A stretch of DNA of 54,806 nt from Clostridium sp. (lineage in GTDB: Bacteria; Bacillota; Clostridia; Clostridiales; Clostridiaceae): positions 1 to 54,806 of the forward strand of contig JARLHR010000132.1 of assembly GCA_031292145.1 (NCBI GenBank), read 5' to 3'. The position numbers were made by a program, and so were the translations under genes. Below the pieces are notes generated by a model. It ran no database searches. It was not told the DNA's origin and saw nothing but the letters and a program-made list of their open reading frames with translations. Below, piece after piece: positions 1-54,806 of the stretch (positions within the stretch are counted from its first letter, which is position 1; every line of letters starts with the position of its first letter).

Positions 1-2
1 CT

Positions 3-125
3 CATTCATGGATGAATCGCTTTAGAAAATTGCTTGTCCGATTTGAAAAAACAGATGCTTCCTATTTGGGGCTTATTAAGCTTGCATGTGCTTTTATTGC
101 TTTTAGAAAAATAGAAATTATTTAG
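3..125 (+). mobile_element. C-terminal end of an IS-type (IS5/IS4-like) transposase, cut by the window edge
   Basis: An open frame runs in from the left edge and ends at TAG 123-125. It reads HSWMNRFRKLLVRFEK, then a stretch with LGLIKLACAFIAFRK. This is the usual tail of IS5-family DDE transposases, where a basic helix (MNRFRRL-R-E) is followed by a hydrophobic segment near the C-terminus. Whether the element is intact cannot be told, because everything upstream lies outside the window. No terminal inverted repeat was identified just after the stop. The family assignment rests on the pattern of about 40 residues. Confidence 0.6.
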
Positions 126-272
126 GGATAAGCTCTAAGTCTAGATATATTTACCCGGTATATCCATTACTGATGGTTTTATCATATATGGGATTTAAAG
201 ATGCATATGATTATATGTCAAAAAAAAATCTTATGCAATGCTTATCATCACTTAGAAAGAGGTCATAAAAAT

Positions 273-484
273 ATGCAAAAAATAGTTTATACTATATTTA
301 TAATTATGTTACTTGTTCCATGTTTTTTGTTTCCTGTGAAGCAATTACAGCTCAAAATATAAATATTAATTCTAATTCTGGGGTAAATGGTTTTCCTGGG
401 ATGGGCCATCCAGGTATGAACTATGGTCAAGGTCCTAGAATGAACGACAAATCAGATATAAACGGTAATAAAAGGATGCATTAA
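273..484 (+). pseudogene. Small exported protein, frameshifted
   Basis: ATG 273 follows a good ribosome site (GAAAGAGG, about 10 nt upstream). It encodes a signal-peptide-like start (MQKIVYTIFIIMLLVPC) and then stops at residue 29 in that frame. One base shift in the T-rich stretch near 322-330 joins it to a frame encoding CEAITAQNININ and then a Gly/Asn/Met/Pro-rich tail with GFPGMGHPGMN, ending at TAA 482-484. Joined, the product is about 70 residues: a signal peptide plus a short flexible exported segment. A strong terminator follows, so the locus was once a complete transcription unit. The family is not recognised. The shift could be a real mutation or an error in a homopolymer. Confidence 0.45.
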
Positions 485-504
485 CTTACTACATCTAATG
501 AAAT

Positions 505-541
505 AAAGCAGTAATTGGACTTCTCCAAGTTACTGCTTTTA
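505..541 (+). terminator. Rho-independent terminator after the small exported gene
   Basis: The arms AAGCAGTAA-TTGGA and TCCAA-(g)TTACTGCTT form a long stem with a CTTC loop, followed by TTTATAT. It lies about 20 nt after the stop at 484 and can also serve the pectate lyase, which points toward it from the other strand. Confidence 0.75.
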
Positions 542-643
542 TATATTAAAAAACTTTAGAACTGAATTTTAAATTTAGGTTAATTAATTGATCAAATTAT
601 ATATAGATATAAGGTAAACTAATTATTTTTAATTATTATCTTA

Positions 644-1927
644 TCAACTCCAGAAACTAAAACTCATATGTGATGGAATCTTTTTAGCAGTAAGTTCTGA
701 TCTCATCTTTGTTATTGCCGCATCAACTTCTGTTCTTATAGCTGCTTGTTTTGCTGCTGGTACAATGGTTATAGTTCCACCACTTGGAGCTTTTAAATTA
801 TTTGATGAAAATGCTTGTGCATTTGTAAATGATGTTCCAACTTTCATAAGGTCAAGAGAATAGTCAGCTGCTCCATTTCCTAATGACATACCATTAGTTA
901 AGTTAATTATACCAACTCCGTTGTTTTGATCAAAACCTTTTGATGTGTTGTCAACAGCTAGGCAATCCTTCATATTTCTAACACCACTTGTTGCGCTACC
1001 ATATTTTGATGCTCCTGAGCCAAGCTTAAATCCATTACCATTTCCAGTTGACGTACCAATTGTTAAATCCTTATCTACAGGAAGTCCATGTGCTGAATCA
1101 TATTTTCCAGTATAAACTGTTGGATCACCACAGTGATATGCTACACAATGGTCGTATGTTATATCACTGCTACCTGAACCAAAACTGTCCCAAGCATCAT
1201 CTGAGTTTTCAGCTGATACACAGTATGAGAATACAGTACCAGTTCCAACGAAAAGCTTTGGCGAAAATCCATCAGCATTTCCACCGCTTGTAAGTATATC
1301 AAAGTTTCTGTAAGATACACAGCCTGTTATATGATTATTATTTGGATATATTTTAAGTGTATCACTACCTGAAATCTGAAGACCTGCATCACCATTATAG
1401 CTAAATACGCAGTCAATAATGTTATTACTATCAGGTTTAGATGATGTTGAAGTAGGTTTTATAAGCATACCATTATCATATGCCTTTTCAATTGTAAGTC
1501 CTTGAATTGTATAATTACCTCCACTTACTTTTATACCTACATAAGCATCACCAGTTGCAGTAGGACTTGCTTTCTGAGCTACTGTTCTAAATGAAGAGAA
1601 ATCTAGCACTGGTGAATATCCAGTTGCTGCCTTAATTGTAATACCTGAATTCACTTTATCAAGTACAAGTTGGCTTGTACAATCAAGAGTATTGGCTGCA
1701 ATTTCTATTGTTTGTCCACTAGTTGCAGAAGCAACAGCTGCTTTTAGCTGATCAAAAGTTGCAACTGTAATAACACTAGCATTTGTACTAGCTGTACTTG
1801 TAGTAATTTTTGAACTAGTCGTAGCCGCAAGCGCATTAACATTATAATTCCCAGATAAATAACAAACAGACAAAGCCATAGATGCAACAACAAATTTTGA
1901 TACAATCATTTTTAACTTTTTAGACAT
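644..1927 (-). CDS. Secreted pectate lyase, polysaccharide lyase family 9
   Basis: 427 residues with a Sec signal peptide (about 1-35, cleavage near ALA-A) and then a right-handed parallel beta-helix. It cleaves polygalacturonate by calcium-dependent beta-elimination outside the cell. The family-9 signature residues are visible: NADGF (Asp219), SDDAWD (Asp243, Asp244, Asp247; calcium ligands) and GNGFKLG (Lys301, the probable base). The spacing 219/243/244/247 matches that of the Pel9A calcium ligands (209/233/234/237); Lys301 lies further along, so there is an insertion before it. The ATG is set by AAGGAGATG 8-9 nt upstream. No carbohydrate-binding module is present. The leader and first codons are triplicated upstream. 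Pectin use fits a plant-polymer-degrading clostridium. Confidence 0.88.
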   Translation of the reverse strand: MSKKLKMIVSKFVVASMALSVCYLSGNYNVNALAATTSSKITTSTASTNASVITVATFDQLKAAVASATSGQTIEIAANTLDCTSQLVLDKVNSGITIKAATGYSPVLDFSSFRTVAQKASPTATGDAYVGIKVSGGNYTIQGLTIEKAYDNGMLIKPTSTSSKPDSNNIIDCVFSYNGDAGLQISGSDTLKIYPNNNHITGCVSYRNFDILTSGGNADGFSPKLFVGTGTVFSYCVSAENSDDAWDSFGSGSSDITYDHCVAYHCGDPTVYTGKYDSAHGLPVDKDLTIGTSTGNGNGFKLGSGASKYGSATSGVRNMKDCLAVDNTSKGFDQNNGVGIINLTNGMSLGNGAADYSLDLMKVGTSFTNAQAFSSNNLKAPSGGTITIVPAAKQAAIRTEVDAAITKMRSELTAKKIPSHMSFSFWS

Positions 1928-2299
1928 AAAAACATCTCCTTTTCATTATTAAATATGTGTACTCCAAATTAATAATTTTATATGCATCTTGAAATACGAC
2001 ATATGTTCACGTTTGCAATAAAAAGTATATTTTGATACGATTAATTTAAATTTCTTAAATCCAAAAACATCTCCTTTTCATTAATTTAATTATGTACAAT
2101 AAGTTAATAATTTTTTATACATCTTTAAATTTAACATATGTTCACGTTTTCAACGAATTGCAAATTCTAGTACGATTATTTTTATTTCTTTAACTATAAA
2201 AATATTTTCTTGTTTATTATTAAATATATGTATTCTAAATTAATAATCTTACGTACATCTTTACATTTGAATTTTGTTCACGTTTACAATAAAACTTTA
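1895..2299 (-). repeat. Three tandem 135-bp units of the pectate lyase 5' end and leader
   Basis: Units 1895-2029, 2030-2164 and 2165-2299 align with an exact period of 135 bp. The marker AAAAACATCTCC (the complement of the ribosome site) begins at 1928, 2063 and, as a variant, 2198. Unit 1 contains the live ribosome site and first codons (MSKKLKMIVSK). Unit 2 on the minus strand keeps AAGGAGATG followed by codons reading -FKKFKLIVSK, but its ATG has become GGA. Unit 3 reads -VKEIKIIV with ATA in place of ATG and a decayed ribosome site. The units are therefore decayed copies of the start of the same or a paralogous gene. Confidence 0.85.
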
Positions 2300-2398
2300 A
2301 CATTTTAACTACTTATTGTCAATACATTCATTTAATTTTTTTTAATTAATTGTTATGTGATTTTACTTTGTTTACAGAACTATGTTACATTTAACAGT

Positions 2399-2431
2399 AA
2401 AAAATCATGCTGTTATTTAGCATGATTTTTA
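2399..2431 (-). terminator. Terminator after the 43-residue gene
   Basis: AAAAATCATGCT and AGCATGATTTTT form a perfect 12-bp stem around a 7-nt loop. On the minus strand it is followed by a T-run, about 40 nt after the stop of the small gene at 2471-2602. It is nearly symmetrical and may also work on the plus strand. Confidence 0.7.
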
Positions 2432-2449
2432 CACCGTGTTATGCCCCTT

Positions 2450-2473
2450 TGTTATTTTTTTGATTGTGCCTTA
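2450..2473. repeat. Terminal remnant of the R1 MITE-like repeat
   Basis: TTATTTTTTTGATTGTGCCTTA is nearly identical to the right end of the R1 copy at 37031-37192. No matching left end is present nearby, so only one terminus remains. Its final TTA provides, on the minus strand, the TAA stop codon of the small gene at 2471-2602. Confidence 0.6.
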
Positions 2474-2602
2474 TATTCTAGGAAGGCCTTTTACCGGTTT
2501 ATGCCTCTTCCTATTTTCCGCCGACTTTTGTGTATTTGATGTGCTTGATGTATTTGATGAATTATTATCATCATTATTTGTAATAATTTTATAGTTTGTC
2601 AT
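2471..2602 (-). CDS. 43-residue hydrophilic protein of unknown function
   Basis: ATG 2602 is preceded by GAGGTGAGG at a good distance. The product begins MTNYKIITNNDD, continues with a Ser/Thr/Asn-rich middle, and ends in a basic tail (ENRKRHKPVKGLPRI). There is no membrane segment, and no family is recognised. The ribosome site and the perfect terminator at 2399-2431 argue for real expression. The TAA stop comes from the end of an R1 repeat, so the present C-terminus may be a truncation of a longer ancestor. It could be a small regulatory or structural peptide; nothing in the sequence decides this. Confidence 0.45.
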   Translation of the reverse strand: MTNYKIITNNDDNNSSNTSSTSNTQKSAENRKRHKPVKGLPRI

Positions 2603-2863
2603 TTTTTCCTCACCTCATTTTTAGTTTTAACTTCTTATGATGTTTATATTCATAATCTAAACTAAACTGTGAAATAACATTTTCATTACATAATACTTCT
2701 AGTAATATGCAATACAAGTTTTCCTATTCTCGAGATTACATTCATATTTTTCGAATTTCTTGCCTTTTAATTCTCTGTAATCCATAAGGTATACAAGCAT
2801 TTTTCAGCATTCAATTATCAATTGATATTATTTCTGCTACAATTTTAGCAATTGAAATAAATT

Positions 2864-4567
2864 CTACTGGTGGACGAACTTATCATTCATTTTTGATGAA
2901 TATATAGCATAATCATACCCACCATTTCCCTTAACTTCATACATTGCTAAATCAGCCTTTTTAATTAAAGTATCTGAATCCTTGCCGTGTTCAGGGAATA
3001 TACTTATACCTATACTTGCTCCAACAATTAAACATTCTTTATTATAAATAAACGGTTTTCTTAATGCTTTTTGAATCTTTTCTGCAATTTCTTGAATATA
3101 TGCATTAGACCTTAAGACTGCAAATATAATTATAAATTCATCTCCACCAATTCTACTAATTTTATCATCCGTACCTATAGAATCCTTTAATGTATCTGCC
3201 ACATTTTTAAGTACCTTATCACCAACTTGATGTCCATAATTATCATTTATACTTTTAAACCCATCTAAGTCTATAAAAAGTATTGCAAAACTCTTACTTT
3301 TGCTTTCTAATAGCTTATTAAGATTTTCTAACATCATTTTTCTATTAGGAAGTTCTGTAAGGGGATCGTAATAAACAAAATGACGAATTTGTTCTTCCGC
3401 TCGTATTCTATCTTGAATCTGATTTTTAAGCATTATATTTGTTTCTTCTAATTTTAAAGTATACTTCTTTTCTATTTCTGATATTTTTTTTCTTTCTGAA
3501 ATATCATGTAACAAAATTACAACACCTAATATATCGCTATATTCATCATATATAACTGTACTTGACAATTCGCATAGAATGTAATCTTCATCTTTTTTCT
3601 GTAAATTAACTTCCACATTTTTCACATAACACTTTTCCATTATAGTATTAAAATCAAAGTCTATATAATCTATTAATGCACTAAATGGTTTTCCTTCTAA
3701 TTCTTTAAACTTGTAATCAGTTATAATTAATGACGCATCATTGCAATTTTGAATAATGAAATTTTCATCTAAAATGAAAATTGGCTCAATAACAGTATTA
3801 AAAATATATTCTGATACATACCTTGAAGTAGCTAACATCATTCCATGCTTATTTATTGCATAAAAAATACCACCTAAAGCTATAGCTCCTGTCAAAACTG
3901 CTGAAGGAAAGATAATTATACCCCTTATAGGTAAAATAAAATCTGTAATTATTCCTATAATGATGCTTATAATACACGTTGTTAAAATAATTCTAATTTG
4001 TTTTCTTTCTCTATTCTTTTTAGAATATTTTCCTCTTAAAAATAATATTACAATACCTGATATATCAATAATAATAGCCCATATACTATAAACAACTTGA
4101 AAAAACAGCTCTGGTGATACATCAATCCAGCCATAATATTCCTGAACCATTGCTGTAGATGGTTCAACTATAATATTGCCTACAAATAACATTGTTGTAG
4201 GAACGTATGCTAAAAACTTAATTATAGAAATATATTTTTCTTGATCTGCATTATTGAGCAAAAACGCAAAATACAGCCAAAATCCATCAAAAAAGCAATA
4301 ACCTAAAACAGAAACCCCTCTCCAAAAAAAGGCTACATTTACATTCTCAGTAATTAACATCATTGCATATCCACCTGCCCAAAGGCTACAACAAATGCTT
4401 AAACGTAAAAATATCTGATTAGTTTTTGATTTTCTATCTAGTTTATAACTATATATACCTAAAAATAAGTACAACATACAACATAAAAAAAGTAATATAA
4501 ATAAAGCAATTTTAATAATACCACCTCCGGTATAACATATTTTAACAATTCCTAATTGATATAGCAT
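2864..4567 (-). CDS. Membrane sensor diguanylate cyclase (7TM-type N-terminus, PAS, GGDEF)
   Basis: Makes cyclic di-GMP from two GTP, probably in response to a membrane or ligand signal. About 230 N-terminal residues form seven to eight hydrophobic segments of the 7TM histidine-kinase-type sensor. A PAS domain (about 255-365), a short coiled coil and a GGDEF domain follow; the intact RIGGDEF motif lies near residue 475 after LFIDLDGFKSIND. There is no EAL domain. The start is uncertain. ATG 4567 has no well-placed ribosome site, whereas a strong GGAGG (minus strand, 4528-4524) lies 7 nt before an in-frame ATT at 4516, directly before the first membrane helix. It stands alone, divergent from the Ser/Thr kinase gene. 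Confidence 0.85.
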   Translation of the reverse strand: MLYQLGIVKICYTGGGIIKIALFILLFLCCMLYLFLGIYSYKLDRKSKTNQIFLRLSICCSLWAGGYAMMLITENVNVAFFWRGVSVLGYCFFDGFWLYFAFLLNNADQEKYISIIKFLAYVPTTMLFVGNIIVEPSTAMVQEYYGWIDVSPELFFQVVYSIWAIIIDISGIVILFLRGKYSKKNRERKQIRIILTTCIISIIIGIITDFILPIRGIIIFPSAVLTGAIALGGIFYAINKHGMMLATSRYVSEYIFNTVIEPIFILDENFIIQNCNDASLIITDYKFKELEGKPFSALIDYIDFDFNTIMEKCYVKNVEVNLQKKDEDYILCELSSTVIYDEYSDILGVVILLHDISERKKISEIEKKYTLKLEETNIMLKNQIQDRIRAEEQIRHFVYYDPLTELPNRKMMLENLNKLLESKSKSFAILFIDLDGFKSINDNYGHQVGDKVLKNVADTLKDSIGTDDKISRIGGDEFIIIFAVLRSNAYIQEIAEKIQKALRKPFIYNKECLIVGASIGISIFPEHGKDSDTLIKKADLAMYEVKGNGGYDYAIYSSKMNDKFVHQ

Positions 4568-4808
4568 AATTTATTAAATTATATCCCCTATATTTTCAAC
4601 AAATATTCTAATGCTTTAGCATCTTTTTCCACAGTATCATTTTATTATTAATTTTAAAACTATTCAATGTTTTTTAGTAAATCTGTACATAATAAAAACC
4701 TTTCTTTTATTAACTCCCTATATTCCTCTTGTTAACTTTTTCCACCTTAGCATATCAAATTATATATGATATAATATTGGCAGCACTGTTTTTTATAGGG
4801 GGACATAT

Positions 4809-6320
4809 ATGGTAGGTACATTACTTTTAAACAGGTATGAGTTATTAGAAAAAATTGGTGAAGGTGGCATGGGCATTGTTTATAAAGCAAAATGCTCTTT
4901 ATTAAATAGATTTGTAGCTGTGAAAATATTAAAATCAGAATTGAGCACAAATGAAGATTTTATTGCCAGATTTAAAAGAGAGGCTAATTCAGTTGCGAAC
5001 TTATCATATCCAGGTATTGTTAGTATTTATGATGTTGGCGTAGAAAATAATATTAATTTTATAATAATGGAATATATTAAGGGCAAAACATTAAAACAAA
5101 TAATAAAAGAAAATAGCAGACTTTCTCCATTAAAAACTTTAGAAATCTCTTCACAGATTGCTAAAGCACTTCAATATGCGCATAAAAATAATATAATTCA
5201 TAGGGATGTAAAACCCGATAATATTATACTTACTGAAGACAATATTGTTAAGCTAATGGATTTTGGAATAGCCAAGGTTACTGATTCAGTAACCTTAACA
5301 AATTCAAATAAGATTATAGGTTCTGTACATTATTTTTCACCAGAACAGGCTAAAGGAAAATTTATAGATCATAGAACTGATATATATTCCTTAGGTATTG
5401 TCATGTATGAGATGATTACTGGACAAGTTCCTTTTAACGGAGATACCTCTATTTCTATCGCTATGATGCATATTCAGGAACCAATTATTCCTCCACAAGA
5501 AATAATTCATGATATACCTGAAAATATAAATAAAGTGATTTTAAAAGCATTAGAAAAAGATCCAATTGATAGATTTCAAACCGCTAAAGAACTTTTTGAT
5601 ATTTCAAATTTACTTAAAGATAATTTAAGTTTAAATTTAAACTTAAATACTAACTCAATAGATACTGCAAAAACTATGATTCTAGAAGAAAATACATTAT
5701 TACCTGATACGATTTCTGATTCAACAGTTGTACTGAAGCAAGAAGAAATCCCGGAAACTATACTTCTTAAAGAAAATACGGAGAAATCTTCTAAAGAAAA
5801 TATTATTAAAAATAACAATAGTAAAAATAAAAGAATCATCTTAATAGCGGGATTAATTATTTTTTCTATAATTACTGGTGTATTAGGAAAATACATTTTT
5901 AAAGGTACTTCAGATGACACTTTAAAAAAGCCACTTGTTAAAACGGACATTGAAAAAACGGATCCTGAAAAAAGTACAGTTTCAAACGAAAGTAAAACGC
6001 CACCAGATAATGAAAAGAAAATTGTGCCTTTACTTAAAGGAAAGACACAATCTATGGCTGAAAGCCTTGTAACTAACAATGGTTTTTTGCTTGGAAATGT
6101 CACAACTGAATATAGTGATACTATTCCCAAAGGATTAATTATTAATCAATCTCCTGTTGCAGATACGTATTATGAAGATAATGGAACGATTGATTTAGTT
6201 ATAAGTCAAGGACAAAAGGTTAACCAAGTTATCCCACAAACAAAACAAAATGGAAATAATAATGGGAACGGTAATGGAAAAGATAAAGAAGATAAACCCA
6301 AAAAGGGAAAAAATAAATGA
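4809..6320 (+). CDS. Orphan PASTA-type serine/threonine kinase (PrkC/PknB family)
   Basis: A membrane-anchored eukaryote-like kinase that senses wall fragments through its PASTA domain and phosphorylates cytoplasmic proteins. The kinase domain (10-270) has the glycine loop GEGGMG (17-22), Lys39 in VAVK, HRDVKPDN (Asp133), DFG (151-153) and SPEQ. A linker with TMILEE and TVVLKQEE-like Thr sites, possible autophosphorylation sites, leads to one membrane helix (343-361). A single PASTA domain (about 405-470) and an Asn/Gly/Lys-rich tail follow. Standard PrkC proteins carry three or more PASTA repeats, so this one is short. No PrpC phosphatase or rsgA neighbour is present, so it is probably a second kinase outside the housekeeping locus. 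GGGGGA precedes the ATG. Confidence 0.9.
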   Translation: MVGTLLLNRYELLEKIGEGGMGIVYKAKCSLLNRFVAVKILKSELSTNEDFIARFKREANSVANLSYPGIVSIYDVGVENNINFIIMEYIKGKTLKQIIKENSRLSPLKTLEISSQIAKALQYAHKNNIIHRDVKPDNIILTEDNIVKLMDFGIAKVTDSVTLTNSNKIIGSVHYFSPEQAKGKFIDHRTDIYSLGIVMYEMITGQVPFNGDTSISIAMMHIQEPIIPPQEIIHDIPENINKVILKALEKDPIDRFQTAKELFDISNLLKDNLSLNLNLNTNSIDTAKTMILEENTLLPDTISDSTVVLKQEEIPETILLKENTEKSSKENIIKNNNSKNKRIILIAGLIIFSIITGVLGKYIFKGTSDDTLKKPLVKTDIEKTDPEKSTVSNESKTPPDNEKKIVPLLKGKTQSMAESLVTNNGFLLGNVTTEYSDTIPKGLIINQSPVADTYYEDNGTIDLVISQGQKVNQVIPQTKQNGNNNGNGNGKDKEDKPKKGKNK

Positions 6321-6354
6321 TTCATGTTAATCACTAATCTTAAATAAACTTACC

Positions 6355-6541
6355 GAAATCAAATACATTTTTATTCCTCAGGGCTATGAAAATATCGCTG
6401 AAAGCACTATAAGGAAGGTTGCATCCAATTTAGCTTGCTCCAACTATTCAGTTAGACAAGCAAAATTAGAACAACCTTCCTTGTAAGTGCTTTTAACAGC
6501 TCATTTTCAAATGCCTGCTTCACAAAAATGTATTTGATTTC
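6355..6541. repeat. R2 repeat, 187-bp near-palindrome, copy A
   Basis: The ends GAAATCAAATACATTTTT and AAAAATGTATTTGATTTC are exact inverted repeats. Inside, AAGGAAGGTTG pairs with CAACCTTCCTT, and further blocks pair across a roughly 20-nt centre. Its minus strand aligns along its whole length with the element at 54116-54302, also 187 bp. Here it lies between two converging genes (the kinase and glgX) and, once transcribed, would form a very long hairpin that could stop both. This explains most of the 306-bp gap between the genes; the rest shows nothing. Confidence 0.8.
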
Positions 6542-6626
6542 TGGTGCAGATATATCTAACATATAATAATTAGAAACTCTTTTTCACAAATGGCTTTTAA
6601 TTATTTTTAAACCAAGCTCTTAATTC

Positions 6627-8786
6627 TTATTTGTTATAACAAAAATCATTTACCGATACTGAACATAAAATTGCTACTGACCTTGGCTCTAATTCTATCC
6701 TTATCCCAACTCGAGGCATTTCATCAACAGATTCAATAAAATCTTTTCCCTCCGGTAATGCAGTATTAACTGCCATTCTCCATTCCAAACCTTTGGGTAA
6801 ATCCGGTAGTAACATTTGTTGTTTTTCCCAGTAAGAATTTATAGCAATATATATTATATCATCACCATTATCTGCTGCGTTTCTTCCTGCAAGCATTACT
6901 CCCATTACTCTGGTTTCTTCCCATAAATCTAGATACCACGGTATATTGCCATGCTTACTGAAAGGTGGTAGTCCACATAGAGCTGGCTGTGTATTACATC
7001 TTAACGCATGATGACTTTTCCTAAACTTTATCATATTCTTGAAAAAATTAAATATGTCTTTGTTCTTATCCAATAAGCTCCAATCTAACCACGAGATTTC
7101 ATTATCTTGACAATATGGATTATTATTTCCAAATTGTGTATTACAAAACTCATCACCAGCTAAAATCATCGGGGTACCTTGACTTGACAATAGAACAGCG
7201 CATGCATTTTTTATCATTTTTTTACGCAATTTCAATATTTCCTCATCATCAGTATATCCTTCAACTCCACAATTCCAACTATTATTTCCATTATCGCCAT
7301 CTGTATTATTCCAACCGTTGGCTTCATTGTGCTTTTCATTATAAGAATATAAATCATATAATGTGAATCCATCATGGCAAGATATAAAATTCACCGATGC
7401 ATTATCCCCTCTATATGTTGGACCATACAAATCACGAGAACCTGCAATTCTTTCAGCCACAACATGTGCTAGGCCAGCATCTCCTTTCAAGAATCTGCGA
7501 ATATCGTCTCTATACTTACCGTTCCATTCGGACCACCGATTCCATGAAGGAAAACTTCCCACTTGATATAGACCACCTGCATCCCAAGCCTCTGCAATCA
7601 ACTTAACATTCGCCAAAATAGGATCAAATGCCAAGTTCTGCAATAAAGGCGGTTTGCTCATTGGAGAGCCATCCTCATTCCTTCCAAGGATTGAAGCAAG
7701 ATCAAATCTGAATCCATCTACCCTATATTCAGTAACCCAATATCTAAGACAATCTAAAATCATCCTTTGCACCATTGGGTGATTACAGTTAAGTGTATTT
7801 CCACATCCACTAAAATTATAGTACTTCCCATTAGGCGTAAGCATGTAGTAAACATTATTATCAAAACCTTTAAAAGATATATATGGACCATTTTCATCGC
7901 CTTCAGCAGTATGATTAAAGACAACATCAAGAATTACCTCGATTCCATTCTCATGAAACTCCTTAATTAACGACTTTAACTCATCACCTTCCCTATTATA
8001 CTCTATACCAGCGGTATAGCTGGTATTTGGTGCAAAGAAACTTACTGCATTATATCCCCAATAGTCCAATAACCTCCTCCCATTTACGATTCGCATATCT
8101 TTAAGTTCATCAAATTCAAAAACTGGCATTAGCTCAACTGCATTAACTCCAAGCTCCTTTAGGTATGGTATTTTTTCAGATAAACCCTCAAAAGTACCTG
8201 GATAACCTACTCCAGAAGATGGATGTCTGGTAAAGCCGCGTACATGTAACTCATATATAATTAGATCACTCATATTAATTCCAAGTTGCTTACTAGACCC
8301 CCAGTCAAAATCATGTACAACTACTCGCGCTCTATATTGATTGGCATATTGTGGCTTAAATCCCCACTTACTCTGGCCTGTAACAGCCTTTGCATAAGGA
8401 TCAAGAAGATATTCATTTTTATCAAAAATTAACCCCCTATCTGGATTATATGGTCCATCTACACTATAAGCATATTCAAATTCTTCAATTTTTAATCCAA
8501 ATACAATCATTGAGTATACTTTACCAATTCGATAATTCTCTGGAAATGGAATGATAGCAAATGGTTCATACTCATCACCTCTAAATAGAAGTAAGTTACA
8601 TGAAGTTGCATTTTGAGAAGTAACAGTAAAGCTGACCCCTCCAGGAACAACCACTGCACCATTCTCAAGATAGAGTCCTGGGCAAATTTTAAATCCACTT
8701 TCTTCATCTATTGGAATTAAGTTTTTTCCATAAGTCTTTTCAAAGCCATAAATATCTAATTTATCTTCTAAATTATCTCTATCCAT
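6627..8786 (-). CDS. glgX: Glycogen debranching enzyme / isoamylase-type GH13 hydrolase
   Basis: Hydrolyses alpha-1,6 branch points of glycogen or limit dextrin in the cytoplasm. Its 719 residues match the usual GlgX length. The N-terminal CBM48-type beta domain (about 30-150) is followed by a GH13 barrel with all catalytic segments: DVVFNHT, DGFRFDLAS (nucleophile Asp), LIAEAWDAGGLYQVG (acid/base Glu) and SCHDGFTLYDL. No signal peptide is present. GGAGG precedes the ATG. It is not beside glgBCDAP genes, so its partners lie elsewhere. A pullulanase or isoamylase specificity cannot be excluded from sequence alone. Confidence 0.9.
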   Translation of the reverse strand: MDRDNLEDKLDIYGFEKTYGKNLIPIDEESGFKICPGLYLENGAVVVPGGVSFTVTSQNATSCNLLLFRGDEYEPFAIIPFPENYRIGKVYSMIVFGLKIEEFEYAYSVDGPYNPDRGLIFDKNEYLLDPYAKAVTGQSKWGFKPQYANQYRARVVVHDFDWGSSKQLGINMSDLIIYELHVRGFTRHPSSGVGYPGTFEGLSEKIPYLKELGVNAVELMPVFEFDELKDMRIVNGRRLLDYWGYNAVSFFAPNTSYTAGIEYNREGDELKSLIKEFHENGIEVILDVVFNHTAEGDENGPYISFKGFDNNVYYMLTPNGKYYNFSGCGNTLNCNHPMVQRMILDCLRYWVTEYRVDGFRFDLASILGRNEDGSPMSKPPLLQNLAFDPILANVKLIAEAWDAGGLYQVGSFPSWNRWSEWNGKYRDDIRRFLKGDAGLAHVVAERIAGSRDLYGPTYRGDNASVNFISCHDGFTLYDLYSYNEKHNEANGWNNTDGDNGNNSWNCGVEGYTDDEEILKLRKKMIKNACAVLLSSQGTPMILAGDEFCNTQFGNNNPYCQDNEISWLDWSLLDKNKDIFNFFKNMIKFRKSHHALRCNTQPALCGLPPFSKHGNIPWYLDLWEETRVMGVMLAGRNAADNGDDIIYIAINSYWEKQQMLLPDLPKGLEWRMAVNTALPEGKDFIESVDEMPRVGIRIELEPRSVAILCSVSVNDFCYNK

Positions 8787-8839
8787 TTTTCCTCCATATC
8801 AAATAGAATTTTAATTCAATCTATATATTTATCCTTATA

Positions 8840-10480
8840 CTATGAAATACTCTTATCCTTAATATACTGAAAAAAGTCTACATCATCATCTAGGATATGT
8901 CCAATAACAACCTCATCTATTATAAATGAAAAGAAAGCTGACGAATTGAGTTCTCCATTAATATACGCTTCTTTAAATTGAAATGCTTTTCCAACTAAAT
9001 TTTTATGAATTTTAAAGTGTTTATCATAATCTTCATAACCAACATCAATCAAAATCTGCTCTTCATAGTCAAAATGTTTCATTATATGTTCTAGAAGTAA
9101 ATTTAACTGATTCATAATTTTTTGAAACTCTATACCTGAAAGTGACATTGAAATCATAACATTGGCTAGTTCTAAAATTTCCTTATGTTGTGCATCGATA
9201 TCATTGTTTCCACTCTCCCATTCATACTTCCACTCATGATTTAATGAAGCTATATCTATGTTACATTTTTCATCAGCACTAACTACACCATTCAGCCCCT
9301 TTTCCTTAGCATGATATAGAGCCTCCCCCAGCCGTTTACTCCAGCTTTTAAAAGATTCAGATTTCATTCTTTCTGCAACTCCAAAACTAGCTGTTATTTT
9401 TCCAAAAACAGGATGGATATTACTATCAAAAACTTTACGAATTTTTTCTGCAACTACAATTGCACCATTTATATTAGTTCTTGGCATTAACATACCAAAT
9501 TTTTCATCATCTAGTCTAACTAGAATATCATATTTACGTATTGCACTACTTACTATTGCCGCAGTGTATTTCACCACTTCATCTGAAATAGTATAATCTC
9601 CTGTAGCATTTAGATTCTTAAAACTATCTAAATCTAGAATAAGTATCGAAAGAGGTTCATCATAACGATCTGACCTTTCCATCTCTTCTACTACTCTTTT
9701 ATCAAAGAAATATCTGTTTAATAGACCTGTCAATTCATCTATGCCAGGAAGTTGATTAGTTTTAACTTCCTCACCTTTCTTCCCAGTAATATCTTTTGCA
9801 GACGCATATATATACTTATCATTAGGCTGTGCGTACCATTCTAAATGCCTATAAAAACCATTCTTACTCCTATATCTATTGACAAAGCCTTCTATAGGAT
9901 TTTGTTCCTCTAAAGTCTTTATCGCCTCTAAAGTTGCAGGTATATCCTCCTCATGTATTAAGGAAAGAAAACTTTTACCTTCAAGTTCATCAACCTTGTA
10001 GCCAAGTACGTTTTCAAATTCCTTGTTCACTTTAATGAATTTTCCCTCTGTATTGGCAACACATAACATACCTGTGTTAACTTTTAAAAATCCATCAATT
10101 ACATTTTCGTGCATGTATTCCTTTGTAACATCCGTTAACATACAAACAAAATGATATTTATCTAATGTAAAAATTGTAACACGAACCCATTTTAGATTTC
10201 GTTGAATATGTATATCAATAGCTACTGTTTTATTATTAATAATAGCATCTTGATAGCCTTCATTCCATTTATTAACAATTGAATCATTTACAGAAAATAA
10301 TTCCCTATACCTTTTTCCAATAACCTTGGAAGCTTTTAACCCTGTAATATCTTCATATGCGCTATTTACATCTATGAACTCATAATCATATGGAAAGTCA
10401 CTGTCATCCATCAGTACCTTATGGTATGCAAAAGCTACTGGTGATTTCTCAAAAAAATATTGAAGCAACTGTTCTGTCAT
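8840..10480 (-). CDS. PAS-PAS-degenerate GGDEF-hemerythrin sensor protein
   Basis: 546 residues without membrane helices. Two PAS domains (about 5-120 and 125-235) are followed by a GGDEF-fold domain (245-405) and a C-terminal bacteriohemerythrin (412-540). The hemerythrin iron ligands are visible: DAQHKEIL, EHIMKHFDYEEQIL, the HFKIH pair and HILDDD, so a di-iron oxygen site is likely. The cyclase signature is degenerate (LDDEKF in place of GGDEF), so the domain probably binds rather than makes nucleotide, or is silent. It is likely an oxygen- or redox-sensing c-di-GMP accessory protein. GGGAGGG precedes the ATG. It is followed by glgX on the same strand. Confidence 0.87.
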   Translation of the reverse strand: MTEQLLQYFFEKSPVAFAYHKVLMDDSDFPYDYEFIDVNSAYEDITGLKASKVIGKRYRELFSVNDSIVNKWNEGYQDAIINNKTVAIDIHIQRNLKWVRVTIFTLDKYHFVCMLTDVTKEYMHENVIDGFLKVNTGMLCVANTEGKFIKVNKEFENVLGYKVDELEGKSFLSLIHEEDIPATLEAIKTLEEQNPIEGFVNRYRSKNGFYRHLEWYAQPNDKYIYASAKDITGKKGEEVKTNQLPGIDELTGLLNRYFFDKRVVEEMERSDRYDEPLSILILDLDSFKNLNATGDYTISDEVVKYTAAIVSSAIRKYDILVRLDDEKFGMLMPRTNINGAIVVAEKIRKVFDSNIHPVFGKITASFGVAERMKSESFKSWSKRLGEALYHAKEKGLNGVVSADEKCNIDIASLNHEWKYEWESGNNDIDAQHKEILELANVMISMSLSGIEFQKIMNQLNLLLEHIMKHFDYEEQILIDVGYEDYDKHFKIHKNLVGKAFQFKEAYINGELNSSAFFSFIIDEVVIGHILDDDVDFFQYIKDKSIS

Positions 10481-10728
10481 TTAAACACCCTCCCATAATA
10501 AAATTATTTTTTATAGTTCTACCAACTTCTCCTATTTATATTATTCTATAGTAATCTTCTACTCCCTCTATTTTATTATGCTGAATTCCTTATTTCCTTG
10601 AATTTAATTCAAGTGGATTAGAACATTGGCATATCTAATCTTCCATTACTTAATATTATAAAAGTAACTGGAATATTATAATTTGCTGCTGTTGAAATTT
10701 CTGTGGCATGCTTAAATTTAACAATTTA

Positions 10729-12171
10729 CTATGCATTTGCTTGCTTTCTTTTAAAGTTTTGCTTGTATTTGTACATACGATTATCTGCTAACTTCATTAA
10801 GGTATTATAATCAGTTCCCTCACTAGGGAATCTTGCTATACCATAACTAAAACTACATATAATCTTATCTTTTTTAAAGATCAATTGATTAGTTTTAAAA
10901 TAATCAAGTAAATTCTCAAACTTTTGAATCAAACTTTGTACATCTTTTTCAAAGCAAAGTGCTGAAAACTCATCTCCACCAATTCTCGCCAATATATCCT
11001 CAGGTTCAACTACCTTTTTTATATTTTTCGTAAACATTTTAATGAATTCATCACCTACAAAATGCCCATATATATCATTAACAGGCTTTAATCCATTTAA
11101 ATCAAATGATACTAAAAAAAATTCTTTTTTGTTTTCTACATATTCTTTTAAACATCTATGCAATAGTTCTTCAAAATATGCTCTATTATATATCTCTGTT
11201 AGCTTATCATGCCTAGATAAATATATAATTTTTTCATACATTCTATGATTATTTATAGCAATCTCAACCTGATTTTTCATATAATCCATAATTTCTAAAT
11301 CAATTTCATCAAAACTATTAACATTTTTGCTATAAATACTTATGACTCCATATAATTTATTTTCTATTATAATAGGTGAAATAATGCATGATTGCACCTT
11401 ATGATTTAATATTGTGTTTAACTTGTTAACGGCTCCGTTATTTCCAGCCTTATCGATATCGGTTACAATAATAGATTTACTTATATTTCCACTAGTCATC
11501 TTCCATAAAAGTGTTTCTTTTAAACTAATGTTAAATTCTTTTTCTATTTTTTTATTGGAAGCTTTCCAAGTAATAGCATTAAATTTACCATCATTATCTA
11601 AAACCGCAGCCTGTCCAGCATATGAAAGTTCCATTGACTGCATTACTTTTTCTAAAATCAGTTCAAATAATATATCAATATTGTGTATTTCCATTATAGA
11701 CTGATTTACTTGTAACATAGCTTCTTTTATTTTTAAAAGTCTTTGAATTTTCATCTCATCTCTTTTACGTTCAGTAATATCAATTATGATACCAACTATA
11801 CCTATAGCTTTATTTTCATTATTTATAACAACTGCCTTATTAAATATAACCTCATGTTCCGTTCTATCCTTATATACCACTTTAGTTTCATAAATTTGAT
11901 TAAATTTATTATTAAATAACTCACAATCAGCTTTATTATAAACATCTGCAAGTTCCTTTGGACTGAGATCATAAACACTATGATCTATAACTTCTTCCCG
12001 TTCTAAACCTAGGAATTTTAAAAACGCATTGTTACAATATTTATATATAAAATTACTATCTTTATAAAAAATAGCATTGGGAATTGTTTCAATAAGGGTT
12101 TCTAAAAACCGAGTTTTTTCCTCATTGTTAATTAATTCCAATATGTCTAGTAATTCATTATTGTCATGCAT
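10729..12171 (-). CDS. Cytoplasmic PAS-GAF-GGDEF diguanylate cyclase
   Basis: A soluble 480-residue protein with a PAS domain (about 15-135), a GAF domain (about 155-305) and a GGDEF domain (about 315-475) with the intact signature ARIGGDEFSAL. It should make cyclic di-GMP in response to small ligands bound by PAS or GAF. No EAL partner is fused or adjacent. AAGGAGG precedes the ATG. A sigma-A-like promoter candidate lies about 255 nt upstream, which gives a long leader. With the genes at 2864 and 8840 it makes three GGDEF-fold proteins within 10 kb. Confidence 0.88.
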   Translation of the reverse strand: MHDNNELLDILELINNEEKTRFLETLIETIPNAIFYKDSNFIYKYCNNAFLKFLGLEREEVIDHSVYDLSPKELADVYNKADCELFNNKFNQIYETKVVYKDRTEHEVIFNKAVVINNENKAIGIVGIIIDITERKRDEMKIQRLLKIKEAMLQVNQSIMEIHNIDILFELILEKVMQSMELSYAGQAAVLDNDGKFNAITWKASNKKIEKEFNISLKETLLWKMTSGNISKSIIVTDIDKAGNNGAVNKLNTILNHKVQSCIISPIIIENKLYGVISIYSKNVNSFDEIDLEIMDYMKNQVEIAINNHRMYEKIIYLSRHDKLTEIYNRAYFEELLHRCLKEYVENKKEFFLVSFDLNGLKPVNDIYGHFVGDEFIKMFTKNIKKVVEPEDILARIGGDEFSALCFEKDVQSLIQKFENLLDYFKTNQLIFKKDKIICSFSYGIARFPSEGTDYNTLMKLADNRMYKYKQNFKRKQANA

Positions 12172-12424
12172 ATATAAAACCTCCTTTTTTCTTATTTATT
12201 CATTAAAGCAATATAAATAAGAAATGCATCATTTGAAATTCTAATAGCTTCTAATCCGACTACTAATTTAAAATTTCTTTATATTTAATTGCACATTTTG
12301 ACTTACCACAAGCTTCATTTTTTCAAATTTTCCAAAACAAATACTTTTATCATAATATGTTTCTGAATAATCTGATTTTTTATTAACCTCAACCCTTTTA
12401 TATGTGAATTTTATAGTTTACTAC

Positions 12425-12453
12425 ATTATATCACATTTGGCTATATTTTGTAA
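12425..12453 (-). promoter_or_regulatory. Candidate sigma-A promoter for the PAS-GAF-GGDEF gene
   Basis: On the minus strand a perfect TATAAT (12430-12425) lies 17 nt after TTACAA (12453-12448). The predicted leader to the start at 12171 is about 250 nt; no riboswitch was recognised in it, and the rest of the gap shows nothing. The promoter abuts the stop of the SNF2 relic. Confidence 0.5.
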
Positions 12454-12454
12454 T

Positions 12455-12845
12455 TTATTGTTTAAGAACGGATTTGAATTGTGAAAATAAAAGAATCTTA
12501 TGTCCATTTTCTATTTTATCAGACAATTCCTTCATAACCTCTTTTTTTAAGTGCCGTAACATAAAAGGTTTTATATATTTTTGAAGTTAAATCGCAGTTT
12601 CATTGTTACCTATTAATTTATTCCTAAAAGTAGTTGCATTATATAATTAATTCGGCATTATAAAATCAAAAATACTCCATAGCTGAATTAAGTTATTTTC
12701 AATAGGAGTCCCTGTTAATACAAATTTACTTTTGACATTGATATTATTAAACGCCTCTAAAATATTCTTATAATCCAAACATTCACAATGTGTCTCTTCT
12801 ATTTTGCTCGTATTTGCATCTATTAATATGTAGCCATCATAATAA
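12455..12845 (-). pseudogene. Relic of an SNF2-family helicase
   Basis: Upper part: a frame with YILIDANTSKIE, KSKFVLTGTPIENNLIQLWSIFDFIMP is the SNF2 motif II/III region (helicase motif III is LTGTPIEN). The DEAQ box is already damaged. Lower part, in another frame: FMLRHLKKEVMKELSDKIE runs straight into NGHKILLFSQFKSVL and then a TAA. In real SNF2 proteins these two pieces are separated by a sizeable stretch, so an internal deletion has fused them. No intact ATPase core remains. It is clearly non-functional as an ATPase. Confidence 0.75.
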
Positions 12846-12994
12846 GCGCAATTTCTTTGTGATAAAACAGGGAACTTACCGCATAACCTACGTAACAGCA
12901 TACAATACCTATAATACAGGTCCCACTGGCGGTCACAAGGACACGACATAGCAGAAGTTGGTAGGTCGGAAGGGTTTTTAACTAGCTCTATAGT

Positions 12995-13843
12995 TTAAAC
13001 TATATTACTTTTATTCAATCCATATTTTACAAGGATAGCATATAGCGTACCATCTGCTTTCATTTCATTAATTTTTTCATTTAGGGCATTTAATAGGGCA
13101 GTATCATTTTTTTTGACTGCTATTCCTGTAATCCCAGCCAATTCAGGAGTATAATCTTCTAATGTCCTTAAAAAAAGGCTTTTGTCTTCTAATAAAAAAT
13201 AGTCTACAGCAGCAGAATCACCTACACCCGCATCAATTTTTCCGTTATTTATTGCAATCAACATCTCAGGGATATTTTTAAAGAGCACCACATCTTTTAC
13301 CAAGTTATTTTTCTTCCAACTTTTTGCTAAATCTGCAAACTTTGTGCCTTTTTCTGCTCCAACTACTGCATTTTTCAAATCACTTTTAAAATTAATTTTT
13401 GAAGCTTTTGGAACAATAACGGCTTCTGATTCTCTATACAAAGGCTCCGTAAATGATATTATCTCTTTACGCTCAGGGGTTATATATATCCCATTAGCTG
13501 CTAAATCTATACTATCATCAGTAATTAGCCGATCTATTAGATTAGCAAATGGTACTTCCTTCATTTCAACTTTATTAATTCCAAGTCGCTTTGCAATCTC
13601 TGTTATGATATCAACATCAACTCCACTTATCTTATTTGTTTTAGGATCTATATGGGAAAAAGGAATTTCATTTGCTGAAGCAATAGTTAGTACTCCTTTT
13701 TCTTTTATTGTTTGTAGTCTATCCTTCTCCAGCACATCATTGGCTGTTGTAATTTTACTACTACATGTAACACCTTGAATTATTATCCCGATAAAATTTA
13801 CAATAACGATTAATATGAGAAATTTTTTTTGTATTTTTTTCAT
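12995..13843 (-). CDS. Polar amino-acid-type ABC transporter substrate-binding protein
   Basis: 282 residues with an N-terminal export signal (1-27, ending near VTCSS; the Cys sits in a poor lipobox). The rest is a family-3 solute-binding domain: LTIASANEIPFSHIDP, SGVDVDIITEIAKRLG, DLAANGIYITPERK and KIDAGVGDSAA are typical. It would capture a polar amino acid outside the membrane for an ABC importer. No permease or ATPase gene is adjacent, so it is an orphan that must share a transporter or act as a sensor ligand-binding protein. The ligand cannot be deduced. AAAGGAGG precedes the ATG. Confidence 0.85.
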   Translation of the reverse strand: MKKIQKKFLILIVIVNFIGIIIQGVTCSSKITTANDVLEKDRLQTIKEKGVLTIASANEIPFSHIDPKTNKISGVDVDIITEIAKRLGINKVEMKEVPFANLIDRLITDDSIDLAANGIYITPERKEIISFTEPLYRESEAVIVPKASKINFKSDLKNAVVGAEKGTKFADLAKSWKKNNLVKDVVLFKNIPEMLIAINNGKIDAGVGDSAAVDYFLLEDKSLFLRTLEDYTPELAGITGIAVKKNDTALLNALNEKINEMKADGTLYAILVKYGLNKSNIV

Positions 13844-14044
13844 AAATGCCTCCTTTCAATAATTCGCTGTTAGGATAGAATAAATTTCAAATAAATACTT
13901 TATAGATATTATTTTAATTCTGGATTTAAATTATTCACTCCTCATGTGACTTTAATTACTGCATTTTGATGGTAATCAATGGTCTGATTATCATTCTTAT
14001 AGCTAAAACATTTTTTGAATGTGTCAAAAGATAATATTTTATAA

Positions 14045-14824
14045 TTATCCTATAAGCTTTTGAATTTCCGCTTCCGTTAGAACTCTATGCTGACCTTTTT
14101 CTAAGGATTCATCTAACATTAATCCGCCAATAGAAATCCTCTTTAAATATACAACATAACAGCCTACTGCCTTTAACATTCGCTTTACTTGATGCTTACG
14201 CCCTTCTGAAATTGTAAGATATCCAGAGACAACAGGCTGATTATAATGACTTGAATCTATATTATTAAAATTTTTAGAAATCACTTCATGTCTAAATTCA
14301 TTAAGCACTCCACTATTTTCTATTTGTATTTTTGCAGGTTCTGTGAGTATTTCATCTTTTCCTATATAAAGTCCTTCCTCTAATTGCTTCCTATCTTCCT
14401 CATCTAAAGAACCTAAGGCCCAAAAGAAATAAGTTTTTTCAACATGCTTTTCTGGATACATTACTTTATGTTCAAAGTCGCCATCATTGGTAAGTAACAA
14501 TAATCCTTCTGTATCCTTGTCCAATCTTCCAACATGAAATATTCCATTCATATTAATACCATCAAAAAAATCAAATACTGTTTTGTTTACTGCATCCTTT
14601 CTTGCAGTAATGCAGCCAGCAGGTTTATGAAACATATAATATACTTTTCCCTTATAATCAACTACTTTATCAATGTATTCAATAACATCAGAGCTCTCGT
14701 TAATTTCAATAGCAGGTTGTGTTATCACTTCTCCATTTACCTTAACCATACCTTCTTTTATATAAGCTCTGGCCTCTTTCCTTTTTCCAGCAGATGATAT
14801 TGCTAAAAATTTATCTAATCGCAT
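14045..14824 (-). CDS. RsuA/RluB-family rRNA pseudouridine synthase
   Basis: Isomerises a uridine in ribosomal RNA. The N-terminal S4 RNA-binding domain (MRLDKFLAISSAGKRKEAR, about 1-60) is followed by the catalytic fold with GRLDKDTEGLLLLTNDG, whose second Asp is the catalytic residue of the RsuA family, then SGYLTISEGRKHQVKRML. At 259 residues it has the usual length of the 16S-type RsuA. RluB, which modifies 23S, is the alternative. It is transcribed alone on the minus strand. Confidence 0.87.
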   Translation of the reverse strand: MRLDKFLAISSAGKRKEARAYIKEGMVKVNGEVITQPAIEINESSDVIEYIDKVVDYKGKVYYMFHKPAGCITARKDAVNKTVFDFFDGINMNGIFHVGRLDKDTEGLLLLTNDGDFEHKVMYPEKHVEKTYFFWALGSLDEEDRKQLEEGLYIGKDEILTEPAKIQIENSGVLNEFRHEVISKNFNNIDSSHYNQPVVSGYLTISEGRKHQVKRMLKAVGCYVVYLKRISIGGLMLDESLEKGQHRVLTEAEIQKLIG

Positions 14825-14830
14825 ATTTAA

Positions 14831-14944
14831 TCACGTCTCTTCCTTTGTAAAAATAAAATTTAATATTCCCTGAGTAACATTATTAGCCCCATGAAGTAAA
14901 ATTGTCAATAATAATATTCCTTTTATTAAACAACCATGTGTATA
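14831..14944 (-). pseudogene. C-terminal tail of a CPBP-like membrane protein
   Basis: A minus-strand frame with no start codon reads GCLIKGILLLTILLHGANNVTQ and then FIFTKEET before its stop, 6 nt upstream of the pseudouridine synthase start. The hydrophobic LLHGANN segment resembles the last conserved helix of CPBP (CAAX-type) membrane proteases. Only about 38 residues are left. The family call is tentative. Confidence 0.3.
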
Positions 14945-15024
14945 TTACTGACTCGAAAGCTACCTCTATAAGATATACCTGAAAACTAAATCCGAAACCG
15001 GACCATAAAAAAATAACCCTTCAT

Positions 15025-15088
15025 GTTGCTTGTACTTGGTAATCCTCTGAACCTCTGAGATGCTGGTCGGGATTTTACGACTAATCTG
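15025..15088. repeat. R3 dispersed repeat, copy A (64 bp)
   Basis: The segment beginning GTTGCTTGTACTTGGTAAT and ending ACTAATCTG aligns with the equal-length segment at 20577-20640 (GTTGCTTGTATTTGATAAT to ACTAATGACCTG). It lies in the roughly 440-bp gene-free stretch between the CPBP-like relic and the coiled-coil gene. On the minus strand it reads through as a short basic peptide (SRPASQRFRGLPSTSN), as does the other copy (KRSPQRSRKLSNTSN), so the repeat may include a coding remnant. The remainder of the gap shows no other structure. Confidence 0.5.
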
Positions 15089-15273
15089 TTAAAAAAATGT
15101 TAGCAAAAAGAGAAAAATGTATATAAAATTTATAATTTTGGGAATAATTATAGTAAATAAGATTCGCATTTAAAACTAAATTCATTTCGTAATGGAGGTA
15201 ATAAAATTGAAAGTAAGATGACACTAAACAATATGAGGGGTTTATCCAACTAAAACAAAAGGAGATGCTACTT

Positions 15274-15648
15274 GTGGCAAGTAACAACGAAATGTTTGAT
15301 TTACTTAATAAAATGTATTCTGAAGTTCAAGGAATAAAATCAGATATTACTAGCATGAAATTAAGTATGCACGAAATGAGAAATGACATTGATGGAAGAC
15401 TTGATAAGCTAGTATATAAAGTAGATAAAACCAATATTACTGTTGAAAATGATTTAAAGCCTAAAATTGAAGTTTTATTTGATGGGCATATACAAAATGC
15501 AGAATCCATAAATGAGTTAACAAACAATATTGATGATTTACATATCGATGTAAACGATTTGAAGATAAAAACATTAAAGAATGAAAATAATATAAGTAAT
15601 TTTTCTAAAATTCTTGAAATCAATGGCTCAGAAAAGGATTCACTTTAA
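15274..15648 (+). CDS. Coiled-coil protein of unknown function
   Basis: The start is taken as GTG 15274, 9 nt after AAAGGAG. An in-frame ATG at 15265 touches the ribosome site and cannot use it. The roughly 124-residue acidic, hydrophilic protein has heptad-like runs (MFDLLNKMYSEVQGIKSDI, ELTNNIDDLHIDVNDLK) and no signal or membrane helix, so it should be an extended cytoplasmic coiled coil. The DLKPKIEVLFDG block recalls small clostridial and phage-associated hypothetical proteins, but no function is known to me. It stands alone with its own terminator. Confidence 0.6.
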   Translation: MASNNEMFDLLNKMYSEVQGIKSDITSMKLSMHEMRNDIDGRLDKLVYKVDKTNITVENDLKPKIEVLFDGHIQNAESINELTNNIDDLHIDVNDLKIKTLKNENNISNFSKILEINGSEKDSL

Positions 15649-15679
15649 TGTATATTAGGATTAGGCACATTCTAAAAAA

Positions 15680-15720
15680 CAGATAAGATTTTAATTAATT
15701 CATCTTATCTGCTCTTTTTA
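15680..15720 (+). terminator. Terminator of the coiled-coil gene
   Basis: CAGATAAGAT and ATCTTATCTG form a stem with an AT-only loop, followed by CTCTTTTTATTTTT. It begins about 30 nt after the stop at 15648 and also faces the end of the chemoreceptor gene. Just upstream, TTAGGCACAT resembles an R1 end. Confidence 0.75.
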
Positions 15721-15750
15721 TTTTTATGGCTTAGGTTTGTTAAAGTCTCA

Positions 15751-17466
15751 TTATATTTTAAATTTATGAACTATTTCGTTAAGCTTTTGGGCAAGCTCTG
15801 CTTGGCTTTGTGCAGTTAATGCTACTGTTTCTATTGCTTTTGTAGTTTCATTCATGCTTTCTTTTATTGTGTCTGCTTCTTCACTTGATTTTTGTGAAAA
15901 CAATGCCATATTTTGAACAGCTTCGCTTACTTGTCCAACCCTAGCTGTAATCTCTTCAGACATAGCAGCAATTTCATAAGACATTTTACTCACAAAATCT
16001 GAATCAATATAATACTGGGTGCCTGTTTTACCATAAGCATCAAATTGTTCATTTACCTGCGTATTTATAAATTCTAATATATCGCTACCAGTATCAATAC
16101 TACTTTTAAATGCATTCTGAACTTTAACGATGGTATCTTGAATATTTATTACTGCCTCTGCAGATTGCTCTGCAAGTGTTCTAACTTCTTCAGCTACTAC
16201 TGCAAAACCTTTTCCTTGCTCCCCTGCCCTTGCCGCTTCTATTGCAGCATTTAATGCAAGTAAATTAGTTTGTTCCGCTATATCTCCTATGGTATCTGCC
16301 ATAACTTTTATACTATCTACTACTTTTCCATCCTCAATTGTCTTTGCCATGTTATTTTGTTTTTCAGCAGATATTTTTCTAGTTTCCTCGATAGCTTTTT
16401 GGCTATTATTTTTGGCTTCTGTAGATCTTCCCTTAGATTGATTTGCATTATTACTTCCTTCCATAGCTTTAGAAGAAAGTATATTAATACTTGAATCCAC
16501 TTCTTCAATAGACGCACTTATCTCTTCTGTTGCCGCACTGGACTCTTGCATACCAGAAGCAATAGTATCAACTGCTTGATTTATAATAATAGCTTTAGAA
16601 GATAGCTCTTGAACCGTTGATGAAAGTTCTTCTGAAGATGCACTTATATCTTGAGAATTTTCCACAATCACTTTTACTAAGTTATTTACATTTTCTTGTG
16701 CAGAATTTAAAGCATTTCCCGTTTGTCCAAATTCATCTTTTCTTGTGATTATAATTGGACTTGAAAAGTCATAGTTCGATAGTCTTTGTGCTAACTCTTT
16801 TATTTTATTTAACGGAGTGACTATATTTTTACCTAATATGTACGCCATAAGTATAATTAAAAAGAATGCTACCATTGTGAAAACTAGTATTGTATATCTA
16901 ACATTGTTAAACTTAGCTGTATTATCTAAATTAGCTTGCTCTGCTAATTTTTCATTTATATCAATACATTTTTGCAGTTTTTCTACCATAGTATTTTTAA
17001 GTGCAATCACATCTGAATTATATAGTTTATCTGCTTCATCATAATTATTAGCTTTAACAAGGTCAATAATCTTTACTCTTAATTCTCTATATTTTGCTAG
17101 GGCAGTCTTAAAATCATCATAAGCTTCTGCCTCTGCTGAAGTTGAAGGCGTACTTTCATAATCCTTTTTCAACTCATCATTTCTTTGCGTTAAAGCATCT
17201 AGAGTAGCTATATCCCCATCTCTTTTTGAGCTATCTCTTTCAAGAACAATTCTAATTAGAGACTCTCTACCTTCAGCTATATTTCCTTTTATTTCTTCTA
17301 AATCCTTAATAGATGTTAAATTATTACTATACATTTCCTCTGCATTATTATTTATTTTTGCAGAACTTAAAATACCTTCTGCTCCTATTGAAACTATAAA
17401 AATGCATACTAATGAAAATACTGCAATAAGCTTTTTCTTAACACTTAAATTAATAAAAAATTTCAT
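15751..17466 (-). CDS. Methyl-accepting chemotaxis protein
   Basis: A transmembrane chemoreceptor that signals to CheA/CheW. The start is placed at [12 protein letters not shown] (17466) because AAAGGAAGA lies 7 nt before it; an upstream ATG at 17490 has no better site. It has a membrane helix at about 12-35, a four-helix-bundle sensor domain (40-185), a second helix (about 190-210), HAMP (212-265) and a long signalling coiled coil. The receptor hairpin [38 protein letters not shown] is intact. No pentapeptide tether for CheR is seen at the end. The ligand is unknown. No che genes are adjacent. Confidence 0.9.
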
Positions 17467-17750
17467 TTTAAATCTTCCTTTCTTTTTCATAATATATTTT
17501 CAAAATCTGTTATTAAATCAATATAGGAATAGAGATATACGTTATTGTCTATTAATTGAATCAGCTCCATTCATTTTAATAATCATAAAATTGTATTTAA
17601 AATAAAAACACCAATTAAAACTAGTATATCTTAAAAGATTACTAAATTTTGATTGGTCATTGCACTTCTAGCTTTAAATTCTAAAAGTACCCATATAAAA
17701 AGAATTTTTCATAACTTCCAACTTGTGTATTTTATTGAAATTAATCATTT

Positions 17751-17884
17751 TTTTAACGTATATGTAATATTATCATTAAAATATAAACAAATCAATAATA
17801 TTATAATTAATTTGTCATATTTTTAACATTTATGTATTATTATCTTTTAAACATGAAAAAATCAATAATGTAATATAAATTAAC
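17751..17884. repeat. Two imperfect tandem copies of a 70-bp AT-rich unit
   Basis: TTTTAAC recurs at 17751 and 17821, and ATCAATAAT at 17791 and 17861, both with a 70-bp period. The units differ at many positions. They lie in the 570-bp gap between the chemoreceptor start and the Asn/Ser-rich gene. The rest of that gap (17467-17750) is AT-rich and shows nothing beyond possible promoter sequence. Confidence 0.45.
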
Positions 17885-17885
17885 A

Positions 17886-17923
17886 AAGCTGAGATTTTCT
17901 TTTAATTAGAAAAACCTCAGCTT
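17886..17923 (-). terminator. Terminator downstream of the Asn/Ser-rich gene
   Basis: AAGCTGAGATTTTCT pairs with AGAAAAACCTCAGCTT around TTTAATT. Its core (CTGAGATTTTCT...AGAAAACCTCAG) is nearly the same as that of the hairpin at 21806-21842, so the two may share an origin. It lies about 110 nt after the stop at 18036. Confidence 0.55.
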
Positions 17924-18035
17924 CATTAGCTATATGTTAGTATGCATAAACCCCATAACTTTATTAGATATATTCAAAAATAATAAATGAATATGCTTGT
18001 CTGCTTTACGTCATACTGCCTTAATTAAATTAATC

Positions 18036-18608
18036 TTATAACTTTGCATTAGTCGGAAACTGTTGTGTTTGGGCATTAAGGTCGTTAGAATTTGCAGTGT
18101 TTGAACTGCTAGTCTCTTGATTTTGTAATACTGTTTGCAATAGCTGAGATATATCGTCTTGTCCACCAATAGAATTGGAGTTACCAATTGCATCCAGACC
18201 ATCACTATTGCTATCGCTATCATCTCCACTACTATCGTCACCACTAACGTCTGATATGGCACCATTGTTAGCAGACATTTGCATAATTGCTAGCATCTGT
18301 GCTGTTTTTTGTGGATTTAGTGATAAACTATCTAGTCCATTTACAGTTTTATTCTGAACTCCAGTTTCGTCAGCAGCATTTACACTACTTGTCAAATCTG
18401 TCCCATTAATGCCATTAATCAAATTTGTACCATTCATACTGTTATTTGAATCTAATCCAAGTGTATTACTTGCATCTTTACTTCCTGTGCTTTGCATCAT
18501 TTCTTGAAGCATTAACTCAAATGCATTATTATCACTGCTATTATTAATACCTGATTTTGTTTGACCCACTTTTGGTTGCAATAACTGAGAGATTTGATTT
18601 AATTGCAT
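18036..18608 (-). CDS. Asn/Ser/Asp-rich protein of unknown function
   Basis: 190 residues starting MQLNQISQLLQPKVG. It has no signal peptide or membrane helix and is strongly biased to Asn, Ser, Asp and Gln. Two short amphipathic segments (FELMLQEMMQS and DISQLLQTVLQNQ) flank a disordered middle with a GDDSSGDDSDSNSD run. AAAGGAGTGG precedes the ATG, so expression is credible. The N-terminus resembles those of small clostridial proteins found near lysozyme or flagellar genes, and the next gene upstream is a wall lysozyme, but no function can be assigned. Confidence 0.6.
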   Translation of the reverse strand: MQLNQISQLLQPKVGQTKSGINNSSDNNAFELMLQEMMQSTGSKDASNTLGLDSNNSMNGTNLINGINGTDLTSSVNAADETGVQNKTVNGLDSLSLNPQKTAQMLAIMQMSANNGAISDVSGDDSSGDDSDSNSDGLDAIGNSNSIGGQDDISQLLQTVLQNQETSSSNTANSNDLNAQTQQFPTNAKL

Positions 18609-18742
18609 AATGCCACTCCTTTGTAACTAATATTTATTATACTAATTTTACTGTGTCTAAGTTTGCTTGTCTATATTTATTATAAAAAGTCTATGTAGAA
18701 AGTATTTCCAATGGTTATCTCCAGTTGTTTTATATCTTAAAA

Positions 18743-20272
18743 TCATCTAAAAATATCCTGTGTAAATTCATCTAAATCTACTTGAGTGTTTATTCCATTA
18801 ATAGTACCTTGATCTGTATATTGATGCCCTGCTCTAAGATTCCATATATTATTAGACGGCAAATTAAATACACTAGTATGGTAATTAGCTTCCCATAATG
18901 AATATTTAGCTAGTCTGTTATCTAAATTACTCATAAAATCTGAATATGTATATATACATATATCCATATTACTTATTTTTTTAAATTCATCTATAAATCT
19001 TAACGTATAATCCATAACATTAAATCCATCTGTTTCTACATCTAAAACTGGCTTTAAGTCACTTTGCTTATCTTTTATATTTTTATAAAAATTATCAGCT
19101 TGTGCTTCTGGAGAGCTTGTCCCAACTAGGAAATGATAGAAACCAGTCTTTAAACCTGCACTTTTAGCACCATTATAATCAATTCCTAAGTAATTATCTA
19201 CATAAGCTGACCCTTCAGTAGCTTTTATGTATACACATTGAATCCCAGAAGCTTTCACTTTTGTAAAATCTATATCTCCATCATAATGACTAATATCTAT
19301 ACCTTTAAATATGCCATTTGCTGCGGAACTAGAATTACTGTTTTCCATAGAACTATTTCCACTTGAAGAATTAGTATTAGTCATTGAACTACTGCTATTA
19401 TTACTCGTTGAATCTACTGCTGCTAATTTCTTACCATCAGAACCGATTTTATATCCATCTATTGTAGTGTCAGCACGCAATCTTCCTGTAGATGGATCTA
19501 AGTAATAAGAATCACTTCCTGAATTTACCCAACCTGTTGCCATGGCTCCACTATCTTTTAAATAGTACCAAGTCCCACTAAGATTAATCCATCCTTTAGC
19601 CATAGCGCCAGTATCATATAAATAATAACTAACTCCATTATCTACAATCCAGCCTGTTGACATGCTACCACTATTATTAAAGTAATACCAATTATTACTT
19701 AATTGTATCCAACCAGTTACCATTGCACCACTACTATAAAACATATAAGTCTTATTATCTATTTGATTAAGACCAGTTATCATAGCCCCTGAATCATTTA
19801 AAAAGTACCAAATATTATTTAATTGCTTCCAACCTGTATTCATAGCACCTGATTTATCCAAATAATACCACGTGCCATTATAATATAACCAACCAGTTGC
19901 CATCTTACCATCATCTTCTAAGTAATACCAATTGCTATCTGGTTTAATCCAACCACTTGCCCTTGTATTGTCTGATTTATAGTAATACCAATCTCCATTC
20001 TCTTTTTTCCAACCAATAGTTGAAGCTATATTTACATTGCTATTTTCAGTATTATTACCATTTTGAGTTATATTTTGAGAAATAACATTTAATGTATTTG
20101 GTTTATTTTCAGGTATCCCTGGATTTGGGGCTGAATTTAATGATTTAGTAACACCTTTATCTGATGTTATGTTTAAATCAGTAGTTGCAGCTTGTACACT
20201 TAATGCTTGACCAAAACTTAATACAATTGCAAAAGTTAGAACAAATGAGGTAAGTTTCTTCATAATATTCAA
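18743..20272 (-). CDS. Secreted choline-binding GH25 lysozyme (autolysin)
   Basis: Hydrolyses the MurNAc-GlcNAc bond of peptidoglycan at the cell surface. A signal peptide (KKLTSFVLTFAIVL...VQAA) is followed by a low-complexity stretch, about nine choline-binding repeats of the form GWxxxxxxWYYLxxxGxMxT, a Ser/Asn linker, and a C-terminal GH25 domain with GIDISHYDGDIDF, YIKATEGSAY and the catalytic-region LDVETD. Repeats before the catalytic domain is the reverse of phage Cpl-type lysozymes. I set the start at TTG 20272, 10 nt after AGGAG. ATG 20263 is further from the site, and ATG 20299 lies upstream of it and cannot use it. Confidence 0.87.
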   Translation of the reverse strand: MNIMKKLTSFVLTFAIVLSFGQALSVQAATTDLNITSDKGVTKSLNSAPNPGIPENKPNTLNVISQNITQNGNNTENSNVNIASTIGWKKENGDWYYYKSDNTRASGWIKPDSNWYYLEDDGKMATGWLYYNGTWYYLDKSGAMNTGWKQLNNIWYFLNDSGAMITGLNQIDNKTYMFYSSGAMVTGWIQLSNNWYYFNNSGSMSTGWIVDNGVSYYLYDTGAMAKGWINLSGTWYYLKDSGAMATGWVNSGSDSYYLDPSTGRLRADTTIDGYKIGSDGKKLAAVDSTSNNSSSSMTNTNSSSGNSSMENSNSSSAANGIFKGIDISHYDGDIDFTKVKASGIQCVYIKATEGSAYVDNYLGIDYNGAKSAGLKTGFYHFLVGTSSPEAQADNFYKNIKDKQSDLKPVLDVETDGFNVMDYTLRFIDEFKKISNMDICIYTYSDFMSNLDNRLAKYSLWEANYHTSVFNLPSNNIWNLRAGHQYTDQGTINGINTQVDLDEFTQDIFR

Positions 20273-20507
20273 ATGAATCAGTCTCCTTTTAATTTTCATT
20301 ATAGAGGCATGTTAACTTGTTGTCTTTCCTACACTCTTCGGTAAATTGAATTCATTTAAAATTATATAGTTATCTCCATTTGTAATCAATGATTATACTA
20401 TGGATATTAAGGAATATAATAGGCGTATAAATTATATTTTAAATTAAATATATTCTATTATCTTTGTGTTACTTACTTATTGTGAAAAAGTAAAATAACA
20501 ATATAAT

Positions 20508-20535
20508 AAAGCCATCCTTTTTGTGGATAGCTTTT
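20508..20535 (-). terminator. Terminator downstream of the broken sugar-binding gene
   Basis: AAAGCCATCC pairs with GGATAGCTTT around TTTTTGT, with one mismatch. On the minus strand it is followed by TTTATTATATTG. It closes the 330-bp gap below the lysozyme start; otherwise that gap holds R3 copy B and AT-rich DNA. Confidence 0.6.
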
Positions 20536-20576
20536 AGTTAATTTTAGCTTTTAAAATATTTCTTTAAATCCTTTAG

Positions 20577-20640
20577 GTTGCTTGTATTTGATAATTTTCT
20601 AGATCTCTGAGGTGATCGTTTGTAGTTTACTAATGACCTG
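20577..20640. repeat. R3 dispersed repeat, copy B (64 bp)
   Basis: Aligns with 15025-15088 at the same length and orientation. It overlaps the last codons of the broken sugar-binding protein gene, so the present C-terminus (AYKAGH) is partly encoded by the repeat. Confidence 0.5.
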
Positions 20641-21691
20641 CTTTATATGCATTATAAGGAAATGGAATTATAATTTCTCCATCAACCATTTTGTAGTTTG
20701 TATTTTCTAAAGGATTTAAATTATTAACCATGTTCATCCCAATAGTATAAAACATTTCAGCTTCTACCTTTGGATCTTGAATAATAGTTCCAGTCATAAA
20801 ACCTTTATCAATTAAATTTATTGCTTCTGGCAGTCCATCAATCCCAACAACTGCTACATTTTTTGATTTGTCTCCTGTATTATATCCATATTTTTGTAGT
20901 GCTTCAATGGCACCTACCGCCATAGCATCATTATTTGAAATTATTGCTTCAATCTTCCCATCATATTTTAAATACAAGTTATCCACCGATATTTTTGCTA
21001 AATCTTTTAACCAACCTGCATCTATCAGTGCAAGCTGCTCATTCTTTATTCCTGAATTATTAATTGTTTAAATAACATATTTAGTTCTATCAATTGCTTG
21101 CGGATCATCAGATTTACCTTCTAACAAAACATACTGTAGTATATCATCACCGTTATAATCAACATCATTCTTATCTCTATTCCATAAATCAACAAGGATT
21201 TCCCCCTCTGCAATACCAGCTTGCTTAGAATCTGGTGCTACAAAAGCAGCTTTACTATATAATTTAGAAACATTTGATACTACTTCTTGAGGTATATTCA
21301 TTAGAATTAAGGGAATGTTTTTGGGTTTAACACTATTAATAATATTTTCTACAGCATTTTCATTTTTGTCTGCTAAGTTCAATATAAGTAAATCAAATTT
21401 ACTTTTAAGGACAGAATCTAATATTTGATTTTCTATAGCCAGATTATTTTTTGAATCAAAGAAAGTGAATTTAATATTATTCTTACTGTCTTTTTCAATA
21501 TTTTCTAAGCTTTCTCTTAATCTTATCATATACGGATCATCAATTCTGTGAAATATTACTGCAACGTTAGCTATTTTATCATGAGAATTTATCCTTGAAT
21601 CAGCTAATATATTAGCTTGAATATTACTTGTTAATGTAAAAATAATTAACATAAACAGAATAAATGTAATTATTTTTCTTAATATTTTCAT
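20630..21691 (-). pseudogene. Galactose/glucose-type periplasmic-fold binding protein with one in-frame stop
   Basis: A single frame runs from ATG 21691 (GGTGGAGGG 7 nt upstream; an upstream ATG at 21706 overlaps the site) to TAG 20630, interrupted only by TAA at 21068-21070 after TKYVI. The signal peptide (ILRKIITFILFMLIIFTL) and an MglB-like fold are clear: VAVIFHRIDDPYMIRL, LLILNLADKNENAV and, after the stop, AIISNNDAMAVGAIEALQ and VAVVGIDGLPEA. Read through, it gives about 353 residues, the normal length. The stop sits where relatives usually have Lys or Arg, so AAA to TAA is likely. No permease or ATPase genes are adjacent. It is a recent pseudogene or a sequence error. Confidence 0.8.
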
Positions 21692-21805
21692 TATAATGCC
21701 CTCCACCTTAAATAATTATTTAAAATTATACATTTATACTAGCTTGCATATAAATATAAAATTTATTCTGAAACAATTATTTTAGAATGTATTTAAACAA
21801 AACTA

Positions 21806-21842
21806 AATCTGAGATTTTCTAAGTTTAAGAAAACCTCAGATT
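21806..21842 (-). terminator. Terminator of the two-component operon
   Basis: AATCTGAGATTTTCT pairs with AAGAAAACCTCAGATT. It is located about 125 nt after the histidine kinase stop. It shares its core sequence with the hairpin at 17886-17923. Confidence 0.55.
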
Positions 21843-21968
21843 CTTAAAAATCACGTTATTTATTCTAAGCGTACTCTATGGATAAATAAATCCAAAAATA
21901 CTATTGTTATGACAATCCCTGATATTTGTGTTCTAAAAAGTCTAACATCACCGAATTTATTTATCAAA

Positions 21969-23003
21969 TTATTTATATGGTAATTTTACGGTAAAGGTAG
22001 AACCTTTTTCGGATTTGCTCTGAACCTCTATTGTGCCACCACACAAATCTATAATTCTTTTTACTAGGGCCAATCCTAAGCCATTACCTTCAGAAGAGTG
22101 TGATTTATCCCCCTGATAAAATTTATCAAATATATGCTGTTGAACCTCTTCAGTCATACCGATACCGTTATCTGATATTACTGCTATAACCATATTCGAG
22201 GATTTTTTTAGAGCGCATGTAATAGTTCCGTTATCATGACTGAATTTTATTGCATTACTCAATAGATTTGCCCATGCTTGCATAAGCAATTCTTCATTTC
22301 CATAGAAAGTAATCGGATCTAAATCAATATCTAGGTCAATGTTTTTGCTACTCCATTTTTGCTCAAGAAGCAATAAAGATTGTCTAAGCTGCTCATCTAA
22401 TTTGAATTCGCTTTTTTCTATGATGAGTTCTTGATTTTCAAGTCTTGAAATTTGTAAAATGGCATTTACCAAACTAGATAGCCTTTTTGTATTGTTACGT
22501 ATTTTCTTAATATATTGTTTTTTTTCTGCATCTGTAAGATTATTATCATGTAGTAGCATTGCATATCCATCTATAGAAGCAAGAGGAGTTTTAAATTCAT
22601 GTGACACATTAGCAATAAAGTCACTACGAAAAGTTTCAATATTATTTAGTTCATTAACCATAATATTAAAATTGCGTGACATACTTTTGAATTCCTGTAA
22701 ATGATGCCTTTCAGCATCTAGTTTAATATTAAAGTTACCTTTACCGACTTCAGTTAGTGCTTCGCTGAATTTTACAAGTGGAGCTAATATTCTCTTACCT
22801 AAAAAAACTGAAATAGTAGTTCCTATAATCATACTAGCTGTGTACAATTGAAATATTGTCATTGGTAGATGACGATCTGAAAAAATACCTAAATGAAAGT
22901 AAATGGCTGTAATGGCAACAAGAATTATATGTGAAGCAAACATAATAAAAAATATAATTAACGAAAAAATAAATCCTAATTTTAAAGAATGATTTTTACT
23001 CAT
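21969..23003 (-). CDS. Two-component sensor histidine kinase (HAMP, HisKA, HATPase)
   Basis: 344 residues. Two membrane helices (11-33, 51-69) enclose a very short outside loop of under 20 residues, so the signal is likely sensed within the membrane. A HAMP segment (70-125), HisKA with phosphorylated His135 (SHEFKTPLAS) and an HATPase with NLLSNAIKFS, DNGIGM and GNGLGLALVKRI follow. Its start overlaps the regulator's end by 8 nt, so the two are co-translated, regulator first. The pair is divergent from the RND pump genes, which suggests that it controls efflux in response to membrane stress or antimicrobials; that link is inferred from position. Confidence 0.9.
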   Translation of the reverse strand: MSKNHSLKLGFIFSLIIFFIMFASHIILVAITAIYFHLGIFSDRHLPMTIFQLYTASMIIGTTISVFLGKRILAPLVKFSEALTEVGKGNFNIKLDAERHHLQEFKSMSRNFNIMVNELNNIETFRSDFIANVSHEFKTPLASIDGYAMLLHDNNLTDAEKKQYIKKIRNNTKRLSSLVNAILQISRLENQELIIEKSEFKLDEQLRQSLLLLEQKWSSKNIDLDIDLDPITFYGNEELLMQAWANLLSNAIKFSHDNGTITCALKKSSNMVIAVISDNGIGMTEEVQQHIFDKFYQGDKSHSSEGNGLGLALVKRIIDLCGGTIEVQSKSEKGSTFTVKLPYK

Positions 23004-23673
23004 GTTTTTTCACCACTTTATACCCCAGTCCTCTTACAGTTGAAATTTCAAAATCCGGATTATTCTTAAAACGATCACGTAAGCGATTGATATGTACATC
23101 GACTGTTCGAACATCCGTTTCTGAATTAATTCCCCAAATTTCATCCATAAGCTGCTGCCTTGTGAATATACGATTTGGATAAGAAACAAGCTTATATAAA
23201 ATGTAGAATTCTTTTTGTGGAAGTAATATTACCTCATTATTTTGATATACGCACAATGAATCATATTCTAATAAAGTTTCACCAACACATTGTTTTCTTT
23301 CATTAATTATTTGTGCCCTTCTAAGTAATGCTCCTACTCTTAGTACCATTTCATTGACATCAATTGGCTTAACCATATAATCATCAGTTCCAAGTAAAAA
23401 TCCGCGCTGCTTATCTTGAAAGCTTTCCTTGGATGTAATCATTAATATTGGAAGGGTAAGTAAAGCCTCTCTAATAGCTTTGACTAGTTCGAAACCATCC
23501 ATATTAGGCATCATAATATCAGAAATAATCAAGTCAATATATTCTTTATCTAAAACATCAAGTGCTTCAGCACCATCTTTTGCACTGGATGTTTTATAAC
23601 CATTTTTAGTTAAAACAGTGCAAAATAATTCATTTAATTCCTTATCATCTTCTACAATTAAAATATGAAACAT
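22996..23673 (-). CDS. OmpR/PhoB-family response regulator
   Basis: 225 residues. The receiver has VEDD (8-10), phospho-acceptor Asp52 (SDIMMPNMDG) and Lys102 (VKPI). The C-terminal winged helix contains LPQKEFYILYKLVSYPNRIFTRQQLMDEIWG and VDVHINRLRDR, typical of PhoB-type regulators. AGGAGG sits 7 nt before the ATG. First gene of a two-gene operon with the kinase. The upstream gap shared with the RND operon holds an R1 repeat, so the promoter of this operon must lie beyond the repeat or within it. Confidence 0.92.
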   Translation of the reverse strand: MFHILIVEDDKELNELFCTVLTKNGYKTSSAKDGAEALDVLDKEYIDLIISDIMMPNMDGFELVKAIREALLTLPILMITSKESFQDKQRGFLLGTDDYMVKPIDVNEMVLRVGALLRRAQIINERKQCVGETLLEYDSLCVYQNNEVILLPQKEFYILYKLVSYPNRIFTRQQLMDEIWGINSETDVRTVDVHINRLRDRFKNNPDFEISTVRGLGYKVVKKHE

Positions 23674-23737
23674 TGGGATACCTCCTAATTGATTAATAAT
23701 ATATATGTTATTGTTATGTTTTTAAAATTAACTCCAG

Positions 23738-23927
23738 TAAGTCACTAGCAATAAAATAACAGGTCAAAGATGCTATGAGATGTTCTTATATGTAGCATAG
23801 CTGCTCTTTTTTAATGTGTATATTTTGCTAGGGCTTACTCATAGCAAGCTATTAGTGAGACTTAGCGATGCAGTGTGATGCAAAATAAACTAGCATACTG
23901 ACTTATTATTTTTTTGATAGTGCCTAA
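23738..23927. repeat. R1 MITE-like repeat, 190-bp copy
   Basis: Left end TAAGTCACTAGCAATAAAATAAC..., right end ATTATTTTTTTGATAGTGCCTAA. The right half (from CTATTAGTGAGAC through GCGATGCAGTGTGATGC) aligns well with the copy in the glycine riboswitch, and the left part shares AAAATAACAGGTCAAAGATGC with its left end. It lies 65 bp upstream of the response regulator. The rest of the roughly 540-bp divergent gap (23928-24212) is AT-rich and must hold the pump promoter; GTTAAT/GTTAAC motifs near 24034-24064 might be regulator sites, but this is weak. Confidence 0.7.
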
Positions 23928-24212
23928 TATGATTACTACTTACTATAAGAAGATTTTAATACATAAACATATCAAATGTAAAATTAAAATTAAAATCTAT
24001 AAATAAACGGCAATTTGATAGCAGAGTTTAAATTGAGTTAATAATTCTATGTTAAGTTAACAATGGATTTCTTGGAAAGTGATGACATCTGGGAGCGATA
24101 CGAAATATTTAATTAGTCATTGAAAATTAGAAATATTGTTCTAAAATATAGAATAGGATTTCACATTATATATTATTGAATTATATTTATTGACAGATTA
24201 GGAGTGTGGAAG

Positions 24213-25439
24213 ATGAAAAACGTAAAAAAAATAGTAATATACGCTGTTATTGTTGTAGCAGTAATAGGTTGTGCTGTAATAGCTAAGACTAAGCAGTCAT
24301 CAGCTAATAAAAGTAAACCAACTACTGCAGCTGCTCCAAGCAAAACAACAGTTCAAGTACAGGAGGCAAAAACGGTAGAGAAAAACTCGGGTGATACATA
24401 TAAAGCTACTTTAGAAGCTTATCAGCAAGGTATTGTAAGTAGTAAAACATCATTAAAGGTTGTTTCTGTATCATTTGAAAATGGTCAGTATGTAAACACA
24501 GGAGATACATTAGTTACACTAGATGATCAAGACATAAGAAATAATATAAAAACTGCGCAAGCTCAATTGCAAACCTATGAAGATCAATTAAATTCAGCAC
24601 AGGTGGCTTTGGAAAAACTTCAAGTTAACTTGGATGATGCACAGCGTAATTATGATAGGCAAAAAACTCTTTTTGATAAAAAGGCTATAGCACAAACAGA
24701 TTTTGAGACTGCTGAAAAAACTTTAAATTCTGCTAAGGCTGATTATGATTCAGGAAATGCAAGCATTCAAACGGCTCAATCAAATATAGCATCAGAAAAT
24801 GTAAGCATATCAAATTTACAAGATACGTTAAGCAACACAATTATCAAGGCACCTATAAGCGGAGTTATAAGTAATAAAAGTGTAAATGTAGGCCAAATGG
24901 CAAATTCAGGGACATCGCTTGCGACAATTAATGATACATCATCTGTATATGCAACAATACAAGTGCCTCAAGATAAAATAAATGGAGTAAAAATAGGACA
25001 AACTGCTACAGTTGTAGTTGATGGAAATGATACAACATATAGTGGTACTGTACAGACTATGGATTTATCAGCAGATACTACGTCCAGAGTTTTTAATTGT
25101 AAGGTGAAATTAGACAATAGCGATAAATCATTATTACCAGGTGTGTATGCAAAAGTACAACTTGATAGTGCTGTAAAGACTGAAGTAATTACTATACCAG
25201 TCAATGCTTTGGTTGGAAATGAAGGAGATTATTATGTTTTTATAAATAATAATGGAACAGCTACAAAGACAAAGGTCACTATTGGAGAAACTGATGACAA
25301 TAACGTAGAAGTAACATCTGGCGTTAAAGATGGAGATCAAATAATTTGCTCAAATACGAGTACGCTTCAAGATGGTGATGCAGTAGATATAGTGACTAAT
25401 CAACAAGATAACAGCACTGAAGATTCGACATCTAAGTAG
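24213..25439 (+). CDS. RND-pump membrane fusion protein (HlyD/AcrA type)
   Basis: 408 residues from ATG 24213, 8 nt after AGGAG; an in-frame GTG at 24204 overlaps the site. The N-terminal hydrophobic segment ends in VIGC (Cys20), so it could be a lipoprotein. A biotinyl-lipoyl half-motif with SFENGQYVNTGDTLVTLDDQD is followed by a long alpha-helical hairpin (about 115-195), the second lipoyl half (IIKAPISGVISNKSVNVGQM) and beta-barrel domains. It links the inner pump to the outside of the cell. In Gram-positives such pairs work without an outer membrane channel. The gene ends 12 nt before the pump gene, forming one operon. Confidence 0.9.
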   Translation: MKNVKKIVIYAVIVVAVIGCAVIAKTKQSSANKSKPTTAAAPSKTTVQVQEAKTVEKNSGDTYKATLEAYQQGIVSSKTSLKVVSVSFENGQYVNTGDTLVTLDDQDIRNNIKTAQAQLQTYEDQLNSAQVALEKLQVNLDDAQRNYDRQKTLFDKKAIAQTDFETAEKTLNSAKADYDSGNASIQTAQSNIASENVSISNLQDTLSNTIIKAPISGVISNKSVNVGQMANSGTSLATINDTSSVYATIQVPQDKINGVKIGQTATVVVDGNDTTYSGTVQTMDLSADTTSRVFNCKVKLDNSDKSLLPGVYAKVQLDSAVKTEVITIPVNALVGNEGDYYVFINNNGTATKTKVTIGETDDNNVEVTSGVKDGDQIICSNTSTLQDGDAVDIVTNQQDNSTEDSTSK

Positions 25440-25451
25440 GAGGGACAACAG

Positions 25452-28400
25452 ATGAATATAGCAAATATTAGTATTAAAAGGCCAGTATTTATTTCAGTTT
25501 TAATGATTGCTATGGCTATTGTTGGAATGGTATGCTATCAAAAATTAGTAGTTAATGACATGCCAGATTCTGATCAAGCTACTGTTTCGGTTTCAATAAC
25601 AGAAACTGGTGCATCAGCAGAAGACATGGAAACAAATGTAACAAAACTAGTAGAAGATGCTGCTGGGCAAATTTCTGGAGTTGCACATATAACATCTACC
25701 ATAACAGAAGGTAGATCAAGAACTATGATACAATTTAACCTGGATGTAGATCCAGAAGAAGCGGCACAAAATGTCAGGGATAAGGTTTCAAGTATTAAAG
25801 GATTACCAACTGATATTGATACCCCAGTTATTTCTAAATTTGATACGTCAGCAGCATCTATCTTATCAATTGCTGTTTATGGGGTAGATGATAATAAGCA
25901 ATTATCTGATGTTGTTGATAATTTTGAAAAGAAGTTGTATACAGTACCAGATATTGGAGCAATAAATGTATCTGGTGAAGATACAAGGGAAATTCATATA
26001 AAATTAGATAATAGTAAGTTATTAAAGTATGGTCTTACAACAACTGATGTGGCAAATGCTTTTAAAAAGGATAATGTTGATGAATCAGGCGGGCAGATTA
26101 GTGATAAAGATCATCAGATTTCTATAAAAATAAGCAGTAAGATAAAAAAAGTAGATGACTTTAAGAATATTTTAATAGCTAATAAAAATGGTGCAGAAAT
26201 TAGAGTAAAGGATATTGCAGATGTTGAAGATGGAATTCAACAGGAAAGCAGTCTTGCGTATTATCAAGGAAAGCCGGCAATTGGTATTGATATAGTAAAA
26301 CAATCAGGTTCTAATACTGTTCAATTGGCCGATAATGTAAAGATACAATTAGAGCAATTTAAAAAGACTTTACCTAAGAATATAAATTTTGAAATTGTTA
26401 GTGATGATTCAACATCAATAAAAAGTACAGAAGATAGTGTTTTAGAAACCATCAGAGATGGGTGTATATTGGCTGTTATTATTGTATTCTTATTTTTGAA
26501 TGAATGGGAAAGTACTCTTATAAGTGCATCTTCTCTTCCAATTTCAATTATAACTACTTTTATTTGTATGAAAGAAAGAAATTTTTCACTAGACACAATG
26601 TCTTTAATGGCATTATCAATAGCAGTAGGACTTTTAATTGATGATGCTATAGTTGTTATAGAAAATATTGTACGGCATCTGCATATGGGAAAATCTCCAA
26701 AGCAAGCAGCTAGAGATGCTACTTCTGAAATTGGATTTGCAGTAATAGCCACAACTTCGGCTGTTATTTCGGTATTTTTACCTGTGTCCATGGTAACAGG
26801 AGCAATTGGAAGGTACTTCTTTGAATTTGGTCTTACAGTTGTTTTCAGTATGGCAGTTTCATTGTTTGTATCCTTTACTCTTGTACCTATGATGTCATCA
26901 AAAATGCTTAGAGCAGGAAAGAAAACAAGCAAAACATTTATTGGTAAATTCTTTAATTGGTTTAATAAAAAATTTGATAGTTTAGCTGAAAAATATTCAA
27001 AACTCTTGGGTATTGCTCTTCATAAAAAATTAATAATTTTAATTGCATCAGGAGTTTTGTTTGCAAGCAGTATTAGTCTTATTTCTACACTGGGATTCAC
27101 TATGATGCCTTCAACTGATAATAATCAGTTAAATGTTAGTGCTAATTTTGATTCGGGTATAACTTTAGAAAATGCAGGAGAAAAAACTAAGCAAATAGAA
27201 GGTATACTTAAGAAATTTCCAGAAGTACAAGGATTATATACTACGGTATCAAATAGCAGTGCGTCAATTAAAGTTGAATTAGTAGATAAAGGACAACGTA
27301 AGGATAACTCAAGAGATTTAGCCAAAAATTTAAGTAAAAAGTTACAAGGAATTCCTGGAACACAAATAACAGCATCAGCTTCATCCATGGCAGGTGGTGG
27401 AAGAGGATCAAAAGATGCAACCTTTGTACTTGTTGGTGGGAATAGAGACGAGCTTCAAAAGTTTGCACAAAAAATAGAAGATGACTTACTTAAGAATCCT
27501 AATATAAGAGACGTTGGTACTGATGCTAAAACTGGTCTGCCAGAAATGACTTTGGATGTTGATCGTGATAAAGCAGCTGATTTGGGAGTCAGCAGTTCAG
27601 ATGTTGCTAATACATTAAATACATTATTTAATGGTACAACTGTAAGTAAATATGATGATGGAACAAATATGGATAATGTCGTACTATATTTACAAGATGA
27701 TCAGCGTCAAAGTCTTGATGAACTTAATAAAGTTTATGTTTCTGGCACTAATAGTAGTATGATTCCGTTATCAGAAGTAACTAATAAAGTTTTAGGATCA
27801 GCTCCAGCACAATTGAGTAGATATGATAGAATGGCAGAAATTCAGATTTCTTGTAATGTTTCAGGTGGAGCAGCAGGTACTTTTATGAATTCTTATTTGA
27901 AACAAATTCAAACTCAAATGAATATGCCTCAAGGAATTTCAGTATCTTTAGGAGGAAATTCTGGAACTTTAAATAACAGTCTTGGCAGTTTACAGCAAGC
28001 AGTAGCAATGGCAGTTATATTCTTGTATTTAGTTATGTCAGCACAGTTTGAAAGCTTCATTGATCCTATATCTATATTGTTCTCATTGCCACTTGCAATG
28101 ATTGGTGCTGTTTTAGGATTATATGTTTTCAAAACTCAATTAAGTATGATGTCCATAATAGGAATTATAATGCTTATGGGATTAGTTGCTAAAAATGGAA
28201 TCTTGCTTATTGATGCTGCAAAACAAAGAATCGAACAAGGTATGGTGAGAGAGGAAGCTATCAAGCAAGCTGGATTAGTGAGATTACGTCCAATAGTTAT
28301 GACTACTTTAGCTATGATATTTGGTATGATTCCTTTAGCAGTATCTCAAGGGATGGGTTCTGAAATGCGTGCACCAATGGCACAAGCAGTAATTGGAGGA

Positions 28401-28538
28401 TTAATTACGTCTACAATTTTAACCTTATTTGTAGTACCAATTATGTATACAGTGCTTGATGATTTGAAAAAAGGATTTAGAAAAGTTTTCTTTAAAAAGT
28501 CATCAAATATTGAAGTAGATTCAAATCAAAGTTTATAG
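25452..28538 (+). CDS. RND-family efflux pump (AcrB/HAE1-like)
   Basis: 1028 residues, the full length of an RND transporter. It has the expected twelve membrane helices: one at 9-29, a block at about 330-540 with GLLIDDAIVVIENIVRHLHMG (the Asp pair of the proton relay in helix 4), and a second block from about 855 with LIMLMGLVAKNGILLIDAAKQ and MTTLAMIFGMIPLAVSQGMGSEMRAPMA. Two large extracytoplasmic porter loops lie between. It exports lipophilic or toxic compounds with proton antiport. AGGAGGG precedes the ATG. Probably regulated by the divergent two-component system. RND pumps are less usual in clostridia than ABC or MATE exporters but do occur. Confidence 0.93.
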   Translation: MNIANISIKRPVFISVLMIAMAIVGMVCYQKLVVNDMPDSDQATVSVSITETGASAEDMETNVTKLVEDAAGQISGVAHITSTITEGRSRTMIQFNLDVDPEEAAQNVRDKVSSIKGLPTDIDTPVISKFDTSAASILSIAVYGVDDNKQLSDVVDNFEKKLYTVPDIGAINVSGEDTREIHIKLDNSKLLKYGLTTTDVANAFKKDNVDESGGQISDKDHQISIKISSKIKKVDDFKNILIANKNGAEIRVKDIADVEDGIQQESSLAYYQGKPAIGIDIVKQSGSNTVQLADNVKIQLEQFKKTLPKNINFEIVSDDSTSIKSTEDSVLETIRDGCILAVIIVFLFLNEWESTLISASSLPISIITTFICMKERNFSLDTMSLMALSIAVGLLIDDAIVVIENIVRHLHMGKSPKQAARDATSEIGFAVIATTSAVISVFLPVSMVTGAIGRYFFEFGLTVVFSMAVSLFVSFTLVPMMSSKMLRAGKKTSKTFIGKFFNWFNKKFDSLAEKYSKLLGIALHKKLIILIASGVLFASSISLISTLGFTMMPSTDNNQLNVSANFDSGITLENAGEKTKQIEGILKKFPEVQGLYTTVSNSSASIKVELVDKGQRKDNSRDLAKNLSKKLQGIPGTQITASASSMAGGGRGSKDATFVLVGGNRDELQKFAQKIEDDLLKNPNIRDVGTDAKTGLPEMTLDVDRDKAADLGVSSSDVANTLNTLFNGTTVSKYDDGTNMDNVVLYLQDDQRQSLDELNKVYVSGTNSSMIPLSEVTNKVLGSAPAQLSRYDRMAEIQISCNVSGGAAGTFMNSYLKQIQTQMNMPQGISVSLGGNSGTLNNSLGSLQQAVAMAVIFLYLVMSAQFESFIDPISILFSLPLAMIGAVLGLYVFKTQLSMMSIIGIIMLMGLVAKNGILLIDAAKQRIEQGMVREEAIKQAGLVRLRPIVMTTLAMIFGMIPLAVSQGMGSEMRAPMAQAVIGGLITSTILTLFVVPIMYTVLDDLKKGFRKVFFKKSSNIEVDSNQSL

Positions 28539-28552
28539 AACTTATGAAAATT

Positions 28553-28591
28553 AAAGGGGCTATTTAAAATTAAATTTTAAATAGCCCCTTT
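28553..28591. terminator. Bidirectional terminator between RND pump and STAS genes
   Basis: AAAGGGGCTATTTAAAATT pairs perfectly with AATTTTAAATAGCCCCTTT, an almost loopless 19-bp palindrome. It begins 15 nt after the pump stop and 40 nt beyond the end of the converging STAS gene. Confidence 0.8.
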
Positions 28592-28633
28592 AAATGCATA
28601 TTTCAACTAATATTGAATGTGCCTAATTACTTT

Positions 28634-28924
28634 TTATATTTGACTTCTGATTTCAAATACATTAATTAATTCAGCTAGTTCAAAAATTTTTATAACATTT
28701 GGATTATTAACTGCCAAAAATTTTAGTCTTCCATTTATTTTAATACATTTATTATGAATTACCATTAAAGCTCCAAGTCCTGTATTATCAATAAAGTTGC
28801 ATTTGCTAAAATCAATATTAAAGTTCTTTTCACCGTTCCTAATTAAATTTACTATCCTCTTTCTAAATTGGGTTGCTTCATCTGTAACAAAGTTTTCTGG
28901 TATGATAACACTTATTTCATTCAT
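28634..28924 (-). CDS. Stand-alone STAS-domain protein (anti-sigma antagonist-like)
   Basis: A 96-residue single STAS domain of the SpoIIAA/RsbV type. ATG 28924 is 6 nt after GAGGTG; an in-frame GTG upstream overlaps that site. The phosphorylation loop reads FIDNTGLGAL, with Thr48 where SpoIIAA and RsbV have Ser in D-S-S-G. Partner-switching proteins of this kind bind an anti-sigma kinase or act in a stressosome-like complex. No RsbW/SpoIIAB-like kinase, phosphatase or sigma factor is adjacent, so its partner is unknown. Confidence 0.8.
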   Translation of the reverse strand: MNEISVIIPENFVTDEATQFRKRIVNLIRNGEKNFNIDFSKCNFIDNTGLGALMVIHNKCIKINGRLKFLAVNNPNVIKIFELAELINVFEIRSQI

Positions 28925-29309
28925 ATTCTTCACCTCAAACTATATTTTTGCAACAAAATTAGGCATAAATTAATTTCCTTACCTAATTTTATATTAGCAT
29001 AACTTAACCATTAGTTAAATTAAGTTTTAGCAAAGAAATAGTAAATTATACGTAAACTTTATTATTATTCTTTTCTAAGTCTATACTATGTTCCCCACTC
29101 CCCTTCATGGTCATTACCCACTTCAACGGTGCTATGATGTAATTTTACTATCATTACCATTTGGATACCTTTGCTTAACATAGTTAATAAGTTTAGTCTA
29201 TTACTGCCGTGATAATATGTTCCTTAATCAGTGTCCACTTATCGTGAGGATTAAGGATGAATTCTGATGCAATTGTAACCTTATTAGAAATCCCTGTAAT
29301 ATAAAATGG
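28925..29309. other. Gene-free stretch of about 385 bp
   Basis: No credible gene. Two short minus-strand frames without ribosome sites (one with FILNPHDKWTLIKEH, another with KLHHSTVEVGNDHEGEW) look protein-like and might be relics, but neither is recognised. The STAS promoter must lie near 28940-29050. Confidence 0.35.
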
Positions 29310-29341
29310 CCCAAGAAAAATCATTAACTGATTTTCTTGGG
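29310..29341 (-). terminator. Terminator of the CitA/CitB-type operon
   Basis: CCCAAGAAAA pairs perfectly with TTTTCTTGGG around a 12-nt loop, about 45 nt after the response regulator stop. The downstream T content on the minus strand is moderate. Confidence 0.65.
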
Positions 29342-29384
29342 TTTAATGTTAGGGACGAAGTACAACCTTTGAGATACACTATTA

Positions 29385-30059
29385 TTAAATTTTATGATAT
29401 TTATATTGGGGTCTACCCACTTTCCCGTATTCCACTAACTTTTCTACTTTATTTTCCTTTCCCATATGTTCAAGATACCTTCTAACTGTTACTCTTGCAA
29501 TCCCTAATTTTTCTGCTAATTCCTCTGATGTAAAATCTTTGCAGCTGCTTTTTTCTATTTCTCCCCATATAGCTTCATATGTATATTTATTAAGTCCCTT
29601 AGCAAAATCATCTTCAATCTGGGCAGCATTAGAACTAGATATTAGCTTATCTAAATCATTTTGTTCAATTACACCATTTCTTCTTAATTGATAATACCTA
29701 TCCTTAAATTGAATAAGTGATTCTTTAAATCTTTTAAAACTAAAAGGTTTTATTAGATAATCCACAACTCCATATCTAAAAGCTTCTTCTATTCTTTTAA
29801 TAGACTTGTCTGCTGTAATCAAAATAATATCAGTATCTATCTCTTGCGCTCTTATCCATTTCAATAAATCAATTCCGTTTTCTTTAGGAAGATATACATC
29901 AAGTAATATTAAATCTGGCTTTTTAATTGATATAAATTTTTTCACATCATTAAGATTAGAAACTGCTTTATACAAAACAAAGCCTTCTACTCTTTCTAAA
30001 AACCTAGAATTTATTTCTCTGACCATAGGATCATCTTCCGCTATCATTACTTGAATCAA
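29385..30059 (-). CDS. CitB/DcuR-family response regulator
   Basis: About 224 residues. The receiver has EDD (8-10), Asp54 (LLDVYLP) and Lys in LIKPFSFKRF; the C-terminal helix-turn-helix reads TSEELAEKLGIARVTVRRYLEHM. This architecture belongs to the citrate/C4-dicarboxylate regulators (CitB, DcuR, DctR). I place the start at TTG 30059, 8 nt after AAGGAG; the GTG at 30068 overlaps the site. It overlaps the kinase gene by 29 nt, so the two are translationally coupled. With the kinase it probably controls the permease and malic enzyme genes upstream on the same strand. Confidence 0.88.
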   Translation of the reverse strand: MIQVMIAEDDPMVREINSRFLERVEGFVLYKAVSNLNDVKKFISIKKPDLILLDVYLPKENGIDLLKWIRAQEIDTDIILITADKSIKRIEEAFRYGVVDYLIKPFSFKRFKESLIQFKDRYYQLRRNGVIEQNDLDKLISSSNAAQIEDDFAKGLNKYTYEAIWGEIEKSSCKDFTSEELAEKLGIARVTVRRYLEHMGKENKVEKLVEYGKVGRPQYKYHKI

Positions 30060-31668
30060 TCTTCTCACTCCTTGTCATTGGTATAGTTATATCCCAAAGT
30101 ACACCTTCATCTACATCAAAATAAATTGTACCGTTGAACTCATCAATTATTTTTTTTATAATATACATGCCATGCCCCCGCTGACCTTCCTTTGTTGAAA
30201 ACCCTTGTTCATATATTTTTTCTCTATATTCTAATGGAATTTCATCACCGTTGTTTTTTACTTTTATATTTAAAAAATATTCACTTTGAACTATTTTTAT
30301 ATATATAAATCCACTTCCATCATTTTCAACTGCATCTATGGAATTTTCTATTAAATTTCCTACAACTGATACAATTTCTTCAGAAGTCATATACTGTGGC
30401 AGCTTTGTAAGCTTTGAATTCTCATCTATTTTCAGCTTAATCCTAAACTCCTCCGCTTTATTATATTTGGACAACAATAATGCTGATAAAGAGGCATCCT
30501 TTATATTCTCTGTTAAAATATTGCTTATATTACTTCTTACTTTTGCTACATCTGATATAAACTGTATAGCCTCCTCGTACTCTTCTAACTGTATAAGCCC
30601 AGCTATGGTATGAAGCTTATTCATAAATTCATGATTTTGAGCTCTTAAGGACCAAGCCATCTTTTTAACGCCTGTGAGCTCTTCTGCCATTCTTGTTACC
30701 TCTGTTTTATCTCTAAAGCTGGCAATAACACCTACAATCTTCCCTCTACTCATTATAGGAACTCTATTAGTCATTATTATGGTATTATTTATCCTCTGCT
30801 CTTCTTCAAATTCTGATTTCCCGGTTTCTAATACATTAATCAAGCGTGAATTTGGAATAACTACTTCTACGTTCTGCCCTATAATATCTTCCTTATTAAT
30901 CCTATTTTCAAAACGTAATATATTTAATGCTGAGTCATTTATAAGAGTAATTCTAGCTTCATCATCAACAGCTACTAACCCTTCATGAATAGCATCAAGC
31001 ATTCCCATCTTTTCATTATAAAGCTTTGATATTTCGTCAGGCTCAAGACCCAGTAAAGTATTCTTTATGTTATTCGCCAATAAAAATGCGCCTATTACAC
31101 CCGCCATAAGCCCACCAAGAGCAATTAAAATTATGTATAAAATAGCTGTATGCTTAGCTGTTTCAATACTTTGTGTAAGTGTACCTGCACAAACAAAGCC
31201 TATTTGCTTCTTATTTTCCGAATCATATATTGGTACAAATGCCCTCAAGGATTTTCCGAGCGTCCCCGTAGCCTCAGAAATATATTCTTCTCCTTTTTCA
31301 ACTACTCTAGTCTCATCTCCTCCCTCAAACATTTGCCCTATCATTTCAGGGTTTGGATGAGAATATCTGATTCCCCCATTATCTGCTACAATTATATATT
31401 CAACTTGCTCTAAATCCTTAAGCTGCATATTTACATAAGCTTCAATATTTCCGCTTGGATCTTTAGCCTCCAGAGCATTTACTATCTCTGTAGAGTGCGC
31501 TGCCATTTCAGCTACATTCATAATATTTGTTCTAGCCTTGCTTTCAATATTTCCAGTCATCCATGAGGCTACAAAGGAAATGATTATACATATAGAAACA
31601 AATACTACTGTGATAACCAGTAATGTAAGTTTTGTTTGCAATTTCATCGTTTTTTTCATATTCATCAT
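30031..31668 (-). CDS. CitA/DcuS-family sensor histidine kinase
   Basis: 545 residues. The first membrane helix (about 15-38) is followed by an extracytoplasmic PAS-like (PDC) domain with VADNGGIRYSHPNPEMIGQ, and a second helix (175-200). A cytoplasmic PAS domain (about 215-320) and a DcuS-type histidine box RAQNHEFMNKLHTIAGL follow, then an HATPase with NLIENSIDAV and GHGMYIIKKII. The family senses di- or tricarboxylates outside the cell. Neighbouring malic enzyme supports malate or a related acid as the signal. Three nearby ATGs (residues 1, 2 and 4) leave the exact start open. Confidence 0.9.
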   Translation of the reverse strand: MMNMKKTMKLQTKLTLLVITVVFVSICIIISFVASWMTGNIESKARTNIMNVAEMAAHSTEIVNALEAKDPSGNIEAYVNMQLKDLEQVEYIIVADNGGIRYSHPNPEMIGQMFEGGDETRVVEKGEEYISEATGTLGKSLRAFVPIYDSENKKQIGFVCAGTLTQSIETAKHTAILYIILIALGGLMAGVIGAFLLANNIKNTLLGLEPDEISKLYNEKMGMLDAIHEGLVAVDDEARITLINDSALNILRFENRINKEDIIGQNVEVVIPNSRLINVLETGKSEFEEEQRINNTIIMTNRVPIMSRGKIVGVIASFRDKTEVTRMAEELTGVKKMAWSLRAQNHEFMNKLHTIAGLIQLEEYEEAIQFISDVAKVRSNISNILTENIKDASLSALLLSKYNKAEEFRIKLKIDENSKLTKLPQYMTSEEIVSVVGNLIENSIDAVENDGSGFIYIKIVQSEYFLNIKVKNNGDEIPLEYREKIYEQGFSTKEGQRGHGMYIIKKIIDEFNGTIYFDVDEGVLWDITIPMTRSEKIDSSNDSGR

Positions 31669-31938
31669 CTCAACCTTAACCTATTTAAATTTAAGTTCTG
31701 AATAGCATAATTCTGGTTATGCCCATCCAAAGTACTCCAAAAAATTAATACTTCCTTAATCATTCATTATTAATTTTTTACCATTTAATACTCTTATAAT
31801 CATTTATATAAATAGAAACAATAATGTAAGAATAGTATTCCTTAACTAGTATATACTACTTCTTTCATTATTGTCTTCTATTTTTCCGTGTTTTATTTAT
31901 ATCCTTCTAAATATACCATCTTCAATAATCATTTTTTA

Positions 31939-32910
31939 TCATGCAATCGCTTCATTATTTAACTTTTTCATTCTATTGTTTCTAATCAACTTAAATGCAT
32001 AAGTAACAATAAACGGACAAACAATAGCTGATATTACACATGATGCTGCAACTTGTGCTGTAGCTGCTGTAGCAATTGCAACTAGCGTTGGATCAGTTGC
32101 TGCAACAGCAATTGGTGTCGCTACTGCATTTCCTGCAGTCGACCCTGTTGCAAGTCCAAGTACAGGCTCTTCTTTAAATAACTTCAGAAGAACATACGAT
32201 CCTATTCCAGTAAAGGCAGCTATCACTCCTAATAATATACCAGGGCCCCCGGCTGTAACAATATTCCCAAGATTCATTCCTGCACCTAATGGGAAGGAGA
32301 AGAATGGGATTAATAATAATTTGCTGCCGCCAAGGAATTTTCTCATATCAGGATCAATATTTCCGAGTATCATACCTATTAATATAGGAACTAATACTGC
32401 TACGAGTGACATAAAAGGAATTTGAGCAAGTCCTGATGCGCCTAATGCAATTAATGTAAAAAATGGACCATCTTTTATAGATAATATAGCATAAGCAGCT
32501 ACATCAGTTTCATCACCATATTGAGAAGCAAGTGATGCATATAATCCACCATTGCAATTTGTTAATGCTGCAAGAATCGCAAGTGGTGATAAACCTAGTA
32601 CTCCAGCAGGTCCAAAAACTTTTCCTACAAATATACCAATGCCAGCACCAACTATGAATTGTCCAATTACTAATAGCACGCCTTTTTTTATTGCCTTTGG
32701 TGCTAATTTGAAATTAATTTGTGAACCAATTAAAAACATAAAACAAGCCAAAATTGTTGTTGATGCCTTTGGTCCAAATAAAGCCGTTGTAAACCCACCA
32801 ATCTGTAAAAATTGTGGACAAAATGTATTAACTAAAACCCCTAAAAAAAGTGGAACAACCATCATCCCGCCTGGGATTTTATCAAGCGTCTTCTTAATTG
32901 GAATTTGCAT
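31939..32910 (-). CDS. KdgT-family permease (2-keto-3-deoxygluconate transporter family)
   Basis: 323 residues, about ten membrane helices. The family marks are strong: IPGGMMVVPLFLG at the start, NCNGGLYASLASQYGD in the middle, LGNIDPDMRKFL and a Gly/Ala-rich end. Family members import 2-keto-3-deoxygluconate with protons. Next to malic enzyme and a citrate/dicarboxylate-type sensor system, a role in malate or other organic-acid uptake is equally plausible. Pectin breakdown yields the classical substrate, and a pectate lyase lies 30 kb away. GGAGG precedes the ATG. It follows malic enzyme on the same strand, with an R1 repeat between them. Confidence 0.82.
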   Translation of the reverse strand: MQIPIKKTLDKIPGGMMVVPLFLGVLVNTFCPQFLQIGGFTTALFGPKASTTILACFMFLIGSQINFKLAPKAIKKGVLLVIGQFIVGAGIGIFVGKVFGPAGVLGLSPLAILAALTNCNGGLYASLASQYGDETDVAAYAILSIKDGPFFTLIALGASGLAQIPFMSLVAVLVPILIGMILGNIDPDMRKFLGGSKLLLIPFFSFPLGAGMNLGNIVTAGGPGILLGVIAAFTGIGSYVLLKLFKEEPVLGLATGSTAGNAVATPIAVAATDPTLVAIATAATAQVAASCVISAIVCPFIVTYAFKLIRNNRMKKLNNEAIA

Positions 32911-32936
32911 TTTTACTCCTCCATTTCTTTTCCGTT

Positions 32937-33022
32937 TAAGTATATGAAAGAAAATAATAGACCAAGGATGCGACGTATACTGGGCGTCATATTGGCCTAT
33001 TATTCTTTTGCTTGTGCCTTAA
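32937..33022. repeat. R1 MITE-like repeat, short 86-bp copy
   Basis: Left end TAAGTATATGAAAGAAAATAATAGACC, then AAGGATGCGACG as in the riboswitch copy; right end CCTATTATTCTTTTGCTTGTGCCTTA. The middle is missing, so it is an internally deleted form. It sits in the intergenic space between malic enzyme and the permease, where it would be part of any joint transcript and could act as a hairpin. Confidence 0.72.
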
Positions 33023-33047
33023 TCAATTGAAAAATACAATATACTTT

Positions 33048-34220
33048 TTATATTCTTGCTGCTCCGCTTTCTCTTGCTGCCTTTTTTATTGCTTCAGCTA
33101 CATTAGCTGCAACAGTTCTATCTAATGCATTTGGAATTACATTGTCATTATTTAAGTCTTCATCTTTTATCATAGAAGCTATAGCGTAAGCTGCTGCAAT
33201 TTTCATTTCTTCATTAACTTCCTTTGCTCTAACATCTAATGCCCCTCTGAATATTCCTGGGAATGCAAGCACATTGTTAACTTGGTTAGGAAAATCTGAT
33301 CTTCCTGTACCTATTACTCTTGCCCCTGCTGCTTTTGCTTCATCTGGCATTATTTCTGGAGTTGGATTTGCCATTGCAAATAATATGGAATCCTTATTCA
33401 TAGATTTCACCATGTCCTGGCTTACTATTCCTGGTGCTGAAACCCCTACAAAAACATCTGCACCTACTAATGCATCAGCTAAAGTTCCTTTTATATTATC
33501 TGGATTAGTTACCTTTGAAAGTTCCTTCTTAGCATCATCTACATTTTCTATTCCTCTATAAAGAATACCAACCTTATCACATGCAATTAAATTCTTTACT
33601 CCTGAAGAAAGTAATAATTTAGCTATAGCAGTTCCCGCAGCTCCTGCACCATTTACAACCACCTTTATATCTTCTATTTTCTTATCAACAACTTTTAAAG
33701 CATTGATAACTCCTGCAAGAACAACTATAGCAGTCCCATGCTGGTCATCGTGAAATACAGGTATATCAAGTTCTTTCTTTAATCTTTCTTCAACTTCAAA
33801 ACATCTTGGTGCTCCAATGTCTTCTAAATTAATTCCGCCAAATCCTGGAGCTATCATTTTTACTGTTTGTACTATTTCATCAACATTCTTTGTGTCTAAG
33901 CATATCGGAAATGCATCAACATTTGCAAATTCTTTAAATAATACTGCTTTTCCTTCCATAACTGGAAGTCCTGCTTTAGGTCCTATATCTCCTAATCCTA
34001 ATACTGCTGTTCCGTCAGTTACTACTGCAACTAAATTTCCTTTTGAAGTATATTTATAAACATTTTCCTCATTCTCATGAATCTTTCTGCATGGTTCTGC
34101 AACTCCTGGAGTATAAGCTAGACTTAAATCATCCCTTGTTTCAACTTTTACTTTTGATACTATTTCGATTTTCCCTACATTTTCTTCATGTAATTTTAAG
34201 CTTTCTTCAAAATAATTCAT
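33048..34220 (-). CDS. Malic enzyme (NAD(P)-dependent, short bacterial type)
   Basis: Oxidatively decarboxylates L-malate to pyruvate and CO2 with NAD or NADP. 390 residues, the short Gram-positive form. Visible: LAYTPGVAEPCRKI at the N-terminus, TDGTAVLGLGDIGPKAGLPVMEGK (tight nucleotide/malate site with the catalytic Lys), FHDDQHGTAIV (metal ligands) and the Rossmann motif VVNGAGAAGTAIA. Gly-Ala-Gly-Ala-Ala-Gly followed later by CDKVGI suggests NAD preference, but this is not certain. GAAGGGA precedes the ATG. It leads a probable cluster with the permease and the two-component genes. Confidence 0.93.
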   Translation of the reverse strand: MNYFEESLKLHEENVGKIEIVSKVKVETRDDLSLAYTPGVAEPCRKIHENEENVYKYTSKGNLVAVVTDGTAVLGLGDIGPKAGLPVMEGKAVLFKEFANVDAFPICLDTKNVDEIVQTVKMIAPGFGGINLEDIGAPRCFEVEERLKKELDIPVFHDDQHGTAIVVLAGVINALKVVDKKIEDIKVVVNGAGAAGTAIAKLLLSSGVKNLIACDKVGILYRGIENVDDAKKELSKVTNPDNIKGTLADALVGADVFVGVSAPGIVSQDMVKSMNKDSILFAMANPTPEIMPDEAKAAGARVIGTGRSDFPNQVNNVLAFPGIFRGALDVRAKEVNEEMKIAAAYAIASMIKDEDLNNDNVIPNALDRTVAANVAEAIKKAARESGAARI

Positions 34221-34367
34221 TTTTATGACTTCCCTTCAGTTTATTATATGTATTATAATAGTTTTCTTAGTTTCTATGATAACATCGAATATTATCAATT
34301 TAACCTTTATGGACTTTAAAAATGTATTGTGGTCATAAAAAATACATTGTCATAATTTTAACAATCT

Positions 34368-34438
34368 TCAATTGAAGAACGCAACCATGCCATGTTTTCA
34401 CCAAGAGTACGCATTGTCTGTAAACCTTCCTTAACCTA
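34368..34438 (-). pseudogene. C-terminal tail of a flavodoxin-like oxidoreductase
   Basis: A minus-strand frame lacking any start reads EGLQTMRTLGENMAWL followed by RSSIEDC and a stop. The RTLGENMAWL helix is the common last helix of NAD(P)H-dependent FMN reductases of the flavodoxin fold. Only about 23 residues remain; the frame closes again just upstream. It occupies the 333-bp gap between malic enzyme and the TSUP gene together with the terminator at 34448-34509. Confidence 0.45.
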
Positions 34439-34447
34439 ATAAACATG

Positions 34448-34509
34448 AAAAAAACATTCTTTATGTGATCTATTTAAGAAATTATATACCACATAAGAAT
34501 GCTTTTTTA
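34448..34509 (-). terminator. Terminator of the TSUP permease gene
   Basis: AAAAAACATTCTTTATGTG pairs with CACATAAGAATGCTTTTTT across an AT-rich loop of about 22 nt. On the minus strand it ends in a TTTTTTT run, 45 nt after the stop at 34554. Confidence 0.75.
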
Positions 34510-34553
34510 CTTAAACTTAATAAACAAAATAATTCCTGCAATTTAAATTACAG

Positions 34554-35306
34554 TTATAATATCTCAAATAGTATTCTAACGAAAAAAACTGTAAGTACAG
34601 TTATAATTACAGGACGTGCTATTTTCACTCCGCTTTTTGTAAAATATCCAGCACCAATGTAATTTCCCGCAATACTAAACAAACCTGCAATCAAACCTAA
34701 GGTTAAGAACACTTTCCCATTTATAATAAAAGTCACTAGCCCGGCTATATTTGATGATAAATTAATAGCTTTTGTTGTTCCTGCTGCAGTATTTAAACTC
34801 AAATTAGCAAAGCCTGTCAATAACAATATCAAAAATGTTCCTGTTCCTGGACCATAAAAGCCATCATAGGCTCCTATAAGAAATGCAATCACCATACATA
34901 TTATATAAGTTTTTAAATCTATTAAAGTTTCTGTATATTGATCATCTTGAAAGTCACGCTTACGCAGAACATAAAATGCAGTAACAGGCAGAACAATCAA
35001 CATTAACATTTTTAAATAATAATCATCAATTTTTAAGGAGAGAGTAGCTCCAAATAGTGATCCTATCAAAGCACAGATTGCACTGCAAACTGCTAGTTTC
35101 AATTTTATGTATCCATTTTTTGCATAGCGGTACGTAGATATAACTGTTCCCATACTGGAACTCATTTTGTTTGTTCCAATAGCAAAATGAACAGGAATCC
35201 CTGCAAGTATATATGCAGGAAGTGATATGAGTCCTCCGCCACCTGCAATTGCATCTACAAAACCTGCAAGGAAAACCAGCGGACATACTATAAGATATTC
35301 AATCAT
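34554..35306 (-). CDS. TSUP-family permease (TauE/SafE, YfcA-like)
   Basis: About 250 residues with eight hydrophobic segments in two homologous halves. The first half has LAGFVDAIAGGGGLISLPAYILAG and the second IGAYDGFYGPGTGTFLILLLTG, the paired signature of the TauE/SafE family. Members move sulfite, sulfoacetate, thiosulfate or other organosulfur anions. The start is ATG 35306 (GGGGAGG 5-6 nt upstream), five codons after an ATG that overlaps the site. It lies downstream of the amino-acid permease but beyond a strong hairpin, so it is probably a separate unit. The substrate is unknown. Confidence 0.87.
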   Translation of the reverse strand: MIEYLIVCPLVFLAGFVDAIAGGGGLISLPAYILAGIPVHFAIGTNKMSSSMGTVISTYRYAKNGYIKLKLAVCSAICALIGSLFGATLSLKIDDYYLKMLMLIVLPVTAFYVLRKRDFQDDQYTETLIDLKTYIICMVIAFLIGAYDGFYGPGTGTFLILLLTGFANLSLNTAAGTTKAINLSSNIAGLVTFIINGKVFLTLGLIAGLFSIAGNYIGAGYFTKSGVKIARPVIITVLTVFFVRILFEIL

Positions 35307-35362
35307 TTTCAACCTCCCCATGAATTTTAATTGTAATGATTAGAAGTGCATATTTTTTCATT

Positions 35363-35414
35363 AAAATGCACCTCACAGTGTTAGATTTTTATGTCTAACA
35401 TTGGGGTGCATTTC
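35363..35414 (-). terminator. Nested hairpin terminator after the amino-acid permease
   Basis: The outer stem AAATGCACC/GGTGCATTT encloses an inner stem TGTTAGA/TCTAACA. On the minus strand it is followed by TAATGAAAAAAT, only moderately T-rich. It separates the amino-acid permease from the TSUP gene. Confidence 0.6.
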
Positions 35415-35433
35415 ACTCTCTTTTGGTATTAGC

Positions 35434-36828
35434 CTATGCTACATTTCTTTTAACATCTTCTACATTTTTCTTTTTTGACTTAAGTATCTTGTAAATCACC
35501 CCAAGCATTATAAACCATACAGGTGTTACAAATAGGGCTACACGAGTTTCATTATTAAGAGCCAACGTAACTATAACAAAAGCAAAAAATGCTAGAATTA
35601 TATAGTTTATGATTGGGTAAAGTGGCATTTTAAATTTACTCGAAGCCGCAAGTTCAGGATTAGTTTTACGATATTTTAGATGGCAGATAACTATAATTGC
35701 CCAAATAAAGATAAAGCAAAATGTTGATATACTTGTAATTAGTACAAATACCCCTTCTGGCATAATGTAGTTCAAAATAACTGAAATCAAGATAACAGTT
35801 GCAGAGAATACTGTAGCATTAGAAGGTACTTGACTAGAAGTTAATTTTTTCATTGATTCAGGTGCATTATCTTCTTTAGCAAGAGAGTAAACCATACGAC
35901 TTGTACTGAAGATACCACTGTTACAAGCAGATGCAGCTGATGTTAGTACAACGAAATTTACAATACTTGCTGCTGCTGCGATTCCCACTGTAGCAAATAC
36001 CTGTACAAATGGGCTTTTATCTGGACTAATTGAATTCCATGGGTATATGCCCATAATAACAGCAAGTGCTCCAACATAGAAAATAATAATTCTAATTGGA
36101 ATATTGTTAATAGCCTTTGGAATAACATGCTCTGGATTTTCAGTTTCACCAGCTGTGAGTCCTACTAATTCCATTCCAGTGAACGCAAATACAACCATTT
36201 GGAAGGAAAGGATAAAACCACTTATTCCATTTGGGAACCAGCCTCCATGACTCCAAAGGTTTGTAAAGCTAGATGCACCAGCATCTGTAGAAAATCCTTT
36301 AATAATCATAAATGTACCAATTATAATTAGTGCTACAATCGCAATAACTTTAATTAACGCAAACCAGAATTCCATTTCACCAAAATGTTTTACTGCTGTA
36401 AGGTTCATTATTAGTAAAACTACAAGAACTACAAGACTCGGAACCCATCGAGCTATATTCGGAAACCAGTACTGTATATAAAGCCCAGTAGCAGTTACGT
36501 CAGCCATAGCAAGTGAAATCCAGCAGAACCAATAGGTCCATCCAGTAATAAATGCTGCTCTTTCTCCTAGATAATCATATACAAAGTCTACAAAAGAATG
36601 ATAATTTAAATTAGAAAGTAATAATTCCCCAAGAGCGCGCATTACAAAAAATAAAATTGTTCCTGTTATCATATACGCAAATAAAATTGATGGGCCGGCC
36701 AAGTGAATTGACCTTCCTGAACCAAGAAATAATCCAGTACCAATTGCCCCTCCAATTGCAAGCAATTGAACATGACGATTTTTTAGTCCTCTTGATAAGT
36801 CTTGATTTTTTGATGTTGATTGATCCAT
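35434..36828 (-). CDS. APC-family amino-acid permease, CycA-like (glycine/alanine/serine type)
   Basis: 464 residues, twelve membrane helices. The AAT-family start reads QLLAIGGAIGTGLFLGSGRSIHLAGPSILFAY, followed by GELLLS and SFVDFVYDYLGERAAFITGW and later FAFTGMELVGLTAGETENPEHVIPKAI. The closest functional model is the D-serine/D-alanine/glycine transporter CycA. The tandem glycine riboswitch ahead of it supports glycine as substrate or signal. Such switches turn on glycine cleavage or export/uptake genes when glycine is high. GGAGGG precedes the ATG; the leader is about 490 nt with the inserted R1 repeat. Confidence 0.9.
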   Translation of the reverse strand: MDQSTSKNQDLSRGLKNRHVQLLAIGGAIGTGLFLGSGRSIHLAGPSILFAYMITGTILFFVMRALGELLLSNLNYHSFVDFVYDYLGERAAFITGWTYWFCWISLAMADVTATGLYIQYWFPNIARWVPSLVVLVVLLIMNLTAVKHFGEMEFWFALIKVIAIVALIIIGTFMIIKGFSTDAGASSFTNLWSHGGWFPNGISGFILSFQMVVFAFTGMELVGLTAGETENPEHVIPKAINNIPIRIIIFYVGALAVIMGIYPWNSISPDKSPFVQVFATVGIAAAASIVNFVVLTSAASACNSGIFSTSRMVYSLAKEDNAPESMKKLTSSQVPSNATVFSATVILISVILNYIMPEGVFVLITSISTFCFIFIWAIIVICHLKYRKTNPELAASSKFKMPLYPIINYIILAFFAFVIVTLALNNETRVALFVTPVWFIMLGVIYKILKSKKKNVEDVKRNVA

Positions 36829-36971
36829 TTTTATCCCTCCATCTTAGTCAAAAGACATGTACTAAAAATGCCTTTTCCTATATAAGTATTTTGTGATTGG
36901 AGATACAAATGGGAATAGATAAGATCTAAATGAAGTAATTAATAATATATTACTTTTGTAAGATATTTTAC

Positions 36972-37312
36972 CTTTCCCCTGTCCTTTTACCTGAGAGTTT
37001 CGCCTTACGACTTTCTCCTTCGGTGCTCATTAGGCACATGAAAAAAATAATAGCCCAAAGATGCGACGCATATTTCGGGTCAGACAAGAAAGCAAATTCT
37101 GCTCATAGTGGGCCTATTAGTAGAATTCGCTGACGCAGTATGACGCGAAATAGGCAAGTATACTGGTCTATTATTTTTTTGATTGTGCCTTAAAAGTCTC
37201 TCCAAGGGTTCATCCAATAACGGTCATCTCTAATTAAATAGGTACCTGAAAGATTTACTTCTTCGGTGAATGGCTATCGCCATTACTCTCCCGCTATCTT
37301 CGTCTGAACTTT
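36972..37312 (-). promoter_or_regulatory. Tandem glycine riboswitch, second aptamer interrupted by an R1 repeat
   Basis: On the minus strand aptamer I reads GCGGGAGAGT, a hairpin AATGGC-GATA-GCCATT, CACCGAAGAAGTAAAT and CTTTCAGGTACC. Aptamer II starts CCTTGGAGAGACTTT and resumes after a 162-bp insert (37031-37192) with GAGCACCGAAGGAGAAAGTC and ends ACTCTCAGGTAAAAGGACAG. The conserved cores of both aptamers are intact; the insert falls in the variable stem between GGAGAGA and CACCGAAG. The downstream 140 nt have an AAGTAAT/ATTACTT stem but no clear intrinsic terminator, so the control point is unclear. The regulated gene is the permease at 35434-36828. Confidence 0.9.
37031..37192. repeat. R1 MITE-like repeat, 162-bp copy inside the riboswitch
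   Basis: The ends TTAGGCACATGAAAAAAATAATAG and its near inverse CTATTATTTTTTTGATTGTGCCTTA form terminal inverted repeats of about 22-24 bp. Inside, ATGCGACGCATA and GACGCAGTATGACGCG form partial stems. No coding capacity. Flanking TTA on both sides is compatible with a TA-type target duplication, as in Tc1/mariner-like or IS630-like MITEs. Confidence 0.8.
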
Positions 37313-37328
37313 TAAATTTTACTGTTAT

Positions 37329-37357
37329 ATACTAATACATTTTTAATAAAGTTGCAA
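37329..37357 (-). promoter_or_regulatory. Candidate promoter of the glycine riboswitch
   Basis: Minus strand: TTGCAA (37357-37352), 17-nt spacer, TAGTAT (37334-37329), just before the first aptamer. Both boxes match consensus at four of six positions. The remaining gap to 37670 is AT-rich and must also contain the promoter for the GtrA gene on the plus strand. Confidence 0.4.
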
Positions 37358-37670
37358 CAATTTTTTCATTTTAATTAAAATCAAGAAGTATTTTTATCAT
37401 AATTTTAAAAACATTTATAAAAAAGTAACAACATTAAGTTAAAACTATATAAATTCATTACTACATTTAAATAATAAAGCCATAATGTAACAGTCAAACC
37501 AGAATTCTCTTACTTAATTTCGAGATTTCGTAACTTGAATGACATAATTAAGAATTATTATAAGTATATAGCGACACTATTTATATTAATAAAAAATACA
37601 CTGTTCTTAAATATAGCAATAAATTAAATCAAATTTTAGTTTATCAATAAATTAAAAGGAGCGGAATTAC

Positions 37671-38132
37671 ATGACTATTGTTAAAAATATTTACAACACC
37701 TTTATAAATAATGAAAAATATAAAAATATTATAAGATTTGGCTGCGTAGGATGCTTAAATACTATGTTTGACTTTGGAGTGTTTTCCTTGTTAAATAGTT
37801 TTTTTGGTATTAACTATGTTATAAGTCAGATAGTATCATATTGCAGCGGTACTTTAAATAGTTATATCTGCAATAAATTTTGGACGTTTAATGATACAAA
37901 AACAAATAAAAAAACAACAAAAGAAATTGTTCAATTTATTGTTGTTAATTCAGCTTCATTAGGCGTAAGCTTAATAGGATTAAGTATATTAATGAAAGAT
38001 AATTCTATAAATCCTTTTTTTTCTAAAGTTTTCGCAATGGTATTAGCACAAGTTGTTAATTTTTTAGGCTACAGATTTTGGGTTTTTGGTGGAACAGTAA
38101 AACTAAAGTCTTGTGCTAACAATATAGCGTAA
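37671..38132 (+). CDS. GtrA-family membrane protein
   Basis: 153 residues, four membrane helices, with the family marks IIRFGCVGCLNTMFDFGVFSLL and CNKFWTFND near the second helix. GtrA proteins are thought to move lipid-linked sugars across the membrane or to support surface-glycan transfer. AAAGGAGCGG precedes the ATG. It starts a plus-strand group with a GT39 glycosyltransferase and a GT2 dolichol-phosphate-type transferase, the common trio for making, flipping and using a polyprenyl-phosphate sugar. Confidence 0.88.
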   Translation: MTIVKNIYNTFINNEKYKNIIRFGCVGCLNTMFDFGVFSLLNSFFGINYVISQIVSYCSGTLNSYICNKFWTFNDTKTNKKTTKEIVQFIVVNSASLGVSLIGLSILMKDNSINPFFSKVFAMVLAQVVNFLGYRFWVFGGTVKLKSCANNIA

Positions 38133-38361
38133 ACCTCACCTAGTTTTTCTAATACTTTAATATAATTAAGTCGTCTAAAATTACAAACACTCAAGTACCT
38201 CAATTAAATATTATATTGATGAATATTTTTGTATCGAAACTATAAAACTAATTAATATCAAATTAGCTTATAGTTTATCAAAAGATATAATTAATCTCAC
38301 AGCTAACGTAACAAATTTTCATATATATAAGCTGTGAATATTTAACTGAGGAGGTATTTAA

Positions 38362-40413
38362 GTGACAGAAAAAGTACGATTTACAAAACAAAACTTTTGG
38401 ATAGGTATAATTTTAATATTATCTATAATATTAAACTTCGCAAATTTAGGTATAGAGGGATATGCTAATACTTATTATTCTGCCGGCGTAAAAAGTATGA
38501 TGATGAACTTTAAAAATTTCTTTTTTGTATCTTCTGACCCTTCTGGCTTTGTAACTATTGATAAACCACCTATAGGTTTTTGGTTACAAACTATATCTGC
38601 AAAAATATTTGGATTTAGCGGATGGAGTGTTATCCTTCCACAAGCACTTGCTGGGGTTATATCAGTGTGGATAATATATTATCTTGTAAATAGGTCTTTT
38701 GGAAGTTTAGCAGGATTAGTTGCAGCATTATGTCTTGCTGTAACTCCTATTTTTGTAGCAGCAAGTAGAAATAATACAATAGATAACCAGCTTGTTTTAT
38801 CTTTATTACTTTCATGTTGGGCTATTTCCATAGCAGCTGAAAAAGGGAAACTTAAATATCTTCTATTAAGTTTATTATTAGTGGGTATAGGTTTTAATAT
38901 AAAAATGGTGGAGGCATATATGATAGCCCCAGCAATTTTTATAACATACTTTCTCTCTTCTGCTATGCCTTATAAAATTAAAATAAAACATCTTATTATA
39001 GGTGCAGTGGTTCTTTTTGTAGTATCACTATCTTGGGCTGTAATTGTAGATTTAGTACCAGCCAATGATAGACCTTTTATTGGAAGTAGTACCGACAATT
39101 CAGTTATGGAGCTAATAATAGGTCATAACGGGCTAGAAAGAATTGGCCTAGGTGGGAAAAATGCTTATCGAGGAAATAATCAGCCTCAAGAATTTCAAAA
39201 TAAAACCAATACGTCACCAAATCAACAATCACAGAATCAGCAGCCAGCAAATCAACGGTCACAAAATCAAAAGCCACAGAATCAGCAGCCAACAGGTAGA
39301 AGCGGTATGGGGAATAATTCAAAGACCGGTATTTCAAGATTATTTTATTATAATAATTTATCAGATCAAATATCCTGGTTCTTGCCATTTGCTATAATTG
39401 GGGCTATAGCATCTGCAATAGAAGAAAAAGTTAAATTCAACTTCGATAATAATAGAAAGTTATCACTTCTATTATGGTTCATGTGGTTATTGCCCGAATT
39501 TATATATTTTAGTTTTTCAAAAAACGTAACTCATACATATTATTTAACAACAATGGCACCATCAGTTGCAGCTCTGACCGGAATTGGACTCGCAACAATG
39601 TGGAAACTTCATAATGAACAGAGCTGGAAAAAGTGGATTTTACCCTCAGCGTTTATTGTAAATGGGCTTACTGAGATACTTATACTATCTTCAAATTATC
39701 AAACATCAAACGGTTATAAAATTACACTTATAATAACAGGAATTTTATCCATAGGAGCTTCAATAGCATTGGTTATAGGTGCTATAAGAAGAAAGAATTC
39801 TACTCACTCAGAAGAAACATCTATGAGAAAATTAAATATAATACTGGCTAGTATTGCTTTTATTGGGATTTTAACTGCTCCTATGGTTTGGTCCTTTACT
39901 ACATTATTTTACCCAATGAATGGAAGCAGTCCTGCTGCTGGATTAGAACTTGTATCCAGCAAACAGGATAGAAATTTTAGTAACAGCAGCAATTTAAAGC
40001 TTATACAATTTTTAGAAGCGAATAAAAAAAATGAAAAATACCTTGTTGCAGTACCCTCAGCAATGACTTATGCTTCTGATTTAATCCTTAAAACCAATGA
40101 ACCTGTTATGACCATTGGTGGATTCAGCGGCTCAGATAAAATAATCACACTAGATCAATTTAAGCAACTAGTTTCTGAAGGGGCTGTAAGATATGCAGTA
40201 GTCAGTGGTGGAGGTCATATGGGCGGTGGTCCAACAGAAGCTAACTCAAATAATGATATTATGAACTGGATTACAGCAAACGGTAAGCCTGTATCTGACA
40301 GTGAGTGGAAAGATCCAACTACTTCAGATACACAAAATAATAACCAAAGATTCGGTGGATTTGGCGGTGAAACAAGTTCTGCTAAACTATACGATTTAGC
40401 CTTACTATTCTAA
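38362..40413 (+). CDS. GT39/ArnT-like membrane glycosyltransferase (YkcB-type)
   Basis: 683 residues, many membrane helices. The start is GTG 38362, 8 nt after GAGGAGG. An N-terminal PMT-type region has TYYSAGVKSMMMN, DKPPIGFW (the catalytic Asp loop) and SRNNTIDNQL. A periplasmic-side loop at about 270-320 is an unusual Gln/Asn/Pro-rich repeat (NQQSQNQQPANQ-like). The C-terminal soluble domain carries Gly-rich segments (GGGHMGGGP). It would transfer a sugar from polyprenyl phosphate to a surface acceptor outside the membrane. Similar to B. subtilis YkcB. The acceptor is unknown. Confidence 0.88.
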   Translation: MTEKVRFTKQNFWIGIILILSIILNFANLGIEGYANTYYSAGVKSMMMNFKNFFFVSSDPSGFVTIDKPPIGFWLQTISAKIFGFSGWSVILPQALAGVISVWIIYYLVNRSFGSLAGLVAALCLAVTPIFVAASRNNTIDNQLVLSLLLSCWAISIAAEKGKLKYLLLSLLLVGIGFNIKMVEAYMIAPAIFITYFLSSAMPYKIKIKHLIIGAVVLFVVSLSWAVIVDLVPANDRPFIGSSTDNSVMELIIGHNGLERIGLGGKNAYRGNNQPQEFQNKTNTSPNQQSQNQQPANQRSQNQKPQNQQPTGRSGMGNNSKTGISRLFYYNNLSDQISWFLPFAIIGAIASAIEEKVKFNFDNNRKLSLLLWFMWLLPEFIYFSFSKNVTHTYYLTTMAPSVAALTGIGLATMWKLHNEQSWKKWILPSAFIVNGLTEILILSSNYQTSNGYKITLIITGILSIGASIALVIGAIRRKNSTHSEETSMRKLNIILASIAFIGILTAPMVWSFTTLFYPMNGSSPAAGLELVSSKQDRNFSNSSNLKLIQFLEANKKNEKYLVAVPSAMTYASDLILKTNEPVMTIGGFSGSDKIITLDQFKQLVSEGAVRYAVVSGGGHMGGGPTEANSNNDIMNWITANGKPVSDSEWKDPTTSDTQNNNQRFGGFGGETSSAKLYDLALLF

Positions 40414-40454
40414 ATCTATATATACATTAACTTAATTCAATAAAAATGTTCAAG

Positions 40455-40541
40455 ATATATATGTTGCAAAAAAACAATCTACACTTAATTAGGTGACACT
40501 GACTGGATTTTGCTGAAAAATTAAAATTGCAACATATATAT
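40455..40541. repeat. 15-bp perfect inverted repeat between GT39 and GT2 genes
   Basis: ATATATATGTTGCAA (40455-40469) and TTGCAACATATATAT (40527-40541) are exact complements, separated by 57 nt that contain a small CAC-TTAATTA-GGTG-like fold. It ends about 38 nt before the GT2 start. A transcript crossing from the GT39 gene would form a hairpin ahead of the GT2 ribosome site. No T-run follows, so it is not a classical terminator. Confidence 0.6.
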
Positions 40542-40579
40542 ACATGAAAATATTTTATTTTTCAATTGGAGGCAATTTT

Positions 40580-41548
40580 ATGAATGATACATTATATATG
40601 ATAATTCCTTGTTATAACGAGGAAGAGGTTTTACATGAAACAGCTAAAAGATTACTAAAAAAGATTACTACTATGATAAAGAATGAAACTATTTCTAAAG
40701 ATAGTAAAATACTTTTCGTTAATGATGGTTCAAAAGATGAAACTTGGAATATAATAGAAAAACTCCATAGTCAAAATAACATATTTTCTGGTGTTAATCT
40801 TTCTAGAAATAGAGGACATCAAAATGCATTACTTGCTGGACTTATGACTTCTAAAGAATTTGCAGATATGACCATATCCCTGGATGCAGATTTACAGGAC
40901 GATGTGGATGTAATAGATAACTTCGTGAAACAATACTATGATGGAAGCGATATTGTTTATGGTGTACGGTCTTCAAGACAAACAGATACATTTTTTAAAA
41001 GAACAACAGCCTTGTTTTTTTATAAATTAATGAATAAACTTGGAGTCGATACAATTTATAATCATGCTGACTATCGTCTTATGAGTAAACGTGCTTTGGA
41101 AGGCTTAAGCCAATTTAAAGAAGTAAATTTATTTCTTAGAGGTATGGTCACTTTAATAGGATACAAGTCTTCTATTGTAGAATATGAACGTCATGAAAGA
41201 TTTGCAGGCGAATCTAAATATCCATTTAAAAAAATGCTTGCTTTTGCTTTAGATGGAATTACATCCCTAAGCATAAAGCCTATAAGAATAATTACAGTAC
41301 TTGGATTTCTCATAGTTTTTTTTAGTTTTATAGCTTTAAGTTACTCTTTTATAGTTAAATTTTTCGGAGAGACTGTGCCCGGTTGGACTTCTCTAGCCCT
41401 TTCAATTTGGCTTATTGGTGGAATTCAACTTTTATCCCTTGGAGTTATAGGCGAATATATTGGTAAGATATATAATGAAACTAAGCAAAGGCCAAGATTT
41501 ATTATTTCAGATAAATTAATTATTAGTGATAAATCTGATAAACTATAG
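40580..41548 (+). CDS. GT2 polyprenyl-phosphate glycosyltransferase (GtrB/YkcC/DPM1-like)
   Basis: 322 residues from ATG 40580, 7 nt after GGAGG; an upstream in-frame ATG at 40544 has no site. The GT-A domain has IIPCYNEEEVLHET, LFVNDGSKDETW, LSRNRGHQNALLAGL and SLDADLQDD (the DxD metal site). Two C-terminal membrane helices (about 230-300) anchor it. It loads a sugar onto undecaprenyl phosphate on the cytoplasmic side; GtrA flips it and the GT39 enzyme uses it. Ends before a small terminator at 41596-41620. Confidence 0.92.
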   Translation: MNDTLYMIIPCYNEEEVLHETAKRLLKKITTMIKNETISKDSKILFVNDGSKDETWNIIEKLHSQNNIFSGVNLSRNRGHQNALLAGLMTSKEFADMTISLDADLQDDVDVIDNFVKQYYDGSDIVYGVRSSRQTDTFFKRTTALFFYKLMNKLGVDTIYNHADYRLMSKRALEGLSQFKEVNLFLRGMVTLIGYKSSIVEYERHERFAGESKYPFKKMLAFALDGITSLSIKPIRIITVLGFLIVFFSFIALSYSFIVKFFGETVPGWTSLALSIWLIGGIQLLSLGVIGEYIGKIYNETKQRPRFIISDKLIISDKSDKL

Positions 41549-41595
41549 ATTACCCCCTAATAAATTAACATGCTAAGAAATTATATAGTAAAAAA

Positions 41596-41620
41596 ATCAC
41601 TAGAAAGTGCTCTTTTTTAT
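41596..41620 (+). terminator. Terminator of the GtrA-GT39-GT2 group
   Basis: ATCACT-AGAA-AGTGCT stem followed by CTTTTTTATTTG, about 50 nt after the GT2 stop. Confidence 0.6.
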
Positions 41621-41728
41621 TTGTTATTAGTTGTTATTTGATAAAATGAGTTGTTAAAGATTCTTAAGTAATCAATTGGATAGCAATTCCAACAAATTAT
41701 ATGATATTTGTATAAAGATTTTTAATAA

Positions 41729-41746
41729 GGGGGGGGGTTTTTAATG
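41729..41746 (+). promoter_or_regulatory. Ribosome site made of a run of nine G before the GT51 start
   Basis: Nine consecutive G (41729-41737) lie 6 nt before ATG 41744 and form the only possible ribosome-binding sequence. G-runs of this length are rare in this AT-rich DNA. Length changes by strand slippage would alter the ribosome site and its spacing. Confidence 0.6.
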
Positions 41747-42523
41747 GCAAAAGAAAAAAGCAATATATTATTAACAATTTTAAAGTTTATTATTATATTA
41801 CTTATAATTATAAGTGGATTCATTTATTTTAAATATTGGCCTACAATTTCGTCTTTATATTCTGATGCAACTACAAAAGTAAATAATTCTACAGTAGATA
41901 CCTTTAATACTAATAAGTCAAATAATATAACTTCTTTAAGTAATAAAGATCCTTTATATTTGAAGTCAGCACTTATTCCTCAAGATATAAAAAATGCTTT
42001 TATTTCTATTGAAGATAGAAATTTTTATAAACACGGAGGTATAAGCATAGAAGCCATTTTCAGGTCAATATATTCACTCTCAACTAATGATTGGAAAATA
42101 ACAGAAGGTGGCAGTACTATTACTCAACAATTATCAAGAAATGTTTTTTTAAACTTTGATAAAAATTATGAAAGAAAACTTGAAGAGATGTTTATAGCTG
42201 TTAAATTAGAGCAAAAATTTACAAAAGATCAAATCTTAGAGTTTTATATTAACAATATATATTTCAGTAATAATGCTTATGGTATTAATACTGCTGCTAA
42301 AAAATTCTTTAATACAGATTGTTCAAAACTAAATCTTTCACAAATATGTTTTTTAGCCGCAATTCCAAATGATCCAGAGTATTATGATCCCATAAATCAT
42401 GTAGATAATACCTTACAAAGAAGAAATTTGATATTAGAAAAGATGAAAGAATATGGTTATATTTCTGATGAACAATATCAAACCGCTATTAATTATAAAA
42501 TAATTTTAACCTTAGGAAAATAA
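41744..42523 (+). CDS. Monofunctional peptidoglycan glycosyltransferase (GT51)
   Basis: 259 residues. One N-terminal membrane helix (8-31) is followed by a complete family-51 domain: SIEDRNFYKHGG with catalytic Glu90, EGGSTITQQL (121-130), RKLEE (144-148) and a later KFFNTD-LNLSQICFLAAIPNDP segment. It polymerises lipid II into glycan strands outside the membrane. There is no penicillin-binding transpeptidase domain, so it is of the MtgA/SgtB type. The start follows an unusual G9 ribosome site. It stands alone, convergent with the sulfatase gene. Confidence 0.92.
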   Translation: MAKEKSNILLTILKFIIILLIIISGFIYFKYWPTISSLYSDATTKVNNSTVDTFNTNKSNNITSLSNKDPLYLKSALIPQDIKNAFISIEDRNFYKHGGISIEAIFRSIYSLSTNDWKITEGGSTITQQLSRNVFLNFDKNYERKLEEMFIAVKLEQKFTKDQILEFYINNIYFSNNAYGINTAAKKFFNTDCSKLNLSQICFLAAIPNDPEYYDPINHVDNTLQRRNLILEKMKEYGYISDEQYQTAINYKIILTLGK

Positions 42524-42604
42524 TACAGAATTAAATACAAAGATTGATAAGAAAGTATTTTCTTTACATATCTTTTCATAACCATAACTAAATAGTGATA
42601 TTTT

Positions 42605-44341
42605 TTATTGATATTCTGACTTACCCTTAATTCGTCCACTAGATGGATGCAGTCTTTTTATTTTGCATTGTTCATACAATAATATTATTAAATACTCTTT
42701 TATGTTTGTTAATTTAGCATTCTGTTGTGAATTATTTGCTAAATTAAACATTTCTAAAGGGTCTCTTGTGATGTTATACATTTCATATTCTGCTTCATCA
42801 GGTTCCCTCTTTATTGAAAAATAACTAACCGAGTTAAAGTCTTCATTAGCTGTTTTAATTAAATTTTTATCTGATACACCTGGTGATGTCCAAAACTGCT
42901 GATTATCATAATATTTACTTAACTTCCATTTTTCCTTTGTACCATTTTTACCTGTATCTAAATATGCTATTACTGCTTCAATATTATTAGGTGATATTAC
43001 TGATGTATACGAGTCTCCAAATAAAGTTACTTGATTCAATCCTTTTGTTACATTATCATCAGTCATGAAATAAATTGGTTCCTGTTGCATTTGTTTACAT
43101 TTTCCAAAAATTAAAGGAGTTAAATCCCTACCTACTAAAGGCTGCACTTCAATATGATCTTTTTTTAATATCTCAAGTGTTTTTTCTTCATTAATATTCG
43201 CTAATCCTAATATGGTAGGTAGAATATCTATATGACTGGTTAAAAGTTCTGTACAACGTCTTTTCGGAAATAATCGTGGATTATGAATAATAAATGGAAC
43301 ATGTATTGTTTCTTCATAAGCATTATACCATTTTTGAAATAATCCATGTGCTCCAAGTAATTCTCCATGGTCTGAAGTAAAAATAATTATAGTATTTTCA
43401 TAAAATTTAGATTTAACTACTGAATCTAAAACTTTCTCTATATCTTTATCTACTTGTAATTGCAAAGAATAATATAACTTTCTATACTCCTCAGTATCCA
43501 ACGTTGGTTGAAAAGATTTTTGAAACACCTCTTTATAGCTTTTTTGTGCTCTTGGCTTAGTGTTTAGATTTTCCTTTGCTGTTGGTGCTGGAGGAATATA
43601 TGGAGTAAATGGGTCTATCTTAAAATCAAATTGTGGAAGCAGTCTAGAAACCTCTCCATAGAAAGCAATATCATGAGGATTAACAAATGAAGCCACAATA
43701 GCCCATGGATATTCTTGATGTTTATTATTAAGTTCATTAATTAAATCAGAAACTTCTTTTGCATATACAGTATCTCTTCCAGAAATATCCCCTGAGGAAG
43801 ATGAACCTGTATTACGTGAATTTGTTCCAAATGGCTCTGGGCCAATCCATCCATTAAAACCATATTTATCTAACCTATTGGCATTCTTGTAAATATTTGT
43901 GTTTTTAATATTTGAAATTCCAGTTAAGTCGTTATAGCTTAGTAACGAATCATGAGTATTAGGAATAATAATATCTGGTTGCGATACATGCCACTTTCCT
44001 CTCCAGTAAGTGTTATAACCATTAGCCCTTAGATAATCCCCAATGGTTGGAACTGTATTAGGGTCTAACCAAAACATATCCGGATCAAAATCCCCTTTAG
44101 CAACTCCTGGTGTCTGACTCACACCATGAAGTGATGGATATTGTCCTGTGTATAACGTTCCTCTACTTGGGGAGCAAGCTGTACTACCTACATAATGGTT
44201 ATAAAATTCTAAACCATGTTGCTTTAAAAAATCCTCTGAACGAAATTTGGTTTTTATCCATGTTCTAATTTGTTCATTTTCATAAATAGGTGGATACCGC
44301 TGTTCATCTACAAGTATAATAAGAAAGTTAGGTCTTTTCAT
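42605..44341 (-). CDS. Sulfatase-family hydrolase, Cys-type
   Basis: 578 residues without signal peptide. The active-site signature is CSPSR (Cys56 to Arg60) followed by GTLYTGQ; Cys56 must be converted to formylglycine. N-terminal metal ligands lie in LIILVDEQRYP, and the second metal site in FTSDHGELLGAHG. In anaerobes the maturing enzyme is the radical-SAM anSME, which is not in this window. The likely substrate is an organic sulfate ester; phosphonate or choline sulfatases share the fold. AAAGGAG precedes the ATG. It stands alone on the minus strand. Confidence 0.88.
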   Translation of the reverse strand: MKRPNFLIILVDEQRYPPIYENEQIRTWIKTKFRSEDFLKQHGLEFYNHYVGSTACSPSRGTLYTGQYPSLHGVSQTPGVAKGDFDPDMFWLDPNTVPTIGDYLRANGYNTYWRGKWHVSQPDIIIPNTHDSLLSYNDLTGISNIKNTNIYKNANRLDKYGFNGWIGPEPFGTNSRNTGSSSSGDISGRDTVYAKEVSDLINELNNKHQEYPWAIVASFVNPHDIAFYGEVSRLLPQFDFKIDPFTPYIPPAPTAKENLNTKPRAQKSYKEVFQKSFQPTLDTEEYRKLYYSLQLQVDKDIEKVLDSVVKSKFYENTIIIFTSDHGELLGAHGLFQKWYNAYEETIHVPFIIHNPRLFPKRRCTELLTSHIDILPTILGLANINEEKTLEILKKDHIEVQPLVGRDLTPLIFGKCKQMQQEPIYFMTDDNVTKGLNQVTLFGDSYTSVISPNNIEAVIAYLDTGKNGTKEKWKLSKYYDNQQFWTSPGVSDKNLIKTANEDFNSVSYFSIKREPDEAEYEMYNITRDPLEMFNLANNSQQNAKLTNIKEYLIILLYEQCKIKRLHPSSGRIKGKSEYQ

Positions 44342-44412
44342 CTTCTCACTCCTTTTTAACTTCCATAATAAAGTATGAAGACTAAAATTATTTTATGCTA
44401 AAAAAGTCTACG

Positions 44413-44500
44413 TCATTGTAGTCGAGTAGAGAAAGCTCTCACAGATTTAACCCATTGATTAAACTCCTTAACCTTTGCTCTAAATTTCTTTTTACTTGTT
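44413..44500 (-). pseudogene. Possible C-terminal tail of a group II intron reverse transcriptase
   Basis: A minus-strand frame reads TSKKKFRAKVKEFNQWVKSVR and then AFSTRLQ and a stop. The FRxKVKExNxWVK pattern recalls the thumb/maturase region of group II intron proteins, and the rest of the gene is absent. The surrounding 320-bp gap also shows TTAGGCAC at 44514-44521, an R1-like end; nothing else was recognised. Confidence 0.3.
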
Positions 44501-44662
44501 TTTCTCTGTTATATTAGGCACTTTTCTTTATAATAAAGATGAACGGTGCATTGAAATAATGTTCAATCCAATTTATGATACGGTTCTTCATATTATAAAG
44601 ACTATTATTTACACTTATGGTACTATCTAAATTATAAAAAATTAGAAAAGACAATATATTTA

Positions 44663-45424
44663 CTACAGTAACTTACTTAATATATTTTCAAAGTGATTTT
44701 TCTGTTCTTTAGCCATAAGAGGTTTAATTGCTTGTATATCTTTATAGAACTTAAACATCAAACCAGCGGTAGTAGCTTGAGCCATTGTTAAAACCTTTAA
44801 AGTAATTATGTGAAACCTAACTTGCCTATTTTCCACATGAGAATGCTTTCTGTGTATGTCTATGGCTTCTTTGCTATTAAAATCAATATAATGTATTAAG
44901 GAATTAAAATATATTCCCCCTTCTTCGATTTTAAACTCATCATGATGCCTATGGCTTCTAATTACCCAATTCTCATAACTTTTATGATTATTTAATAAGT
45001 GAACATTAGCATGTTGAGGAACTGTCAGGTCTTGAATTAAATGACAAGCAGCACCTAAATAGAACATTGAATCTTTAATGTTACCATGGAAATATTCATT
45101 TAATGATTTAGTATAGTAAGATATACATTCTTTTTTTGCATCACTGCTACCATATAATCCCCTGTTCCTATGTGGATTATAAAAATGATTACTGCTTTTT
45201 AAATCCTGATCAGCCCAAACTACTCCAGCATTAATATCACATATATATGATTTCATAAGTTTATAAGCTTCCATATGTCCATCATTTTTTAATACTATTA
45301 AAGACTGAGTATTTATAAATTTATGAACTATACACTGAGCTTTCATTATTCTCTTCTTTAAAGGATTTACAGTTTTTAGTACTTTTTTAAATACGTATGA
45401 ATATGATTTTTCTAAAACTTTCAT
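44663..45424 (-). CDS. Zinc-dependent phospholipase C-like protein without signal peptide
   Basis: 253 residues of the zinc phospholipase C / alpha-toxin fold. Zinc ligands align: His34 (IVHKFI), Asp72 (WADQD), His80 (SSNHFYNP), and His128/Asp132/His138 in FYLGAACHLIQDLTVPQHANV. The last is almost the alpha-toxin sequence FYLGEAMH-D-P-H. Unlike the secreted enzymes there is no signal peptide and no mature N-terminal Trp (a zinc ligand in the toxin); instead about 30 basic residues precede the first His. It may be intracellular, and its activity on phospholipid is unproven. The start is ATG 45424; an upstream ATG at 45433 abuts the GGGG site. Confidence 0.82.
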   Translation of the reverse strand: MKVLEKSYSYVFKKVLKTVNPLKKRIMKAQCIVHKFINTQSLIVLKNDGHMEAYKLMKSYICDINAGVVWADQDLKSSNHFYNPHRNRGLYGSSDAKKECISYYTKSLNEYFHGNIKDSMFYLGAACHLIQDLTVPQHANVHLLNNHKSYENWVIRSHRHHDEFKIEEGGIYFNSLIHYIDFNSKEAIDIHRKHSHVENRQVRFHIITLKVLTMAQATTAGLMFKFYKDIQAIKPLMAKEQKNHFENILSKLL

Positions 45425-45482
45425 AATTATCATCCCCGTGAATATATTTGTAATCTAAATTATTATAAACATATATTTGACT

Positions 45483-45614
45483 ATTATTCACGTGGCATGT
45501 GGACGAATTGTATTTCTTCATGGAAATACCCATAGCCGAGCAATTTGTAGAATATTAGAAAGTAAATACTTTGGAAATAACACTCCACAAAAATGTAAAA
45601 TGGGAATAGTGTGA
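45483..45614 (+). pseudogene. Possible C-terminal relic of a histidine phosphatase
   Basis: A plus-strand frame with no ribosome site reads GRIVFLHGNTHSRAICRILESK, then a Lys/Cys-rich end, and stops at 45612-45614. The V-x-LHGNT-RAI pattern resembles the second catalytic His motif (SHGNTIRA) of the phosphoglycerate mutase family. Only about 40 residues remain. Tentative. Confidence 0.3.
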
Positions 45615-45625
45615 TGCACTAGTAA

Positions 45626-46735
45626 CTATGCAAAAGCTAATCTTATTTCTTTTTTTGCACAATCTAATGCTGCTTCTATAACCTTGTCCATATCATAATA
45701 TTTATAATGGCCTAATCTGCCTCCAAATATTATTTTGTGTTTCTTTTCTGCTAATTCTTTATACTTGTTAAATAAAGACATATTTTTTTCATCATTAACT
45801 GGATAATATGGTTCATCACCCTTTTTCCATTCCTTGGGATACTCTTTTGTAATGATAGTTTTTTCTTGTCCTCCAAATTCAAAATGCTTATGCTCAATAA
45901 TTCTAGTATACGGCACATCTCTTTCTGTATAATTTACAACTGCATTACCTTGATAATTTACTTCATCCAATACTTCACTTTCAAACTTCAGACTTCTATA
46001 TTCTAATATGCCTAGTTTATATTCAAAGAATTCATCTATCATTCCTGTGAATACTAGTTTTTTCGCAATATTTTCGAAATCTCTATATTCTAAGAAGAAA
46101 TCTGCATTTAATTTTACCTCTATTCCTTCCAGCATTTTATTTATAATTGAAGTATATCCACCAATAGGTATTCCTTGATATTTATCATTAAAATAGTTAT
46201 TATCATATGTATATCTTACTGGGAGTCTTTTAATAATAAAACTAGGCAAGTTTTTTGCTTCTCTTCCCCACTGTTTCTCTGTATATCCTTTAATCAATTT
46301 TTCATATATATCTTTTCCAACAAGCATTAAAGCTTGTTCTTCTAAGTTTTTAGGTTCCTTAATGTTTAAGTTCTTTATTTGATCATTTATCCTGTTTTTT
46401 GCTTCCTCTGGAGTTCTTACTCCCCATAGCTTATTAAAAGTATTCATATTAAACGGTAAATTATAAAGTTCATTTTTATATATTGCTAAAGGTGAATTTA
46501 TAAAATTATTAAAGTCTGCAAACTTGTTTATATATTTCCAAACCTCTTTATTACTAGTATGAAATATATGTGCTCCATACTTATGTAAACTTATTCCTTC
46601 ATAACATTCTGTATATATATTTCCACCCACGTGGTTTCTCTTATCAATGACTAAACATGTCTTTCCACTTTGCTTAGCTTCATATGCAAATATAGCTCCA
46701 AATAATCCTGCTCCAACAATTAAATAATCATACAT
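45626..46735 (-). CDS. glf: UDP-galactopyranose mutase
   Basis: Converts UDP-galactopyranose to UDP-galactofuranose with reduced FAD. 369 residues from ATG 46735; an in-frame ATG lies three codons upstream. The FAD motif YLIVGAGLFGAIFA is followed by VIDKRNHVGGNIYTE, HKYGAHIFHTSNKEVW, EKQWGREAKNLP, RYTYDNNYFNDKYQGIP and FGGRLGHYKYYDMD near the end, all characteristic. The product feeds galactofuranose-containing surface glycans. The adjacent upstream GT2 gene on the same strand could be the transferase that uses it. Confidence 0.95.
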   Translation of the reverse strand: MYDYLIVGAGLFGAIFAYEAKQSGKTCLVIDKRNHVGGNIYTECYEGISLHKYGAHIFHTSNKEVWKYINKFADFNNFINSPLAIYKNELYNLPFNMNTFNKLWGVRTPEEAKNRINDQIKNLNIKEPKNLEEQALMLVGKDIYEKLIKGYTEKQWGREAKNLPSFIIKRLPVRYTYDNNYFNDKYQGIPIGGYTSIINKMLEGIEVKLNADFFLEYRDFENIAKKLVFTGMIDEFFEYKLGILEYRSLKFESEVLDEVNYQGNAVVNYTERDVPYTRIIEHKHFEFGGQEKTIITKEYPKEWKKGDEPYYPVNDEKNMSLFNKYKELAEKKHKIIFGGRLGHYKYYDMDKVIEAALDCAKKEIRLAFA

Positions 46736-46850
46736 TACTATCACTCTTTCTTTGTTTCCTTCAGTATTATAGTTTCTTCTTTTAGATTTACATTAGCTGC
46801 TATAATACTCCTATGAGTATTTCAGCCGTTATTTATCAACAGGCTTATTA

Positions 46851-47867
46851 TTAATTAAATCCAAACATTTTTCTTGATAGCGAATAGCCTGCTAATATAA
46901 TTTTTCTACCCAGCATACCCTTAATCTTCATGCATAACCCTAAAAAATATTTATTTATTTCTTTATACAATTTCCTGTTTTTTAAATTTAAATAGTACCA
47001 GAGTTCTTCCTTTTTCCTTAAGCTTTCTTCTGTATTATCTTTTAATAAAAGTACCGTACTAACCGTCATCATCATAACTAAATATTTAATCATATATTTG
47101 CGTAATTTTTTACACTCTATAAGCATTGGGTTATAACAATCAATAATTATTTTAGTTACTTTAATCTGCTGGTCAATACGCTGAATCATTATTTTTTCAT
47201 TAACTGATTGATCTTCTCTTCCAATAAAATACCTATAAAGATCCACATTTATATAATACATTGTATTTACATAAGGAAGCGGCTTATATACAAAAATATT
47301 ATCTACATAAAATGTGTGTTTAGGAAGATTTAAATCACATTTTCTAAGAACCTCCGTACGATAAATAACTGAGTGCATCAATATATTCTGACTGCTATTA
47401 AGATGTCCCAAATCATCCCAAGTGAATATTTTTTTCTCTGGCATTGCACCTTTATAATTAATGCTTTTTTGTTTATTTATACTCATATTTTCATATACAT
47501 AATTTGCAATAAGCATATCCAAAGATTCAGCATTGTTAATCATGTTTTTTAGTACCTCAAGTATTTTTTTTAGACTATTTTTATCGAACCAATCATCACT
47601 GTCTAAAACCTTAAAATATATGCCCTTTGAATATTTAAGCCCTGTATTTATTGCATCACCATGGCCACCATTTTCCTTGTGTATTACACGTATTATATTT
47701 GGATATTTCTTCTCATATTCATCAGCAATTATTGAAGTATTATCCCTAGAACCATCATCTATAATTAAAATTTCTAAATCCTCGCTCCCAATTATCAATG
47801 AGTTTATTGCTTTTTCCATATAGACTGCTGAATTGTAGCAAGGTATTACTACAGTAAGAATTTTCAT
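46851..47867 (-). CDS. Family-2 glycosyltransferase, probable surface glycan
   Basis: 338 residues. GT-A domain: LTVVIPCYNSAVYMEKAINSL, LIIDDGSRDNTS, NGGHGDAINTGLKYSKGIYFKVLDSDDW (DxD metal site). The C-terminal half is hydrophobic and basic with no clear domain. It is 116 nt ahead of the mutase on the same strand, so it may add galactofuranose or build the acceptor glycan; this is inferred from position. GGAGG precedes the ATG. Confidence 0.88.
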   Translation of the reverse strand: MKILTVVIPCYNSAVYMEKAINSLIIGSEDLEILIIDDGSRDNTSIIADEYEKKYPNIIRVIHKENGGHGDAINTGLKYSKGIYFKVLDSDDWFDKNSLKKILEVLKNMINNAESLDMLIANYVYENMSINKQKSINYKGAMPEKKIFTWDDLGHLNSSQNILMHSVIYRTEVLRKCDLNLPKHTFYVDNIFVYKPLPYVNTMYYINVDLYRYFIGREDQSVNEKIMIQRIDQQIKVTKIIIDCYNPMLIECKKLRKYMIKYLVMMMTVSTVLLLKDNTEESLRKKEELWYYLNLKNRKLYKEINKYFLGLCMKIKGMLGRKIILAGYSLSRKMFGFN

Positions 47868-47995
47868 TTATACCTCCTGATCAATGCATTTATATATTTC
47901 TAGTCTATCATCATTTACTAGTGATTTCCATAAAAACCACTCTTATTATTTAGGATTAACATATTTTAAATCTTTAATCCTTAGAATAATTAAAG

Positions 47996-48049
47996 GCTTC
48001 CTTTGCAGTGGACAGTTTTATTATTTTAACTGTCTACTGTAAAGGAAGC
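47996..48049. terminator. Long bidirectional hairpin terminator
   Basis: GCTTCCTTTGCAGTGGACAGTT pairs with AACTGTCTACTGTAAAGGAAGC (two mismatches) around an AT loop. It lies between the GT2 gene start and the anti-sigma gene end, so it most likely ends the sigma operon on the minus strand. Confidence 0.7.
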
Positions 48050-48102
48050 ATTACATATCCTTAGGTTAAGCCCCTACTACAAGCTTTTTTTCAGACAAAC
48101 TA

Positions 48103-49263
48103 TCAACTACTTCTAATCATATTTAATATTACATCTTCATCAATACCATTTGTCGATGAAATTGAAAATGATATGCCATCTTTTTCCCAAGTTGCTAGAT
48201 TAAATACTTTATTTTTGTTTCCTTCTAAAGTTATATTCATACCATTTACTTTGCAGGTATTCTTAATCTCATATATATTGTAATCACCACTTATATTATC
48301 AGTATCTTTTCCTGCTCTAAAAGTAATACCATCTTGCCCATTACTGTATTCTATTTGTATTATTTCATTCGATATAACACTTATATTATCCATATTAAAT
48401 CCTTTAGGTAATGCTTTTACAGAATTTATTTTTAATTTTACTGCATCTTCAGCTTCTTGTAATGTTTTATATTCTTTTGAAAAATATCCGTAAGCCGCCA
48501 AAGAAGGAGAATTATTTACTTCATTATTTCTTTTATTCTTATTACTAGTTGTTTCATCTTGATTTTTAGTTACATCATTTGAGTTATTATCTAAACTCTT
48601 TTGCCTTGCTGTTTCAGTATTTGTATTAGTTTGTGATTGTGCACTTGTCTCAGATGATACACTAGAATTTGCTGCTGAAGTACCTGCGTTAGTTTGTTGT
48701 GTTGAATTTATCTTTGATGATGAACTAGAATTTACTTGTGAATTATCTGAACTTTCTTCTTTCTGTTCTATTTGTGATGAATTTTCATTATTATATAACT
48801 CATCATTACTTTTATTTTTTATAGAATTACTTTTTTTATAATTTTCGTCATTGCTAATATCGGAATTTATAATTTCTCGTTTTTCAGCACTATCATTATT
48901 ATTTGTACTATCCATATTATTATCATTTGTATTATCCTTATTATTAATATTAGCTTCACTTTCTTCACTATTTTTTAAAACTTTATTTTCAGCATCACTA
49001 TCTTTAATTACTTGATTTTGCTCAAAATTACTGTTTTCATGTTTAAAAAACTCAGGATGACTTTTAACAACACTTAGACATACAACTACTGTAAAGCAAG
49101 CCGCAACCAATTGCATACTTCTTTTAAGGTTATTGTATTTTTTTACTCTTGGAATTGTACTTTTAGCTTCTATATTTTTATTGAGCACATTATTGAGTAT
49201 TCTTTTTTTCATATCTTCGTTCATAACAATTTTCTCTAATTCTTCTTTGTACTTCTTACTCAA
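48103..49263 (-). CDS. Membrane anti-sigma factor for the adjacent ECF sigma
   Basis: About 386 residues. A cytoplasmic N-terminus (1-45, sigma-binding), one membrane helix (about 48-66, SMQLVAACFTVVVCLSVV), then a long Asn/Ser/Asp/Thr-rich extracytoplasmic spacer (about 75-260) and a folded C-terminal domain of the DUF4367 type (about 265-386). I choose TTG 49263, 9 nt after GGAGG; an in-frame ATG two codons earlier lies too close to the site. It overlaps the sigma gene by 8 nt. The outside domain probably senses wall or membrane state and releases the sigma factor by regulated cleavage. Confidence 0.8.
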   Translation of the reverse strand: MSKKYKEELEKIVMNEDMKKRILNNVLNKNIEAKSTIPRVKKYNNLKRSMQLVAACFTVVVCLSVVKSHPEFFKHENSNFEQNQVIKDSDAENKVLKNSEESEANINNKDNTNDNNMDSTNNNDSAEKREIINSDISNDENYKKSNSIKNKSNDELYNNENSSQIEQKEESSDNSQVNSSSSSKINSTQQTNAGTSAANSSVSSETSAQSQTNTNTETARQKSLDNNSNDVTKNQDETTSNKNKRNNEVNNSPSLAAYGYFSKEYKTLQEAEDAVKLKINSVKALPKGFNMDNISVISNEIIQIEYSNGQDGITFRAGKDTDNISGDYNIYEIKNTCKVNGMNITLEGNKNKVFNLATWEKDGISFSISSTNGIDEDVILNMIRSS

Positions 49264-49747
49264 AATCATACTCCTCCTTTAGCTCTTTCTTCAATATGTT
49301 TCTTCCTCTACTAAGCAATGAACGCACTGTTGTTTCTTTCTTATCTATTATAGATGCAATTTCCACTGTAGTATAATCCTCATAATAATATAAATAAATA
49401 ATTTCTCTATATTTTAGTGGAAGCTGCATTACTTTATTAAGAACATTACTATCTTTGTATTCATCATAATATGGCATTTCTGTTAACTCTACATGTCTTT
49501 TAAACCAAGCAGATTTTAATTTATTTTTGCAAATATTTCTTGCAACACAAATAAGCCAATGCTTTTTATGATCATTGCCTTCAAATATTTCTATATTTTT
49601 AAGTAATTGTACAAAAACTTCCTGTACTACATCTTCAGCATCATATATATTTTTCATATATGAATATGCAAGTCTCAGCAGCATATTTCCATAACAATCT
49701 AAATCCTGTGAGATAATTTCATCCGTACGCAATGAAATCTCATTCAT
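49256..49747 (-). CDS. ECF-type RNA polymerase sigma factor
   Basis: 163 residues from ATG 49747 (GGATGAG 7-8 nt upstream). Region 2 (about 18-85) has LLRLAYSYMKNIYDAEDVVQEVFVQLLKN; region 4 (about 105-155) has LPLKYREIIYLYYYEDYTTVEIASIIDKKETTVRSLLSRGR. There is no region 1 or 3, as is normal for ECF factors. Coupled to its anti-sigma by overlap. The choline-binding miniprotein gene just upstream on the same strand may belong to its regulon. Confidence 0.92.
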   Translation of the reverse strand: MNEISLRTDEIISQDLDCYGNMLLRLAYSYMKNIYDAEDVVQEVFVQLLKNIEIFEGNDHKKHWLICVARNICKNKLKSAWFKRHVELTEMPYYDEYKDSNVLNKVMQLPLKYREIIYLYYYEDYTTVEIASIIDKKETTVRSLLSRGRNILKKELKEEYDFE

Positions 49748-49892
49748 TATAAAACTCATCCTTCCATTCTGTAGCACAATTAACTAATAAAATACTATAT
49801 GACCCCAAAATAATTTCATTTTTATTGTTCCTACTCTAAATATTTTATATTAAAATTTTTTAATTATATTTGTAATATCATCTTCTGCATTA

Positions 49893-50183
49893 CTATAACG
49901 AACTTGAAACAGGTTTTCCAAAATCCCATTTTCCACTCTGGTCTACTTTATATCCATCAGGCGTAATAGTATCGCTTGCCATATATCCATTGCCATACAA
50001 GTAATACCAATCACCATTTGTCTGTACCCATCTTTTTTGCATTATTCCATTGTTATTCATAAAATATCATTTGTTATTAATGTCATATATTGAGTATTCT
50101 GTATTTATATCTGCCGCAAATGTTGGAACGGATATTCCTACAAGTGTTATAGCACTTAATAAAATTGTCATTACTTTTTTCAT
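49893..50183 (-). pseudogene. Small secreted choline-binding repeat protein with an in-frame TGA
   Basis: ATG 50183 follows AAGGAGAGG. The frame encodes a signal peptide (MKKVMTILLSAITLVG...FAA), then stops at codon 39 (TGA, 50069-50067). It continues in the same frame with YFMNNNGIMQKRWVQTNGDWYYLYGNGYMAS and TPDGYKVDQSGKW to TAG 49893. The TGA sits exactly where the repeat expects Trp (NNK-W-YFMNNNG), so TGG to TGA is the simplest cause. Read through, the 96-residue product would be a mini wall-binding protein with about two choline-binding repeats and no catalytic domain. The gene lies about 145 nt upstream of the sigma factor. Confidence 0.7.
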
Positions 50184-50385
50184 AACTATTCCTCTCCTTT
50201 AAGTTTACATATTGTTTTTTATTTGCTTTTCTAAATATAATACAATCCAACTTATGAAAGTGTTGCAATAAATTCCGAAATATTTTTAATAACTCATTCG
50301 CATCCATTACTTAGTAAAACTTGGTAAACCCTATGTACTCATATAAAGGTAGGACTATAGCACGGAAGTTACAATGCTCAAAAGG

Positions 50386-50442
50386 TAAAAAAATGTGGAG
50401 AAATGGGCTGATTCTTTTCTCTCTTCACCATATACTCCACAT
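50386..50442 (-). terminator. Terminator of the aminotransferase gene
   Basis: ATGTGGAG (50393-50400) pairs with CTCCACAT (50435-50442). On the minus strand the stem is followed by TTTTTTACCTTTT. It lies about 60 nt after the aminotransferase stop. The rest of the 317-bp gap to 50184 holds only AT-rich sequence and the promoter region of the miniprotein. Confidence 0.55.
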
Positions 50443-50500
50443 GTATTGTGATAGAAAAATAATACTACCACTCAGAATTATAGATTTTTGCACCCCTATG

Positions 50501-51775
50501 TTACTTCTCCATCAAAAGCTTATTAATACTTGCTATCTGTATGCATATACAGAATATCTCCATTGCCTTCTTAAGCTCATCAACGGATGGAAATGACGGA
50601 GCAATACGGATATTTCTGTTCCTTGGATCCTTGCCATATGGGAAGGTTGCACCAGCGGGTGTCATTATTACGCCTGCTTCAGCTGTCATCGCAACTACTT
50701 CTTTTGCACACTCGTCAAGAGTATTAAGGCTAATAAAATAACCACCGTTAGGCTTGTTCCACCATGCGATTTCCTTTCCATCAAGCTCAGAACTAAGTAT
50801 ATCCAAAACAGCTGAAAATTTAGGTTCAAGAATCTCAGCATGCTTCCCCATATGCTCTTCAATATTCTCCATGTTTTTGAAGAACCTTACGTGACGAAGC
50901 TGATTCATTTTATCAGGCCCTATCATTTGAACTGACAGCTGCTTTTTAATCACGCTTATATTTTGTTTACTAGCAGCCATCACGGCTACACCTGCTCCAG
51001 GGAAACTTATCTTTGAAGTTGAGGCGTATACAAACACTCTGTCTTCATTTCCTGCATCCTTGCAAGCCTTCATTATATTCTTAAGTCTGTCACCCTTCCC
51101 AAAAAGATGATGTATAACATATGCATTATCCCAAAAGATTCTAAAATCTTTAGCCTTGGTTTTCATACTTGCAAGTCTGTCCACAATATCATCTGAATAC
51201 GTAATTCCATCAGGATTACTGTATTTTGGCACACACATAATTCCCTTTACTGCTTCATCTTCACTCGCAATCTTTTCAATGGCGTCCATATCAGGCCCGT
51301 CAGACTTCATATCCACAACAATCATTTCAATACTGAAAAGCTCACATATAGCAAAATGACGGTCATATCCAGGACTAGGACATATAAACTTGACCTTAGG
51401 AAGCTTTCCCCACGGAATTTCACTGCCTAATACACCAAAAGTCATTGCACGTGATATTGTATCATATATCATATTAAGTGCCGAGTTACCACCTATAATA
51501 ACTTCATCAGTATTAGCCTCAATAAGCTCTGCAAAAAGCTGTTTTGCCTCAGCAATACCATCAAGACATCCGTAATTTCTGCAGTCCATACCATCTGAAC
51601 TCTTATAATCTGTTATCTCTAGCATCCCCATTGATAAATCCAACTGCTCTTGGCATGGCTTTCCTCTTGACATATCATATTTAAGTTTCTGACTTTTGAA
51701 GTCCTCATATCTTTTTAAAAGCCCTTCTCTACATTCATACAAAGTCTTAGAATCCATTTCAGTAAATTTCACCAT
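50501..51775 (-). CDS. Aspartate-type class I aminotransferase (PF12897-like)
   Basis: 424 residues, cytoplasmic PLP enzyme. Seen: SRGKPCQEQLDLS at the N-terminus (the RGKP motif of this subgroup), FICPSPGYDRHFAI, VPKYSNPDGITYSD, FWDNAYVIHHLF (Asp216, Tyr219) and STSKISFPGAGV with the PLP Lys255. It probably transfers the amino group between aspartate and 2-oxoglutarate, as reported for the distinct corynebacterial-type enzymes; alanine or aromatic specificity is not excluded. The gene is visibly more GC-rich than its neighbours, especially in third positions, which suggests transfer from another Firmicute. GGGGG precedes the ATG. Confidence 0.88.
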   Translation of the reverse strand: MVKFTEMDSKTLYECREGLLKRYEDFKSQKLKYDMSRGKPCQEQLDLSMGMLEITDYKSSDGMDCRNYGCLDGIAEAKQLFAELIEANTDEVIIGGNSALNMIYDTISRAMTFGVLGSEIPWGKLPKVKFICPSPGYDRHFAICELFSIEMIVVDMKSDGPDMDAIEKIASEDEAVKGIMCVPKYSNPDGITYSDDIVDRLASMKTKAKDFRIFWDNAYVIHHLFGKGDRLKNIMKACKDAGNEDRVFVYASTSKISFPGAGVAVMAASKQNISVIKKQLSVQMIGPDKMNQLRHVRFFKNMENIEEHMGKHAEILEPKFSAVLDILSSELDGKEIAWWNKPNGGYFISLNTLDECAKEVVAMTAEAGVIMTPAGATFPYGKDPRNRNIRIAPSFPSVDELKKAMEIFCICIQIASINKLLMEK

Positions 51776-52020
51776 TAATTATAGCCCCCTTATTAAATAG
51801 AAATCTATACATTTCCACTTTTACTTAACAAACTTTCATATTTAGATACTTAAAAAAAAATGTATTTACAAAAAATTTTAATATATATTACATACAATTG
51901 CAAGTTATGGTTATACAAAATTACATTTCTTACATGATAATCTATCGTAAGCAATTATAAAATACTTATAATGCAAGTTTTGAGGCAAAGTTTATTCAAT
52001 TATAATTTATATAATCATTT

Positions 52021-53844
52021 TTATTCATTAGAATATATATCTGATAACTCCATATTTACACGATCATCAATATTATTGCGTATTTGATCCTCTGCATAGT
52101 TCTCATTAATTTGTGCTGCAGGAATCGTAAATATAAATTCGCTTCCATGACCAAATTCACTTTCTACCCTTACTTCCCCTCCATGCAATCTAACAAAAGA
52201 TTGAACTAGTGATAAACCTATACCACTACCCTCTTTATTTCTTTTTAATGTTTTATCTACTTGTACAAATCTATCGAAAATTGAATCAATATTATCTTCT
52301 GGGATACCGATTCCCGTATCTTTAACTGATACTTCAACTTCATTTTCCTTATTAAAAATAGTCACATATATTTGTCCACCTGGATTGGTAAATTTTAATG
52401 AATTTGAAATCAAGTTTAAGATTATTTTTTCTATCTTATCATCATCAAAGGCAATTATTCTTTCTTCAACATCCGTATCAAATATAACATCTATCCCCTT
52501 ATCTTCAGCAAAGGACACAATTGACATTGTAATATCCTCAATTAAACTTATGATGTTACCATTCTTCAATCGAAGAGTTATAAAACCTGAGTCATATTTA
52601 GTAACATCTAATATATTATTAATCAGTCTAATTAATCTATATGAATTTTGCTTCATTACATGGAGATATTTTTTTCTTTTTTCAACATACTCTAATTCAC
52701 TATTTTCATTATATATATTTAACATATGCAATGATGAAAATATTATATTTAGAGGTGTTTTTAACTCGTGTGACATATTTGCAAAAAAATCTGTAATAAA
52801 TTTATTTTGTTCTTTACTTTCTTTTAATAATTTTACATTTTCTTTTACATCTTCTTTTAATTGTTCTACATGTATTTCTGAGCTTATATCTCTCATGATT
52901 GTTAATATAGCAGGAGTCTTTTCATATACAAAATAATTAGATGAATTTTGAACGTTTATTTCTTTTTTACTATAGTTTACTAGTTTTTCTTTAAAAGAGA
53001 TATTTGAGACATGCTCATTAATTATATCGTTATAAGTTTTTTTAATTTTAGCTTCATCTTCTGTTTCAATAAAGTATAAAAGCGGTTTACTTTCTATTTT
53101 ATCAAATGAATCTATCCCTAATAACTCCAAAGCCTTTTTATTTAAATATAAAATTCTTTCTTCATCATGTACTAATATTGCATAATCAGATTGTCTTATT
53201 ATTAAATTAAAACTATCCTGATTTTTTAAAAGCATATAATCTATCTTGTTATACTGTTCTAATTTTTCTTTAAGTTCTGATTCTAAAAATTCTCTTTGGT
53301 CATTCTCGAACATTTTATATTCACCCAATATCCAAGATAATACAATAAATGCCAATATTAACATTATATCATTTTCAAAATATGTGTTTACTGCCATGCC
53401 TGGAGCAAAATATAAATCTATTGATAATACTATTCCTCCTGATAATATAGCCGTTATTAATCCCATCCTTTTACCAAATGAAATAGTTGTTGATATGATA
53501 CTAAATAAAAATAGATATTTATTGTAACTTTTATATGAGTCAGAGAAAATCATAAAAATAGAAAGCAAAATCACAAAAGCGGTATCCTCGATAATCAAAG
53601 CAATTGTTAATCTTTTTAATTTAAACATATAAACATAAGAAAAGCACCACAAGAAAATAGCGACTAACAATGCTGAAGACATGGAAAACATTAATTTTTT
53701 TGCAATCGATGTGTAATTAGTGATATCTGCGCCATTAAACATATTACTTAAAATAGTCGAAAGAATGAATAATAAAATAATTAACTTTGTAATCGATATG
53801 ATTCCAAGCATGTTTCTGTATCTATTACTATTTATAAATTTCAT
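52021..53844 (-). CDS. Orphan membrane histidine kinase with PAS domain
   Basis: About 607 residues from ATG 53844 (GAAGGTG 5 nt upstream). The N-terminus has six or so membrane helices (about 15-185), like a MASE-type sensor. A PAS domain (about 200-330), a HisKA with FFANMSHELKTPLNIIFSS and an HATPase with NLISNSLKFT, DTGIGIPEDN and GSGIGLSLVQS follow. No response regulator is adjacent on either side, so it may act in a phosphorelay, such as sporulation kinases that feed Spo0A in clostridia. That role is an inference from orphan status and architecture. Confidence 0.87.
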   Translation of the reverse strand: MKFINSNRYRNMLGIISITKLIILLFILSTILSNMFNGADITNYTSIAKKLMFSMSSALLVAIFLWCFSYVYMFKLKRLTIALIIEDTAFVILLSIFMIFSDSYKSYNKYLFLFSIISTTISFGKRMGLITAILSGGIVLSIDLYFAPGMAVNTYFENDIMLILAFIVLSWILGEYKMFENDQREFLESELKEKLEQYNKIDYMLLKNQDSFNLIIRQSDYAILVHDEERILYLNKKALELLGIDSFDKIESKPLLYFIETEDEAKIKKTYNDIINEHVSNISFKEKLVNYSKKEINVQNSSNYFVYEKTPAILTIMRDISSEIHVEQLKEDVKENVKLLKESKEQNKFITDFFANMSHELKTPLNIIFSSLHMLNIYNENSELEYVEKRKKYLHVMKQNSYRLIRLINNILDVTKYDSGFITLRLKNGNIISLIEDITMSIVSFAEDKGIDVIFDTDVEERIIAFDDDKIEKIILNLISNSLKFTNPGGQIYVTIFNKENEVEVSVKDTGIGIPEDNIDSIFDRFVQVDKTLKRNKEGSGIGLSLVQSFVRLHGGEVRVESEFGHGSEFIFTIPAAQINENYAEDQIRNNIDDRVNMELSDIYSNE

Positions 53845-54115
53845 AAAAAGCACCTTCTAAATTGTATATAAGATAAATGAATTAATTTTAGCATTAAATA
53901 TTTTAAGCAAATTACTAAATCTTGTCCACTATATCTATAGTTATATTAACATAATTTTCGACATATAACAATTAAATTCGATATATAATTCTATATGTTG
54001 TAGTATACTTATCTTATTTAAAAATATATTTATTTATAGATACCCATAACGGAATCTATACTTATGCTTGGTATTATATTTAGCATTTACCATACTTAAG
54101 TGTATATGAAACAGA
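53845..54115. other. Gene-free AT-rich stretch upstream of the orphan kinase
   Basis: No gene seen. It should contain the kinase promoter. ATTCGATATATAATTCTATATGTTG near 53974-54000 contains -10-like sequence on both strands, but no full promoter can be chosen. With the R2 element next to it this accounts for the 510-bp gap. Confidence 0.4.
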
Positions 54116-54302
54116 GAAATTGGATACATATTTGTGGAATAGGCATTGAAAATAAGCTGTTGATGTTTCTTAATTGGAGGTTGTTCCATTTTTGCTTGTC
54201 CTGAGCTTGCCTCAGGAGCATGCTGAAATGGGTGCAACCTCCCATTTAGAAACTTCCAGCGAAAGTTTCATAGTCCTATGGAACAAATATGTATTCAATT
54301 TC
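54116..54302. repeat. R2 repeat, 187-bp near-palindrome, copy B
   Basis: The ends GAAATTGGATACATATTTGT and ACAAATATGTATTCAATTTC are inverted repeats with one mismatch. The interior GGAGGTTGTTCC...ATTTTTGCTTGTCCTGAG...GTGCAACCTCC matches copy A at 6355-6541 in opposite orientation. A central CCTGAGCTTGCCTCAGG stem is stronger than in copy A. It lies 55 nt past the stop of the flavin-reductase-like gene. Confidence 0.82.
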
Positions 54303-54356
54303 GCTTGGTTATACGCATAAGTATGATTTAAATGTGGATATCCATAATATCTTTGA

Positions 54357-54806
54357 TTATTCTTTTATAAGAATTTTTTCTATTTCTGCAATATAAAATG
54401 TATGGTAATCTTTTTCTGGATAGAATTTTTCATCTAATTCACTTGCTATGAAACATTTAGGGTCAAAATTTTGTGCATATATTTTTTTACATATAATTGC
54501 AATATTTCCTTCTTCAAAGTAAGGTGTATTATTTTCATGTTGAATTGTTAAATTGGCTTTAGAGATCTTATCTTCATCTTTGCCAGATACAGTTCCAAGA
54601 TAACTTAATTGTTTTCTAAAAGTTTCATCAAAGAATGTTAAAGAAAAAGTATTAGAATTATCCACAAATTCTTTAGTATAACCTTGAGGTCTTATGCCAA
54701 TATAAACTACATTTTTTGCAAACATTATACCAAAACCACACCAACTGGAAGTAATAGTATTTAATTTATTATAATTTTCTGCTGTAATTATAATCCAAAC
54801 ATTACC
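54357..54806 (-). CDS. Flavin-reductase-like FMN-binding protein, 5' end outside the window
   Basis: The frame is open to the right edge, reading WIIITAENYNKLNT-ITSSWCGFGIMFAKNVVYIGIRPQGYTKEFV. An internal ATG at 54725 is not the start, because TSSWCGFG before it belongs to the conserved N-terminal part. The visible part, about 149 residues, has the split-barrel flavin-reductase fold: FSLTFF, LSYLGTVSGKDEDKI and KCFIASELDEKFYPEKDYHTFYIAEIEKI at the end. Such proteins bind FMN and reduce it or act in anaerobic detoxification. Only the extreme N-terminus is missing. Confidence 0.8.
   Translation of the reverse strand, partial: GNVWIIITAENYNKLNTITSSWCGFGIMFAKNVVYIGIRPQGYTKEFVDNSNTFSLTFFDETFRKQLSYLGTVSGKDEDKISKANLTIQHENNTPYFEEGNIAIICKKIYAQNFDPKCFIASELDEKFYPEKDYHTFYIAEIEKILIKE

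Follow-up and report, generated by a model that had tools for sequence, protein, structure and literature searches.

The window, by which we mean the whole 54,806-nt stretch of Clostridium sp. DNA analysed here, carries on its minus strand a tandem glycine riboswitch followed by an amino-acid permease gene, and the second aptamer of this riboswitch is interrupted by a 157-bp miniature inverted-repeat transposable element (MITE). The features, in the order in which the minus strand reads, are:

37329..37357, minus strand: likely promoter (TTGCAA, 17 nt, TAGTAT), read from the sequence by eye
37211..37303, minus strand: glycine aptamer I (RF00504, 46.8 bits; P1, P2 and P3 pairs in an alignment of 20 riboswitches)
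36976..37208, minus strand: glycine aptamer II including the insert (RF00504, 36.1 bits, from the 3' part and some MITE bases; predicted fold; pair counts)
37190..37192, minus strand: target-site duplication, 5' copy, TAA (sequence; 29 of 33 exact-ended copies)
37033..37189, minus strand: 157-bp MITE, GGCACAATC...CATGTGCC (copies in the genome and in the genus, hairpin fold)
37030..37032, minus strand: target-site duplication, 3' copy, TAA (sequence; 29 of 33 exact-ended copies)
36829..36975, minus strand: leader from aptamer II to the gene, the expression platform region (conserved in relatives, 11 leaders side by side)
35434..36828, minus strand: regulated gene, an APC amino-acid permease of 464 aa (open reading frame list, NCBIfam)

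Both matches to Rfam family RF00504, at 37303-37211 (46.8 bits) and 37052-36972 (36.1 bits) of the minus strand, exceed the gathering score of 32. The second starts within the insert, its first 20 or so bases being MITE letters that replace the 5' part of aptamer II; its 36.1 bits are thus not a clean score for this aptamer. The P1 stem of aptamer II pairs CCCTTG with CAGGGG, its P2 pairs C37196, T37195 and T37194 with G37028, A37027 and G37026, and its P3 lies on the 3' side of the insert. The putative promoter ends about 25 nt before aptamer I and has a similar sequence at the same place in several relatives; a promoter scan of 36800-37700 does not list it, and a simple scan of the same interval finds no terminator in the insert. 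A ribosome-binding site, GGAGGGA, occupies 36834-36840. The permease finds its best NCBIfam match in PRK11049, the D-serine/D-alanine/glycine transporter (E 2.7e-191; 636.6 bits, below the cut-off of 732), and by its sequence would be CycA-like, closest to this transporter.

The inserted element and its family

The element starts with GGCACAATC, ends with CATGTGCC, is bounded by GGCAC...GTGCC and forms an imperfect palindrome over most of its length, whose two 20-nt arms (37038-37057 and 37164-37183) show 90% complementarity. A stretch of 150 of the 157 nt has a folding energy of -46.2 kcal/mol; the value for 200 shuffles is -25.0 (sd 3.6). Together with the existence of a dispersed family, the complementary arms and the low folding energy show that the insert is not a chance sequence. 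The open reading frame list holds no frame of at least 80 aa overlapping 37033-37189. A sequence-only reading had placed here a MITE-like insert of 162 bp (37031-37192): its terminal inverted repeats stand, its length does not, the element being 157 bp long and the remainder flanking target-site bases.

In its own genome the element occupies at least 40 places at 83-100% identity, the window copy included and some copies incomplete, a lower bound because 40 of 551 first-look candidates were scored; the window copy is up to 94% identical to the others. Across the genus, copies mostly 155-160 bp long occur in 23 of 68 genomes (the window's own included). A pattern for one end, TWA included and with up to three mismatches, so that an element with two good ends counts twice, has 200 matches in the window's genome (G000), 234 in G039, 87 in G043 and 11-37 in eight others; the reversed pattern, used as a control, has none in any of the 11. 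We examined 43 copies, 25 of them in the window's genome and 18 in relatives, after setting aside five truncated loci of the window's genome and one from a relative; 33 have both ends exact and 10 do not. The flanking 3 nt are identical in 29 of these 33, as TTA in 17 and as TAA in 12, among them the window's copy. Copy number and the 3-bp TWA target-site duplications thus bear out the MITE-like character first read from the sequence: the inserted element is a MITE.

IS5/PIF-like elements make TWA or TNA target duplications, and it is in this duplication alone that the window's MITE resembles them; searches with PF13359 and PF01609 gave no transposase with these ends: the former has no match in any of five genomes, and around 30 loci matched by the latter in four genomes no matching GGCAC ends lie 800-2600 bp apart. 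A candidate autonomous element on contig C74 of G000, with ends about 1 kb apart, proved to be two MITE copies around an ordinary gene, and the element has no match in plasmid and phage collections. Several contigs of this draft genome (C69, C154, C167, C174 and C211) begin inside a MITE copy, so these repeats seem to break the assembly.

The length and hairpin of the MITE are kept across species, and both sides have changed in 23 of its 42 predicted pairs, a count made without a shuffle control. These two-sided changes may reflect selection or copying between the arms; since the arms of a palindrome can correct each other, they are no proof of a function of the RNA.

Conservation and predicted fold of the interrupted riboswitch

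The alignment of 20 tandem riboswitches comprises 16 of the 19 same-genus leaders described below and four from named relatives, with L032, L038, L039 and the leader of C. akagii (L075) outside it. The window keeps 127 of the 128 columns that are invariant in the 19 other rows, which, left out in turn, themselves depart at 0-2 invariant columns; at its single exception, in P2, T replaces C and pairing is retained as U-G. With these invariant bases and two Rfam matches, both aptamer cores are indeed readable on the minus strand, as had been noted from the sequence. In the window's row each of the 42 named pairs is a standard one, and over the whole alignment 98.2% of the cells are paired, against 31-44% when the partners are slid by one to three columns; shuffling the partners, however, still leaves 96.2% paired. 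Because 27 of the 42 pairs are constant throughout and the window itself served as template for the structure, these counts say little beyond conservation, and covariation is limited to P2 of aptamer I. The intact conserved bases are consistent with function rather than proof of it; the window's core by itself proves little, since a recent insertion might not have left time for decay to become visible.

The 332-nt leader folds at -97.1 kcal/mol (z -4.85 against 100 shuffles). In the predicted fold, aptamer II forms its P1 and its three-pair P2, followed by a small internal loop, then the hairpin of the MITE, and P3; the P1, P2 and outer P3 of both aptamers are kept, with the register of the inner P3 shifted in both. 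Fold and alignment to the 19 relatives agree in placing the insert in the variable P2 stem of aptamer II (P2-II), which it lengthens, as had been proposed.

Long and short stems in related leaders

A search with the permease at E 1e-200 finds 31 places in 20 of 68 genomes of the genus, of which 30 loci were read (G032:C48 was left out). A tandem riboswitch precedes the permease at 19 of the 30, and 11 are without one, as judged by exact motifs within 1.5 kb, a search that could miss decayed or distant riboswitches. In 15 of these 19 leaders the P2-II segment is short, with 11-17 nt between the flanking motifs, as it also is in C. magnum, C. frigoris and C. carboxidivorans; in the other four it measures at least 77 nt (172 in the window, 80 in G051, 80 in G027 and 77 in G065). 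The uninserted form sought among orthologous permease leaders is thus present, and it is false that all relatives carry the segment, which is absent from most. In seven loci (L032, L034, L035, L038, L039, L040 and L141) the gap between riboswitch and permease is 375-593 nt, against 145-215 nt in leaders of the window's type, and holds an apparent remnant of a small reading frame.

Aptamer II scores 57.9-65.5 bits in 10 relatives, against the 36.1 bits of the window, which come partly from MITE letters. The Rfam alignment spans the natural P2-II insert in G051 (L036; 59.9 bits, 156 nt) and in G027 (L040; 53.6 bits, 155 nt); in G065 only aptamer I is matched and the insert-bearing aptamer II is not.

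Other stems of the same riboswitch also carry inserts. The variable stem of aptamer I holds a 63-nt palindrome in G043, with related copies elsewhere in that genome and an Rfam score for the aptamer just below the cut-off (31.8 bits); a 51-nt version of this stem containing GGCA...TGC occurs in G051, in addition to its P2-II insert; and in C. akagii DSM 12554 the stem carries a 67-nt palindrome that is flanked by TTA at either end and matches the MITE profile weakly (9.7 bits). The permease tree groups C. akagii with C. frigoris and DSM 17811 (100/96), both of which are short in this stem. The palindromes of G027/G065, G051, G043 and C. akagii, whether in P2-II or in the variable stem of aptamer I, have ends similar to those of the window's element. 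The P3 segment of aptamer II is 181 nt long in G030, 178 nt in G050 and 85 nt in G023; parts of the G030 segment have 44 matches in that genome (itself included), mostly pieces of 30-60 nt. In G030 (L038, 883-1052) and G050 (L039) it is AACAATTAACAATT-rich sequence that expands this P3 loop to about 180 nt, and the only Rfam match in both leaders is at aptamer I. Counting all these stems, a segment of at least 51 nt occurs once or more in 8 of the 19 same-genus riboswitches, and C. akagii adds a further case.

Among 40 other MITE loci (29 in the window's genome, 11 in relatives), cmscan at gathering scores places none inside an Rfam family; there is thus no sign of riboswitch targeting in general, with the proviso that this cut-off could miss family members broken by an insert. 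In L164 (G025:C29) a MITE at 1501-1656 lies about 80 bp before a tandem glycine riboswitch (1737-1919), not inside it. Within the 30 permease loci, an nhmmer profile at E up to 1 finds four elements in riboswitches and five elsewhere; the match in L036 is weak (E 0.077), the insert in L141 is missed, and C. akagii is not in the count. The sample measures 130,769 nt, of which 40,966 nt lie outside open reading frames of at least 90 aa, and includes 19 riboswitches, each about 165 nt long. A binomial test gives a probability of 0.003, which becomes 0.019 once the window's own copy is left out; this is a hint only, given the small sample, related rows, approximate lengths and uncorrected test.

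How many insertions these leaders record can be judged from an rpoB tree of 20 genomes, in which G023 and G065 have no match. G027 groups (100/100) with G060, G008, G059 and G034, and G051 (87/83) with G038, all short in P2-II. Counted by parsimony, the sequences suggest about four or more independent insertions, including those in aptamer I of G043 and C. akagii; with losses allowed, the firm minimum is that two different stems have each been hit. Tolerant positions of this riboswitch have thus been hit more than once within the genus. A single insertion into P2-II of a common ancestor, passed down to G000, G051 and G027/G065 and lost in the other lineages, would compete with this recurrence, not with the mechanism discussed below. 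It draws on the similarity of the inserts to that of G027 (80% over 68 query positions in G065, 78% over 63 in G051), on the window-like ends of all P2-II inserts, and on trees that leave it room, G000 having no firm position in the rpoB tree and the permease tree being poorly resolved; with the closest rpoB groupings of G027 and G051 short in P2-II, and the window's element longer, flanked by exact duplications and reaching 94% identity with copies elsewhere in G000, we regard it as unlikely, though G000 and G051 may share theirs. The G027 and G065 leaders also differ in arrangement, the gene lying about 375 nt away, where the window has 189 nt.

G027 and G065 have a P2-II insert in common, and the pair allows the surrounding switch to be followed over time. 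Their inserts differ at 12 of 68 aligned positions, with 7 further gap positions, the rest of the riboswitch at 4 of 176 (Fisher p 7e-5 against the insert), and the permease genes at 17 of their 192 fourfold sites (p 0.007 when compared with the riboswitch minus its insert). Of the four changes in the riboswitch, three are in unpaired positions and one turns a G-C pair of the aptamer II P3 into G-U. The riboswitch outside the insert being more conserved than fourfold sites suggests that selection kept this switch after the insert had arrived. The evidence concerns another, shorter insert than that of the window.

Mechanism, alternatives and known systems

These observations fit a mechanism that we consider likely, drawn from sequence comparison and modelled folds. 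A non-autonomous 157-bp MITE would have transposed into the P2 loop of aptamer II, duplicating the 3-bp TAA; transcribed into RNA, the imperfect palindrome would pair with itself and extend the three base pairs of P2 as a long stacked hairpin, so that P1, P3, the glycine pocket and the platform could still form; and the switch, with its longer P2, would go on responding to glycine, though its folding kinetics may have changed. An AU-rich hairpin of such length could also slow folding or be a target for cleavage by RNase III. That the switch may still work had been suggested from the sequence alone, and the conserved cores and the G027/G065 pair point indirectly the same way; the other outcome then envisaged, a one-aptamer switch, is less likely than a working one.

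A rival to the working switch is that the insertion put aptamer II out of action, so that the leader would act as a one-aptamer switch or be fixed in a single state. A P2-II of 172 nt, where 15 of 19 leaders have 11-17 nt, a hairpin that could mispair during transcription and the low Rfam score of aptamer II would all fit this; it is nonetheless improbable, since the window keeps all but one of the invariant columns with every named pair possible, the predicted fold retains P1, P2 and the outer P3, and in G027 and G065 the riboswitch has been conserved around an insert at the same place. Alternatively, the element may have been recruited, its long stem adding a function (a site for RNase III or a protein, or a delay giving the aptamer more time) and being kept by selection. 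The recurrence of inserts in the same riboswitch and the hairpin kept across species, with its two-sided changes counted without a shuffle control, would speak for this; however, the G027/G065 insert differs no less than the permease fourfold sites and so shows no constraint, the arms of a palindrome can correct each other, and the inserts vary between species in length and sequence, all of which makes recruitment a distinctly remote prospect. That two unrelated stretches were joined at a repeat during assembly is scarcely credible: the genome is a draft of 282 contigs and several copies do lie at the very start of one, yet the flanking sequences here join up as a single riboswitch, 5' half before 3' half, and bear the TAA duplication known from other copies, and the matching permease gene follows on the same contig.

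A working switch with a mobile insert in P2-II therefore remains the reading we prefer, its function being predicted from sequence and modelled folds. The finding itself is sound, and the recurrence in relatives goes beyond what the sequence-only reading had claimed. The origin of tolerated stem-loops in riboswitches can seldom be seen; in this case the source is legible as a mobile palindrome with its target-site duplication, relatives with the short stem still exist, and in two related species the common insert has diverged where the surrounding switch has not. As a palindrome can be absorbed by a hairpin loop with little harm to the fold, a testable rule for the growth of structured RNAs follows. 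Tentatively, and with somewhat less than even confidence, we propose that tolerant stems (P2-II, the variable stem of aptamer I and the P3 loop of aptamer II) are recurrent sites of landing or survival for palindromic mobile repeats, that the switches persist through speciation with the repeat in place, and that 'variable insertions' in riboswitches have mobile palindromes as a general source.

The leader resembles other tandem glycine riboswitches of RF00504 in having two aptamers upstream of a glycine-type permease, with the invariant bases kept, and differs from them in the 157-bp transposable repeat within P2 of aptamer II. The available part of PMC6944388, on the evolution of glycine riboswitches, has no occurrence of 'insertion' in its main text. 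Many riboswitches tolerate long non-conserved insertions that form stem-loops at specific sites (PMC2258182, as far as accessible), and the present case shares with these 'variable insertions' the non-conserved stem-loop, the tolerated site and the undisturbed core; it differs in that the insert can be recognised as a mobile repeat bearing target-site duplications, 'transpos' not occurring in the main text of that paper as available. Prokaryotic MITEs are short, bounded by terminal inverted repeats, typically intergenic and dispersed, and have stable structure as transcripts (PMC10969869, accessible part); the window's element shares their shortness, terminal repeats, dispersal and stable transcript structure. 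The same part of that article only conceives of MITEs forming riboswitches, citing BOX elements, and does not mention insertion into an aptamer, and the available portion of PMC9208149, which compared the positions of insertion sequences with riboswitch motifs, holds no case like the window's. In the literature within reach, which excludes most subscription papers, we found no MITE inside an aptamer; the nearest case is the pneumococcal trp operon, where, according to the accessible text of PMC3049150, a BOX element lies between two T-box riboswitches that apparently still work. Both are dispersed structured repeats co-transcribed with riboswitches; the BOX element, however, sits between its riboswitches, whereas here the repeat lies inside an aptamer helix, with similar cases in several species.
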